A program made the position numbers and the translations under genes. A DNA stretch of 64,000 nucleotides from Tetraselmis striata. Taxonomy: Eukaryota > Chlorophyta > Chlorodendrophyceae > Chlorodendrales > Chlorodendraceae. The DNA is taken from contig VCJN01002960.1 in the NCBI GenBank assembly GCA_006384855.1, positions 1 to 64,000 of the forward strand, written 5' to 3'. Under the pieces are notes generated by a model. That model was not told the origin of the DNA. It was given only the letters and a program-made list of their open reading frames with translations, and did no database searches. Of this stretch, positions 1 through 64,000 are shown piece by piece (the first letter of the stretch is position 1; each line of letters opens with the position of its first letter).

Positions 1-15
1 CCCCCCCCCCCCCCC

Positions 16-59
<44 letters not shown>
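1..59. repeat. Poly-C tract, 59 nt with one interrupting A
   Basis: The window opens with a nearly pure cytosine run broken by a single A at position 16. It is the longest of some thirty G/C homopolymers in the window. Its true length may extend beyond the window edge or be an assembly limit. Confidence 0.95.
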
Positions 60-174
60 ATTTACACTTGTGCACTCATTAAGTTTGGGCTGGTTTCGGA
101 GCAGTACATGTACGTATGTATATACATACAATGGAACGTAGGACCTGCGCGGAAAGAGGCGGGCTGGGGGAGTG

Positions 175-926
175 GCGTTGGGGGTGCGTAGAGTAGCGTG
201 TTGGTGAGATTCGGGGTGCATCGGACGCCGGATGCCCATCCACCCAGCGTAAAAGACGCGTACGTAATATTCACACTATATATATTCACACGCAAATGTG
301 TGAAAACCGGACATTCCGTGCCGGATGGGTGGGAATACGGCGTCCGATGCAGCCAAAACCCCAGCAACACGCTATTCTATGCACCGCCAATGCACTCCGC
401 CAGCACCGCCTCATTCTCTGTCGATTTCGAAAACGCCTTCACATTATCCACCGCTAATTGCAATTGCCACCGTGTAATGTTGTCACGATGTGCGCACACA
501 ACAACACTTACTACCGGTTCCGACGCGGATGGAGGCGAGGCTTGCGGAGTGCGTTGGGGGTGCGTAGAGTAGCGTGCTGCAAATAATTGGGGTGCATCGG
601 ACGCCGGATGCCCATCCACCCGGCGTAAAAGACGCGTAATATTCACACTTATTAACACACAAATGTGTGAAAAACCGGACATTCCGTGCCGGATGGGTGG
701 GAATACGGCGTCCGATGCAGCCAAAACCCCAGCAACACGCTATTCTATGCACCGCCAATGCACTCCACCAGCACCGCCTCATTCTCTGTCGATTTCGAAA
801 ACGCCTTCACATTATCCACCGCTAATAATTGCAATTGCCACCGTGTAATGTTGTCACGATGTGCGCACACAACAACACTTACTCCCGGTTCCGACGCGGA
901 TGGAGGCGAGGCTTGCGGAGTGCAGT
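175..926. repeat. Tandem pair of about 376-bp units, each built on a long imperfect palindrome
   Basis: Unit 1 (175-550) and unit 2 (551-926) are close copies; both start with GCGTTGGGGGTGCGTAGAG and both contain ACGCCTTCACATTATCCACC. Inside each unit the left part (GCATCGGACGCCGGATGCCC) reappears as a diverged reverse complement about 120 nt downstream (GGCGTCCGATGCAGCC), so each unit could fold into a long hairpin. The open frames on both strands are symmetric translations of the two palindrome arms, so I read them as non-coding. A foldback or MITE-like element is a plausible origin; no target-site duplication was identified. Confidence 0.75.
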
Positions 927-1218
927 GGCGGTGCACAGGCTAGCGGGAGACTAGATCCATTGTCGCTTATTTACAAGCACGGGCGGTGCTGCCAGACCTG
1001 ATCGTCTACGGCCGATATAATATTCACACTATATTAACATCGGTGCACACCGCCGCACACCGCCGCACACCGCCGCACAACGCTGCGCGCGCACATTCGT
1101 CGCACACATTATCCCGGATTCACTCGCCGTATCCATTACGCCGTGCTACTTCAACAATAAACATTGCGAAATTACACCGACACAATGCCGCACCGACTAG
1201 CTCTTGACAATACGTGCA
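927..1218. other. Short intergenic stretch with CACCGCCGCA minisatellite
   Basis: Three to four copies of a 10-nt CACCGCCGCA-type unit lie at about 1041-1080. Nothing else is recognisable before the TATA-like box that follows. Confidence 0.5.
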
Positions 1219-1226
1219 TATAAATA
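1219..1226 (+). promoter_or_regulatory. TATA-like box upstream of the small basic-protein gene
   Basis: TATAAATA lies 132 nt before the candidate ATG at 1351. The ankyrin gene at 11051 has a TATATA at nearly the same distance (134 nt), which supports a core-promoter reading for both. Confidence 0.45.
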
Positions 1227-1350
1227 GTAGTGGCGCGCTGCTCCTCGCCTCCGATGTGTCGTTGACTGCTGCGGAAGGCGGTCGTCGACTGGGTGTTAGT
1301 TTCTCCACCTCGGCCGCCCCCCCTCCCCCCCCCTTCACCGCTCACAGCGC

Positions 1351-1940
1351 CATGGCCGACCTCGCCCCCCCGGGCAAAAGTGGGCGGCGAGCCTTGTTGT
1401 CTCGCGTGTCCGCGCCGCCGGCATCGAGGAGGACGAGAAAGACATGAGGAAACGCGTGACAAGGTGGGCGCGCAACAAAACACTCCATCCTCCACATTAG
1501 CACGCACCCACTCGTGGCTAACTTGTGCCGCGCGCAGGTTCGTCCGGGAGCGCCGTAAGGCCCACCTCAACGCCAAGGCTTCCACAGTGCCAACGGCGCA
1601 ACTCGTGGTGGCCGAGGAGGCCGCATCCTCAGCCGCTTAAAGGCGAAACGATTGTGGCTTGTTGTGGGTGTCTGGGCACAGGGGGCGTCCCGACGCGAAG
1701 GTAAGGAAGCTCATGGCGGCGTCGTCGACGGCACAGCCTCCCGGGGTGGTGAAGACACTGAGGGATGACAAGAAGCGGAAGAGGCCAGTGAAGAAACGCC
1801 GAGGTAAGAAACTGACGGTCGCGGAGTCGGAGGCGCAGGCGGAGGCGGAGGCGGAGGCGGAGGCGGAGGCGGAGGCGGAGGCAGCGAGATCGTCGAAGCG
1901 GAGGGTCCCCCGGGCACGCAAGAACAAGAACAAGCAGTAG
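1351..1940 (+). CDS. Possible small gene for a basic, charged protein (exon limits uncertain)
   Basis: No family is recognised. An ATG in good context (GCCATGG) opens Met-Ala-Asp-Leu-Ala-Pro-Pro. From about 1379 the coding-like signal is in another frame (Ile-Glu-Glu-Asp-Glu-Lys-Asp-Met-Arg-Lys-Arg). It runs to a donor at 1461-1462 (ACAAG|GTGGGC) and, in phase, past an acceptor (CGCGCAG at 1539) to a Lys/Arg-rich segment and a stop at about 1638. The frame change falls on a run of seven C at about 1366, so one miscounted C would restore a single frame. Downstream, 1690-1940 encodes a second Lys/Arg-rich stretch interrupted by an (Ala-Glu)n tract from a GCGGAG hexanucleotide repeat, ending in a stop; whether it belongs to the same transcript is unclear. 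Composition suggests a nuclear or nucleic-acid-binding protein, but that is inference only. Confidence 0.35.
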
Positions 1941-1987
1941 CCCCCGCCCCCTTACCCCCCTCCCCTCACTCCCCCGGCGGGAGCGGC

Positions 1988-2066
1988 GGGGGGGGGGGGG
2001 GGGGGGCGGGGGCGGCGGGGGGACCACGCCCGCCCGCCTCCCCCCCCCCCCCCCCCCCCCCCCCCC
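1988..2066. repeat. G19 run followed by C27 run on the same strand
   Basis: A 19-nt G run (1988-2006) and a 27-nt C run (2040-2066) are about 33 nt apart and could pair as a hairpin. Either could also form quadruplex or i-motif structures. No gene is disrupted. Confidence 0.85.
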
Positions 2067-2700
2067 GCCGGGCCGCATTCCCCGATGGCAGCTGTCGCGA
2101 ATATTGTAATTCAATCATTCTTCGGCAAACTGCTGCCTAACCCCGCCCTCCCCCTCGCGAATATTTATGTAACGTGAGCACTCTTTGGCAAAACATGGCA
2201 GCCAAACCGCCCATCTGATGACCTTTGATCGGACGGCTGGCAGGACCGTTCAGCAGTACTAGCTATAATGTACACAAAATTCCCCACTTTGGCCAAATAG
2301 TACGGCTGAGATTTGCGCTCCCATGTACTAATAGTCGTAGTTATCCACAGGACCACTCGCCATCGCGCCCGGGTTCGTACTTGATACCCGGTACCGGCTT
2401 AATAAATATATCGCGTACTACCCGGTACCACCCGGTACTACCCGGTACCACACGGACAACCTCGCACCTTTTACTTCAGTGCCATGTAGCACATCACACG
2501 TCATGTACGACTTCCTCAATGATTACAAAAAGGATTTATCGCCCGCCGGCAATAACGCCGGATGTACTCGCACGTAACTGGATGGACATGCCGCCACCAG
2601 CAGCAGCTTTCACGGATAATAGTGGTACCGGTACGGTAGTGCTTCGTCACCCGTATGTCACATCTGAATCTCACAGTGCTTGTCGCCGTGCTTGTCACGG
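2067..2700. other. Non-coding stretch with CCCGGTACYA repeats
   Basis: Between 2395 and 2450 the sequence repeats CCCGGTACCA/CCCGGTACTA about four times, next to GGTACC palindromes. Similar GGTACCGGTAC-type words recur elsewhere in the window (around 20230, 38230 and 52690). No gene is seen. Confidence 0.5.
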
Positions 2701-3867
2701 TTCTTGGCCTGCGTCTCGCGGGCTCGCGGCGTACTTTCTGCTCACGCGTCTCACGTGCCATCGTGTCCTCCCCTTTTCGTGCCTTGTTGCGGTCGCAGCG
2801 TTGCGCTCGGTTGCATGTCGGCGCTTGAAGGTCGCTGATGACCGTACCTTGGCCGCAGCCGCGATGCCGACTTCGAGTTGCTTGTCCTCGAGCGCTGCGA
2901 GAAGGCCGTCGACGACGTTGGCGGAGCGCTCACGCTCGGCGGTGTCGAAGCATGAGTCAATGAGGCGCTCAACGACTTGTTCCTCGGGGGTGAGGGCCTT
3001 CTCGGCGTTTTAAGCATCGAAGGTAGGCAAGCTTGGCCTCGTCCGCGTCGCTCACTGCGCTTTTGGTGCGCGGTGTCGAGTAGGTCGAGGGCGTCGACGC
3101 GGTCTTGGATAGGGGAGTCCGGCGAGCGAAGCGAAACCACAGTTCCTTAGTCGCCGCGTTTGCGGCGGGGCGGCAAAAGATATAGCACAGCAAAGGTGGT
3201 ACTCGTTGCGCGACGCGTTCTTGTTCGCCTTAGTCATCAGGTGGCGGTCGGCCAAAGGCCCAAGTAGCTCTCGAAGGGGGGTGTCGGTATTTGTACGCCC
3301 GGGGCAAGAAGTCTTCCTCAATCCCGCGGGTCGATGTACTCGGATGCAACACCGCGCGTGCTCCCCTTAACAAGCGTTGTCCGGACTTCGTGCTCTAGTT
3401 CGTCGCCACCCTCGGCGACGTCGTCGTCGTCCGAACTCCTAAGGAATGTTTCGTTGCTTTGTCACTCGGTGTTGTTGGCGTCCTTTTCGTCCAAGCGGGT
3501 CGATAGTAGAGCCTCAATCTTCAGTGCCAAGGCTACAGTAGAGCGAGCGTTGTAGTGTCAATGGTCTTCTCCGCCGGCTTCGCGGACATTTGAGTGTTTC
3601 GTCCGAACTGTCAGTTGGCGTCCCTTTCGTAGGGTCCGCCGCCTTCTTGCCGTATGCCATCGATCGTGACTTGTGCAAGTGTGTCTTTGGAATAGAGATG
3701 GACGAGACCGTCCACTCGTCGAGATGTTCACACCTTGCACACCTGCTAGAGATGTGATGCCGTCGCGCTAGCTGGTCAACTCGCGCAAAGGTATAAGGCG
3801 GAGTCCTCTCATGCATGGTGTTGGTGTGGTATGTAGCATGGCTTTCGAATGCTGTCGCTAACGCCAA
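2700..3867 (-). pseudogene. Decayed gene, gag/polyprotein-like, with shifting frames
   Basis: Coding-like peptide runs follow one another on the minus strand but in changing frames. One segment starts at a Met near 3657 and includes a Lys/Asp/Ser-rich piece. Another (about 3550-3330) reads Lys-Ile-Glu-Ala-Leu-Leu followed by an acidic Asp-Asp-Asp-Asp stretch with one in-frame stop. A third (about 3010-2700) reads Leu-Thr-Pro-Glu-Glu-Gln-Val-Val-Glu-Arg and then a charged helical segment. This charged, helix-rich character with frameshifts and stops resembles a dead retroelement gag or an unknown host gene; I cannot name the family. No intron boundaries explain the frame changes. Confidence 0.4.
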
Positions 3868-4093
3868 TGGACATCGGGAAGTCCAAGCGGTACGCGTACA
3901 ACTTCAGCTCCAATCCAAACTACCGTACGTAGTCGGCGCATTCATCTCTATTATGTGTAGGACACAGAGACCGCCGACACAGTACATGGCCCTTCGCATT
4001 ATACACGCTAACTACCCACCCACGCCCTTCACGCAGAGGTGTATGTTCCGCAGGCCCGAACATGCCCCCAACCACCACTTGATGCAACCCTTC
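3868..4093. other. No recognisable feature
   Basis: I see no gene or clear repeat in this stretch. Confidence 0.4.
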
Positions 4094-4260
4094 ATATTCT
4101 CACATTTAATATGTGAGAATATTAAATGTTCTAATTTAATATTCTCACATATATTATGTGAGAATATAATATATGTTCATATATTATTTTCCGTATTATC
4201 CGTATTTCTATACAGATAATACGGATATGTATAGAAATACGTGCATAGAAATACGGATGG
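4094..4260. repeat. AT-rich block of nested perfect hairpins
   Basis: ATATTCTCACAT and its reverse complement ATGTGAGAATAT form two perfect 12-bp stems with 5-nt loops (4094-4122 and 4139-4167). The two hairpins are themselves arranged so that stems can pair across units. A third structure follows: CGTATTTCTATAC (about 4200) pairs with GTATAGAAATACG (about 4230). The block sits in otherwise GC-rich sequence. Confidence 0.85.
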
Positions 4261-5203
4261 AAAGCACCCTCTCAGCTTGACGTCTCCACGCCGCGAGATG
4301 TCCCCGACTGCCGGGTACCAATGTTATTCCTCATGGGGTACCCGACGGGGAGCATATATGCACACTCAATGCAGCTCTCCTTGCTATAAGCATGGCTATA
4401 CACATCGCACGATCGTCCGGCGCCCACACCTACGCCAAAATTCTCACACCTCGCAAGGGCTTTACTTACCCGCTCCACCACCACCATCCCGGGCCAAGAA
4501 CATAAAGAAGTCGGTTCTTGCACGGTCCCATGTCACGCGGGCCCGGTCGGCGACGCGGCGAGTGGGGGTATGTAGACCGGGCTTGGAGTGGCGGTGGCGA
4601 TGGTCGGCCGGTGGGCATGCTTGGAAGTGGACGCCCTTAGGGCGGCGGATGGCGTTGGGTGCGGGTGTGGCGGGACTTCCGCAATCGCGCGAGCAGGCAC
4701 TCGCATGCATCTAGCCGTGTTTACGACCACGCCGCACAATATGCGACCGAAAAGCAGCGGCGACATACGGAACAGCGGGCGGAGCATGGATGATGTGGTG
4801 GTGAAGGGGGGGTGGGCTGGTGGGGTAGAAGAATAGCATATCGCAACGTGTTGTTGCGATGTAGCCATTATCGCCCGCGCTGGTGGGGGGGGAACTCCCC
4901 CCCCCCCCCCCCCCCCCCCCCCCCCACACACACACACTCACCACCACCACGAGCATGCGCCATCCACTTCGACAAATTATCCACCGACTCGGCGGCACTT
5001 GGATGCGTACGTCATCCTTAGCGTCAAATACGCACTGCATGGGTCCAACCGTTATTGGGAGCCCTCGAGAGGCTCCATACTCATCAATGACAGTTGGTGA
5101 CAAAGGGGGTGGGAGCTATGGTGGTTCCGCGTGGTGGTATGCATGTTTTTGAAATTGAATTAGTTGGAAATGTTGAAACTGAAAATTGAAATTGACTTGA
5201 CAT
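4261..5203. other. No supported gene; contains a C30 run
   Basis: A poly-C run at about 4896-4925 leads into a CA repeat. The open frames here are low-complexity reads of these tracts, and none shows a family signature. Confidence 0.5.
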
Positions 5204-6097
5204 TCACTTCACGAGATGTTCGCGGTCAACAACTCCCGTAGGACCACAATGTTGGCGCGCAAGGTTAGCGCGCGCATAGTGGACGGATGTGAGCTCTTTA
5301 AGGGTAAAGTGCGTATAGGCATAGCGGTCTTCGTCGTACCAAAAAACCCGAGCCTCAAGGTGGTCATTGAGAACGTCACTGCAACCGTACGACAAATTGT
5401 CGACGTGCAAGTATCGGTTACGACATGGCGGTTGATGAGGCGGCCAATGTGTTGGGTGGGCACGCCCACCCACCATTGCGGGTGGGAAAACTTGACGCGA
5501 TCAGCCCAAGAGTTGCGAGTTTTGAGCAGCACATCATGCAGCTCACGGGTTCACGGAGACACTAACGGGAAGGGGCGATGGCCAAATAGAGAAAATGGCA
5601 CTTGCCCGCAAGGGAAGCTAGTTCGTGAGCATGCAGCCACCGGCGGTCGCGTTTCGCACGTTGGGTCAAAGCGTTTCGCCGTACGAGCAATGACGGCAAG
5701 CTTCTCAGCGGGCGCACGAAGAGTAGGCGACCATGTTCTCGTGCTTTGGTGCAACTCGCCGAGTACGAGGGGCGTTGCGATACTCGGCACATATCCTTGC
5801 ACCGTAGCGGGTGCAATAAATCCAACCGTGCACATGGCCAAGGAAGCTGCCCTCGATCGGCCGGTGACCTCGGCCGGGAGTGCCGGTAGAAGGCTCAAGA
5901 TCAACGAGCATACGGCTAGCGGTGCATGGAGTATTTTCCGGGGTAATTTTAAAACTACTTTTCCTCGCCTTTACCTCCGAACTCTGAGGACGTCCGGGGA
6001 CTTCGCTGGTAGTAGCAACTCAAGGCGGGGGCTAATACTAAATTCTGCGTTGGAGCATGCTGCGACTTCTTGGGGAACAACAAAGGCGGGAACATAA
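5204..6097. other. Long open frames on both strands, unassigned
   Basis: A 293-codon plus-strand frame (5216-6097) is open, and minus-strand frames are open over much of the same interval. The minus frame around 5204-5476 has a more protein-like composition (balanced Leu, Val, Asp, Tyr). Neither strand shows a recognisable domain, a splice-consistent model or a promoter. A dead retroelement fragment is my best guess; I would not annotate a gene. Confidence 0.25.
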
Positions 6098-8298
6098 ACA
6101 TATACGGTGGTCACGTGCGTGATCGCGGGTTATTGCGGCCGGGCGCTAATGCTTATATGCTGGCGCCCGCCGTGTACGCGCGTGAATACCCATATGACGG
6201 ATGTCTAGTGATGTATTGTACCACATGACGTATATTCAAAATAGTACATGTATTGCAACATAGCCACGTGGCCCATACAGAGGCCATGTTGTATGGCTAG
6301 CAGATCGTTCTCGACCTCCTCCTCAGTCTTTGGCGGAAAGGCGCTCTGACGTTCCTCGAGAATGGGCGACGGCACTCTCACCTTGCCTTACTCCAGCTGT
6401 GGGTTAGCTAGTGCTTTGCTTTACTATGGGTTTCGCTCGATGGGATTCAGCACTGCCTACGCGGCAATTGTTAGCTTCACATAAACGAATTCGCCGGCCG
6501 AAACAAGAGGCAGTTATTACACAGGCGAGACGAAAGAGGAGAAATAATATGTATGGGAAGGAAGGGGGGGGGGGGGGGGCGTACTGCCACATGCGTCAAT
6601 CCACCAGTTGCGGCCCTAGAGGCACTGGGGCATGCATGGTCGGGTATTGGTAGCTGTCGCACGAAGTTAACGACACAGCGATATTAGTGATAGTTAGATT
6701 ATTGCCAATCCGTATCGAAGGAGGCTTGAACGCAGTCCAAACGAATCAAGAAAGGTATGACCTAATCACACCGCGCGAAATGGTTGGGGAGGGGGGGGGG
6801 GCGGCACTGCCAACGGCGTCAAAAACTTCGCGCGGCCCTCGAGGTACTGGGTCATGCACGTCGTCAAGTGTTGGAACCTGTGGTGCGGTAGAGGAATTGT
6901 GAAGTGTTAAATTATGCGCCAACCACCCCCCCTCCATATCCCGCGTATTCCGCAGCCCTTACTGTGGACATGGTGGTCGACGCGCCTTTAGCCTCCGAGG
7001 CGCTGGCATCCGGCACGCCCTCACCCCCGCCTAATGCGGGCGCAAGTCCGTAGGGTGTGGTTGCTGACGCTTCGGCTCCCTGCCCGCCGCTCTCGCCAGC
7101 CGGGGTATCGCCATGCGTAGGCCAGCCCTCGGCCGCATCGCCGGCGGCAGCGGCAGCGGCAGCGGCAGCCGATCTGCCGATGCCGGGCCATGCCCCTGCC
7201 CCGCCCATGCCTGCGTGTCGGCTTGGCTATGTCCAGCGGCCAGGGCCGCCACGCGACGACAACGTCGGGTGGGGGCAGCAGGTCGAGCAGACGCAACCCT
7301 TGGCCGAGAGGGTCGGGCTGGCCGGCTGGCAGACCCTGGAGAGTAGGGTGGCCGCGTGCTGGGGGGGGGGGGGGTGGGGGAGGGGGCTGTGCTAGGCATC
7401 TCCATCGGGATGGGGCCTACTTCAGCCTGCGTGGTAGTAACCTATAGCGTGAGCTGCAAGTCTCGGTACGGCGGAGACTGCATGGCAGGTAAGGCACGGG
7501 ACGCAGTCAAATAAGAGGCGGCAGCATGCCTACTTACCAGCCGTGCAAACCTACGCCGCAGGTAGGCGGAGTCCATTCTTGTCACGGATCCGGGCGTCTG
7601 CGCCATTTTGTGAGAGTTAGACGATGCACGCATGTGCGTCGCGTGGATCCGTTTATCTATATAACTGTCTGCCAGCACGGCCCGGTTTGGGTTCTGGGCA
7701 GCCTTGGCGGTGGTGGAGAGGTAGTACTACGCAGCATCCCCACTCGAGTGGGCAGGATAACAGATGGCGGCGGCGACGCGAGTAAAATAGTTCTTTGCGC
7801 TGTATGTATATTCCTCTAGTACAATACACATTTCGCGCGTGAGCTCGTACATTGTACCGTTTTAGTGGGACAATTTACGAGGTCGTGGATTGGACCAAAA
7901 ACGCTCGTATATATATCGCCCTTTTCTCGCGCTTTGAATGTATGGCTAGGAAGCTTCAGCGAAAGGGGAGGGAATGTCGGAGGAGGAGCCCGCAGGGCGG
8001 AGGCGGAAATTGAAATTTAAATTGGGGTACAACGTTACAACATGCTAATTCGCTGCTCTCCGCCGCCCGAACCGAATTGTTCTTAGGGCATGTCATCTCT
8101 TACCATAGCAGGGACACATATGTGTATTATATATAGCTCCGGCTACCGGCCATCCGCTTCCGCTTCCATCTCCGCCTCCTTCCGCTGCAGCCTTCCGCTG
8201 CCCCGCATGTCTACTATCACCGGCTTCGCGGCATATCCGTCTTCCGCGCCCAGTTCGGCATAGAGCCCCAAGCAGTCCGCGGAGGCGGAAAACGAGAG
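6098..8298. other. No supported gene
   Basis: This region contains G runs at about 6567, 6791 and 7361, an Ala-encoding GGCAGC microsatellite at about 7143-7170 and short low-complexity frames. I see no domain, no phase-consistent exon pair and no RNA gene. Confidence 0.4.
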
Positions 8299-8515
8299 GG
8301 CGCTGCCGAAGGCAGCGAGCTGGAAGATGGCAGACGAGCTACGGTGACTGTCCTAAGTAGCTCCCCGGCCGGGAGCGCAGGGCTCGCGGGCCATGGGGCA
8401 GCCCGTACAAAAACCCGATCATGGCAAGAGATACTTAACCGCTTGAAACCACTAACAGACCGTACGGGTCGCACTCGGACAGTTTTAATCCGTTAGGAAA
8501 CCCCATAAACATGTT
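8299..8515 (-). repeat. Inverted copy of the LTR-like repeat R
   Basis: Read on the minus strand, this segment starts TATGGGGTTTCC and contains CGGGTTTTTGTACGGGCTG and CGGCCGGGGAGCTACTTAGG. It matches the repeats at 20142 and 21817. It is preceded (minus sense) by the same GCAAAACCTGACTCGG word that precedes the copy at 21817, so it marks one end of an inverted copy of that element. Confidence 0.75.
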
Positions 8516-10040
8516 ATTAAGATCATTTCAACATGCATCCGAGTCAGGTTTTGCCAGTTTACACGCGGTTCGTGTACGACTACTTCGAGCATAGGCAGTC
8601 GGCAGGCGTGCCCACCGGACGAAGGCGGAAGATGTCTTGAGCTGTAGAAGGGGTCTCGCGCCGAGAGGTTAAATCTCGATCGAGGCGCAGGCGCATCAGA
8701 CGCGGACGGGAGATGTTGACGCCCGCATGATATATGCCGGACGTGTCGCGGAATTAATGCGCCGTTTCCCGACGGCGCCCTACAACATTTGCCGCGCGCC
8801 GTGGTGGCGTGCGGCACGAGCCGGAACTGAAGGCCAGTAGAAGCAGGGGTAGAAGTGGCCAAGTCGGCGACGAGCGCCAAGCAAAGCAGCAGCCTCACAT
8901 GCACCAGCAGGACGAGTACAACTGCGCGCACGAGCGCGCGAGCGCGCCGCGTATAGCTAGGTGAAGTATTGGTACGATGTACGCGACTCGATGGTAACTC
9001 TGCACCTATACTTGCGATGCACGTTACGAGGGGTGGACACGCAACAACGCGCGATGACATTGATGTAATAATGCTGTTGCCATCATCAGCGGTGGTTGTT
9101 TTGCCCCCTCGCGCGAAGGGCGGCGGGTGAAACGCACGACGCCGAGGGGCACGGGGACGTGGGACCCCGTGTGGCGCCCACGTTCCCGCCCGCAGGACCC
9201 CACATGGCGCATGCTTAGGATGACGTCACGAACCGCAGAAGTTGCGTTGGGTGGCGGAGGTGTCCCCCGGCGGGCAACTCGTGTTGTCAATAGGTGAGAT
9301 GTCGTGACGTCGCGAGCGGGATGGCCGGCGTATGTAGATGCCCTTGTAGCCTATGCCGACCCGTAACGATGCCAATGATGTCGGGGCGAGGGTGACGACG
9401 AGGCGGCCGCTGCTGCTGCACCATTGACGGTCGCCGAAGTTCCAAACCCATCAGAGTCAGCAAGGGGTAGTTCCGTACACCACGAGATGCCAGGTATGCC
9501 ATGTGGTAGAGCTGCCCCTCGGCGGGCAGCTGTAGGTTGTCGTGGTCCTTGTGACGACGACGTTGCAGTAGGAGGCGTCGGAGACACGTCGGGACGAGCC
9601 GCACAAACGCCACCCACTGCGACCACATCAAACGTTGCTGAAGCATGATTGGGGCAAGGGCAAGTAGCCCTCTCAAAACACCGGCGCATGAGCGGCGCCA
9701 CCCCCGCAACGGACCAATTACGCGAGCAGTTTCGGAAAACCACAGCATGCAACGACCGTTGATGCCACGACGCCATGTTGCAAGGACAGTCACGCGGACC
9801 CGCTTGCAGTGTCTTGCGGGGCAACAAGTGGCCGCCCCGACGAAACGGACGTCCTCCTCCGTCCGCGCCGATTTGTTGCAGTAGGCGTAGTTGTCGTCGT
9901 TGACATCCGTGACAAGCAGCAGCCATGGTGCCGAGCGCGTCCACCTCACCTAACCTCAATAGTGGACTAATGCGAGAGGGTGCTTCACTGCGAGAGCTCC
10001 GAATGCATGTACTGCGACTCGACTTCGGGTGTCGAGGTTT
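8516..10040 (-). mobile_element. Inverted, diverged copy of the 20-22 kb element's internal region
   Basis: On the minus strand 10040-9380 aligns by eye with 20640-21300: both have ACACCCGAAG(T/C)CGAGTCGC, then AGCACCCTCTCGC, then CTCGG(C/T)ACCATGGC, then GGCATCAACGG-like words. The two copies share nucleotides, but the encoded peptides do not stay in one frame between them, which argues that the 200-240-codon open frames here are not genes. Only one flanking R repeat (8299-8515) is recognisable on this copy; the other end is lost near 10040. Confidence 0.6.
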
Positions 10041-10916
10041 AAACGTTTAACCAATTGTCAAGACGGAAACTTCATTGTAACAAATTTCAACCTTACAATT
10101 TACGTTACCTTGACGCTACGACTCGCAGTGAGAATCAGGAAGTATAAACGGAAAACTCGACTCCATTGGAAGTTTCGTTCATCCAGCTTATTATTTCAGA
10201 TTTAGTGCGTGTACGTAGTACCATAACAATTCCGCGAGATTGTGCCCCCGCCATTTAGAGCAGCGCGACTTCACCCGTATGGTCCCGATACATGCCGATA
10301 AGGATTATATATGTGCAGTACGAGAGTACATGGCGGGCCGCCCGCCGTAGATCAGTACCAAAAAACTGCAAGTATCCGGGTAATTAAAATCTGGGACCAT
10401 CGCCCCTTGCATGTTGTGCGAAAACGCGACAAGCACTATCTACGTACACGAACTCCAAGCTCCGCGAGCTGATACATCATGAAGTTCCTGGCGGTGGGTG
10501 CAGGGCTGATTCTGGTTGTGATGAGCTGCTGATATGAAGTTTAGGAACGCAGTGAAGACAGGGCTTGAACTTCGTCTGACGAAAGATCTGCTGTAGTACT
10601 GCCAATCGTAGAATCTCGGCGGCAACTGGTAATAGTATGCCGCCCGTATAGCATCACCGGGTATCGTACTGAAAAGCCCCCCCCCCCCCCCCCCCCCCCC
10701 CCCACCCGGACCTGGCTTTTACAGTCTACGGCCCTCTGAGACCCTCGCACCAACCGGACCTGGACTGAAATCGAGCTTGGAGAGCTTTCGCGTGGCTCAC
10801 CTCTATCCACGGCATACGGTCGAAAAGTTGTTCGGAGCCTGTCACACGGCCGGTCGCTGCCCGCGTGTACATATCCCGGCGGGAGCTCGTGATATCGAGT
10901 TGCGCTACGAGAACGG
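10041..10916. other. No supported gene; C28 run
   Basis: A poly-C run lies at about 10676-10703. I see no coding or RNA signal. The last 150 nt lead into the ankyrin gene promoter. Confidence 0.4.
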
Positions 10917-10922
10917 TATATA
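10917..10922 (+). promoter_or_regulatory. TATA-like box of the ankyrin gene
   Basis: TATATA lies 134 nt upstream of the ATG at 11051, in GGTATATACCC. Confidence 0.45.
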
Positions 10923-11050
10923 CCCTGGGTACGATCGCAGAAATTAGAACGTCAGTGACTTCACGTCGGCACCGGCTCAGGGAGTAACGGAGCAGCCAGC
11001 ACGCCCCGCGCCGCCCCCACGATCACAATTCCGACGCTCACACAGGTAGC

Positions 11051-12232
11051 ATGGCGGGGATACAGTCGCACCTGCGCTCCGAGGCGGGCATCGACGCCGA
11101 CGCGCCGGTCGCGGCCGTGAGGGGCGGCTGCTCGGAGGTGTGCCCAGGGATGCTGTGTGGCCCGGGCTGCCCAGTGGATAGCCGCACCGCCGTCGCAGCC
11201 GCCGGCACAGGCAGCCTCCCCATGCTCATGACATTGTGGCAGCTCGGTGTGGAGCTGACTCCGGCGGTGGTGGTCGCTGCTGCGGCGGCGGGGCACCTCG
11301 ACACGCTGGTGTGGGCGCACGGCGCTGGCTTCCCGCTGTCCAACCTCGCCGCCGAGAGGGCCGCCGCCGCCGGCCGCCTCGACGTCGTCACCTGGCTTAC
11401 GGCGCACGCCTGCCCGCACGGACCACGCGTATGCGCCGCAGCCGCCTCGGGTGGCCACCTGGCCGTGCTGCAAGCCCTGCGGGCATCGGGCTGTCCCTGG
11501 GACGCTGAAACGACGTCGAGGGCCGCCGGCGCCGGGCACCTCGACCTCCTCGCCTGGGCGCTGCAGAACGGCTGCCCCATCACGGCCGACGCCCTCATCG
11601 AGGCCGCCGCTGGAGGCCACCTCGACGTGCTCCGCTGGGCAAACTCGTTCCGATGCTATATTCCTTGGTCTGATCGCTGCTGCAACGCCGCGGCCTGGGG
11701 TGGCCGTCTGGAGGTTCTGCAGTGGCTCGTGGGCGAGGCGGGCATGGCGATGGGGCAGCGCACGACAATGCGCGCCGCGCAGCAGGGCCACCTCCACGTC
11801 CTGCGGTGGGCGATAGATGCCGGCTGCCCCTGGAGCGCGTCAACGTGCACCTCGGTCGCCATGGCAGGGGGGCACGTGGAGGTGCTGGATTGGCTGCGCA
11901 AGTCCGGGGCTCTGGACTACGATACCCTCCAGAAGGAGACTCTCATCTGCCGCGACGGCCTCCGGCACAGGGACCGCGTCATGGCGTGGGTTGCCACCAC
12001 TTGGATGACGGATGCGGGGCTCGCAGCGTCCTATATGGGCAAGCCCCGCGGCGTGGGGGAACCTCCACGCGCCAGCAACAATACGCGTAGCTCGGTTCGA
12101 GACAAAATGACGACGACTGCACCCGCAGTGGGGACGGCGCAGCCAAAAACGGCGGAAATTCGAAAGTCAGACGAGATGCCATGTGAGAGAAGACAGCGAT
12201 CACAGCAGGATAGGCGACTGATTGCGCTGTAA
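11051..12232 (+). CDS. Ankyrin-repeat protein, single exon, 393 aa
   Basis: About nine 26-28-residue repeats occupy residues ~45-290. Each carries the core Ala-Ala-x-x-Gly-His-Leu-x-x-Leu-x-Trp, several followed by Gly-Cys-Pro-Trp or Gly-Cys-Pro. This is the ankyrin variant common in stramenopile and giant-virus proteins; ankyrin repeats are protein-interaction scaffolds with no catalysis. The C-terminal ~100 residues are hydrophilic, Arg/Ser/Thr-rich and without a known domain. There is no signal peptide or membrane span, so a cytosolic or nuclear location is likely. The frame stays open a little upstream of the chosen Met, which was taken because it follows the TATA box at a sensible distance. 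AATAAA overlaps the stop region (12233-12239). Third-position GC is very high, as in the neighbouring DUF789 gene, which faces it tail to tail. The exact partner is unknown. Confidence 0.85.
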   Translation: MAGIQSHLRSEAGIDADAPVAAVRGGCSEVCPGMLCGPGCPVDSRTAVAAAGTGSLPMLMTLWQLGVELTPAVVVAAAAAGHLDTLVWAHGAGFPLSNLAAERAAAAGRLDVVTWLTAHACPHGPRVCAAAASGGHLAVLQALRASGCPWDAETTSRAAGAGHLDLLAWALQNGCPITADALIEAAAGGHLDVLRWANSFRCYIPWSDRCCNAAAWGGRLEVLQWLVGEAGMAMGQRTTMRAAQQGHLHVLRWAIDAGCPWSASTCTSVAMAGGHVEVLDWLRKSGALDYDTLQKETLICRDGLRHRDRVMAWVATTWMTDAGLAASYMGKPRGVGEPPRASNNTRSSVRDKMTTTAPAVGTAQPKTAEIRKSDEMPCERRQRSQQDRRLIAL

Positions 12233-12239
12233 ATAAAAT
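12233..12239 (+). terminator. Polyadenylation signal of the ankyrin gene
   Basis: AATAAA directly follows the TAA stop, in an abruptly AT-rich stretch (AAATCATTAAAATATTATT). Confidence 0.6.
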
Positions 12240-12675
12240 CATTAAAATATTATTCATTGTATAAGGCAGACGCACGACAAAGCAGCGCAGCGTGGCGACC
12301 TCCATCTCTTGATACATACAGTAACACTCCGGCGTGGCGAATATGTCTTTAATCGGTGGCCCACGCTCCGAGTCATCACCGCACGAACCGCTCAGAGTCC
12401 GTGGCGCGTCACTGGAAGATGAACGCGGCATGTCTGCTTAATCTCGCCGCATTCTGTGGCGCCCTCACAGCCACCGAGTATGTGCTCGTTTCGCTTAGCT
12501 ATTGCCACACGCTGGGCGGGCTGCTTGAGTTTGGGTGGAGCGCGGCCGGCCGATGCGGGAGGCATGAGTCGGTGGTCGTTTGGAGGGGCGAATCGGATGC
12601 AGTACAGCATTGGCGTTTTAGGGCATTCGGTGCGACACTTTTTGAGCCGCCATGGCTGCGCTAGAATTTTGTTGT
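12240..12675. other. Convergent 3' intergenic spacer
   Basis: This spacer separates the tail-to-tail ankyrin and DUF789 genes. Open frames here lack any family signature. Confidence 0.5.
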
Positions 12676-12681
12676 TTTATT
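12676..12681 (-). terminator. Polyadenylation signal of the DUF789 gene
   Basis: TTTATT on the plus strand reads AATAAA on the minus strand, about 57 nt past the DUF789 stop. Confidence 0.5.
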
Positions 12682-12737
12682 TTCACTCGTCTTACAGCCG
12701 TCTCCCTACCGATTATGCCCCATCGTCCCCCGCCCTT

Positions 12738-15700
12738 TCACCGGCTGTTGCGGTTTCGGAAATTGAAAAAGTTGTAGTCGTGGTGCAGCGTGCGGCCGCC
12801 GCGGACGCCCAGGCTGCGCGCGAGACGGCCGGCGCGCACGCGCAGCTCGCTGATGTAGTCGTGCACGGCGGCCTGGCAGGCGGCGGGGTCGGCGCCGGGC
12901 GCGGCGTCGGGCGACGCGTCGAACCAGGCCTCGGAGCCCATGGCGTACCACTCGAGCCCGACGACGCGCAGCTCGGGCGGCGCCTTGGGCTCAGGGTGGC
13001 CGCGCCGGCACGCCATCGCCGCGGGCGCGAGCGTGTGGTACGTGAGAAACGCGGCCTTGAGCGGCGCGTCGGGGATGCGGTAGATCGGGTACCACGTGAC
13101 GGCGAACCAGGAGTGCGGGTGCAGGTCGGCGAGTCGCATGTGCTTTACGAGCCTCGCGTCCGTGGGCGAGGACGCGAGCCCGGGCCCGGTGCCGCCCTGG
13201 TACGCCGCGGCGCCGTCCGCGAGCGCGTCGATCGTCTCGGTGAGCGGCAGCCGGTCCTTGGGGGCCGCCGTCTCGATGAACTCGCACGCCAGGCGCATCT
13301 TGGGCGGCCAGCCCTCCACATCGCTGGTGAACACGCCGCCGCCGCGGTCACCCGCCGCCACGTCCTTGGCGCAGTGCGGCGTGAACAGCCGGATGGCGGA
13401 GATGAAGGGCACGTAGTACGACATCGACGCGCCGCGCGTGCCTGCCCAGGAAGAAGGGGGGGGGGGGGGGGGGGGGGGGGGGGGAGGGGGGGGACATTGG
13501 GTCGATGAGCCGGGGACGAGGAAAAAAAAAGCCACTCGATCCGATGGTACGTGGAGGCAACTTCGTGGGGATCGAAACACACAGAATACATCGCCTGATA
13601 TTGCTCGACGGGGTGCGCCTACCCGGAAATGTCGTGTCTATTCGTCGGAGGTCTAGTAGTCGAAAAACATTGTGTCGGTTCGGAAATGCCCCCCCCCCCC
13701 CCCCTCCCCCCTTCGTTGCACCCGACCCCGGGGCTCAGAAATGCCGAGGCATACTCAACAAACCGACGCTGCAAGGCCTCGCGACACAATAAAACACTGC
13801 CCCGGACTTATTTCCACGGAGGTCAACCTCACCATCGACTTCGGCTTTCGGAATGCATGTGACAGTGTATCTACTCTGCGTTCCATGCAAGCATAGGTAT
13901 AAGTATCAGCAGATACGTATACATCTCATAATAATAACTTAAAACACACATACATATTGATGTGTATTCATTTATGTACATACATATAAAAATAAATCTA
14001 CATGTATGTATGGCATGTGGATGCTACAGCTAGGGAAAGGGGGGGAGGGGGGGGGGGGGCTGATGGTTGGTGCCCTTGCGGGCTCGAGGCTGCGCGGCCT
14101 CACCTCCCATGGTGTACACCCCCTGCCCGAACACGCTGGGCTCGTTGAACCAGTCCCACACCCGCTCCTGCGCAAGGTGGGCCACACAAGTGTGTGTGTT
14201 GGGGGGGAGTGGGGGAGAGGGCTCAACGCAATGTGTGGCAGAGCATGGTGATACTCTTCCCCGGGCGGGGGGGGGGGGGGAGTGGGGGAGGGGGCTCAAC
14301 GCAATGTGTGGCAGAGCATGGTGATACTCTTCCCTGGGCGGGGGGGGGGGGAGTGGGGGGGGGGCATTCTAGGCTCAAGTTGCGCCAAGAGCGGCGGGTC
14401 CGAGGGCCCACCATGTACGAGGCTGCGATCCGGGGGAAGAGGGGGGCATTTGGCGGGCCGCACCATGGTGGGCTGCTGGGCGGCACGCGGCAGGTCCGCC
14501 AGCACCGGTGTGACGGCCACGAGCAGGCGGTCGATGTCGGTGGTGGGGTGGCTGCCGGGCGGCACACCCTCGCTGGCGTCCCCGGAGCTGCCGGCGTCTG
14601 CGTCGCTGTCGCCCCGGCAGCTGGGCAGCGGGGAGCTCGCGGGTGGCGGCGCCTGCACGGGCGCGCCGCCGTCGGCTGCGCCGTCCGGGGGCAGGCCGCC
14701 GGGCAGGTCCGGCAGCGCGCTGTCTGTCACCGGCGGCCCCTCCAGCGGCAGGTCCGGCAGCGGCGGCGCCGAGGGGGGCGGCGGCGGCGGCGGCCCAGAG
14801 GGCGGCGCAGCCGCGGGGGGCGGCATCGGCGCCGAGGCGAGCGACTGCAGCATGCGCGCCGCCAGGCTGCCCCACAGCAGCGCCGCCCCCTCGCCCGCCA
14901 CCGGGTGCGCCCTGCCCTCCGCCTGCTGAGCCAACACCACCCTCAGGCGGTCAGCCCTGGCAAACCCCAAACAGGAAAAGAGAACCCCCCATCCGTGGAC
15001 GGGCGGTTGCACTCGAATGTGTAGGGTTTGGGGTCATACCCTAAACTCTGCATACCAAATGGACGCGGAACGAAGCAAGTACAAGGCCCCCCCCCCCCCC
15101 CCCCCCACACATACGGGTGAATTGACTGGCGGGGGCGGTAGGGGGTGCGCACCATGTTGTGGGCTTGACTCCGGCTGGGGGTGGGTATGGCGGTGGCGGT
15201 GGGGCTGGGGCCGTGGTGGTGCACCCGCAGGGCGCCGGGGCCGAGCGGGCTGCTGAGCCCCGGTGGCGGCAGCGGCGGCAGGGGCGGCGGCGGCCCCTCC
15301 GCCTCGCCGCCCTCCCCGCCCGGCGGGCTGCCCGCGAGGCCCTGCTCCCCCGCGGCGTCAAAGTCCGCGCTCCAGCGGCGGCGGTGCCCCCACGGGCGGG
15401 CGCCCCCCTCCCCGCCGCCCCCGCCGCCGCCGCCGCCCGCCGCATGGTTCAGCCGCTCCGCTGCCGCCGCCACCACCTCCCCCGGCGCCGGCAGCCCACC
15501 GCCCAGCGGCTCGCCCCCGCCGCCCCCGCCGCGCGCGCCGCGCAGCATCATCCCGCTCACCGGCGTCGTGCACGCGCTCAGCGACGCGCCGTGCGGAAGC
15601 GCCATGGGCGAGTCCCAGTTCTGGCTGAGCCCCATCTCGCTCAGCTGCGCCGCCGGGCCGCTCACCGGGCTGCCGGCCACCACGGCGCGCCAGTTGAGCA

Positions 15701-16333
15701 CGGGGGCGGGGGGCGCCACGGGCACCGGGGACGCGGCCGAGGCAGCGGAGCGCCCCTCCGCCCTCCCGCCCGCCCTCGCCCGGCGCGGCGACCGGCCCGC
15801 CTTGCCGGGGCTGACGCCAGGGTTTGCCTTAGGGCTTGCGGGGCTGGGACTCGGGGCGCGCCGCCAGCTGCCGGCGGCGGCGCCGCGGCCGGGGGCGCCG
15901 CCTTCAGGGCCCTCGCTCCCCAGAGCCTCCGCGCCCGCGCGCTGCTGCGGGGGCACGTAGCGCCCGGGGGACGCCTCGCCGCCTGGAGGTGCCGCCGCGG
16001 CTCTGCTGGGCGGCGGCGGCACGGCTGCGGGAACACCGCCAACGAGCGCAAGCAGGGGCCGGGGGGCGCCCTCAGTCCACGGATCCAGGGTTCAGAGTTT
16101 AGGGTTTAGCCAAACATCCCAACTCCAGCAGGAACGCCCCGAGGGGGCAAGGGGGGGGGGGGGGGGGGCTTACGTGCTTCGATTGCCGAGGAGTCAGGGG
16201 CGCCGCCGCTGTCCTTGTCTGCAGGCGGCAGAGTTGGCGCAGGGGTCTCCTGCTGGGCACCCGTCCCTGCCTCCGGCGGAGCTCTTGCCTCGGGCCTGGA
16301 GAGAGCGGTGAGCAGGTCAGGGGCAGCCAGCAT
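12738..16333 (-). CDS. DUF789-family protein, five exons, about 776 aa
   Basis: Exons (minus): 16333-16174, 16024-15115, 14956-14464, 14167-14104 and 13441-12738. Donors and acceptors are GT-AG and phases join as 1, 2, 0 and 1, giving a 776-residue frame. The C-terminal ~250 residues match the plant/algal DUF789 family: Asp-Ile-Asp-Arg-Leu-Leu-Val-Ala-Val-Thr-Pro, then Trp-Asp-Trp-Phe-Asn-Glu-Pro-Ser-Val-Phe-Gly-Gln-Gly-Val, Ser-Tyr-Tyr-Val-Pro-Phe-Ile-Ser-Ala-Ile-Arg-Leu-Phe, and the hallmark Trp-Tyr-Pro-Ile-Tyr-Arg-Ile-Pro followed by Phe-Leu-Thr-Tyr-His. The function of the family is unknown. Exons 1-3 encode ~440 residues rich in Pro, Ala, Gly and Ser, probably disordered. The donor of exon 3 is the weakest call (14463 or 14418; both keep phase 0). 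Introns carry long G/C runs, and intron 3 has a 72-bp tandem repeat. Start: first Met of exon 1, with no signal peptide. Confidence 0.85.
14208..14365. repeat. 72-bp tandem repeat inside DUF789 intron 3
   Basis: Two near-identical units, each CTCAACGCAATGTGTGGCAG plus a G run, with a third truncated copy. They lie between exon 3 and exon 4 of the DUF789 gene. Third-copy decay and G-run length are the only differences seen. Confidence 0.85.
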
Positions 16334-16941
16334 AGCGCTTTTTGGTGTGGCGGGAAAGCAGCAGTTGCGGGAGGGGAGGGGAGGGGAGAGGAGGGGAGTT
16401 GGTGAGGCCGCCCTCTGCAGATACCTATACGCCCACGTTAGACCATACTACGGGTGCAGACTAACCTATAAGAGTCCTCATTTCAAGGCTCAAGGTGGCC
16501 TTCCCTGGAAGTATCGACTAAATTGGACCTCTGGCAGGTGCGGCGGGTTCGTATTTGCAGAGTCCCCACTGCCGCGCAGGGTGCCGGTTGGGGCAGGTGC
16601 ACGCTCCTTACTCGAGCACTGCGTGAGGCGGTGCGGCCGGGCAACTGACGGGGCCGCGGTGAGCAAGTACCGGCGTAACTACCGCAGCGGACTATCAACA
16701 TCCTGAATATCAAAAGAGCGACGTCCGGAGTGCGGGCGCCCTACTTCCCGGCTGGCATGGCACAAACCCGCCGCTTGTACTTGTCCATGACGGATAGCTG
16801 TGGTAACAGTTGGTTCATAGACCGAAGTCGCCGCACTTTCAAGCCGTGCTGGCTATTTAGCAGTTATGGCACTGTTTAGATCATAGCCCGGGGTTGGCGG
16901 CGCGCGGAGACAGAGGGGGGGGGGGGGGGGGGGGGGGGGGT
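16334..16941. other. Spacer between the DUF789 and ubiquitin-like genes; G run next to the upstream frame end
   Basis: A pyrimidine-rich strip (minus strand, about 16365-16400) precedes the DUF789 start codon. A G run at about 16915-16940 abuts the end of the upstream frame. I see no TATA box and no gene. Confidence 0.4.
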
Positions 16942-17617
16942 TCACCCCGTGGTGGCCCTGGGGGGCGCCAGGCCCGGCGGCGCCTCCGCGCTGGCCGCCT
17001 CCCCCTCCTTCACGCCGCCCACCTGGCGGCGCTTAGCCGCCTTTCTCTTCCCCTTCCCCTTGTGGCGGGGGACGCCCTTGCCCCCAGGGGCGCCCGCCTC
17101 CTGCGCGGGGGGCGCGAGGGCGGCATCCGGCTCCCGCGCGGGGCCCTCGCCGGGGGCGCCGCCGTCGTTCGCCAGCGCGCGCGGAATGCTGCCCGGCGGC
17201 GCCACCAGGACGGCGACCGTGATAGGCAGCACCAGCCGCTTGAGCCAGCTGGGCTCCGAGGCGGCCACGGGCGTGCCAAACACTGCGGTGGTGCGTTCAA
17301 AGCCGCGCCCGCACAGCACCGCCGCCTCACCGGCGTGCGCTGAGGGGCCCAGCGGCGGCAGGCCGGCCGCGGCGCGGTGCCGGGCGACGTACTCCCGCTT
17401 CTGCCGCGCCACCGACAGCCCCGCGAGCGATTCCTTGCCGCTGACCTCGAAGCGGTGCGGCAGTGCCAGCGGCGTGCCGCCCACGGAGCCAAAGACCTGC
17501 ACAGGACAGGGCGCACAGGACAGGGCGGGTTGGGGCGCGGCACCTTGCCGTCAGTCCACTTCATCCCCGGGGCGCGTTCCGCAGGAGGACAGCCCCATTC
17601 CTTATCACCATATTAGC

Positions 17618-17648
<31 letters not shown>

Positions 17649-18760
17649 TGGGCCCCCAAAAAAGAGAACCGGCCCTGTGCACCCAACCGTGCCACACCAA
17701 CAGGGGGCAGGCAAGACGTATATGTGCCTACATCTATATCCGTGTTGGAGTAGTAAGACCGACATGTCTACGTGCAGAGCACTCTCTCTCCCCCCCCCCC
17801 CCCCCTCGCTCTGCACATAACTACATGCACATACATGTCCACAGACCAGGCGGTTTAACCATGCCATACCATACCACATTCCCACACACACACACATGCA
17901 GGCACAAGTGCGCCTCTTGCCACAGCATGAGGCGAGGCCGGCTGCAGCATGGGCACACAAGAGCAGCCCAGCCAGCCGCAGGTCCGTGACACACTCATCA
18001 GGAAAGGCGCTTTGCCGGCAATGTTGAACTGCTGCACCTCCTTGGAGGAGTTGGATAGTGGCCATCCAAGAGAGAGAGAGGGACGGGAAGAGGGAGAGGG
18101 AGGATTGTGTGTGTGTGTTGGGGGGGGGGAAGGGGGGGGGGGGGGGGGGGGCTGACCTGCGCACGGAGGCGGCAGCTGCCAAAGGTGTCGTCAACCGGGA
18201 GGTCAAGCGGGCGCAGTGGGCCGCAGGGCGGGCCGGACGCGGGGCGCCACACGTCGTACGCCAGCGGCAACACGCGCAGCGAGACGCCGGCGGCGGCGAG
18301 CAGCTCCGCGGCGCCGGGCGGCAGCTCGGGCGCGCTGACGGCGGCGTCCGAAAGCAGGCGCGGACGCAGCAGCTGCCCGATTGCGCGCTCGTCGCGGTAG
18401 AGGATGGCCTGCGGCGGGTCATGGGCAACCGAGAGCCCAAATCTATCAGTTTCATACCAAAGTATCTCTTATTTTTTCCGACATGTGGGCCCGCGGGGGC
18501 GCGCGGGGAGGCACCCTCCAGCTGCGGCACTCCCCAGCGAGCTCCTCCTCCCTGCAGCCGGTCTCGATGCCAAGCTCCGCGGGCGAGAGGGTGTCGTCGC
18601 CGGCGTCCCAGGGCGACAGGGAGCCGCCACCGGCGCTGAACGTGAGGCGGCGCTGCTCTGCCGGGATGCCCGCCTTTCGTGCGAGCTGCCGCTTGACGCC
18701 CTCGACCAGGCAGAGCGGGTCGACCACCAGCAGCTGCGCGATGCGGCGGGTGTTTGGCTC
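16942..18760 (-). CDS. Ubiquitin-like-domain protein, 3' exons of a gene with unresolved 5' end
   Basis: Phase-0 exons on the minus strand: 18760-18515, 18408-18157, 18040-17993 and 17496-16942, together 366 codons to a stop. The first exon has a ubiquitin-like pattern: Gln-Leu-Leu-Val-Val-Asp-Pro, Val-Lys-Arg-Gln-Leu-Ala-Arg-Lys-Ala-Gly-Ile-Pro-Ala-Glu-Gln-Arg-Arg-Leu-Thr-Phe, then Asp-Asp-Thr-Leu-Ser-Pro-Ala-Glu-Leu-Gly-Ile-Glu. The rest is not recognised. The last exon has a short hydrophobic stretch (Leu-Val-Leu-Pro-Ile-Thr-Val-Ala-Val-Leu-Val) and an Ala/Pro/Lys-rich tail with a basic patch. An alternative reading at the 3' end is a donor (GGGTGAACCCC) in place of the TGA, which would extend the gene. 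The first beta strand of the ubiquitin fold appears to lie upstream of 18760, but the frame there is interrupted by a stop next to a G run. Function unknown. Confidence 0.55.
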
Positions 18761-18837
18761 CTCAGCCGCCCAGATAGTCCCAATTCAGCGCCCCCATCCC
18801 CTCCCCCCCCCCATCCCGTATTGCCTGATTTTGCCCA

Positions 18838-19135
18838 GTGACCGCCCTTCCCCTACCTGAGTGCCGCTGCCTGACAGGCTCTGAGAATTTCCGCTGTGCA
18901 CTTCCGTGGAGGCTGCTGCCATATATGTCCTCGCTGCTCACGGGCGCTGGGCCAGAGGAGGACGGCCTGTCACACACCCAGCCCGTCAGCTCTCCCCCCC
19001 CCCCCCTTTTTCCCACTACTCAACCTAGAATCAGTGCCCAGCAAAAAGGTGTGCCGGAGCATCAACAACGCCGCGCTGTCGTCACCACCAAGCAGGGCCG
19101 TCAATGCCAGTGCCTGCGCTTTGCCCGCGCGAGGT
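18838..19135 (-). other. Possible upstream exons of the ubiquitin-like gene
   Basis: Two coding-looking minus-strand stretches have splice-like borders. One is about 19120-19030, starting after GCAAAGCGCAG and reading Ala-Leu-Ala-Leu-Thr-Ala-Leu-Leu-Gly-Gly-Asp-Asp-Ser. The other is about 18972-18860, starting after GTGTGACAG and ending at CAG|GTAGGGG. They join to each other in phase through an AG|GTTGAG donor, but the phase does not match the ubiquitin-like exon, so the connection is unproven. Confidence 0.3.
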
Positions 19136-20141
19136 GAAGAGTGCGTGCCGGTACGGCGATCGGACCCGGTGGCCGGACGATGAGGCGGCGCGGCTGTCGA
19201 TGAGTGGGCGGCGCTGCTCAAGTACGAGGATACATCGTAAAGAGATGTATCGGGACCCACAGCGGCGAGTAATAAATTTCGTAAATCGATTTCTGTTCGC
19301 AGAGCTAGGTATATGCGACGGTGCCACGTACGGGCCGCCGCGCGTGCCAGAAGCGCAGGTGCGCCGGCTATCGATGATGCCGCCAGGCACAACGCCTGCT
19401 GGACGAGCAGGTGGTTGCCAGCGAGGCTGCGAGTACCAGCGCGCTCAGCAGCTCCGCCTGTAGGCGCCTCAACCATGAAGAGGGGCCAATATGCCAGTCG
19501 GAGGGCCGCGGACCACCCGCTGGGCCGCGCCCGCCTACCGGTGCTGTGCTGCCTGATAAATCCCGTCATACTCGTAGTTCCTGCCCAGTGGCTGGTGCGA
19601 ATATCAGTATATAACGACAGTGAATCCCCGGGTGGCCCAGCGTGTCTCGCACTCAACAGGCGCTCGCTCACCTGCGACCAACCGCAGCCCGCCGCTTGAT
19701 CAACCCGGCCGCGCCCGGAACTCCGCAAAGCGACTCTGCAGGCCTTGTCAGAGCTAACGAGTGGAAGTTTTTCAATGCACGTCGCCTTGGAAGCTGCGCA
19801 TGGGCAGCAGAGTTGTTGCTGTTGCCTGCTGGTGGGGCGCCAGCGAGTCGTCGATGACTCGGTGCGCGAGCTGATCTGCCGGCCAGCGTCGCCCGCAGGC
19901 ACAGCGCGCGAGGCCGGCGGCTGCCTGCGCGCGCGCGCCGGTCGCCGCACATGGTGATGGCAAGCCAGCGGCCTACGAGCAACACTGCTGGTGTGAATTA
20001 CAAAAAGGGCAGTAACAAATCCACCTACTGCTAAAAGTAGTTGATGCTGGTACAGGTTTACCTGCTGTGTACCCGTACGGGTTTTGCTTGTTTGAATTGG
20101 AAAAGGCCAGTACCGCGTGCAAACGTGTACACAAACGGCGG
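19136..20141. other. Coding-like but unassigned stretch
   Basis: GC-rich minus-strand frames read as Ala/Leu-rich peptides (around 19490-19330 and 19960-19700), but no domain or consistent splice model emerges. A word of about 50 nt at 19988-20040 (GAATTACAAAAAGGGCAGTA) recurs at 38122 and 38279. Confidence 0.3.
19988..20040 (+). repeat. Dispersed repeat, copy 1 of 3
   Basis: GGTGTGAATTACAAAAAGGG followed by CAGTAACAAATCCACCTAC. Copies lie at 38122-38176 (nearly identical) and 38279-38325 (diverged), both in intron 1 of the receptor phosphodiesterase gene. Confidence 0.8.
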
Positions 20142-22053
20142 TCTGATCTAAACCTGTTAATATGGGGTTTCCCAACAGTGCTAGCTGTCCTAGTGTGACC
20201 CGTACGGTCTGCTCGTGGTTTCAACCGGTTTTGTTACCGGTACCATCGGGTTTTTGTACGGGCTGCACCATCGCCCGTGCTTGAGCCAAGCGTTATTCCC
20301 GGCCGGGGAGCTACTTAGGACAGCCACACCACAAGCTCATCTGCCATGTTCCAGCTCGTTGCCTTCAGCCGCGGCTTCGCGTACTTGTGCGCGAGAGGGT
20401 TGCAGTTGTTGATCAAGTCCGCACCCAACGAGGCTGATTTCCCCGGTCGTATCAGTAGTGAGTCATCGTGCCGCGCACATGCGTGACATCATCCGGCAGC
20501 GATAGACAGCCCCTCGGTAGTGTGGTTTTCCCGAGTCGTGCGCCCGAGGTCGCTTTCCGTTCTTGCCCGGGCTTTGCGGCTGGGACGCTTTCGGGTGGCG
20601 ATGCACACGGTATGAAATTAGAGTTGGGGGTTGAAACCTCATCAACACCCGAAGCCGAGTCGCGGTTCGGGCCCGCTTTCGTGGGCTCATGTTATGGAGC
20701 ACCCTCTCGCGGTAATAAACTCTAGAGGGTAGGTGGGGCGGCCGCGCTCGGTACCATGGCCGCTCTTCGTCACGGTTGTCAACGGCGACAACTACATACG
20801 CCTACCGCAAAAAATCGGCGCGGACGGAAGAGGACGGCAGTGTCGTCAGAACGGCCGTTTGCCGTTATGCAAGACATTGCAACTCGGTCCGCGGGTCCTC
20901 ACAACAAGGCATCGTGGCATCAACGGTCGTTGCGCGTTGTGGTTCTTCGGAACTACCGTGTCATTGGTCCGTTACGGGGATGGCGCCGCTCATGCGACTG
21001 TGGTGTGAGAGGGCTCGTCACCCTCGCCATAACCGTGCCGCATCAACGTCTGCTGTGGTTGCAGCGGGGAGCGTCTACGCGGCTCGGTCCGTCGCAGCAC
21101 TTCCGACGTTTCTTATTGTGCTTGTGTCGTCGTCACAAGGACGACAACCAGAAGCTGCCCGCCGGGGGGCATCTCTACCACTTGACGTGTTCGGCCACAC
21201 TGGGTCTCGTGCCCGCGCCCCGATGCGCTATATGCGTTCCAGGTGCCGCCCCTCGTGCGAGGCGGCGCGACGACCGCCGTTGGCGCTGATGGCAATGGCC
21301 GTACAACGCAGTCGTCGCGCGGCGACACGTGTCCACCATCCGCAATATGCACAGGTACATAGTTACCGTCGCGTCGCGTACAAAGTACCGTACTCCACAT
21401 GGATGTACGTGGCGCGCTCGCGCGCCAACACGCGTAGCCCGTACTCATCGTACATGTGCCGCTATGCTGGGTATACTCGCCAACGTTCCCGCTCTTGTTA
21501 ATCTGCATGTCCGGTTCCAGTCGCGCGCCGCTATGGCACTGCTATGCTGCACGGCGCCCTTGGGAGATGCCTCCATAATTTCGCACCTTGTCCGGCCTTG
21601 TGTCGCTCCGACGTTCGCCGGCGCCCACGTCTCCCATCCGTGTCTGCTCTACGCCTATGCCTCGATCGAGGACCATGCACGTCATGTTGGCGCGAGACCC
21701 CCTACAAACCAAGACAATTCCGCCTTCGTCTGGTTGGCACGCGTGCTGACTGCGCACGCTCGCAGTGGTAAACGAATCACGTGTAACAGCAAAACGAGAC
21801 TCGATTGCATATTTGAAATGATCTAAATCTGTGTATGGGGTTTCCCAACAGCGTTAGATGTCCTCGTGTAACCCATATGGTATGCTGGCGGTTTCAACCG
21901 GTTAAGTTACCGCCATGTTTCATGTCCCACCATGTTTCAGTACGGGCTGCCCCATCGCCCGTGCTTGATCCATGCGTTCCCAGCCGGGGAGCTATTTAGA
22001 ACTACCACCCGCTCGCCGGCCATCTTCCAGCGCTCGTTGCCTTCGGCAGCGCC
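20142..22053 (+). mobile_element. Element bounded by about 235-bp LTR-like direct repeats (R)
   Basis: R1 (20142-20375) and R2 (21817-22053) both begin GATCTAAA(C/T)CTGT, continue ATGGGGTTTCCCAACAG and contain TACGGGCTG, CCATCGCCCGTGCTTGA and CCGGGGAGCTA. The internal 1.4 kb has long frames but no reverse transcriptase, integrase or gag signature. It therefore looks like a non-autonomous LTR element (TRIM/LARD-like) or two copies of a short repeat flanking unrelated DNA. A diverged inverted copy lies at 8299-10040. R1 and R2 differ at many positions, so insertion is old. Confidence 0.6.
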
Positions 22054-22062
22054 ACGGCGCAC

Positions 22063-22423
22063 CCGCACGGTGTTTAAAGTCGGCGATATAGCGTGCGTAC
22101 GGTGTCTTATGTACCCGTACAAGGACCACCCCTATCCCACCCCCGCATGGGCCACTAGCAGTGCACACGACGTGAACGAGAACCTCTATACCACCACCCA
22201 TGGCCCCTTATGGGCTAGGGGTGAGATATGGGCCGAGTTGTTTTGGATTTGGTGAGGCACGGGTGAAAAATCGTGCGATGCAGCCCGTGTCTCACCTTCG
22301 CCCGATAGCCGTATTTCCGCTATTTATAAAGATTATCACAGCTACCCGTCAGCACTCCATCGGCTCCCGATGCACCTATAAGGAGACGAATTGAGCCATA
22401 TGGGTCTCTATCACTAGCATATG
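22063..22423 (+). repeat. Dispersed repeat family B, plus-strand copy
   Basis: It contains CCGTACAAGGACCACCCC, GGTGAGATATGGGCCGAGT, TTTGGTGAGGCACGGGTGAA, and ends ATGGGTCTCTATCACTAGCATATG. An inverted, clearly homologous copy is at 52251-52600 and a partial one at 39395-39545. It directly follows R2. Confidence 0.8.
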
Positions 22424-23949
22424 TGTATAGTGACCTTCGGTAGGCGTAGGTAGCAGATGGGAGGCGGTGCGTCGATCACTGATCTACGGGTGGCGGTTGA
22501 CCGGCCCCCATTCAGCCTATTTATCTAATCTCGGCGCAAACATACGGGGGGAGATGGGGCACCGCGCACCGACCATCTCATGGGCCACTGCTCATGGGCC
22601 ATACCGCACCTTTAAGAGCTAGGTAAGGCCATGGGACGGTACATATGCGGCAGACGAAATAGTAAGCTGCTTGTGGCAAGGGATGCCTATGTAGGACGAG
22701 GGGGTCGAGAGCGCGGAAAATCCGGGCGGTCGGTCGGGCCCATCGGGCCGGTATCGACTGAGATTGACAGCAAACTGACCGCCAGCGGGCGTCACCCCTG
22801 CGCATGTGCCTCTACTAGTGCTCATATGATCGATTAGTAGAGTTGCCTCAGCCGCCCCCACGTACGGGAAGGGTTGAGGCCGGGGGTGTATTTCCGAAAA
22901 CGCGCGTGTTCCAAGACCGGACGGTTTCTTGAATTGGGGGCACATGGGGCACCTTCCCTGTAGCCCCCGACCTCTAGCTCATTCTTTTCTATAGCATCCC
23001 TATGAGATAGACTATGGACCTATCCTATTTCCAGGGCAGGTGGTAGTGCCCGTTCGGCTCGGGCATGCGTGAGGCCGTGAGCATCGCCCCCCTCCGCAGT
23101 AAGCCTAACGGGCACTGCCCGTCCACGGTTGCGGCCGACAAGAGACCGTTTTCGCGGACTGCTACGCAGCATACGAGTGGAATATACCGGGAAACAAGCG
23201 ATAAACACGATACATTATTCTAAAGTACAAAATAACGTACCGCGAAATGTATGTTTCACTATACCTACGATTAGGCACCCGCTGGTGCGCCGTGGCCCTC
23301 CCGATTTTCGTTTCCGCCTTGCAAGCTCCACCTCCGGCTCCCCCGCCCCCCACTACCCCCCGCCCCCCTTTCGCTAAGCCTTCCTAGCCATATAAAATGC
23401 TGGCGCTTTTTCCGTGTGTTGCAAAAAGCCTTCGCAACCTTTTGGCAGAACCAGACTCGATTGCATGCTTGAAATGCGGATAAATAACGTTTCTACCCCC
23501 GCAAAGAGGAAACAACTATTAAATAGAGAAATAATTCAGAATATAGCACGAATATAAAATGAAAAGTCCGACGTGGAGGTACAAACCAATTCTTTTTTTT
23601 GGCCCAGCAAACCGTATTTAATACTACGGTAGTACGAATCCACCGCTATCTAAGCAGTACTACAAGATCAAGCAACGCAGGCCGCTTAAAAGCGGCCCGC
23701 AGCCCGTACGAAGCGGGATGGATGAGTGTTGCGCATCCGGTTGAGAGTCGTCCGGGCCACATGTGTACGTGTGTGCAAGGGTAATGCACGGATGCGCCAT
23801 GCGTAGCTTCGGCAACGGAATGGCGGACAAATATAACGCCGTCAGATGAGGCAGCGTGCACGTTCTCGAGCCGCCACCAAGCTCATGACCCCGAGGAACT
23901 ATCTTGCGAATAAGGCTTCATGGTGCTTGAGCGGGGTGGTGCACCGAGT
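22424..23949. other. No supported gene
   Basis: Scattered short repeats only. The word AGAACCAGACTCGATTGCAT at about 23441 resembles the sequence just before R2 (21790). A 60-nt stretch at about 23535-23600 resembles 34355-34420. Confidence 0.4.
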
Positions 23950-24717
23950 GCCCCGTGATGAGAGGGGACCCGCCCGATTCACGGCCAAACATGCGACAGC
24001 GCGCACTGTGCAGCGCACCCCTTGCTCACCTCCCCCACCCTGCCGAAAACCATGCCCGTGTACTCCGACATGTCCATGATGTCTACCTCGAAGTGGGCCC
24101 TTCTCATCTGGTGGCTCTGCCGTGTTGTGCCAACCCCTATTGCATGTCGCCAAACATGGTGCGCTGAACCCGATCCATACTCGCGGCCCGGGATGTTGCA
24201 ATAGTCTACTTGACCCCGTACCGCATGGTCTTGAAATCCAACAGCGTGGGCTTCGGCAAGCTCCGGGAATCATGGCTCCCGGTCGCGACATTGAACGCCG
24301 GGAGCGAGAGCTCTGCGGCAGGCACCGTGTCCTTGAGTTCATCCTTGGGTATAGTGTCCTAGTCAAGAGGCACTACATGCTGAAACAAGTCGTCCACCTC
24401 TGCTCGGCGTATAGCAATGCCCAGATCATCAACACGGTGATCGCGAAAGGCGTCCACGGTAGCATTGTGTTGCACACGCCAGTGAGCGTCGCCAAGCGCC
24501 GGTAGGTTCGTCAGCGCTCTCTGATCTCTCTGATCTCTCTGATATGATCTCTAATGTCGTCATAGAGGTCCACATTGACGGGGTTGCGCTCTGTCGAGGG
24601 CAAAATGATCTTGCTCCCAACCACCGGGGCAATGCATGGGCTAGGCAAAAAGAAGTACCTGTACTCGTATGATGAATTACACAACGCGCCGCCATCGCTG
24701 AAAAAATCCACCGCCAT
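23950..24717 (-). pseudogene. Decayed ORF, unknown family
   Basis: On the minus strand an ATG at 24717 opens Met-Ala-Val-Asp-Phe-Phe-Ser-Asp-Gly-Gly-Ala and runs about 68 codons to a GATCTCTCT microsatellite (24520-24550), where the frame breaks. Protein-like sequence then resumes in another frame (Ala-Leu-Gly-Asp-Ala-His-Trp-Arg-Val-Gln-His-Asn, then Val-Asp-Asp-Leu-Phe-Gln-His-Val-Val-Pro) with an in-frame stop. It continues to Phe-Glu-Val-Asp-Ile-Met-Asp-Met-Ser-Glu-Tyr at about 24080 in a third frame. No introns explain this. It reads like one gene of ~250 codons broken by several indels, perhaps part of a transposon; I do not recognise the family. Confidence 0.4.
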
Positions 24718-26690
24718 CAGTAGCGCTACACGAGGTCAATAACACAAGCGTCGCTCATAAATGCGGCCCGCATCCGGTACATGTACTCGTACGGTACATT
24801 AGTCGCATTTATATACGGCTGATGCTGGCGGAATCAGTCTGTGAGTACCAATAGTTATTTAGGTGCGCGCATGATCGGTCACCGCTGGTGCGCTGATCGG
24901 CGCTGATGGTGCACCAACGGTACGCGCCTCTTCTGGTAATGCCCGGGCGGATATTATATGTGTGCGCCTGCGCACTACTAGCTAGGCGCTTAGCGTGCAA
25001 CCCAAGGGCAGCAAGCCCTAGGGTGCAGCATAAGGCCCTAGATCGATAGAAGCGCGAGTATACCGTCGAAAAATGGACACCATTTGAAATTCAAAATTTC
25101 TTGCAACTTTATTCCCGCTTAGTCTTTGATGCTTAACATGCCAGGATCCGTCTTACAGGCATGCGGCCCAGCGGCACGAACCCGCATAAGGTCCACTAGT
25201 TCAATAGTGCGTAGCTTGCAGCCCTCTGACAGACTAAGGCCAGCTGACATACTAGTATATTCTGGATTTTGGGGCCTATACTACAATCCCTTGATCTCCT
25301 GACGGTTGGGGGGGGGGGGGGTGTACATGATGGTGACTATGCCACGTTCCGGCCGTCGAGCACGCCCCACCGGTGGCCCTACCGGCGCCTCCTACTATGT
25401 GATTTGGCGCTACCCCTGCTGCATCAACCCGCCGCTCTCTCCATTCGCGCTTCCTTGGCAAAACCAGACTGAACTTTGAAATGTTTTTCGAAACCGATAC
25501 ATGATGGGGTTTCTTACATTCCAAAACCGCTTTTTAGCCGCGTGTGCTGTTGGAGCGGTACACGTTACTGCTTCACCCGCCGTCGATGCGCCCCTTCGAT
25601 GAGCAGAAATAAACGCAGCCGAATAAACTGAACCTGTCATCTTCCAGTTTCGCGGTGTTTCACACAGACCCCCCCTTCCCCCGGCCCGACCCCCACACAC
25701 CTTACTTTGTTTTCCCTCCGCCACGCTTTCACTGGACCTCTGCCAATTTTGGCTGTTGACCGTGTGAAACAGCCTATGCCATCTTATGGCAAAACCCGAC
25801 TCAACTTTGAAATCTCCTTTATGCTGCTGGCCAATATATTATTCCTGCCCGCTATTCTGTCGAGCATGGGTAAGGATATTAATCAGCAGTACCCGTACTG
25901 GAGAAGTACCGCCGGCATTTCTCATTATTCCTCCCTTATCTACAGGTGCCCGCGCGGCACTAAGAAATTCACCACTACAAAAATGCCCGTCTTTTCTAGT
26001 CCCTAGTGAGACGGATATATATCACAATGTTAGCACGAAATTTGTAAAAGTTCGCCTGGAGTCAAAGTGAAAGTCGTCAGAGTAAAAGTCTCTGTTTTCA
26101 CACTTTCTAGGTGCCGCACGGGCACCCGTGTTCGGACATGGGTTTTACCTACTGGTACTTCACCAGTGAGTAATATCGTCAGCAATATTATGCTAAATCA
26201 CAAGGGATCTCCTCCTTTGGAATCCATGTATGCAGCTTATTTGTATTACAGTAATCAGTGTACGCAGTCAGGGAGAATTACAATTAGCGATTAACTAATG
26301 ATTACATCAGCAGGGTGTTTCACCGTTGCTGCCCGTGTTTCATTGCCACACCCGTAAGGATTAAATCCCGGGTATGTTTAGACCCTGTTATTGCATTGCA
26401 CACGCAGCTGAGCGCGACACGTACCACTGCAGCAACAAATCGCCGCCATCGCCACCGCGGCCTTTAAAACTGGCATGTCGTTGGAGCTAATCAGTCCTAT
26501 TTGTGCGCATGCACCTATTCAGTGTCTACATTTCAGGGTGTCAGCCTTCACACCAACAGACAATGGCCCAATTTAATTCCGTCCGGGAAAATGTATCTTC
26601 GTCACGTTTAGAATGGCAACAACAGTGTAGTAACTGTCTCGCTATGACGCCACCTCATTGTGTCAGGCCGGCTCTGGATGAGCTCGGCGT
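24718..26690. other. No supported gene
   Basis: A G run lies at about 25309. The motif GCAAAACC(A/C)GACT(G/C)AACTTTGAAAT occurs at about 25457 and 25785 and resembles words near 21790 and 23441. The last ~200 nt are the 3' flank of the receptor phosphodiesterase gene; no clear AATAAA was found. Confidence 0.4.
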
Positions 26691-29600
26691 TTACTCGTCG
26701 CGTTTTGTTGTGAGGGGCTGCGCCTCGTCCTGCTGGGTGCTGACGTTGGTGGACGTGCTGGCGACGGGCCCCAGATTGCGCGACGACTTGTTGGTCCCGC
26801 TGACGCTGCGGCTGACCTCGATCTCGTAGTGCGCCAGGTTTGCCTCCACCTGCGCAAGAGCGCACTCAGCCCACTGGCAGCCGGCAGAGCGGCGACATCT
26901 AGTAACACCCACAACTGCTTGCAAGCTTATTGTTGATCAGTGCCAAGCCCAATGCCGGGCCGCCATCCGCTGCCGACAGGCCAACACATCGGGCGAGCGG
27001 TCACCTGCTCCAGGAGGGGTGCGCATGCGGGGAACACCTCCACCCACGCGTTGAACAGCGGCAACACGATGACTTTGAAGAACCCAACCTGCGCAGGCGC
27101 CGGCCAGCGTCAGCTCAGGGTGCCACATGAAATGCACCAGGCAACAGGGGCAGGGGGCGGCAGGCGATGGGGTGTCGGGTGACGAGGATACACACCTGAT
27201 TCTGCGGTGCGCTTGCCCTAGTAGAGTGAAGTTGGCGGCAGGGGGTGGAACACAGGCGCAGCATGCCGGTCAGCGACGGCGTTGCAGTGAGCAAGCGGCC
27301 GGATTGGCACAGCATGCCGTTACATCAGTTAATTGGGCCCACAAAAAAGCAATGATTTGGCTTTCGACATACAATCTACACATATTATTACATAGATATG
27401 TAAGTATCACATTTAATTATATATTATATATTGATACATATAATCCAGCGAAGCGTCGATTTTTCGGCGGTGAGCTTTATTGCCGTACGGGTACCTGTAT
27501 AGTGCAGCGGAACGGGCCTATAGGTGCATGACTAAAACGCTTATCTACTGGCATGTACTACTAAGTACTATAATCAACCCGCCTGTCCGCCCGCCCGCCC
27601 GCCCGCCCACCCACGGTTCTTAATTACACAGCTGTCCGATTACGATCTCACGGTTGGGAGGTACTGGTACTGGTACTCGCTACTCGCTGCTGGTAACGGG
27701 AAAAAAATGGTGCTCGCTAGTCGTCAAAAGCGCTTATCTACTGACATGTACTACTAAGTACTATAATCCGGTGGAGCCGCCGCTCGAAACGCTGCGCCAG
27801 ATGACTTCTATGCAAGCCACACGCGAGTTCCTACTAGTCGCTACTTCAAAGCGCTGGCAATGCAATTCATGGAACTGTAGGCCAGTGATATAGAACCCGT
27901 TCCTTTAAAATTTTCTGAAAAATCTACGCATCGCTGATTCAACTGTCAAGTTACTTCATATATTAATATATGTGTAGCGGTGTGTATGCATGAACAGCAT
28001 CCAGTGATCCCAACGCATGGTTAGGGTATGGCGGTGGGCGTGCGGTAGGGGCAGGCATGCGGTCTGTTGGGGCCGGAGGAAGCGTGCGCACCCTGGCAGA
28101 TCGCGGTCCATCAGCGCCGAGATGGGGCTAATGCCCGCGGCCCTCTCCAGATCACCCTGCCATCCGCGAGCCCCACAGCTCCCAGTCAGTCGTGCTCAGC
28201 CGGCAGAGCCCTGCTCCAGGGCAAACGGTGAGCGCCGGCACCGTGGTGGCCGGCGCAAGGGGATCCACCTGGGCGAAAAACTCGTCCTCCAGGCGCTTCA
28301 CCCACTCCACGTGTATGTGCATCGGGAGGGCGCAGTGCCCGATGTCCGCCACCTGGCAGCCGGCAAGCATTTCGCGGTCAGCAAAGCCGGCGGGGCGGGC
28401 ATTTAATCGGGTCCGCAGGCCGCACGAATCATGCGTGGTTTGGCAGCATTGACCGGGAGACTCCATTTCATAGTATCTGTGGTGTGTTTTGACATTTCCA
28501 GATAATCTTGAGTCTTTCATTCTTCGCGAGGGGGGTCAAAAACAACAACACGTATCGAGCTCGAAACTTGTCTGCGTTAGATGCCCAGTAAGGCCCCTCC
28601 CGAATGCACACCAGGTGCGCACCTTGAGTGCCATCTGCAGCACCAGCATGCGCTGCTCGTCGTTCATGGTGTTCCACATGGCCGGGATGCCGCGCTGCAC
28701 CAGCTCCTTGTTCCGCTGCACCTTCGTCTCAAACTTGTTGAGCAGGTCAAAGTGCTGGCTCATGTCCGTGGAGAGCACCATCTTGATCACGCTGCTGCGG
28801 AAGCGCTTGCGCTTGCTGGCCGTGCTTTTGGAGCTGCTGGGGGTGGGATTGGAGGACAGGAACGCGAGGTTGTCATCGCGGAGCAGCTTCATTGTCTCGC
28901 GCAGCGCATAGTGCTCCGCTACGGCCTGGTCGTTGAAGTCGTAGGCCATCTCCGTCTCCTGATCAATCTGGTACTGATTGTTCACCTGCGGGTGGCCTGC
29001 AAAATTGCATGCGGCGCACGCTGTCAGCAAGTGATGTCAAGGCGGCATGTGCCATGTAGGGCGGGCGGAAATGCTGGAAGCGGGGCTCCTACGCGAACCG
29101 TTAACCATTTAATCCGCGGAGCTATAGCCAGGTCGTATTATGACGATAGCATCCGCCAGCATATAGCATTCTTCAAAATTAAGAGTACAATTACTCAGAA
29201 TCCTTTCAATGTAACGACGAGGAAGAGCGCGCTGCCAGTATTACACGCCTAGAGCAGCACACGTACCTGTACAGTACTCGTTTCCATGACTGCTACCCAC
29301 TGGTACCAGTGCTAGCTACGGCGAGCTGGCACCCCATTTCTGAGAGCAAACTATGGATTCCTATTACTATAGTAAGGTCGGAACCCGTGTATTAAAAAAA
29401 TAGCCTCCATCTCCGTACCTGGTGCACTAATTACCATAACCCTGAAGCTGGCCTACGGACCAGCAGAAAACCGGTAAATAAATAAGGATTTCATTATAGT
29501 CGGCGGAATCCTGCCTACCTGTTCTTCCACAAAATAAACTCCCACCTGGAGTATTTTTCAAGAGGGTTCTAATCGAGGTTTGCACCAAAACAATACCCTT

Positions 29601-32600
29601 ACCCTCGACCCTTGAGCCGATCCTCGCCCCATGCAGCTAGGGTGGTTCTAAAAGGTTATGCGCCAGATTTCGATCAGGCGATGGTCAGGCGAACGGCTCA
29701 ATAATATACAACATGTCAGATAAACAAATATAACGGCAAAAAGAGACCAAGTCGAAATAAGCCGATGTTGTTTGGGAGCTGAAAGTCGAGCCCTCCTCCA
29801 GCCCGCTTCCAAATTGCCTGATCGGGGTGGCTTAGAAAGACAGGAGATGGCAGGGAATGGCAGGGGCCGTACCGTAGTCGTGCACCATCGCCGCAACCAT
29901 CCCCAGCAGGCCAACCTGCGGTGAGTGCGCCTTCCCGGGTGTCAGTTGCAGGTCGATGAGGTTGCTGTGGCTCAGGATGGCGAGCAGCCGGTTGGTCACA
30001 TCCGCGCCGTGGTGCTTGCAGTGATCTGCATGGGCACAGCGGCATCGTTCCATCAGGCATCCAGCCACTGGGCCACATAGCCCCCCCCCTAGTTTTGCAT
30101 CCAGAATGCAGAAGGCGGATTTAACACCTCAAGCAGGTGACCATACGGAGAAGACTCAAGGAAGGGTAATAAAATCCGAAGGATGAGTAATAAACTCCAA
30201 ACGTAATAAATAAAAGAAAAACAGAAACAACACCAAACATGACAAATATAATGTAATGTCTGTAATACTGGAATACAATACAAATACATAATAAAGACAA
30301 AATAAAACATGTTTTTAACAAACATATTTTTGACAAACATAATAAAGACAAAACAAAATAATACAGAAATTATGATAAAATCATAAGATAATGTATTGCT
30401 AAAGAATACACCACCATCACTTTTTTGGGGGGGGGAAGGGGGGGGGGGGGGGGGGGGGCTCACATTTCCCTGCGAGGTAGCCCTCCTCCACCGCTGCCGT
30501 GAATTGCATGAGGCGCTCCTTGGCTGTCGAGGACGTGAGCAGGCGCAGGGACTCGACGCCCTGCTCCACCACCACGGACAGCGGCTCCGGGTGTTCGAAA
30601 AAGTAGGAGCGCGGGGTGACGAGGTCCAGAAAAAAGTCGGCGCCGATCTGCTCCTGTACATGGACCGTCAGGCGCATCAGCCGCTGCGAGCGCGACTGCA
30701 CGGCGATAGGCGGCCGTGCGGGGCGCTCTCCCACACCGGCGCAGTCGTCCTCGCCGTCGCTGGCCTCCGCCACGCCAGGCAGCGATGCTGTCCGTGACGC
30801 TGCGCTGATGTCGAGGGTCGACACGGAGTCGGTGCGCAGGGACGAGGAGCGGCGGCCGCCTCCCCTCTGCATGTTGGTCAGCAGGAAGTTGCGGATCCCC
30901 GCGTCAACGGCGCTGAGCGATAGGCCGGCCTCCAGGTCGGGCACCTCCAGCGCGCCGCTGTGTGACACGAGCAGCGCCTCGAGCCGCGCCGCGTCTGCGG
31001 CCGAGGGGCGCCGCAGGATGCCTTGCTGGTAGCGGCGCAGAAACTCGAGCGTCTTTGCCATGGGCGAATCCAGGTCCAGGCCAGCTTTTGCCTGCACAGG
31101 GGGGCAGGCGGGAATTCCCGTTAGAGGTTGCGCTAGAGGTTAGAGGTTGTTAGGGTTGCCTCTAGCTGGGGCCTCTAATTGGTCAGGTGGGGCACCGCCA
31201 AGTGAAAGCGAGCCGCACCGCACACCATATGCAGGTGTGTGTGTGTGTGTGCGTTAGTGTGCATTCGTACGTGACGCCTTGTGGCAATGGTTGGCGCAGC
31301 CGCTCACCTGGCTCAGGAGCGCGGTCACATGCCGCTTGAGGTACTTGTTCCTTGCGAAAAGGCAGGCGCTCAGCGCGCAAAGCAGAACCACAACCACTCC
31401 GCAGGCGGCGAGCACCGGTACGAGCCACGTTCTGCTTTCGGCATGGTCAGAAGGCACCTGTCAACGCAGGCGCACAAATAGGGGGAGCGGGGAGAAGGGG
31501 GGTGTAGCGGTCTCAGCATGTGGATCTGCGGCTCTGTTTTATGTGGCCAATGTCAGTCGCGCACACAAACCCTAAAAACCCTAAAGCAATGACTGAATAT
31601 GTGACCTCAATACGCGGGGAAACGGTGTGGTGAGATGGCCAGCGACGGTGACGCCGCTTACGTAAGGGTACTGGCGTCCGTTGGCCCACACAATAACTTC
31701 GTCCTCGACGATGGTCAACTGGTACGTCCCGAGATCGATAGTCGCCACAATGGCAAGCCGCGCCTCGCTGGCTCCGCGGGGGGTGCCGTAGTTGCCAATT
31801 TCGATGTTGGTGTGGTTGAGATCCCAGTCGCCGTTGGAGAGGTAGCCGCGCGGCCCGATCGTGCCTTTAAAGACCGGGAAGAGCCCCTTCTCAAAGACGC
31901 CGGCAACGTCAGTGCCCGTCGGGATGGCCCCGGGGGCGTCCATGGCTCTGGCGGCGGCGGCAAGGCCAACCGCCGCGCTCCACACGGTGTCGTACATCTG
32001 GAACGCAAACAGCGTGCCCAGCGCCCCAAGGACAGTAGAACTCTGGTTGAATATCATCCCTGCCGCGACGCCAAAGCCTGCGGTAGATGGAGAATGTTGA
32101 GGAGGCACAGCTGAATCAGCAGTTTGGACAGCTGGGATGGCAAACTGCGATGCTTCCCCAAACACCGCGACATTCAATTGGGCACCCGGGTCAATAATTC
32201 ATTCTGGACATGACAATAGAAATACATGGGCTGTTATATAAGAATGTAAGTTCTTTCATCGAAAACAATGAATTCTTTGGCACAAAGTAGCCAGAGATTC
32301 TATGAAACAGTAATGGTACCGGGTTAGGGATTTAGCTATAGTTCTATGTATATGCAGTACCTTCTCGGGAAGGGGGGGGGGGGGGGGGGGACAATCATAC
32401 ACACCTAACCCAAATCATGGTCACTGTAGCCGCAGAATGGGACAGTAGAGTGTGAAGGCTTGCAGCAGTGGGGGGGGGGGAGCATGGGAAATGCTTACCT
32501 GGGGTGCTCGTGTTCATGGCCGACAGCGTACGGGCTGCCAACTCCTGTGAGGGCACGGCGAGGAATAACCCCTGCACAGCGAGGTGGGGGTTGGGGGTGG

Positions 32601-32602
32601 GT

Positions 32603-32635
<33 letters not shown>

Positions 32636-35600
32636 GTGAGACAGAGCCGGCAGCCCACTTGCGGGCCAGTCCATAGGGAGGGCAATGGGATTGCACACAT
32701 AGTTTGGGCACATAGTTTGGGCGGACGCACGACAATCCCGGGATCTGTCGTGATGGGAAACGAGAAGTCGGCCCCTTGCAGCCCCTCGATCAGCTTGAGG
32801 ATTTCCGGATCGCCGCCCCTCTGCGCCATATCCACAATGGGCTGCGCAGTTCGGCAGCCTTCAGCGATCCGACCCAAAGTGATGCTCAAAATGGAGGCGA
32901 TGGGGGGGGGGGGGGGAGGGAGAGGGGGCTGCCGTCGTTACCTGTATTGAGCCTCCGCCATTGATCCAGGTGTAGGAATGGTAGTCCACACCCTCGTCAT
33001 CCATGGCATGCTTCACAGTGCGCAGGCCCTCCAACACGGTCTCAGCCCATGCAAACATCACAACTATCTGCATCCCCAGCAGCACGGGACACCACCCACA
33101 CAGTCAGCCACCCCATCCCGTTGCCACCGGGGGCAGGGAAAGCCCCGCTACCGGCGCATGCACTGGTGCTGTGACGCAAGGTCGCGGTGAAGATGGCCAG
33201 CGTGGCTCGCCTTGGTGCCAGTGTTCATGAGCTGCCCTGCGGCGCGCTGAAAATCTTCCTCTGTCTGTGTCCCGAGGCTGATGGTGTCCACCTCCAACTC
33301 CAGCCCAGTTGCTGTCTGCGTAAACACCTGGGTACCAGCAGTACGAGCCCATGAGCCGCCTCGCCTCTAGAAGCACGCCCGCATTCAGCGACCTCCCTTC
33401 AATGCGGTGGAAGCGCATCACAGGTGCAGGCCTTACCTCCGCCTGCTGCGCACCAAAAAGGTCCTGCCTGTGCACAATCACGACCTGGGCGCGCCGTCCA
33501 CCATGTCAGTGGGGCAGTATAGGCGGAGGCTGTCCGGTGGCAAGCAAGGGCGCAAGGGGCACATGCCGTACCCGCGACCATCCCATGCTCTTGATGTAGT
33601 ACGCCAGCGAAATGCTCAGCTCTGCGTGGTTGGCGCTTGACCTCGCAAAGTTGGGGTACAGGTCCTGTGGCATACCCACACAAAGTGCATCAGCCACCTG
33701 GCGGCGTCAAGCACATCGCCCAGAGGCGATACTCTCCTAGGCACTCGTAGTGCTATCACCAATGCTAAGACACACGAAACAATATGAGATGCAAACACAT
33801 TATCAATTAGGTGAGTTGTTGTCATGTAGCGCTGGGCCAGTCAACAACTGCAGCACATAAAGCGGCCTGGCAGATAACAAGAGCAGCTGCACATGCGGCT
33901 GCATATGTGCTCTCAGAACTCGGCCGCCAGCTAAGAAACCATGATGCGTTGGGGGAGGGGCACACAGGGGGACGGGGGTGGGCGGGGCACATGGCGTGTC
34001 GACCGGAAGCCCCCCCCCCCCCCCCCCCACCCCCCAGTCGAGTGACGCCGGCATGCCGACAGGGATTTTCGGGGAGAAAAGCGCGCCGGTCACTGCATGC
34101 GCGCTCGCCCGGTCACGGTCCACTGGTCTTGGACAGGGTCCACTGGTCCTGCGAGTGTATGGGCGTGCACTACACCGTTGTCTCTCCGCTCTAAGCGGCG
34201 ATATGGGCGCAGCTACCGGGCAGACGAGCCCGCTCCACAGTGGGTGCTTGCGACCACCTGACGACAATATAGCTGTTACCATAATCACTCTCTGGGTTCG
34301 CAGTATATCATCGCTCTTAAACCCGGCGAACAGGAAAACGTTTTAACCGGAAAAATTTCAGAATACACCACGAATGCTCAACGGAGAGTCCGACTTGTTG
34401 GTGCGAAACAATTCATTTTTCAAACCCCGAACCGAATTGAATGTTGTAGTGTTATACGGAATCGATGGAATTTGAGATGATGACAACGCGTGTTTAGTTC
34501 GCCCCCGGGAAATGACTGGCAACAGTGTGTCATTTATCAACACTAATCATAGAAAAGTGTGCAGCGCCACTGCCGGTATCTACGGGCTGAATCACCTGTT
34601 GGACCGTATTACACTTGCATACGATCGTGACGGATACGGCATGTGAGAAAAAGGCAAACACTACGGCAATGCAGCGGGAACATCTTTAAAATCTCATTCT
34701 AGATGTTTCACAAGCCCGCAGCATTCCCGTACGTTTCTATATTTATCCGTGACCATTATGCGCAGGTGAAGTACGGAGCGGTTTGCGAATGGAAAGCGCA
34801 ACGAATCGCCGGGAGCGTTAGCCCGCACTAACACCTGGAGTACAAATGTTCAGGCGTCTTATGCGTCAAGCCCGTTGCCACATTACGGTGCGGGCGTCCC
34901 CACAGGGGTTGTGGTCGGGCTGCATATCCTGATACAATTACGCACCCGAGTATTTCCGACTGCCTGCCGGTTGGCCAGAATGAATGAGCGGTTCCTTGAA
35001 CACTGCCCTGCATGTGGCGGAAGTGAATCTGAGACTATCGAACATATGTTGGCGGAGTGCCCGCGGTGGGGGTATCACCGTCATAGCTTTCGGTTGTTAG
35101 TTCCGGAGTTCAGGGATTTTATTAGTAGTCAGGTTATTGCGTCAACGCCGGAGGACTTAACTGCCTTTATTTTGGGCGGGGTCCCCCCATCCCTTCACGT
35201 CGCCCTGGATTTTACTGGGAATGGGAATTTTTCCAGTTATGGCGTCGGGCCCTCCCTCACATTGCCTTCTTTGTTGCACACGTATCGCACTCCCGAAATG
35301 CTTTGCTCCGCGGGTTGGGGCCTGCCCCAACTCGCATTACTCGAATGGGCCGACGCCCAAACGGGTAGGGCGGACCTTTCGTGGTCAGTGCCGGGTATTT
35401 TGATGGCAGTGTTTTAGACGGTGATCCAACAGTGTTGGAAATTCCGTCACTGGCCTCCAATTAGTCTTGCAGAATGCTTCGGCAATTTGCTTGATGACTA
35501 TGACGGAGCGTCGCCTACCCAGGGCTTTCCGTAACTTGATCGTTGCCTAAAGGGCCGTCGTAGAGACGCTATATGGGTTTCAATATTGCCAGCCCTGACC

Positions 35601-35870
35601 CGGGGGCGAAAAAAACTGTAGGCTATGCCACAGCCTCTGGCGAGATACATTCCCGATATATACAGGATATCCCGATATAGTAGTAGGATGCATAGTTTTA
35701 TCCACCCGTCGGCCTCTGATGCTGGCCGGACTGGCCGTCGGCTGCCCCCGCCGCGACGCGCATCTCTCGTCACGTCAAACTAGTGTTAGCACTTACAGCC
35801 CCCCTGATAACGGCCCGGTAATTAGCTTGATAATATTAGCGACTAAGATGCGTTCCCATACAACGGTGTT

Positions 35871-35902
<32 letters not shown>

Positions 35903-36693
35903 TGGTGGTACGTTTTTGTACGGGTACCGTGTACTGCCGATGACGCAAGGATGCACGGACATATCACTCTCGAGCATGTCATTCGGGATATTGTGAGACA
36001 TGAGAATCGTCATCGCGTCCCCTTGCAGTGGAGGCCGGACCATGCGCACGGCGACATGGTGCGGACGGCCAACGCACCACCTACGCGATGCACAGCCAGC
36101 CCCTCAAACTGCAAAACCACTCAGCACCAACCAAGTCCTCAACAAATTACCCGTAGCACATGGCAGGTACCGCACTGGCGCGCGATGTGGCGCTGTGAGG
36201 TAGACCGCGCCGGTAGCGTTGGATCTGGCCCTGTGGTCAACGCCCCGCGGTCGGGGCGATGCAGAGGTCGCGACTAGCGCGGCACCGAAATAATAGCCGC
36301 TGAGCGAGGGGCTCGCAGGGGGAGCACTCACTCCCTTTAAAATTTTGCTTCAATGTGCTACAAGGGAGGTGTTGGGGGAGCTGTGTCATTGACCGAGGGT
36401 TGGGAGGTAGTGGGGGCCGATCATCGGCTGTCGCTGTTGGAAGCGCGGCCGGGCGTCAAGGAGCGACAACCGGGTTGGCCGCTCAGAGAACCTATGTTAT
36501 CTTCGCTGTATGCTAGAACTTGCGAAGCTGGGCTGGTGGGCAGGTGGGTCTGCCCCGTGCAGTACCGTGGTGTGGGACGAGATCTTGGCGGATGCCCCCG
36601 CTAGGCCCGAGCAGTGACGCGTTGACTGTCGGGTATATATCGATTTTCCTGTCATCGAAGGAAGTGTATTTCAAGAACTATGTTCACGTACCA

Positions 36694-36726
<33 letters not shown>

Positions 36727-39047
36727 GCATCTTGCCCTGTATAGAATGAACCTAACAGCTTTTATTGATGACCGACGCGACTCACCTAGACTCATCCTAG
36801 GATTATGAGAAAATGCCCAGGGAGAGGTTGGCGGCGGGGGGGGAGGGAGGTTGGCGGGGGGGATGGGGGGGGGGGGGGGGGGGGGGGGCTTACTCTACGG
36901 GAAAGCGCGGGGCTCACAGCGTTGGTTGACCAGAGAAAGCGACCTGCGCAGCGACAAGGGCGGTTCAATTTCTGAGCCTGTGTGACACTCAGCAAGGGCT
37001 AGCCTGTGTTGATTGAGGTAAAGCTCGCACATGAGTACTCGAGTGAATAACAGAGCGCTAGCATGTACGGGTAAGAGTATGGCATATGAATTTTCTGGTG
37101 ATTTCCTGATCGCCTTTCGCAGCTAGCTCATGTAATTATATAGTATGTCATATAGCCAACAGAATAAAATCACGGCATCGGATTAGGCGGGTCATTCTAC
37201 TTTAGTTCATTCGTTAGCGGGGGGGGGGACATCGCGATTTTTTATAGTAAGCGTTCTCTGTGTAATGGGACACAGTACCATATTACATTTACTGTAATTT
37301 AATGTGACCAAAAGCAGTAGCGCAGCAGTCGCTAGTACGTTTTCGCCGCGATTCGCGTGATGTGTGCTGTCGTTCCAGCAGCTTGCGTACATTATTGGCT
37401 TTTCAGGTGTGCCCGCGCGGTAGTAGTGTAGTGCAGTGACGGAGCAGTACCAGTAGTAGTACGTACAGCGGTGCGCCGTCACCAGTAGTAGTACGGCGGG
37501 GAGGAGCAATCAGTAGTAGAGGAGCATATTAATATGATTACATGAGCTAGCAGCAGGAGGCGATATCAGGAAATCACCACAGCAACTACTACATAAGCAA
37601 CTCCACAGCAACTGCGAGGTGGAAGCAGTAGCAGGAGAAGAAGCAGAATGGGCACGAGCCCACGCATCTCATCCAGTAGAGGAGCATCTCATCCATGAGA
37701 GTGCTGGAGGCGGGGCGCGCGCGGTCAAAATGGTTCCTCGCGGGTGTTCGTTCTCAACTTCGGGTAATATATTATAATGCTCTGGGTCGATATGGTATGG
37801 CATGTAATATGACACGTCCAAAGCGCGGAGGATCCGTGGATGGCACACAGCGAGAGCCTACGGGTATCGTATGCAGCGACAATATCGTGAGAATTTCCGC
37901 CGCATCACACAAGCGACTACCGCTAAAGCTAGCGCGGTATATTTCTTACCCGTGTTAGTTAGCAACCCGTAGCGCGGTATATTTCTTACCCGTATTTCTT
38001 ACCACCGACCTGTTGTAATATTCACCAGTATCCGGTATGGTACTGTCACGCGCAGTCCCAGTAAAGTACTACAGGGTAGGACGCGCGGCGCGTAGCCCGA
38101 CAACTACAGGTTCTACGGGTTCTGGTGTGAATTACAAAAAGGGCAGTAACAAATCCACCTACAGGGTACTGCTAAAATCCAACTACAGGTTCCACGGGTT
38201 CTGGTGTGAATTACGGGTTCTGGTACGGGTACCAGGTACCTGTACTACCTGGTAGTACCGATACACCGCTAACGGTGCCAATTACAAAAAGGCCAGTTAA
38301 AAATCCACCACTAAAAGCAGTACAAAAATATGAACTGGTCGGCAGCGACCATAAATCAAATAAAAGCAGTACTAGCGACTAAAGATCAGCAGTACTACAG
38401 GTATACGTGTACCTGTGCTGGTACTGCGGCACCGCCTTTCCGGTACCATAGGGCAGAGGCGGGTGGATATTTCATGTGCAGTAGTAGCTCTACAGGATTA
38501 CTGGACGCCCGCCCTAAGCGAGTTGGCGGAGGGTGGGTCGCGGCCTCGAAGGAAATTCGACGAGGCGGGGGACACCTCGGCCTGGTGGAGGGGACTCACC
38601 CAGTCCGCTTATAAAGCTGACCACCTGACTTGAAGGCTCGGAGGTGAACGTCCCCACTAGTACCTCGGCGTCTGTTTCCAAACATGCGCGCACAGCTTTG
38701 GCCGCCCCCTGTGGGGAAAGGTAGTCGAAGCCCTCGACGTACGGCGAGATCTGCAGCCGCCGACCGCCACCCATATCCAGCAACTGCTCGCAGCCCTCGC
38801 CGAGCACGCGACAGTCAGCGGCGTTGATGTGATCGACGGCAAGGAACAGGCCGCGAGCAGTCTCTGCTGCCACGTAAGGCCAGGGCGAATCCAGAGCCGA
38901 GGTCAGCGGCAGCATCATGCACAGGGGCACCGGCGTCGGCTGCGCCGTGGCCGGGAACGACAGCTGAGCGAGCGCCGCGCATGTCAGAGCTGTTGCCACC
39001 GCGCGGAGACTCTTCACCCGCCAGCACGCGGGGCGTCGGCTCGCCAT
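26691..39047 (-). CDS. Receptor-type cyclic-nucleotide phosphodiesterase, 18 exons, 1090 aa
   Basis: Predicted to hydrolyse cAMP and/or cGMP under control of an outside ligand. Exons (minus): 39047-38600, 36943-36894, 33664-33572, 33484-33437, 33327-33211, 33067-32942, 32841-32731, 32571-32499, 32077-31614, 31457-31308, 31091-30464, 30025-29873, 28996-28623, 28352-28269, 28156-28092, 27217-27196, 27088-27005, 26873-26691. All phases agree and the total is 3273 nt. Residues 1-36 look like a signal peptide (Arg-rich start, Ala/Leu core, Ala-Thr-Ala-Gln). Residues ~38-500 resemble a type-I periplasmic-binding/ANF-receptor fold (Leu-Tyr-Pro-Asn-Phe-Ala-Arg, Met-Gly-Trp-Ser-Arg, Lys-Ile-Val-Val-Met-Phe-Ala, Tyr-Asp-Thr-Val-Trp-Ser-Ala-Ala). 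One span lies at ~520-545. The PDE domain keeps the class I metal site: His771, His775, His818-Asp819, His822 and Asp948, plus the purine-clamp Gln1002. Nucleotide preference cannot be read from sequence. Intron 5 uses GC-AG; introns 1 and 2 hold transposon debris. Confidence 0.9.
27196..27217 (-). other. 22-nt microexon (exon 16) of the receptor phosphodiesterase
   Basis: The preceding exon ends GATCTGCCAGG (phase 2) and the following one begins GTTGGGTTC (phase 0), so exactly 1+3n nt are required between them. At 27217-27196 (minus) an AG|...|GT-bounded 22-mer, GGCAAGCGCACCGCAGAATCAG read without its last two letters in most exon finders, supplies seven codons ending Pro-Gln-Asn-Gln. This gives Asn-Gln-Val-Gly-Phe, the conserved class I PDE motif whose Gln binds the purine. 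Confidence 0.8.
30438..30463 (-). repeat. Poly-C run fused to the 5' splice site of exon 11
   Basis: On the coding strand the donor reads AAAT|GTGAGC and continues directly as a 21-nt C run. The same arrangement occurs at 36893 and 18156 and at 16173 in other introns of this window. Confidence 0.85.
34831..35420 (+). pseudogene. 3' remnant of a non-LTR (LINE-type) retrotransposon ORF
   Basis: A 180-codon frame includes Leu-Arg-Thr-Arg-Val-Phe-Pro-Thr-Ala, followed by a zinc-knuckle-like cluster, Cys-Pro-Ala-Cys-Gly-Gly ... His-Met-Leu-Ala-Glu-Cys-Pro-Arg-Trp. This is the usual C-terminal signature of LINE reverse-transcriptase proteins (CPxC...ExxxHxLxxCP). No RT domain remains upstream, as expected for a decayed 3' fragment. 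It sits antisense inside intron 2 of the receptor phosphodiesterase gene. Confidence 0.65.
35865..36730. repeat. Inverted pair of (ATCGTC)n microsatellites with matching flank
   Basis: Plus strand: (ATCGTC)5-6 then ATTGGTGGTACGT at about 35869-35912. The reverse complement, ACGTACCACCGATGACG(ATGACG)n, lies at about 36686-36727. The shared non-microsatellite flank GGTGGTACGT shows that this is a true inverted repeat about 0.8 kb apart, within intron 2 of the receptor phosphodiesterase gene. Confidence 0.75.
37548..37682 (+). repeat. Copy of the 44.7-kb repeat
   Basis: AGGCGATATCAGGAAATCACC ... ACTGCGAGGTGGAAGCAG ... AGAATGGGCACGAGCCCACG matches 44729-44852. It lies in intron 1 of the receptor phosphodiesterase gene. 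Because the second copy borders a retroelement fragment, this may be a retroelement end. Confidence 0.75.
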
Positions 39048-39546
39048 AATGTACGGCCCAGCCGCAAGGGAGTGAAGCGTGATGCCTGACCGGTGTCTTG
39101 TGCTTCCCTGTTGTGATATCGGCACACTGGCCTGAGCGGCCGCGTCGCGGGGGCGACTTGGGTCCGCCGACGGCAGTGCTGGTACTGTTTCTGGCCCCCG
39201 CCCGAGCTGCGGAGGACAGTATAAATCTGTATGTCATTCCTTTTCTGTAAACGACGCGGGTGCTCCGGTGTATACTGGATAAGGTTGGAAGATGAATAAC
39301 CACAAATTGTCAGGATTTCTACATTGAATTACCAGCAGTCGCTGTAGCGACTATTGTAAAAAATAATTCCCCACACGGTTTAATCCGTAGGCCTCTTCCG
39401 ATACTCGTTTCGATGACGCAGATTTGAGGTGTGCTCGCGATCACGTCGTGCACTGCTAGTGGCAAATTCGGGGGCGGGAAGGGGGTAGTCCTTGTACGGA
39501 TACATCAGACACCGTACGCGCGCTGTACATATATATCGCCGCGATT
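39048..39546. other. 5' flank of the receptor phosphodiesterase gene with a partial family-B repeat
   Basis: 39395-39545 matches family B (GTGCACTGCTAGTGGC, CCTTGTACG, CACCGTACGCGCGCT). No TATA box in the minus orientation is evident within 200 nt of the start codon. Confidence 0.5.
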
Positions 39547-40531
39547 TTGAACAACCCAGGCCTCCGGAAGGTCGCCGCTGTTCTGTCGCACACGCGCAAG
39601 TGGCGCGTTTTCTTCGACCTGTACAGAACCGCCACACTGCCCGAGCGCATACGCCTACAGTCCCAGTCTGGCCACGGGAGCGTCATATACCTAGCCTCCG
39701 ACACTCCTGCTCCTTACACTGCGGAACCCGAACCGTACCGCGTCGCGCTGCGCAAATGATGCGGCATCGCCGCCCTCGGCGACAGCAGCCCGCTCGGGCC
39801 CCAGGACTCGTGCCCACACTGCGACCTATCCCCCAGCGCCACTGACGCAGCACTCGAGCGGCACATTGTGCGCTGCCCACGCGCCGGCGCGTGGCACAAG
39901 GTGCACGACGAGCGCATCGCCCGTACATGCATGGTATCCGTCCTGCAGGAGGCCGGGGCCCCGCGCGACTCTGTCCTAACGGAGGTGCGTGGCCTCCGTT
40001 CCACGGACGCTACGCGCCCGGGAGACGTGGTGCAACTTGACTACATGGGGCCGGGGGTGCACCTTGTGCTAGACGCTGCTGTCACATGCGTCTTCCGCGA
40101 CTCCATCGCGGCTTAGGTTGCGGTCGAGCCCGGCTACGCGGCGCGCCTGCGCGAGCAAATCAAGTTCAGGGTTGACGCCTGTTCGTCCCAGCCCGTGGCA
40201 AGGCGACACCGCTTCGTCCCGTGCGTCGTCGAGGGGGGCGGGCGTCTAGGCGGGCACCTGCTCGCTCTGCTCAAGGATCTTGCGGAGCGCGGCATCGCAA
40301 GCGGCCACCTGAAGCAACCCCCCTCGTGGCGTAGTGAGCTCCATCCAGCCGCTCTGGCTGCCCAATGGACACGGAAGTGGACTGCGAAGCTTTCTGTGGC
40401 ACTGCACATTTTTTCCTCGCCGAATATCTCTGTCGGCAGCCGTCCCTTCGGCTTCGGCGGAAGATCTTTTAGGCCGGCCGGTCGTCGACTACCGGCCGCG
40501 TCGCCGGGCCCCGCGGCCCGGCGCTAAGTGA
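39547..40531 (+). pseudogene. Decayed retrotransposon C-terminal region
   Basis: Consecutive plus-strand segments read as one protein with a frame change near 39760 and an in-frame stop near 40115. They run from an Arg/Val-rich segment, to a zinc-binding-like cluster Cys-Pro-His-Cys-Asp ... His-Ile-Val-Arg-Cys-Pro, to Ala-Thr-Arg-Pro-Gly-Asp-Val-Val-Gln-Leu-Asp, and finally to Phe-Val-Pro-Cys-Val-Val-Glu-Gly-Gly-Gly-Arg-Leu-Gly. The last motif resembles Pro-Phe-Val-Val-Glu-Asp-Arg-Gly-Arg-Leu-Gly in the 45-kb fragment, so both belong to one retroelement family. Family assignment beyond 'reverse-transcriptase element, 3' part' is inference. Confidence 0.5.
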
Positions 40532-42366
40532 GCTTTGCTTAGATGTAGGCTTTTTCCTTCCCGAGTACTTTCCGTGCATTCTCTGGATGCTCTCTTAGTA
40601 ACCATCAACTATATTTTGAATATCGTGCGGGTGCGCCGTGATCGGCGTAGAATTCGAAAGCGGTCGCATGGACCGCCGCATGCGCTGCTCCGAGTGTGCG
40701 CCCGGAGCTAGCACTTGACGCTACAGCCCACGACCTAGCGCGAGGACTTGGCGCCGAGGCACCCATACCAATCGGGCAGCACGATAGCGTGACACGACAC
40801 GTGTCGGTCGGGCCAGAATCAGGCGATCTCGACTAAGTCGGGGCAACGACAGGCACGACGCCCAGCCCGGCATCCCTTGCGCTCCACCCCTTGATAATCA
40901 CGTTGGTAGCCCTATACGTCGCGATCACGCGCAAGCCCTCGCATGAAATGTCGAGCATGGCTGAGTTATACACGACGAGGTCCGCGCTTTACATGCGGCA
41001 ATAGGTAGGGACACTGGAGCACCACGAACATGGGCTTCGGCTGGCGATGCTTGCGCATGACATCGCAATGCGGCAGTTACGCAAGAACTGCTGCATTTGC
41101 AAGATCCAGCGCGGCAGGTGTGCTATGACATGTAAGTGTTTGAGGTGCATTTCGAAGTGCTTGTTTTAGCTCGAGAGATAATAAGCACGCACATAGTGCT
41201 TGAACGCTGCAGCTATAACGGGGGAGTGCACCTGCCTACACAAATGCGACTCCCATGCTACAACTCCCCAGCCCAGCAGCGCGCAGCAACGTTCGCCAAC
41301 GTCCGGGGCAGATAGGCTAGCTACATGTGAGCGGCCCAATACCCACAAATGCACTATGGCCAACAAGTTGCAGGCAATAGCAGGCAACCGTTGTGTGACA
41401 TTACAATTACGCATTGGCAGCAAACTCCAACCATGAGTGCAGATGGCAATTTCATGGCAGCTACCACATCAACATGCGCCTCAGCCCCAGCAACAGCCGG
41501 CCCAACTCCCGCCGCTCCTGCAGCAAGCCGTAAGCACAGCGCACGGCGCGCACCGCGCGACCCGATTTTTTATTACCTCGTATACACTGCAGTTGGGCCC
41601 GGCCCGAAAAAGCGCATTTGCCGGCCCGCGACAGTGCACTGTCAGCGCACTTACAACACCGGTCACAATCCTGACGCCCGCCGGGCCTATACCCGCCATC
41701 CCACCCAATCTGCCCGCCCAAACCCGGTCCCCGCCGCTTTGACCGACCTTTGACCGGTGGTGGTGCCTCTGGAGTGCCCGGTATGAGGTGAACATCCCGT
41801 CCTCAGCTACCCGCATGCCGGTAGATGCTGCCCCACCACCCACTCAACATGCGAGATGCATGTCACCGCCGTGAGAAGTCGCAATCACGAACCACGCCCG
41901 CTCAGCGGCTGTACACAATCCCCACGAGTGCGTATATGTGTTGTGCATAGAACTACACTACGGGGGTTTGTGTCATTATCGAGTGTGCAGTCCGTCATTG
42001 CGTCTCGCGTGGCGGGGGATTATCCGTGTTATACCGCGTGCGGGTGCAGATGGCGGGCCGCGGCGGGCAATGCTGCCGTATTTGCTGACACGGGATGAAC
42101 AACCATGACGCGCCGCTCGACCCCGACGCGCCACCTCCGAGTGCCACCTCCATCAAGTGCGAGGGCCACCTCCGGCCAAGTGTTGCCCCCCAGGGGTACA
42201 TGGACTACGCTGTCAACGCTAGGCAGAAGGTGGTATATACGACGTACTCGGGACCAAGAGCAGGGCCAATCCACGGTCGCCTGGAGCTGCCGACGGTGCA
42301 TCGGCTGTGTTGATGCGGAACATCACCTTCCCGCGCTAGCTCCTGCAGCGGTGGCTCAAGGACACC
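40532..42366. other. No supported gene
   Basis: Only short frames without family signatures are present. GC content is mixed and I recognise no repeat boundary. Confidence 0.4.
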
Positions 42367-43381
42367 ATGGCACAACTAGTCCGCAAGTTGCACAGCACGC
42401 GGCTGTCGGACGCCGCGGACGGCGCGGCCGGGGTGCTCAACCGAGAGCCCCGCCGCAATAGGTGGCTGAAGCTGCACCAGAAGAGAGGTTGGGGTTTTTT
42501 ACACCTACCGTTCTTCCGGCGCATTGCCGGCGGCTTCAACATCCCGGCGGGCGAGCGGGGCCTCGAGAACGCTCGTCTGAACCCCTCCGGAGACATGCAC
42601 CTAAATGGGCTGCCCATCACGCAACTCCATGAGGTCATCACGGTGGGCATAGGCAAGTATCCGGGCGAGCTCCACAAGCTCGCTATACCACTCAACACCT
42701 TTTCCATCGCCCCAGCTATGGGCGATGATGGGAAGATGACGCCGTGGACTTCAGCCATGCACCCATCAGACTTGGAGGCAGATCCAGCGGACAAGAACCG
42801 GTGGCCGCACATTCTGTTGTACAAGCGGTACCTGCCGTACAACGAGGTGGGAGCGCGGCGGAATGCTGCGCCGCAACAAGAAGCACATGGTGCCATGCTT
42901 CAAGATCTTGCTGTAGAGGGCTCCAAGCAAGTCGTCGTGGGGCCCCAGACCTGCCATTGAGTCTATTGGCTGCTACACAGAGAGATTGCCACCGCCACGC
43001 TGTCCAGCGGGGATGAGGCCCTTCATGCACTCCAAGTTCACTCTTGTCAACTGTGGGTACAGAAGGCACACGGCATATTGGAGGGAGTAGACGGCAAGGC
43101 GTGCGCGGGAGGAAGAGATGGAGGCGCTGCAGCGTGACATGTCGGTGCTCAAGTACAAGTACAACTTTGAGATGGCATACCGCATGGTGCGCGCCCCGGG
43201 CCGGCTGGAGATGTATGCTAGAGAGAATAGCTACGACTTGACACATGATGCGCGCTTCAAGGGGATCGACTTTGTGGAGGGGTGGCCACATGCGATGGAG
43301 AGCGTGGATCAACTACCAGCTATGTTTAGCACTCAGCGGGAATGGCGGGACTGGGTTAAGCACATCTACTCGGAGCAGTAA
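42367..43381 (+). pseudogene. Unrecognised protein gene, probably transposon-associated, with disruptions
   Basis: A 197-codon frame (42367-42960) starts Met-Ala-Gln-Leu-Val-Arg-Lys-Leu and contains Gly-Trp-Gly-Phe-Leu-His-Leu-Pro-Phe-Phe and Trp-Pro-His-Ile-Leu-Leu-Tyr-Lys-Arg-Tyr-Leu-Pro-Tyr-Asn. After a frame change the protein-like signal resumes at about 43012 (Met-Arg-Pro-Phe-Met-His-Ser-Lys-Phe), passes one TAG at about 43087 and ends at 43381 (Trp-Arg-Asp-Trp-Val-Lys-His-Ile-Tyr). I know no family for it. Its position beside the decayed transposase-like gene on the opposite strand suggests a second ORF of the same or a related transposon. Confidence 0.4.
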
Positions 43382-43518
43382 GCTTTGCAGATGAAAGCTG
43401 ATATCAAATAATCGCCTAAACATAAAGTAGACGAGAGGATGGAGAGGGTTGTGCATAGATTCAACTGACGCTGCTTTTGCTAGGCGTCTATGTTGTAATC
43501 ATGTTATTGCACCTCTAT

Positions 43519-44720
43519 CTACTTAGTGTCCAGCAAGCCCAGCGCCTTCACAACATCAACGTGCTTCTGCACGCTGGCCTTGCTCTTGTACTCCCTCGTG
43601 AACTTGGTGCGGGCCACTCCGGAGGCGGCATGCTTGGCTGCTACCTTCACCGTGGCCCAAGCGCGCAAAGTAGCTCCCTTCGTGGTGATAACCTTGGTGC
43701 GGGTTGGGAACGCCCTCATGGTGCATGCCTGAGGATGCTGGCAACTGCATGATGTTTCTGTTTGTTGCGGCGATGCCGGCGCAAGAAGTTCACCCATTGG
43801 TGTAAGTAAGGCTTCCAGCCCTTGGCTGCATCACTTGCCCAGGCTGCCATGCCGGCGGGTTATCTGGCCAGGTGGACGGCGCTGGTATGGATGTACACTG
43901 TCACATCCTTCTTGTTGGCCATTTGCAGGTACGCTGACAACATTTGGCTACGTCGCTGCTCCGCCTCCGCCGCATGCGCCTCGACAACAACAGTTTGGTT
44001 GCTGTTGTCATGCGTGGTCTCGTGGTGGAGCTTGAAGAACAGCTCCCACACCTTGATGGCGTTGTTGTACACTATCTTGTCCCTGGCCCGCCACTGTGGC
44101 ACGGCAAGTAGTTGCAGAATGGCCACATAGTTCTCCATCAGCACCGAGCAGGTGTCACCATGCCATGTCTCTGCGGAAAGATCAATCTTTGATGCGCATG
44201 TCTTGGGCTGACCCGCCTTGCTGCCAGAGAGCTTGATGTTCAGCCCCGCATGTGTACAGTCCGCTAGCGCATGCTGCTTGGCGGCATCACAATGCTTTGC
44301 CAGTGCGTGCTTGAAGTAGAGCTGCGGCACTACTCGGAGCATCAGGTGGAGGATGTCAACAATGTAGTCCATGATGTCGAGTAGCATGATGTACGGTGAG
44401 CGCCCTCTGCACTACATCCCTCAGTGGAATTGCTAAAGGGCTCGCCTCCTGCCCACACGCATCATGCCCTCATCTGTGAGCTCGGCGCTACTGGATGTCA
44501 CATCCCGATCGGTTCACTTGGAGGATGGGCACCAGTTGTCCATGCCGGTATGTGTCATGAGCTCTAGCTCATGAATGTCCCTCATGATGATGCCTGCGCT
44601 CCGCCATTGTTACAAGGTCATGGCCCGCTCGTCATCTGTCCCCGCAATGCAGTAGATGCACAGGAGCATGCCGCGGCATCCACACTAGCCTCCCGGACTG
44701 TCTAGTACTTATACCGTAAT
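43519..44720 (-). pseudogene. C-terminal part of a decayed transposase-like gene
   Basis: The main frame (44387-43860, 175 codons) reads Ile-Met-Asp-Tyr-Ile-Val-Asp-Ile-Leu-His-Leu-Met-Leu-Arg-Val-Val-Pro and ends Val-Tyr-Ile-His-Thr-Ser-Ala-Val-His-Leu. Further pieces follow in other frames: Trp-Lys-Pro-Tyr-Leu-His-Gln-Trp-Val-Asn-Phe at about 43800, then a Lys/Thr-rich tail to 43519. A His-Leu-Met-Leu-Arg stretch followed by a late Tyr-Ile-His...His-Leu is seen in long uncharacterised transposon proteins of animals and algae. The matching N-terminal part appears to be at 47279-48904 on the same strand. Confidence 0.45.
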
Positions 44721-44728
44721 GGCCCGTA

Positions 44729-44852
44729 ATCTAGGAGCAGAAGGCGATATTAGGGAATCACCAAAAAAAGGACAATCAGAAAGGTCTTCTACAGCGACTG
44801 CGAGGTGGAAGCAGCAACATGAGGAGGCACAGAATGGGCACGAGCCCACGAA
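44729..44852 (+). repeat. Repeat shared with 37548-37682
   Basis: AAGGCGATATTAGGGAATCACC, ACTGCGAGGTGGAAGCAG and AGAATGGGCACGAGCCCACG are shared with the copy in the receptor phosphodiesterase intron. It abuts the 3' end of the retroelement fragment at 44853, so it may be that element's 3' terminus. Confidence 0.75.
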
Positions 44853-45916
44853 TCAGACTTGGCCATCTGCACATACACCGGCATAGAGAATGCCGCCCAG
44901 GGTACCATGCACGCAAGCCGAGACCCTCTGCAACAGCCCCCGCCGTGTGCGCGACAGGTGACAGCGGAACTCAGCAGGTTGGCTGGCGACCAAGTTCCGA
45001 AGTGCCTGAACGGATTGACCACGAAGGAAGCATGAGGTCGGGGCGGAAGGACCGCCAGGGAAGTTGCGCACAACCAACAGCACAGCGAAGATGTAGACCA
45101 CCGTCAAAGCGGACTTCCCGAGACGGCCGCGGTCCTCAACCACAAAAGGGTAGTACCGGTGAACACCCTGCACTGGGGCGGAAGACGCCCGGTCCGCTGG
45201 CAACTTACCATGCTCCGCCTCGGTCGCCGCGATTCCCGGGGTGCACCAGCGGGGGTCGTTGCTCCAAGTGGGGGTCGTGGAGGATACGCACGCGACGTCG
45301 ATCATGTAATCGCACGCCGCCTCCCCCCCCCCCCCCCCCCCCCCCACCCCGCCAGCGTCAAGTCCGACGGCCGCGAGCGGTCCGCTGGGCGCAGCCCACT
45401 CGTCTCAAGGGTCAAGTCGCCGGCCTCCCGAACGGTCCCGGTCAAGCACCGCCCCCGCATCAATTGCCACAGATGCCCACAGATTCTTCAAAGCGGTATG
45501 CATGCGGTGCTTGTAGTTCGCTACGGGGCATATGGGTACATGATCCACGATGAAATCCGTAGCGCTCCGGTTCGAGCCATCCGTAGAGCGAAGCCATAAG
45601 GGATCAATACCACACGTGGGGCCAGGGCAAGTGACAAGCGCGGAACCTCCGCGCGGGCAAAGGCCCAGTACCCGCGCAACAGCGGCCGAATAAGCAGATG
45701 GAGAATCTTGCGGGCTGACTCGTGATCCGAATGGAGAAGCGATAGGGAGCCCGGCCCGCACGCGTTGTACAAGCGCAGGGTACGTATCAAGACGCGAGGC
45801 CGCGGCACTTGTACGCTGGAAGCTGTGATCGAGGGCCACGAAGTCATGCAAGCGAATCGCACGGCTGAGGTGGCGTTGGACAACCATGGTCGTGGGTTGA
45901 TCATCGGAGGTCGCAC
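44853..45916 (-). pseudogene. Retrotransposon C-terminal fragment inserted in older transposon
   Basis: Minus-strand frames 45887-45405 and 45347-44853 carry Gln-Arg-His-Leu-Ser-Arg-Ala-Ile-Arg and then Pro-Phe-Val-Val-Glu-Asp-Arg-Gly-Arg-Leu-Gly. The latter motif also occurs in the 39.5-kb fragment. A C run (45321-45345) separates the two frames. The fragment lies between the two halves of the transposase-like gene, which suggests a later insertion. Confidence 0.45.
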
Positions 45917-47278
45917 CCGAACCCGTACCCGAGGGCGGAGCAGTAGAACCTAGCAGCGATTTTGGGAGGGGAACCGTCGCTGCTGACGGAGGGTGTGACC
46001 CCTACTACCCCTACTACCCTATTACCCCTACTACTAGTAGCATGTTGCGCCATCCCCATAGTACATTGGACCCAAATCGTGCCTCGCGTTGCTACCCGTA
46101 ATCGCTCCGGATTTCGCCACACTGGTAGTCGCTACTTAAAACGCCGCACAAGCTCCGTGACGACGCAACGGCCAACGGTACCGTAGGTCTCAGCCGCCGC
46201 CGCTCCGGCAGGGGTGAGCAGCGCTGGACTCACCACTAACACGGGATACGACGCGAAACTCATCCCAGCCAGTACCATGCACCTACATGGGCTTGAGAGG
46301 ATGGCGACTATTCACCAACCGGCGCCGACTACAACCGACCAGTCGGCGATGAACCACGGCCAACTCACCCGGGAGCTCCCGCCACCACCAACTAGCCAGC
46401 TACAAGCGGCCCACCCCCGTCCGCGGCAGCCCCTCAAGACACGGAGATGGACGACGACGACCCGCCACGGGAAGTGGATCAGCCGGCGACAAGCGTCGAT
46501 CCAGCCCCGTACCCCGAGCCGGCTCCAACGGCCGCAGCCCAAGCCCCCACCGCGATAGAAGAGGCATCGGAGGCCACCGCCCCTCTCGAGCATACCTCCA
46601 CAACCCATAGCACGCCAGCCATGGCGTCCCGCCTGGCCCAGCTCGCGGCCGAGGCCCACCGCCTCCGTCGCCTCCCGCGCCGGCCGATCCCCTTGTAGTA
46701 GCCGCAGGTGGGCCGTCTGCTGATATTCTCCGCCAGCAACGCGCCCAACCCCAAGCCGGACGCACGATCAGCGCCCAAACCCAAGAACTACGGACGTTTT
46801 TAGCAGATACGCCCGGAATTGCATGTATTCGAATTTACCCGCACTTTTCCCCCGCAAGTATTATATAGTCAGTGTATCGCCCGACCCGCGGGCTTGGTAC
46901 GTGCACCATGCAATAAAGTCATCAACATGCCATTAAACACAGCATACCGTGGCAATAATATAAGAGATGGAGGGAATTGTAGCCCCCACCCCACCAAGCT
47001 AGCCGGCTCAGCGGTATATAAATACTGAGCACCATGCAGCAAATCCGGCTAGCTCCCCTCCCCCATCACACCTCAGTAGCAGCGGGCGGGACGCCTCTGG
47101 CTGCCTTTGAGTGCCTGCTGATGGGATGGGTCGGACTTAGGTAGGGACAACTGGGGGCGCTGCTGTCTTTGCTATAGCCCGCTGGACGGAGGATGGACTA
47201 GGAAACATAGGAGGCTGACCGATAGCTTGAGCTGTGATAACACTACGTGTTCCCCACTGTGGTTAGAGAGAGCGTGCC
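45917..47278. other. Acidic/Pro-rich gag-like frame and spacer
   Basis: Plus-strand frames at 46214-46558 and 46447-46698 encode a Pro/Ala/Thr-rich peptide with an Asp-Asp-Asp-Asp-Pro-Pro-Arg-Glu start. This may be a gag-like remnant but is unproven. (CCCCTACTA)n short repeats lie at 46000-46036. Confidence 0.3.
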
Positions 47279-48904
47279 CTAAGAACAACTCAATCTGAGC
47301 CAGTGGATGCGGCACTCACATTTGTAATCAATTTCAATTTCAATTTCAATTTCTCGACCGGCTATGCACCGGTAGTCGTGCAGTGGCGCGGATGCACAGT
47401 GGCCGAGGAAGCCATTAAGGATCTTCATGTCGCCGCCCACCAGCAACTTGACATTGTAGTGCTTCCCGTTGACATGCACACCCTCCTTAGGCAGTTGCAG
47501 CAGATCATCGGAGATGTGGCTGGCGTGGACTTGCAGATCTGACCAGCAATCATCTCTCAAATAGAAGGTAAGCATCACACGGTTGCTGATACTGTTCACC
47601 TTCTAGCTATCATCAGTAAGTGCTGAGTCCTCATATACAACACCATAGCTATTGTTGTTGGGCACTGGTCCTGTGCTTTTTGAACAAATGAGTAGCATCA
47701 ATCAGGTGCTGGCATGGGATGTCGAGCCAGGTGGTGGCATCAAACATAGGCTGTCTACATGCTCCAGCGTGTCGATGATTGCCGCCCCAGTGTTGACCTT
47801 GGCATGCATGTCATTTTCCTCCATGCGCTCACCGATGCGTGCGTTGATCCAAAATCTAGGCCAAGGATGGCTGGCTATGGAGCATCACAGCCTCATGGCC
47901 ATATCAAAGGTATCCCTAAGCCAGTGGTGGGATCCTTGTGGCATGACAACATAGTTTTCAGCTGTTTCCACGATATATGGTGGTGTTGCTGCAGTCCGTG
48001 TAAATTTTCACAGCCTGCTCCCGCCAGTGCCGTTCCATTTGAGCCTCAGCTGCCGTCTCCACCTGCCGGACGGTTGTGTCCCATGTCGTCTAGCAGGCTG
48101 TGAAACATGTGCCGGTACTTGGCGAAGAGGGACCGCAACACCCACCGAGGCATGCGCGTGTACGACATTCACTCTTTGTCGGCAGGATTCTTGTTACATG
48201 CGGTGTCGCCCGTATTGCCATCAGCCGCTTCACCACTACTATCGCCCGCATGCGGTGGCAACGCTGATAGCGTCTCGCCCGTGCTGTCGTTCTTGTAGTA
48301 CTCCTCCCACTTGGCGCCGAACATAATGGCCAGACAATGCTCTAGCTTGTCACGCCGCGCGCGAACGTACGCGTCGATGCTGTCGTTCGTTACCGGGGCT
48401 GCCCTCCGCGGCTTATAATAATGCATGCCTTTCGGGCGATTCCGCCGTATGCGTTGTCTCGGCTCCTCGCCGCTGTTGCTGTTGTCCTCGCCGCTGATTC
48501 GCTGCCTGACTCACATCCCCCGCCTCACAGTCCTTCCCGTCAGCACCGTGCTTGCGCTTTCTGACGTTGTACCGATGCTGGTACATCTCCGACTCGGCAT
48601 CGCGCGCTGCATGCTTGCTTTGCTCTGCTAATATTTCGGCAGCCGACAACCGCGACCGCAGCTCCTTACTCGTCTCGCGGTGTTGCGCCGCTGCGGCCCT
48701 CAGCTCCTCACCCTCCACGGTCAAGCGTAAGACCTTTGTGGTCAACGCGTCCGCCACTGAGACAGCGGTTGCCAGCTGCGTCGCCGGGCGCGCGAGGCGC
48801 CCGTCCGCCAGGTTCAGGAGGCGGCAGCGCGGGTGGCATGCCGCCGCCGCCGCCCGTGCCCTCACCTTGCGAGACTTCTTACTCCCGTACGCCTTTGCTG
48901 GCAC
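47279..48904 (-). pseudogene. N-terminal and middle part of the decayed transposase-like gene
   Basis: 48904-48413 is a Lys/Arg-rich then coiled-coil-like frame (162 codons) that shifts by one base at about 48425 into 48426-48169 (Tyr-Lys-Pro-Arg-Arg-Ala-Ala, Glu-His-Cys-Leu-Ala-Ile-Met-Phe-Gly). Then 48020-47640 reads His-Trp-Leu-Arg-Asp-Thr-Phe-Asp-Met-Ala and Leu-Glu-His-Val-Asp-Ser-Leu with stops. Next, 47599-47279 reads Asp-Leu-Gln-Val-His-Ala-Ser-His, Val-Asn-Gly-Lys-His-Tyr-Asn-Val-Lys-Leu-Leu-Val-Gly-Gly-Asp-Met-Lys-Ile-Leu-Asn and Gly-Phe-Leu-Gly-His. The Gly-Gly-Asp-x-Lys-x-Leu motif followed by Gly-x-x-Gly is typical of a group of large transposon-encoded proteins; I cannot fix the superfamily. 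Confidence 0.45.
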
Positions 48905-49079
48905 TTGCGAGTGCTGGTGGGTGCGTTATGGTGGCGAAGTGTGTAGAACTGTGTGACATGCCGCATCGGCGCGCATAAAAATACATGTATTTGCAATTTC
49001 CGTGCGTTGTGTACTGGAGACCGTGCAGGCACGCCCTCGGCAGCCTCCGACCTTGGCACCTTGCATTGCCACAGACAAC

Positions 49080-49760
49080 TCTCCAACCATGGCATGGCGA
49101 TTACTGCATAGTCACGCGCCTCAAATACTCATGGATAATGGCGACTCCGGAAAATTTTACAATGACCACGGCAAGGAAGTGAGAATCTCAGCACATGAAA
49201 GAACCCACATAGGAGTGGATGAGTATGGCTACGCCCTCGTCCCAGACACAAACCCATAGTTGGCAGAGAAGTATGCCTAGTACGTTTGGCTATCACGTAC
49301 GGATCGTGTGGAGGTCACACTATCTGGCAATATGCCACGCAAGAAGCCCTCCAAAACTATGGCTGTGACATGACGCAGTACTTGTTAATAAATTTATTAT
49401 TGCAATGTCAGTACGCGTAACGATTTTTTGTGTGCTTTGCTCCGGGGCGTTCCACGACTCCACGAGATGAGCAACGGAGACATGACATGCTGCACTAAGA
49501 TGACCGGGCGTGTGTGACGATCTCGGTGTGTTGTTTTCTGTTGACTGGAAAGACCACAGGTTGGCAGACCAGAGAGCATTTCTGCGTTACGCTATGATGA
49601 AGACGAGGAGGGAGAGAAGATACGGCTATATGCAGACATCGTTGAGATCTATGTGACTCCATCAAGAGAACCCTTTATTGAGCATGGTTACCTCTACGAT
49701 GGCCCGGACCTCGCAAAGGATCCGATAGGGCTCAAGTTCCAGAGGACGGCAACAATGTGA
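49080..49760 (+). pseudogene. Broken ORF pair, divergent from the transposase-like gene
   Basis: A frame ending at 49259 reads Met-Ala-Trp-Arg-Leu-Leu-His-Ser-His-Ala-Pro-Gln-Ile-Leu-Met-Asp-Asn-Gly-Asp-Ser and continues past stops. A second protein-like stretch (about 49585-49760) reads Asp-Glu-Asp-Glu-Glu-Gly-Glu-Lys-Ile-Arg-Leu-Tyr-Ala-Asp-Ile-Val-Glu-Ile-Tyr. No family is known. Head-to-head placement with the gene starting at 48904 fits a two-ORF transposon with a shared promoter region (48905-49079). Confidence 0.35.
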
Positions 49761-50456
49761 CCATTGCACCAAATGAGGCAGTGATCTCTGCTTAGACTTA
49801 TTGGCATAGTCACGCGGGTTATGTTGAGAGAAAATTGAGGTTAGTGAACAAGGCCGAGGCCTGCCCGGATACTGGGTCAAAGGAATAGGAGACCATTTTT
49901 TTCTGGACTATGGGCGTGGATATGAACACATGAACGCAGCACCCTGCGGCTCGCACCCGCGCGTAGGCGCATGCATGCATGCCGCCCCCATGCATGGCCC
50001 CTATGCCCTACATCGCCGCGGATGCTTCCACTGGCTCCGACTGCACCAAAACGCAGTTGCATGAAGAGCCTTCCTGCACGGAAAGCTGGGGTACGAGGCA
50101 CGGCGTGGGCACGCCAGTGCAGCAGCCTGCTAACCGTTTCAACCGCGGTCAGCGCAATAACGGTACCCGTCGAGCGCGGTGCTGTTGTAGCGTACGTAGT
50201 CATTGGGTTGGGCTAGGCTCCATACCTGGGCGGGCAGTAGGGGAGGCACGGTGCGATGGTGCCACGGAATGCTCGCTCGCACGCCGGAGAATCCTCGAGC
50301 ACGACACGGCCGGATGCTCGCCTAGGTGTTGTGGTAATCCCTCGCATAATCGAATCCGAAAGCCTAGGATACGGCTTGACGCTGTGTGTGTGTGTGGGGG
50401 GGGGGGGGGGGGGCGGAATGCATGGGGAGGGGGGGGGGAGGGGGGGGTTAACGATT
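49761..50456. other. No supported gene
   Basis: A TGTGTG repeat followed by a G run lies at about 50390-50413. Nothing else is recognised. Confidence 0.4.
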
Positions 50457-50844
50457 GGCTCGCCATGGTGAACACATCGCCCCCACCTACTGCACCGCGT
50501 GTTGTGCTCGGCGTTGGTCGTGCGCATATGCAAGATGTTGGTATTGACGATGCGCGTCGATGAGCGACCCGCCGTAGTCTTAACGAGGGGAGTAGTTGTA
50601 GCTATTGCGACGTATCGACGGAACATAAACGTAGGGGGGGGAGGTATACGGCTGGCTCGCCAGGGCGAACACATCGCCCCTACCTGATGCACCGCGTGCT
50701 GCGCCCGGCGATGGTCGTGGCGGCGCAAATGCCTTGCAAGATGCTCTGACTGACGATGCGCGATGATGATGCGCGACCCGCCGTGGTCTTTGGCGACGGG
50801 AGTAGTCGTAGCTACTACGACGTATCGACGGAACATAAACCTAG
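50457..50844. repeat. Tandem duplication, about 197-bp period
   Basis: Copies 50457-50634 and 50654-50844 share GGCTCGCCA, GAACACATCGCCCC, GCGACCCGCCGTRGTCTT and CGACGTATCGACGGAACATAAAC. Confidence 0.85.
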
Positions 50845-52250
50845 TGACTACATCGCAACTACGCATGTGCACGCCTGTGATGTGCTACCTGGCCTTTGTT
50901 GTGGCTAGGGCGGTCGCCATGAGGGCAACATGCTCCCTCGCACCGCACCTTGGACATCGCCCTCCAGATTAGCAGCGGTCGCGCCCTCCGCATGGCCGTC
51001 CCTCGCTGCTTCTGGAAGGCTGCCTCTTGTGGCACCCACCCCGGCTCCCACGGTGGGTGCCTCGGCTTAGGTGCACAAGTAAGATTGGACATGACATATT
51101 GTGTGCAGTGCCTCACAGTGCTTTTGGGTTCAGCAAAATTGACAAGCAATGCACACCTTGCTTGTGATAATATGACTTCATTCAATCACTTCCGTCAGGT
51201 AGCATTTGTGATGCAATGTAGGGGTGCACTACACTTCTCTGCAGTACCCGTACGGAAGTCCGGCAAATGTCCGAAAAAAGACCGGCCGCTGCGGTTCAGG
51301 CCGCTAGTACACACGGCGACTGCGGCCGCGCACCTCAGACCGCCGACCAATTACCGGATGCACACGATGCCCCGCCACAGCCTCACCAATATTAACCCGC
51401 CGTTTGCATTAGAACTGCCCAAGCCACGTACCCCTGATACATATCCTGCGGTGGCGTTGTCGTGCTTCCGAGCTCGGTCAGCCTAGGCTGACCGAGCTCG
51501 GATCCTCCGCTGCCATCTCCGCGCCCCGCGGCCCGCGGGCCCGCGCCCATCCCGGTACCCAATCTCTGCACCGGTGGGCTAGGTTGCATAGGTCGACATA
51601 AGTTACATCCTAGATGTTGTAGGGCATATGCGTAGACTAAACTTCAAATCTATCCAAGCAGAATTTGCTTTAGTGGCCGGACGGGTCCTAGCGAGTAGGT
51701 TTGTGCGGCCGCCCACGGTTGGACATGCACAATAACAACCACCACCAATTAAAATCTGACTAGTAGGAAGCTCGCCACCAAACCACCCTATGCAGTGCAA
51801 GGAGGGATAAGAGGGGAGGCGTGCATTTTTATGGGCAGAAAGAGCGCTCGTCGGCGAGGCCAGGCGGGATGAGCGCGGTACTTGTATCTTTGTGCCGGCA
51901 GTGGCGTCGAGGTAGTCCCGCCCGGCAACCCCCCCCCCCCCCCCCCCCCCCACCCCACCCCCCGGCCCCACCTCCCCAACTTCCGTCTCCCTTTGTCGTC
52001 CGTCATAATGACGTATTGGCGTAATGTGTTCGCCCAGCATTACGTCAGGCTACCCGTCGCCGACTCGCCGGGGCTACCTGCTTGAGCGTCGATAGCATGC
52101 GAATAGCCACACATATTGCGCTCGCCCACGGGTGTGCGCGACGATACCGCCGCCATGCTCCCGCCAGTCATCCTTATTGTTGCCTAGCCGTCGAAGCCAC
52201 GAATCAAACTCACACCCACCGTATCCCACCCCTACGTGCACGTAGGCACC
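50845..52250. other. No supported gene; C run and inverted GAGCTCGGTCAG
   Basis: CGAGCTCGGTCAGCCTAGGCTGACCGAGCTCG at about 51469-51500 is a perfect 16-bp-arm palindrome with no loop. A C run lies at 51929-51951. The frames show no family features. Confidence 0.5.
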
Positions 52251-52600
52251 CATATGCTAGTGATAGAGACCTATATGGGTCGATTTGTCCGCTTATAGGT
52301 GCACCGGGAGCCGATGGAGCGACGGGTAGCTATGATATTCGTTAGCAATAGCGAAAATACGGTTATCGAGAGGAGGTGAGACACGGGATGAATCGCACGA
52401 TACTTCACCCGTGCCTCACCAAATCCCGAACGACTCGGCCCATATCCCACCCGTAGCTCATAAGGGCCCATGGGTGGTGGTCTAGAGGCTCTCGTTCACG
52501 TCTTGTGCACTGCTAGTGGCTGATTTGGGGGTGGTCCTTGTACGTGTACATGAGACTCACACCGTACGCGCGCTATATCGCCCATTGCAAACATCGTGCA
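52251..52600 (-). repeat. Dispersed repeat family B, inverted copy
   Basis: Reverse complement of 22063-22423 with scattered differences; both copies end at CATATG next to CTAGTGATAGAGACC. It continues into GCGCTATATCGCC as in the 22-kb copy. Confidence 0.8.
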
Positions 52601-52679
52601 GGTGCGGCGTGGATTCCGTCACAATTCCGCGTATGCCAAAATAACTGTCGCGTTTACCTGCTGATTACCTGTACCGGTT

Positions 52680-52930
52680 CGGGTACCGGTCGGCCGACCG
52701 CCCGGCCGCCCGGCCGCCGCCGGTCGGGCCGGTCGTCGCCGTTCGTCAGGTCTACGGGGCGAGCATGGCGCGAAGCGCCGAGCCCGCCGCGTGGACCGGA
52801 CGCGGGCGCCGGACGACGCTGTCGTTCGTCCGTCGCTGGACGCCGGACGACCGTCGGCCGTCCGCCTCGCCGCCCGTCCGTCGACGGATGCCGGGCCCCG
52901 GGTCGGCGGGTCGGCGGACGCGGGGCTGCA
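52680..52930. other. Extremely GC-rich island of CCGGTCGG-like words
   Basis: About 250 nt built of CGGCCG, CCGGCC and CGGACG words, far richer in GC and CpG than its neighbours. The Arg/Pro/Gly frames through it are composition artefacts. I cannot tell whether it is a promoter-type CpG island or a simple-sequence expansion. Confidence 0.5.
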
Positions 52931-53771
52931 TAATGAAGCGACTGTGACTACGATTCATCCTTGCGGCTCTCTGGATTCCACACTCATGCAACGGGGCTAC
53001 TTGTATCATTTGAAAAGAAGTGACAATCGTACTGGACAGTGGGGATGTGGGGGCAGTGTATGGACCAAAATATATACTGTGTGGTCAAGAGAGACGTCTA
53101 CGCATTTTCACTGGCAATCGACAATTTCTCTCAGCCGCACACTGTCGGAGTGTCGCGGGTGAGTCGACCGGCATTGCATGCATGGGCAAGAGTTGCATGC
53201 ATGGTATTGATTCGGAGCCTAGTACCTGTACGTAATCGTCGTACAAGTTCCCTTATCCCTTTATATTCCGTCGACATGTATCATGTAATGCAACGATTTG
53301 TTTACGAAATTTGTATACCAAATATATATATATAAGAATTACAACTTTGTGACTTCCTGGTTCCCTTGGCTCTTCGTTGGTTTTTGGCTCCCTGGCCTCC
53401 TATTTGACCCTTGGTTTCAGGCTTACATCTCTATTTTTCTGATAACCTTTCACAATTGCTTTTAGTTTGTATTCTTTTAGTGCGCATTTGTTAAAGCACT
53501 GATGTAAGAAAAAATATTGTATGATTGTTACTAATATACAACAATATCTTATGCGAATCGATGAACCATATACATGTAGAAGGCCCCCGCCTCCTTTTCT
53601 CATAGCAGTGAAGCCGCTATTTGGTAAGATGTAGTCATCTATAGTTGGTTTGCATTACATTAGCTATGTTGTACTGCGCACGACCCCCCGCGGTCGGCGC
53701 ACGGACTAAGGGCCTACCGGCCCGCACAAGCACCACGACCTGAGGAATCCACCCTAGGGCACCGGCACTCT
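52931..53771. other. No supported gene; AT-rich 53240-53640
   Basis: A TATATATATA tract lies at about 53324. Several gtacctgtacg-type words are present but no coding signal. Confidence 0.4.
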
Positions 53772-55735
53772 TTGCTTTTGCGCTCGCCTCAGCCGGCTTG
53801 TGCACTAGCAGTCTCGACTCTAGAAGTCGAGCAGGGTGTCAGCTTACTCTATACCGACTTGGACCCGAGCCTCAGCCTCCCGAGACGCTTCACCTTCCCC
53901 ACCCCGCGACAACGGGATGCCCCCTCGCTTTGTACCGGAAGACGCCGCCCCAATCGGCGACCTGGGCGGCGCCGCAACGGCATTTGTAGTGGAGCTGGAA
54001 AAACGCCTGACAGCCCAAGCGGAAGCTATGGAGAATCGACTGGCCGGGCAGTTCGAGGCCACGGCTATACGGCTGCTTTGCTCTCTCGACTCGCCTCCTC
54101 CCCCCCTCCCATCAACCCGCCTCCTCCCGAAGGCACACAGCCAGCCAATTCCGAGTGCGCCCGCGCCCGAGGGTGGCGAGCAAAGAGTAGCGCGAGAGCC
54201 CCTTCCTGCTGAGCTAGACGCACCCGACACCGAGCTCGAGTACGTCGACCTTATTGCCTACTGCGGCCGAGTCATCCGCCCCCCCCCCCCCCCCCCCGCC
54301 CCGGTCTGTAGCGACCCCCGCGCGACGTCGACTAGCCTCGCATATGGACCTAGACCGATGAAATCTCCATCGGCCTCGCGGAGAAGCGGAGTCAGGCAGC
54401 GTACGACGAGTGCATATGGGTTGCTATGCCTTCTTCAGTAGCTGCGCCAATGGACGAGGTGATGCGCGGCGCTCTGGACTCGCTTTCGACCGAGTTTGCT
54501 ACAGCGGAAAGCAAGGCTGCAGCCCTTATTGCCGAGCTCCGAGCATGCGATCGCACCCACTTGGCGACGGAGGAGGCCACCCGTTCCCAGTTGGACTACC
54601 TCCAGCTCGCCAAGAACGGACCGAAGGCTACGGAAGCGGATCGAGGCTTCGCCGAGCTCGCCTACGCCAAGTTCTGCACCCCAAGACGCATCGCCGTATC
54701 CGGGCAACTCGACCAACTCCGCCGAGCGTTCGACGACAAGACCCTCGACATCAGCCTCTCCGCAGCGGGCAAAGCCCCTGCAGCGGCCGCGTTCGCCAAG
54801 GCCACTACCCCCGACAATAACCCACCCCCACCGAGTCCGCCGAGAGGCGCAAGCAACGCGAGAAAGCCGCAGCAACGCGGAAGGCCGCAGCGACGGCCGC
54901 AGCAACCGACAAGGCCAAAGCCAAGGTCAACAAGTGACGGTGTGGCCCGCCGCGCTGACTCTTGTACGCCTACCGCCCTCAACCTGCGACATCGCGTGCG
55001 AAGATGGGGCGACTCGGAGAGCATCGGCGCAAGCGGACCAGTCTTGAGCTTGATCCGTCAAGGAATCCGCATCAGCTTCAAGAACGGACAACGCCCTCGA
55101 CCCTACAACCACGGCGTCTGTATGCGCGATGCCACTCAAGCACAGCTAGACTTCATGGCTACGGAACTACTTCAATTCAAGGCTATCGGCGCGTGGGAGC
55201 GAGGACGCTGCGACAAATGGGTATCCCGGATATTTTTAGTCCCCAAGCCCGGCACCAACAAGTGGCGGCTCATCATCGACCTACGAGAGCTAAACAAGTG
55301 GTGCAAGGCCCTCAATATGTCCTACGAATCGCTCACGCACCTGCGGCATCTAGCGCAGGCGACTGAATCGTTTCGATGGAGCTTGCCGATGACTACTACG
55401 CCCTCGGGATTCGGGAGGAGGACCGTGACTTCTTCACCGTGAACTACCGGGGGGAGTTGTGGCGACTAGCGTGCCTACCAATGGGCTAGACGGGCTCCTC
55501 GTACTACTTCTGCAACTTGACAGCGGCCTCTACGGACTACCTGCGAACGCCCCTGAAGTGGCGCGACCCATCGTCACCTCCCACGGACCCGTGCAAGCCT
55601 AGTCGCCGCTTCTTGCGCAACATTCGCTGGCTACTGCGCCACGCCGTGAACACTAATCATGCAGAAAATGAAAATGGCCCGAGAGAAGGCGGTCTAAATG
55701 CGTCTGCGCACGACGCGATACATGGGCAGTAATCT
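53772..55735 (+). pseudogene. Decayed retroelement: gag-like ORF plus partial reverse transcriptase (DIRS-like)
   Basis: Gag-like frames (53836-54441, then 54426-55000) are helical and acidic, then Pro/Arg/Gln-rich. From about 55000 the frame enters a reverse transcriptase start: Leu-Ser-Leu-Ile-Arg-Gln-Gly-Ile, Trp-Val-Ser-Arg-Ile-Phe-Leu-Val-Pro-Lys-Pro, and Lys-Trp-Arg-Leu-Ile-Ile-Asp-Leu-Arg-Glu-Leu-Asn-Lys. At about 55385 the frame shifts and the next RT block follows: Asp-Asp-Tyr-Tyr-Ala-Leu-Gly-Ile, Phe-Phe-Thr-Val-Asn-Tyr, Leu-Pro-Met-Gly, then a TAG and Ser-Tyr-Tyr-Phe-Cys. The YxDD box and everything after it are absent. The arrangement and wording resemble DIRS-type elements, but without the recombinase this is only likely. 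Low-complexity C run at 54281-54297. Confidence 0.7.
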
Positions 55736-55924
55736 TTAACCCTTCATAATCCTGACTTAAGTCGTGGCTAGTATCGGAAGTAGCCGCTACAGCGCAGGTA
55801 CCTGTACTCGTTATGTACGAAAGTTCAGTTATCGAACTTCATATCAACTCGCCGCACATCAACTCGCTACATATTAAATGAGCTGACATACGTGAGCTAT
55901 GTTTTCATGTACTCATGCATATAG
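55736..55924. other. Short spacer, nothing recognised
   Basis: AT-rich; CTCGTTATGTAC-like words only. Confidence 0.4.
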
Positions 55925-56445
55925 CATATTGAGATATCAAGCTCGAAAAGGGTGCCGATCGGACTTGGATGTCATCATCCGATATTGTAGAGCTTGAATA
56001 CCCGTCTGAACCGGGCCGAGGACCACTCCACAGGACTGTACGAGGTACTGTCCCACCACCCCTCCTGGTTCCGAGGAGAGGGAGGACATGAAAGTCTGGG
56101 TAGAGATCCTAGGACCTAAGCCGTAGAAGCCAGAATCATCCGCGCTTGAGCCTTGATATAGGAGAATTTTTGGGAATTGATGATCACGTCACCGGAAGCT
56201 GCGAATCGGTCTTACACCGGATATAGCGGAAGAAGGAGAACCCATGAAATCTTGAAATGCTTCAAGCGGGAGCCAAACCCGGGTCTGTTGTAATACAGGC
56301 TCGCCACCTACGCTCCGAAACCATATTGAGATATCAAGCTCGAAAAGGGTGCCGATCGGACTTGGATGTCATCATCCGATATTGTAGAGCTTGAATACCC
56401 GTCTGAACCGGGCCAAGGACCACACCACAGGACTGTACGAGGTAC
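55925..56445 (-). mobile_element. SINE-like unit with tRNA-type promoter boxes and duplicated tail
   Basis: A ~123-nt tail occurs twice with two mismatches (55925-56047 and 56322-56445). Between the copies, on the minus strand, a head just inside the second tail carries an A-box-like TAGGTGGCGAG (56310-56300) and a B-box-like GGTTTGGCTCC (56279-56269) in a CGGGTTTGGCTCCCG arm. It does not fold as a full tRNA, because the acceptor ends do not pair. The order tail, head, body, tail suggests a complete SINE-like element preceded by a 5'-truncated copy. Confidence 0.5.
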
Positions 56446-57039
56446 AATCCCAACATAGCATATAATAATAAGTATATATATGAAATATGTAAAGTTCACT
56501 AAGTATACGAACTAGAAATATATGCGAACTATGTGAACCATGAACGTGTATATAAAGTATATACACGAACTCTGTCGCTACTGCCCGTAGCAGCGACAAA
56601 GGATTTACGAAGATACGATGTCAACAGTACTTGTTTGCATGTAGATATATATTCATGGCGTGTTACGATATCTATCTTGAGATAAATACATATATTTCTC
56701 TCTCTTTGTACATGGGGCAAGAACAAAAACACATAACGAACCAAATGAATTTAGGTTAAAACATGGGTGTTATCACCATAATACTGAACTGTATATCATT
56801 GCCCGGCTGCTCAATGGGGCGTCTGCTACATCATGCAGCTCAGCAACTTAGGTCAAAGTGAGCCGCTCTGCTGATGTCTCAGACACATGCTGTGGTCGCC
56901 AGCCAGAAGCGCCTCCTGCACGCCTCCTGGCGTGTTCTGCCGGCCAGGCACGCCGCGCTGGAGGCCACTGAAGGCAGACCTTGCTATTTCAGCATGATGA
57001 CGATTCAAACGATATTACGTCTTCGATGCTTCATTCGGG
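56446..57039. other. No firm feature; possible 3' flank of the propeller gene
   Basis: AT-rich 56450-56760 with ATATAT tracts, then GC-rich 56870-56990. The minus frame through the latter is open and Gly/Arg/Ala-rich, but it lacks a splice-consistent link. Confidence 0.35.
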
Positions 57040-60000
57040 TCAAACTTGGCTTGGTACTGCTGCTGCAGTAACGATGACTGGTGAGCTTGGGGCATCATCA
57101 TGGGCACCACCCCTTGCGATGCTCTCTGTCACGGGCAGCAACATCAGGCAGCCATACGCACAGTCAGATCATTTCAATGGATCCCTAGCAGTTCCAATTC
57201 TTTACTCCGCCCTTCCTGTTGAGTGGATGCAATATTCACATGACAGTCCGGCATTGACAACACATCTTAAGAGGACGAAATAACATTACTTAAATACTTT
57301 ACGTTGTATGGAAATTTGTCCCGGTTTGTCGATCCGGTAGTGTATGTGTGTCCTGTCGATCCATTACGCCATCGATCCGTTAGATGATCCGCTTTCCTCT
57401 GTGAAATGACTGGTAAAAGTACTACCGACGGAAGAAGGTTACCCCCCCCCCCCCCCCCCCCATCACACACACACACACACACAAGACGATTGAAATTAAT
57501 TGGGGAGAGTGTAGAGTAATACCGGCATAAAACCAGCATCAGCATCGGGCGTACTGTGTCACTTACCGCATGCAATTGGTGTATCAATCTATTGGTTGTT
57601 GTCTAAGTGGCATTTAAATTTGATTGTTTTTTGTTGTAATTTAATTAAGACTGCTATGTGTGTTTTATCGTTTTGAAATACAATCTTATGTTAACGAAAC
57701 GAATAGCGTTGTACCCTTTGGTATAGGGTGAAAGATTGTTGTACCCAAGGTAAGGGTATTACCTTTTAATCCTTTATAGCCGTAGCCAAACTAGTATACA
57801 CACATGAGCAATACGTAAGTCAGGTGGCGTGAAAAAACTGCATAGATGAGACTGGCAAAGACAGGATTGCTCACCCAGCTTGGTCGCCACGCCTCGGGCC
57901 GTCGCCTCAAGCTCCGCTGTGGCAGAGGGCCCAACCATCCCAGCGCTGCCCCTCCTCTTGCAGATGATGATGGCACCGGCGATGGCGAGCGCAAGGACAA
58001 CCGCCGCTGCGATGGAGACAGCCATCGCGACCACATTGGTGCTGGGCGCAGAGCTGGAAGAGTCCATGGCGTCTAGGTCAGTCACAGGGCTGTCGATGCC
58101 GATTGTTTCGCCCCCTCCCGCGAACGGGTCCGCCTGGTCGCCAATCACCTTAATTTCCAGCTCCTCGTACGAATCCCGGTACGTCACGCCCTGCACAATC
58201 GAATTGGGAAAGTACTGCGGCGCCACGTCCGCGACGGTGACCTGCGCGTTGGCCACGCTGACGTCGACGCCCGGCTGGAAGCGCAGCAGGGCCAGGCTGT
58301 CCTTCAGCTGCCCGGACGACACTGCGTCCACCGTACGGTTGCCGAGCAGCTGCGCGTGTGCCCGGGTCTCGCCCAGCAGAAATACGTTGATGATGAGCAC
58401 GTCGTCCTCCTGAGCAGCAGCAGGGTAGCATGGGGCGTGTTCTGTTTAGTGGGCCGTTGCCATCGTGTGTGTGCCCGCAATTATCCGCAGCCATGTGTCA
58501 TCAAATTACCAACAGCACAGCCCTGGCCCAGTTTCTGCGAGCTAGCGTACAGGTACCCAGCATTATTTAGTTTGAATTTTGGAATTTGCGACCTTTTGTT
58601 CTTCATGACTAGCTCACAGGAATCGAAACGAGGACTGCTAAAGTGCTAGAAAATATCAATTCCTTTAAATTGCAAACCGCAATAACCCAGCGAGCTTCCT
58701 TTCAAGCTGGATGTATACCCATAACATTAAATCGGTTGAAAAACAATTAAGTGTTTTCCAGCAGTCAATCGGAAGATCCGTGTGATATTTGCGGTGTGTT
58801 CTGATGTATTCTCACACAATTTTGTTCTTCGCTCTTTGCGAGGAGTCAAAACGATATTATTCTGTGAGCCGAAAGCGTGCTCATTACGGTAGGTGGCTTC
58901 CCCAGCGAATAGCAATAGATGTATTAATGATATGTCGATCCCACCTAGATTTCGGCCAAAAGTGGTTTAATCGGCGAATCAAAGACAAATCGTTACATAA
59001 GTGCTTTATTTTGAGTGCGATTGGATTCAAGTTAAAGAGAATTTTTTGGTACACAAGAAATATAAAATTCAGTACACTTTGGAAGCGAAAGCAGCAAGTG
59101 CCTTACTTCGAAAGTCTACATCAATCAAATGCATTAACAAAGACAAGTATTACATCCGCAGGCATAAGAAAATCATATCTGATACTCAGCAGAATACAGC
59201 GAACCCTCTGAAAGAGAAACAATTGTTGATTCGTTTGGTCCTTTCATAATCATAATGTTTTCCAGAAAAAAAAAGTATACACAAGCGGGGCCAAAAAAGA
59301 CCGGCCATAAGGATCGTTTATTCTATAGCCCAATAAGCTAATTGATCAAATGGTTTCATAAAGAACTCTAAGTCAGACATGACTGGTTTCGAGGTGAGGC
59401 ATTGGCGCAGGATCGCACCAGGCCCCGATCCTGAGTTCGTGCCAGCCGTTCGAGGGTGGCGGGCAGGAGAAACTCCTTGAAGATTCCCCACTGCATCCGG
59501 GCCTGGACTGTCGTGGTGTTGAACACCACCTGCAGAAAGCCATTCGGACTGCCGTACGCGGCGTGCGCCACGGCCTGCGGAGGCGATGACCGCTGTGCTG
59601 GTCAGTAACCCGGCCAGAGAGTACAGCAGTTGCTGATCAGATTACCACCACCATAGTAATTTGGTGTTGGTGAGTCTCAGTGGGGAGCTTCATCCTCATT
59701 TGTGGTAATGCAATTCATCCACAGTACATACCTGTCTGAAGTACAGCTGCTGCAGCGGCGTGAACTGGGTCGTCGTGATGTTCTCCAGCACCAACGTCAC
59801 CTTGGCCTCATACCCCATCATCCTAAAGCTTTCATCCTCGACCCGCACGCCATTGACATTGTCAGGGATGGTGTCCACATCCAGTGTCGGCACAGGTGTG
59901 GCGGTGGCGTTCTCCGGGAAGTCGCTTTGGGTCATCGGAGCGCTCAGACCGTCGTTCCAGCACCACAGGCTGCCACCACACCCCGAGCCCAGCACGCAGA

Positions 60001-61375
60001 GGTTCGGTGTGCTGTGACATAGCTCCGGGCCCTGGCGACCGTCGGCGCAGCTGCTGCCGTAACTGCAGAATCCGGTCCTCGCAGGCTCAGTGGGCTCCGG
60101 CGTCGCTCCGGGCGGCGGCTCGTAGTTGTCGGGCGAAATAGTCTGCCCGATGCCGTCCCAACGGCACCAGGTACCCTTGCAGTCGCCGACGCAGTGGTCG
60201 ACGTCGCGGTTGCACCACTGGTTCCCCTGGATCGTGCCGTCGCAGCCGTTCCAGTTGCAGTAGCCGCCGTCGGGGTCGACGTCGATAGGCGCCCGCAGGT
60301 TGGCCATTCGCTCTTGCTGCACCTGGGTCGGCGGGCGCGGGATGCGGTAGCCGCTGCCCGGTTTCCAGTCGCACTCGCCGGTGCTGGAGTACACCCACAG
60401 GTCGTTGGGCTCGCCAACAGTGATCATCAGGTGACCGTCCGGCGTAAAAGTGAGCCCCTCCACCATGTTGTCCCGCACTTTCACCTTATCAGATATCGTC
60501 CCATTAAAACTGACACGGGCCACGTTCTGGGTAGCCTGGGAAAGGACGTACAGGCCCGAGGAGCTGTTGGCGCGGAAGTAGGCGCCAGCCAGGTCACGCA
60601 AGGCCGGTTTCCACACACTCCCTTCGCCGTCCAACACCGCGACGGCGCTGCCGGAGCCGGGCGACACCTTCCAGACCTGCATCGGCATCATCTCCTGCAC
60701 CGCATAAAACACGTTGTTCTTTAGGTCGTAGGTGATGCCCTCGAAGCAGAAGTTGGTCTGGCAGCGGACGCCGCGCAGCATCAGCTTCCGCCGCATAACG
60801 GCCGAGTCGCGCCACGGGACGAGGTCCATGATCGATATCGCCGCCGTTGCGCGCCCCTCCTGCGCTACGGCGAAGGTGTAGTCGTACATCCAGGTTATGC
60901 CTGCAGCGGGCGTGTTGGCGGCAAAAAGAGGTTCAGGCTCGACCAATGCGCCCACACAACTCCGAAACGTAGTGAGCGACGGACATGTTATCATTAAAAA
61001 AATACCCGTATGTACAGCGAAAATCCATCCAGACTTCGCAACGAATATCGGAAAACGGTGGAAAGCTCGCAGCTTACCTTCGGGGTCGCTCAGGTCGTCA
61101 TACGGGATCGAGCGCAGGCGCTTGCCCTCGAGATTGAACTCCACCACGGCGCGCGGGTTGCGGGTGATGACGTATAGGCTGTTTGTGACGGGGCTATAGG
61201 TGATCCCGCTCGCCTCGGCCGGCACCCCGCTGAGAGGCACATGCCGACAGAACTCGTAGGACGTCAGGTTCCACGGCGCCCCCGATACCGCGCCCAGCTG
61301 AAGAAACGCCGCGCCCGCCGCAAACAACGCGGCATACGCCGCGCGCCTTTTTAGCAGCTGCCTCGAGAACGCCAT
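57040..61375 (-). CDS. Membrane-anchored SdiA-regulated-type beta-propeller protein
   Basis: Exons (minus): 61375-61078, 60900-59732, about 59574-59419, 58409-57875, and an uncertain terminal exon near 57125-57040. The first junctions are phase-consistent (GAAG|GTAAGC...CTGCAG|GCATA). Residues 1-~32 are a signal peptide. Residues ~40-300 match the SdiA-regulated propeller family: Glu-Ala-Ser-Gly-Ile-Thr-Tyr, Leu-Ser-Asp-Pro-Glu-Gly, Phe-Glu-Gly-Ile-Thr-Tyr-Asp and Val-Glu-Gly-Leu-Thr-Phe-Thr-Pro-Asp-Gly. Then come two or three Cys-rich modules (Tyr-Cys-Asn-Trp-Asn-Gly-Cys; Trp-Cys-x-Trp), two SEA-like alpha/beta segments, a membrane span at ~666-691 and a basic stop-transfer Lys-Arg-Arg. It is probably a surface sensor or wall-contact protein; ligand and signalling output are unknown. 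The exon 3 donor (59418) and the C-terminal exon (two open frames) are the weak points. An AT-rich island fills intron 3. Confidence 0.75.
60901..61077 (-). other. Stop-free 177-nt intron of the propeller gene
   Basis: GTAAGC...CTGCAG intron, a multiple of three and open in frame, so retention would insert 59 residues. The insert falls inside the conserved Asp-Pro-Glu-Gly-Ile-Thr junction and would split the propeller motif, which supports splicing as the normal outcome. Confidence 0.75.
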
Positions 61376-61723
61376 CGCGTCAATATAGGCTGTGTCAGTA
61401 GCAGGGGCGCGGCGAGTGTAACCATATAACGCCGGTGGCACGAACGAAATGAAATAGCCTTCCTTCTGCCGACCTTACCCGTACTCTGTACACTCTCGGA
61501 GCCGACAAGGGCTCGAGATTACGTAATGATTACGCCATTTGCTACCACTTGTAGTCGCTACGTGGTGCATGCAATACCCCTGGCAATACTGTATTCGGCT
61601 CGAGGTAAAAACACAGTCGGGTACACGCACACTGAACGTACAGATCGTTAAACTGTTTTATCAGCAGCCCGCCGAATCGACGCGAGATGGTCGCGGCCCA
61701 GGTTCGGGCGACACAGCGCGACC
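61376..61723. other. 5' flank of the propeller gene
   Basis: No TATA box in the minus orientation is evident. TAGTCGCTACG-type words recur as elsewhere in the window. Confidence 0.4.
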
Positions 61724-61805
61724 GGGGGGGGGGGGGGGGGGGGGGGGCATCACTCCGTCTAGCGGCGATGGGTGCAGGACAGAAGGTACCCTGGCATGTT
61801 CCTCG

Positions 61806-61837
<32 letters not shown>
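61724..61837. repeat. G24 run and C29 run on one strand, 61 nt apart
   Basis: 61724-61747 is pure G and 61809-61837 pure C. They could form a 24-bp G:C stem. The same G-then-C arrangement exists at 1988-2066. Confidence 0.9.
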
Positions 61838-62140
61838 GCTTCTATTCCTTCCCCCATTTTCCTCCCTCCTCCCCAACGCCGCCATACAGCACATATGATC
61901 GGCCGATGAGTGTCGTGGGCAGTCCTTATTAATATTCGCGAAGTCAGCATTATATTTCGTATCATCACATAGCGACCTATCTACCGGCATCGGTGCGGGT
62001 ACTCGGTTCGTATATTATTCCATACCCGTAGTCGCTATGTTTCGAATCGTTTTATTAACCTGCCTTCGGCCGGTCGGATTAAACATACGGTGTTAGGGGC
62101 CGATTTTGCCCAAAGTAGGCAAGGGGGGGGCACCACTCCG
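61838..62140. other. No supported gene
   Basis: I see nothing beyond short repeats. Confidence 0.4.
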
Positions 62141-62535
62141 TTCACCGATTCGCGTATATGACAATTTATTCGTCAGTACTTTAGCTGAATATGCCCACTG
62201 GCATGGGGCTGAGTTGCGAGCGAGGCCGGGGCTAGAGTGCCAGCCACCCCGCCCGCAGCCGTGTCTTATCTTAACTAAGAAACGTGACGGCATATGTAAG
62301 CTGCATTGGCGTGTAGCTAAGGTGGACAATCACCAACCCTTATTCACCGATTCGCGTATATGTCGACTTTTTCGTCAGTACTTCACCTATATATATGCCC
62401 ATTGGCATGCATGGGGGTGCTGAGTTGCGAGCGAGGCCGCTACCAAAGTGCCAGCCCCGCCCGCAGCCGTGTCTTATCAATACGAACGTGACTACATGAT
62501 TGTATGCAATGGCGTTTGGCTAGGGTGGACAATCG
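62141..62535. repeat. Tandem duplication, 202-bp period
   Basis: Copies 62141-62342 and 62343-62535 share TTCACCGATTCGCGTATATG, CTGAGTTGCGAGCGAGGCCG, CCGCAGCCGTGTCTTATC and GGTGGACAATC. Confidence 0.9.
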
Positions 62536-64000
62536 CCTCCATAGAGCCCAGGCACCCACAATTTCTCTTCTCACTTGACGAGTGTTGAGACTTGTGTGGA
62601 CGTTGGGCACAATGAGATTGTTAGGGGCAACGAGGCCAATGCTATATGCTAGCACCCATAAGCGCTTGAATAGGCAGGCAACATTATTCAAGCAATATTG
62701 CCATTGCGAAGCTAGGCGCAGCATCACTTGAAATCTGAAATTTGTTACAACTGCATAAAGTTTTCGTCTGGACAAGATGTCTTCACCCAACATCATGGAA
62801 GAGCCCGCCTTTGACCAACCCGCATAGATAGGGCCCGCTAATATTCAAGCGCCGCGTAGGACGGGGCCTATGTAGGCCACGTGCTGGCTAACTATGTCGC
62901 GTCATGAATGGATGCGTACATGCTAAGTGTTTCATGCGGGGGTGATGACATGCTGCGTACATGGCGCTAACCTATATGCGCCATCCGTGTATATATGGCG
63001 CATACATGTGCACAACGCACGTCCGTACAAACACATACGACCCCGTGGCCGCCCGTTTATGCGTGTTCCCGCCGCGCCGTTTCTATGCCTCCGGATCTCG
63101 CAGCCTCCTATAGTAGCGTTGCGCTCTACCAGCGGCGGCCAAGCGGCTAGGCCGTCTAGATGTTTTGTTGCCGAAATCGCCCCCCAACTTGAGCTGCTGC
63201 CGGCGCTGTCCTCAGACGGCTCGAGGCAGGTCGGAGCTGAATAAGGCGGGGAAAACACCCCATGCACCATGGCCGTATTATCTCCGATCTTGTGCAGCCC
63301 GCCAGTGCCCGACGTGCGGCAACCACCTATATCACACTTATGGCCGAGGTCACCGCACGATGAGGGCGGCTTGGGCCCCGTGCACGGCTAGATTTATTAC
63401 AGCCGCCACCGTGCAAATACTACTTATTGAAATGTTGCACCAAAGTAGAAAACAATATTGTTTCGTTTCGAACAATCTTCGCGAGAAGTAGTAGGTTGCC
63501 CCCGTCCGAGAAGCACACACCCCATCCCTACATGCATGCCAATCTCGGAGAGGCTGACGCAAGGCCAAGGTCGTACATGATAAATTTCTTTTGGCATCCC
63601 CGGTACATTGTTGCTACTGCCGGCGGCACCAGCAGGCGCTACCGGCGGGACTATCAAAATCATTTTAAAACCCCCCATGTAGTAGGGCTCCCCGGTCATC
63701 GCATATGATCCGAGGGCCCGCCGCCATCCACAACCGGCCAACCCGCTTAATCCCCTACCGCACCCAACCTGGCACGGGTCCTAGGGGTTACCAGCGCCCA
63801 CCACGTAGTGGGGATGGGGGTTGTGCCACCATGCCCGAGATACTACAAAGGATCCTCCGTTCCTGGTGGGCCGCTGCCCCGTTGCAAAAGTGACGGCACC
63901 TGTAGCATCATTTGACTGTATACAGTAGAGCATGGTATTTAAGTCTGTAGCGTTCAACAACTTACATCGAATAGCATTCGAATGGCAGATCCAACCTCAC
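62536..64000. other. No supported gene
   Basis: Open frames of 60-120 codons occur on both strands without a domain, splice model or promoter. I recognise no RNA gene. Confidence 0.4.

Follow-up and report, generated by a model that had tools for sequence, protein, structure and literature searches.

A minus-strand gene of the green alga Tetraselmis striata is predicted to encode a single-pass receptor phosphodiesterase (PDE), one chain that leads from a Venus-flytrap ectodomain through a single membrane span and a linker to a class I PDE domain, and in which closure of the flytrap would tune the predicted PDE. We put the probability of this reading at about 0.8. The gene lies in the window, that is, the whole stretch of DNA analyzed here, which comprises bases 1–64000 of contig C2388 of a 224-Mb assembly. 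Proteins that pair an ANF_receptor ectodomain with a class I PDE are called ANF-PDEs below; from their sequences, they apparently make up a real and undescribed family of single-pass receptor phosphodiesterases. No description of an ANF-PDE (flytrap-PDE) receptor was found in the literature searched, with subscription papers and preprints outside its scope.

The gene runs from an ATG at position 39047 to a stop at 26691 and comprises 18 exons (Table 1), which were assembled manually and from similarity and give 3189 nt in frame, that is, 1062 residues and a stop. The 18 exons of the initial annotation, with their ends and agreeing phases, were recovered upon rejoining: the frame is lost at no junction, and its single stop stands at the end. 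The 1090 codons counted previously have to be lowered to 1062, the earlier exon set having differed slightly. GT–AG ends are found on 16 of the 17 introns, which total 9168 bases, and GC–AG ends on the remaining one, after exon 5. The short exon 2 came to light when the corresponding stretch of four relatives was used to scan the 4.9 kb separating exons 1 and 3; its top placement scored 26.5, compared with 13.75 for the runner-up, and has AG and GT at its ends and the right phases. Including this exon raised the ANF_receptor score of the protein from 29.6 to 51.7 bits.

Table 1. Exons of the predicted receptor phosphodiesterase gene, in positions of the window.
Feature	Position	Strand	Basis or remark
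Exon 1: ATG, hydrophobic N terminus, first ANF/Venus-flytrap part (residues 1–149)	38600..39047	-	GT donor; alignment with P0001–P0004
Exon 2: 50 nt, GRFLWSTNAVSPALSRR; stretch holding the SxAT-type ligand motif in relatives	36894..36943	-	Similarity to four relatives
Exons 3–9: remaining ectodomain (residues 167–490)	31662..33664	-	Intron positions as in paralogue P0003
Exons 3, 4, 5	33664-33572, 33484-33437, 33315-33211	-	GC donor after exon 5
Exons 6, 7, 8, 9	33067-32942, 32841-32731, 32571-32499, 32077-31662	-	
Exon 10: membrane span (residues 501–525) and beginning of the cytosolic stalk	31308..31457	-	Hydropathy maximum
Exon 11: juxtamembrane linker (LDSPMAKTLEFLRRYQ...) and stretch preceding the catalytic core	30464..31091	-	Partly conserved in seven-row alignment
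Exons 12–18: class I PDE catalytic domain and C-terminal tail	26691..30025	-	PF00233 match, catalytic residues
Exons 12, 13, 14, 15	30025-29873, 28996-28623, 28352-28269, 28156-28092	-	
Exons 16, 17, 18	27217-27196, 27088-27005, 26849-26691	-	Exon 16 is a 22-nt microexon

Several other features of the window were recorded. Intron 2 of the gene contains an ORF (34770..35414, plus strand) with a zf-RVT match of 20.9 bits (cut-off, 27.5), probably a transposon or retrotransposon remnant that does not belong to the receptor. Homopolymer runs of C or G, 26–59 bases long, occur in 13 rows (for example, 1–59, 30427–30458, 32593–32634, 36836–36888, and 61809–61837), three of them in introns of the gene near splice sites. 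A 592-codon stretch open in one frame at 59699–61474 on the minus strand carries an SdiA-regulated domain (PF06977, 80 bits), and an ankyrin-repeat ORF lies at 10988–12229 on the plus strand.

A Pfam search (E up to 0.01) with the joined protein gave two families, PF01094 ANF_receptor (51.7 bits; cut-off, 25.4; residues 112–395) and PF00233 PDEase_I (199.4 bits; cut-off, 24.8; residues 750–1011, covering profile positions 1–238 of 238), and no others. The same search found no kinase-like domain, guanylate-cyclase domain (PF00211), or rhodopsin family in the protein. When 10 single-exon ORFs were scanned separately, the PDE alone exceeded its cut-off. The N terminus is hydrophobic and was judged by eye to be a putative signal peptide. 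There is one strong hydrophobic segment, placed at about residues 501–525 by the 12 most hydrophobic 19-residue stretches (starts at 498–509); the next segment is much weaker, and the basic residues RNKYLKRH follow the span. In the predicted model of the relative P0001, the span region is one helix (523–558), and part of the linker has a pLDDT below 30. The ectodomain of this model shows alternating strands and helices predicted with good confidence, and a structure comparison listed PDE chains only. By ectodomain profile, the nearest solved chains were taste, glutamate, calcium-sensing, and GABA-B receptors (60 shown of 218).

Alignment showed that the PDE domain keeps H751, H755, H798, D799, H802, D928, and Q982, leaving the metal site intact. 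By PDE4 numbering, we take H751, H755, H798, D799, D928, and Q982 to represent the metal ligands (H, H, D, D), the catalytic His, and the purine-binding Gln. Where PDE4 has Asn321, a contact of the base, all seven aligned rows carry His, so a preference for cAMP or cGMP is not readable from sequence. The domain searches bear out the ANF-receptor ectodomain and the full class I PDE domain proposed in the initial annotation. The catalytic residues listed there are all kept, with each number 20 too high (its His771 is H751), and the single span stands, with its position moved from approximately 520–545 to 501–525 by hydropathy.

ANF-PDE is predicted to be a family of about nine loci in T. striata, seven clear and two weak. 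Two protein searches, each of which scored the 8000 candidates sharing most words with the query, returned both domains in 7 of 13 and 8 of 54 matches, respectively, amounting to nine distinct proteins; the pairing was already present in the precomputed Pfam annotation of the database proteins. Four of the nine are Tetstr1 proteins, which we take to be from T. striata, and P0001 and P0005 are 97% alike. The best match of the window protein among those listed was P0002, at 58–59% in its best local stretch. A profile search with the query A1 was swamped, and the two proteins it listed were P0001 and a GABA-B receptor.

For the genome, 16 loci were fetched and searched by tblastn with the ectodomain, span-linker, and PDE. 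Both ectodomain and PDE matches occurred at 11 of these loci, and no ectodomain match was found in the stretch fetched at the other five (C1836, C251, C1378, C578, and C2195). The PDE of C1378, a 19.7-kb contig, resembles P0002 by up to 98%, in much the same way as C1031 and C436 do. Three pairs (C1031/C436, C1114/C1552, and C1825/C1968) were merged as alleles, which we assumed from their near-equal match patterns; subtracting these likely allelic pairs leaves eight loci, or nine with the window. The weak cases are C1825, C1968, and C1990, which gave ectodomain matches of 53–72 bits and no span-linker match; at C1825 and C1968, the ANF_receptor match is just above the cut-off. Four of the nine loci match the annotated proteins P0002, P0003, P0004, and P0006. 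The window gene itself has both domains in frame, a PDE on the family branch, and intron positions shared with P0003.

This branch was identified in a tree of 58 PDE domains, comprising 57 database proteins and the window protein, with a midpoint root that does not give direction; P0014, a GABA-B receptor for which no PDE domain was listed, was excluded. One branch (100/99) unites P0016 with ten ANF-PDE rows. P0008–P0011 adjoin it, the 15 rows again grouping together (100/99), and the longer of these four have a long N-terminal region. In P0008 and P0009, this region is accompanied by a hydrophobic stretch, and an LDSPL-type linker follows the hydrophobic stretch in P0008, P0009, and P0010; a domain scan of P0008 and P0009 gave EGF-like matches below the cut-off in P0009 and none in P0008. 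Next come two Chlamydomonas incerta proteins, P0018 and P0034 (93/90), of which P0034 was grouped with P0018 by similarity. In P0018, a CHASE domain (27.6 bits; cut-off, 25.0) is combined with a class I PDE, which makes this protein, by its predicted domains, a sensor-PDE of a second kind in green algae. The groups nearest to the ANF-PDEs by PDE domain, CHASE-PDE P0018 and P0008–P0011, differ from them in their N-terminal region. The presence of class I PDEs in Chlorophyta is described in passages of an earlier report (PMC4858519).

From the anatomy of the window protein, we infer, soundly in our view, that an extracellular ligand would tune the predicted intracellular breakdown of cyclic nucleotides. 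The receptor PDE would be located in the membrane of the cell surface or the flagella, where it is assumed to form a dimer. A small extracellular ligand would close the flytrap and thereby shift the two membrane helices in their spacing or twist; the stalk helix would relay this change to the paired PDE domains, altering the rate of cAMP and/or cGMP hydrolysis. Such a protein would reverse the way in which receptor guanylyl cyclases and trypanosome receptor adenylate cyclases work, with a signal coming in and second messenger being removed, or spared instead if the ligand inhibits the PDE.

In flytraps that bind alpha-amino acids (mGluR-like), the Thr of the SxAT motif touches the ligand. The relatives carry T at this position (P0001, P0002, P0004, and P0007), S (P0003), or E (P0006), and the window copy carries Val, which makes an amino acid ligand less likely for the window copy and suggests that it probably binds a different ligand than several of its sisters do. 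The same substitution, together with the variation of the motif across the family, would also fit a protein with the proposed architecture in which the ectodomain is a structural or dimerization module, or binds adhesion or partner proteins, and does not gate the PDE through a small ligand; GABA-B2, which functions without binding a ligand itself, offers a parallel. We consider this absence of gating unlikely, since in the scanned members the ANF_receptor match extends over much of the profile, the motif Thr is kept in four of six aligned relatives, and about nine diverged loci fit ligand diversification.

The ANF_receptor score of the window copy (51.7 bits) is the second lowest among nine ANF-PDE proteins scanned, above P0006 (44.8 bits) and below the other seven (62–126 bits), and no near-identical, full-length protein was found among the matches listed (8000 candidates scored). 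These observations and the GC donor at one junction speak against the receptor reading and, along with the transposon-like sequence in intron 2, whose score is below the cut-off, could mean that this paralogue is decaying and has ceased to be expressed or to function. Such decay seems improbable given that 1062 codons have stayed open, for which the chance with this base composition is approximately 1e-13, that GC at third codon positions is 0.81 compared with 0.53 in the introns, and that all catalytic residues are kept. The other two frames of the joined sequence contain 34 and 15 stops. A bacterial contaminant was ruled out by the 17 introns and by an annotated algal protein that matches the same assembly.

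That protein is the paralogue P0003 (jgi/Tetstr1 TSEL_021501; 1041 residues), which matches contig C1502 of the assembly with no mismatch, save for residues 332 and 717, skipped at joins by the script. Positions of all 17 introns in the window gene were carried over by alignment and compared with the exon ends of P0003, the sole member compared, as obtained with a greedy script. Fifteen of the 17 lie within one residue. The intron after exon 8 is three residues off, beside an alignment gap, and another is two residues off where the script overran a join, with the match of the next exon starting at residue 951, as expected. One further intron occurs in P0003, after residue 780.

Transcript-length sequences provide a second line of evidence for one chain. 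P0007 is an MMETSP transcript ORF that carries both domains, and single ORFs were found in P0001 (1107 codons on 3804 bases) and P0015 (1124 codons on 3821 bases), whose contigs leave less than 500 bases each beyond the ORF versus the 9168 intron bases of the window gene. Neither P0017 (901 codons on 3757 bases) nor P0016 was counted as transcript evidence for the two domains together. P0016 (MMETSP, Tetraselmis sp. GSL018) is partial, with the PDE alone above the cut-off and an N-terminal part that by eye resembles the ectodomain end and span. Although the window exons were linked manually and from similarity, a wrong joining of two adjoining genes, one for a binding-protein receptor (39047–31662) and one for a PDE (31091–26691), is hardly credible and was rejected on the strength of the matching introns of P0003 and the relatives' single ORFs, and it also conflicts with the in-phase junctions with GT–AG ends on either side of the span exon and with the joint occurrence of ectodomain, span-linker, and PDE matches at 8 of the 16 fetched loci. 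Domain scores, paralogue introns, ORFs of relatives, and further loci support the architecture first proposed for the window protein, in which an ANF ectodomain, one span, and a class I PDE belong to a single chain.

A counterpart with the opposite predicted output lies in the same genome. On the minus strand of C1671 (136500–142500), two ANF_receptor stretches come first, then a hydrophobic stretch, then a kinase-like domain, and finally guanylate-cyclase stretches. The kinase-like part of C1671 shows, by eye, HPN and TQYG in place of the HRD and DFG motifs of active kinases, a loss that animal receptor guanylyl cyclases share. In this green algal locus, the predicted domains are laid out as in an animal receptor guanylyl cyclase and mirror an ANF-PDE, which makes a push–pull pair with the receptor PDE possible. 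ANF_receptor matches of other kinds were seen at C2622:27000–33500, where an ephrin-receptor-like cysteine-rich stretch follows, and at C1933:141500–146500, where four stretches lie close to one another, perhaps as tandem flytraps or two genes.

Taken more broadly, and only tentatively, green algae may have used the PDE itself as a receptor, with one PDE lineage coupled to Venus-flytrap, CHASE, and other sensors, and with about nine flytrap receptors in Tetraselmis opposing a receptor guanylyl cyclase that has a related ectodomain, so that chemicals outside the cell would exert direct push–pull control over cAMP or cGMP. Cyclic nucleotide synthesis by receptors that respond to an outside ligand is textbook knowledge, and the only single-chain receptor known to us that destroys them on a signal is the light-driven RhoPDE. 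If the proposed reading is true, a ligand-gated PDE would be a second way of wiring extracellular sensing to cAMP and cGMP. Such a compact protein would bear on environmental sensing by unicellular green algae and could serve as a chemically gated tool to lower cyclic nucleotides in cells.

Among known systems, receptor (particulate) guanylyl cyclases of the ANF/NPR type combine an ANF_receptor ectodomain and one span with a kinase-like domain and a cyclase. The window protein shares with them the ectodomain, the single span, and a cytosolic cyclic-nucleotide enzyme, but its output is a class I PDE rather than a kinase-like domain and cyclase. Of the solved structures, class C GPCRs (T1R, mGluR, CaSR, and GABA-B) come nearest to the ectodomain by sequence profile; their seven-span domain is absent from the window protein, whose enzyme is part of the same chain. 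RhoPDE from Salpingoeca rosetta is described, in passages of one report, as a light-driven fusion of rhodopsin to a PDE that hydrolyses cAMP and cGMP (PMC12558739). It resembles the window protein in joining a membrane sensor to a PDE and differs in that its sensor is a multi-span rhodopsin, as opposed to a single span with a Venus-flytrap ectodomain. Neither a receptor cyclase nor RhoPDE is the identity of the window protein, as judged by domain content. RhoPDE, as portrayed in those passages (PMC12558739), CHASE-PDE P0018, and P0008/P0009 call for a qualification of the view in the initial annotation that cytosolic regulators usually accompany class I PDEs. Receptor-type adenylate cyclases of trypanosomes likewise have, in the relevant parts of another report, Venus-flytrap domains on the outside, a single span, and a cyclic-nucleotide enzyme inside (PMC6027212). 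Most of them have two flytraps, unlike the window protein, and they make cAMP, whereas the window protein would destroy cyclic nucleotide.
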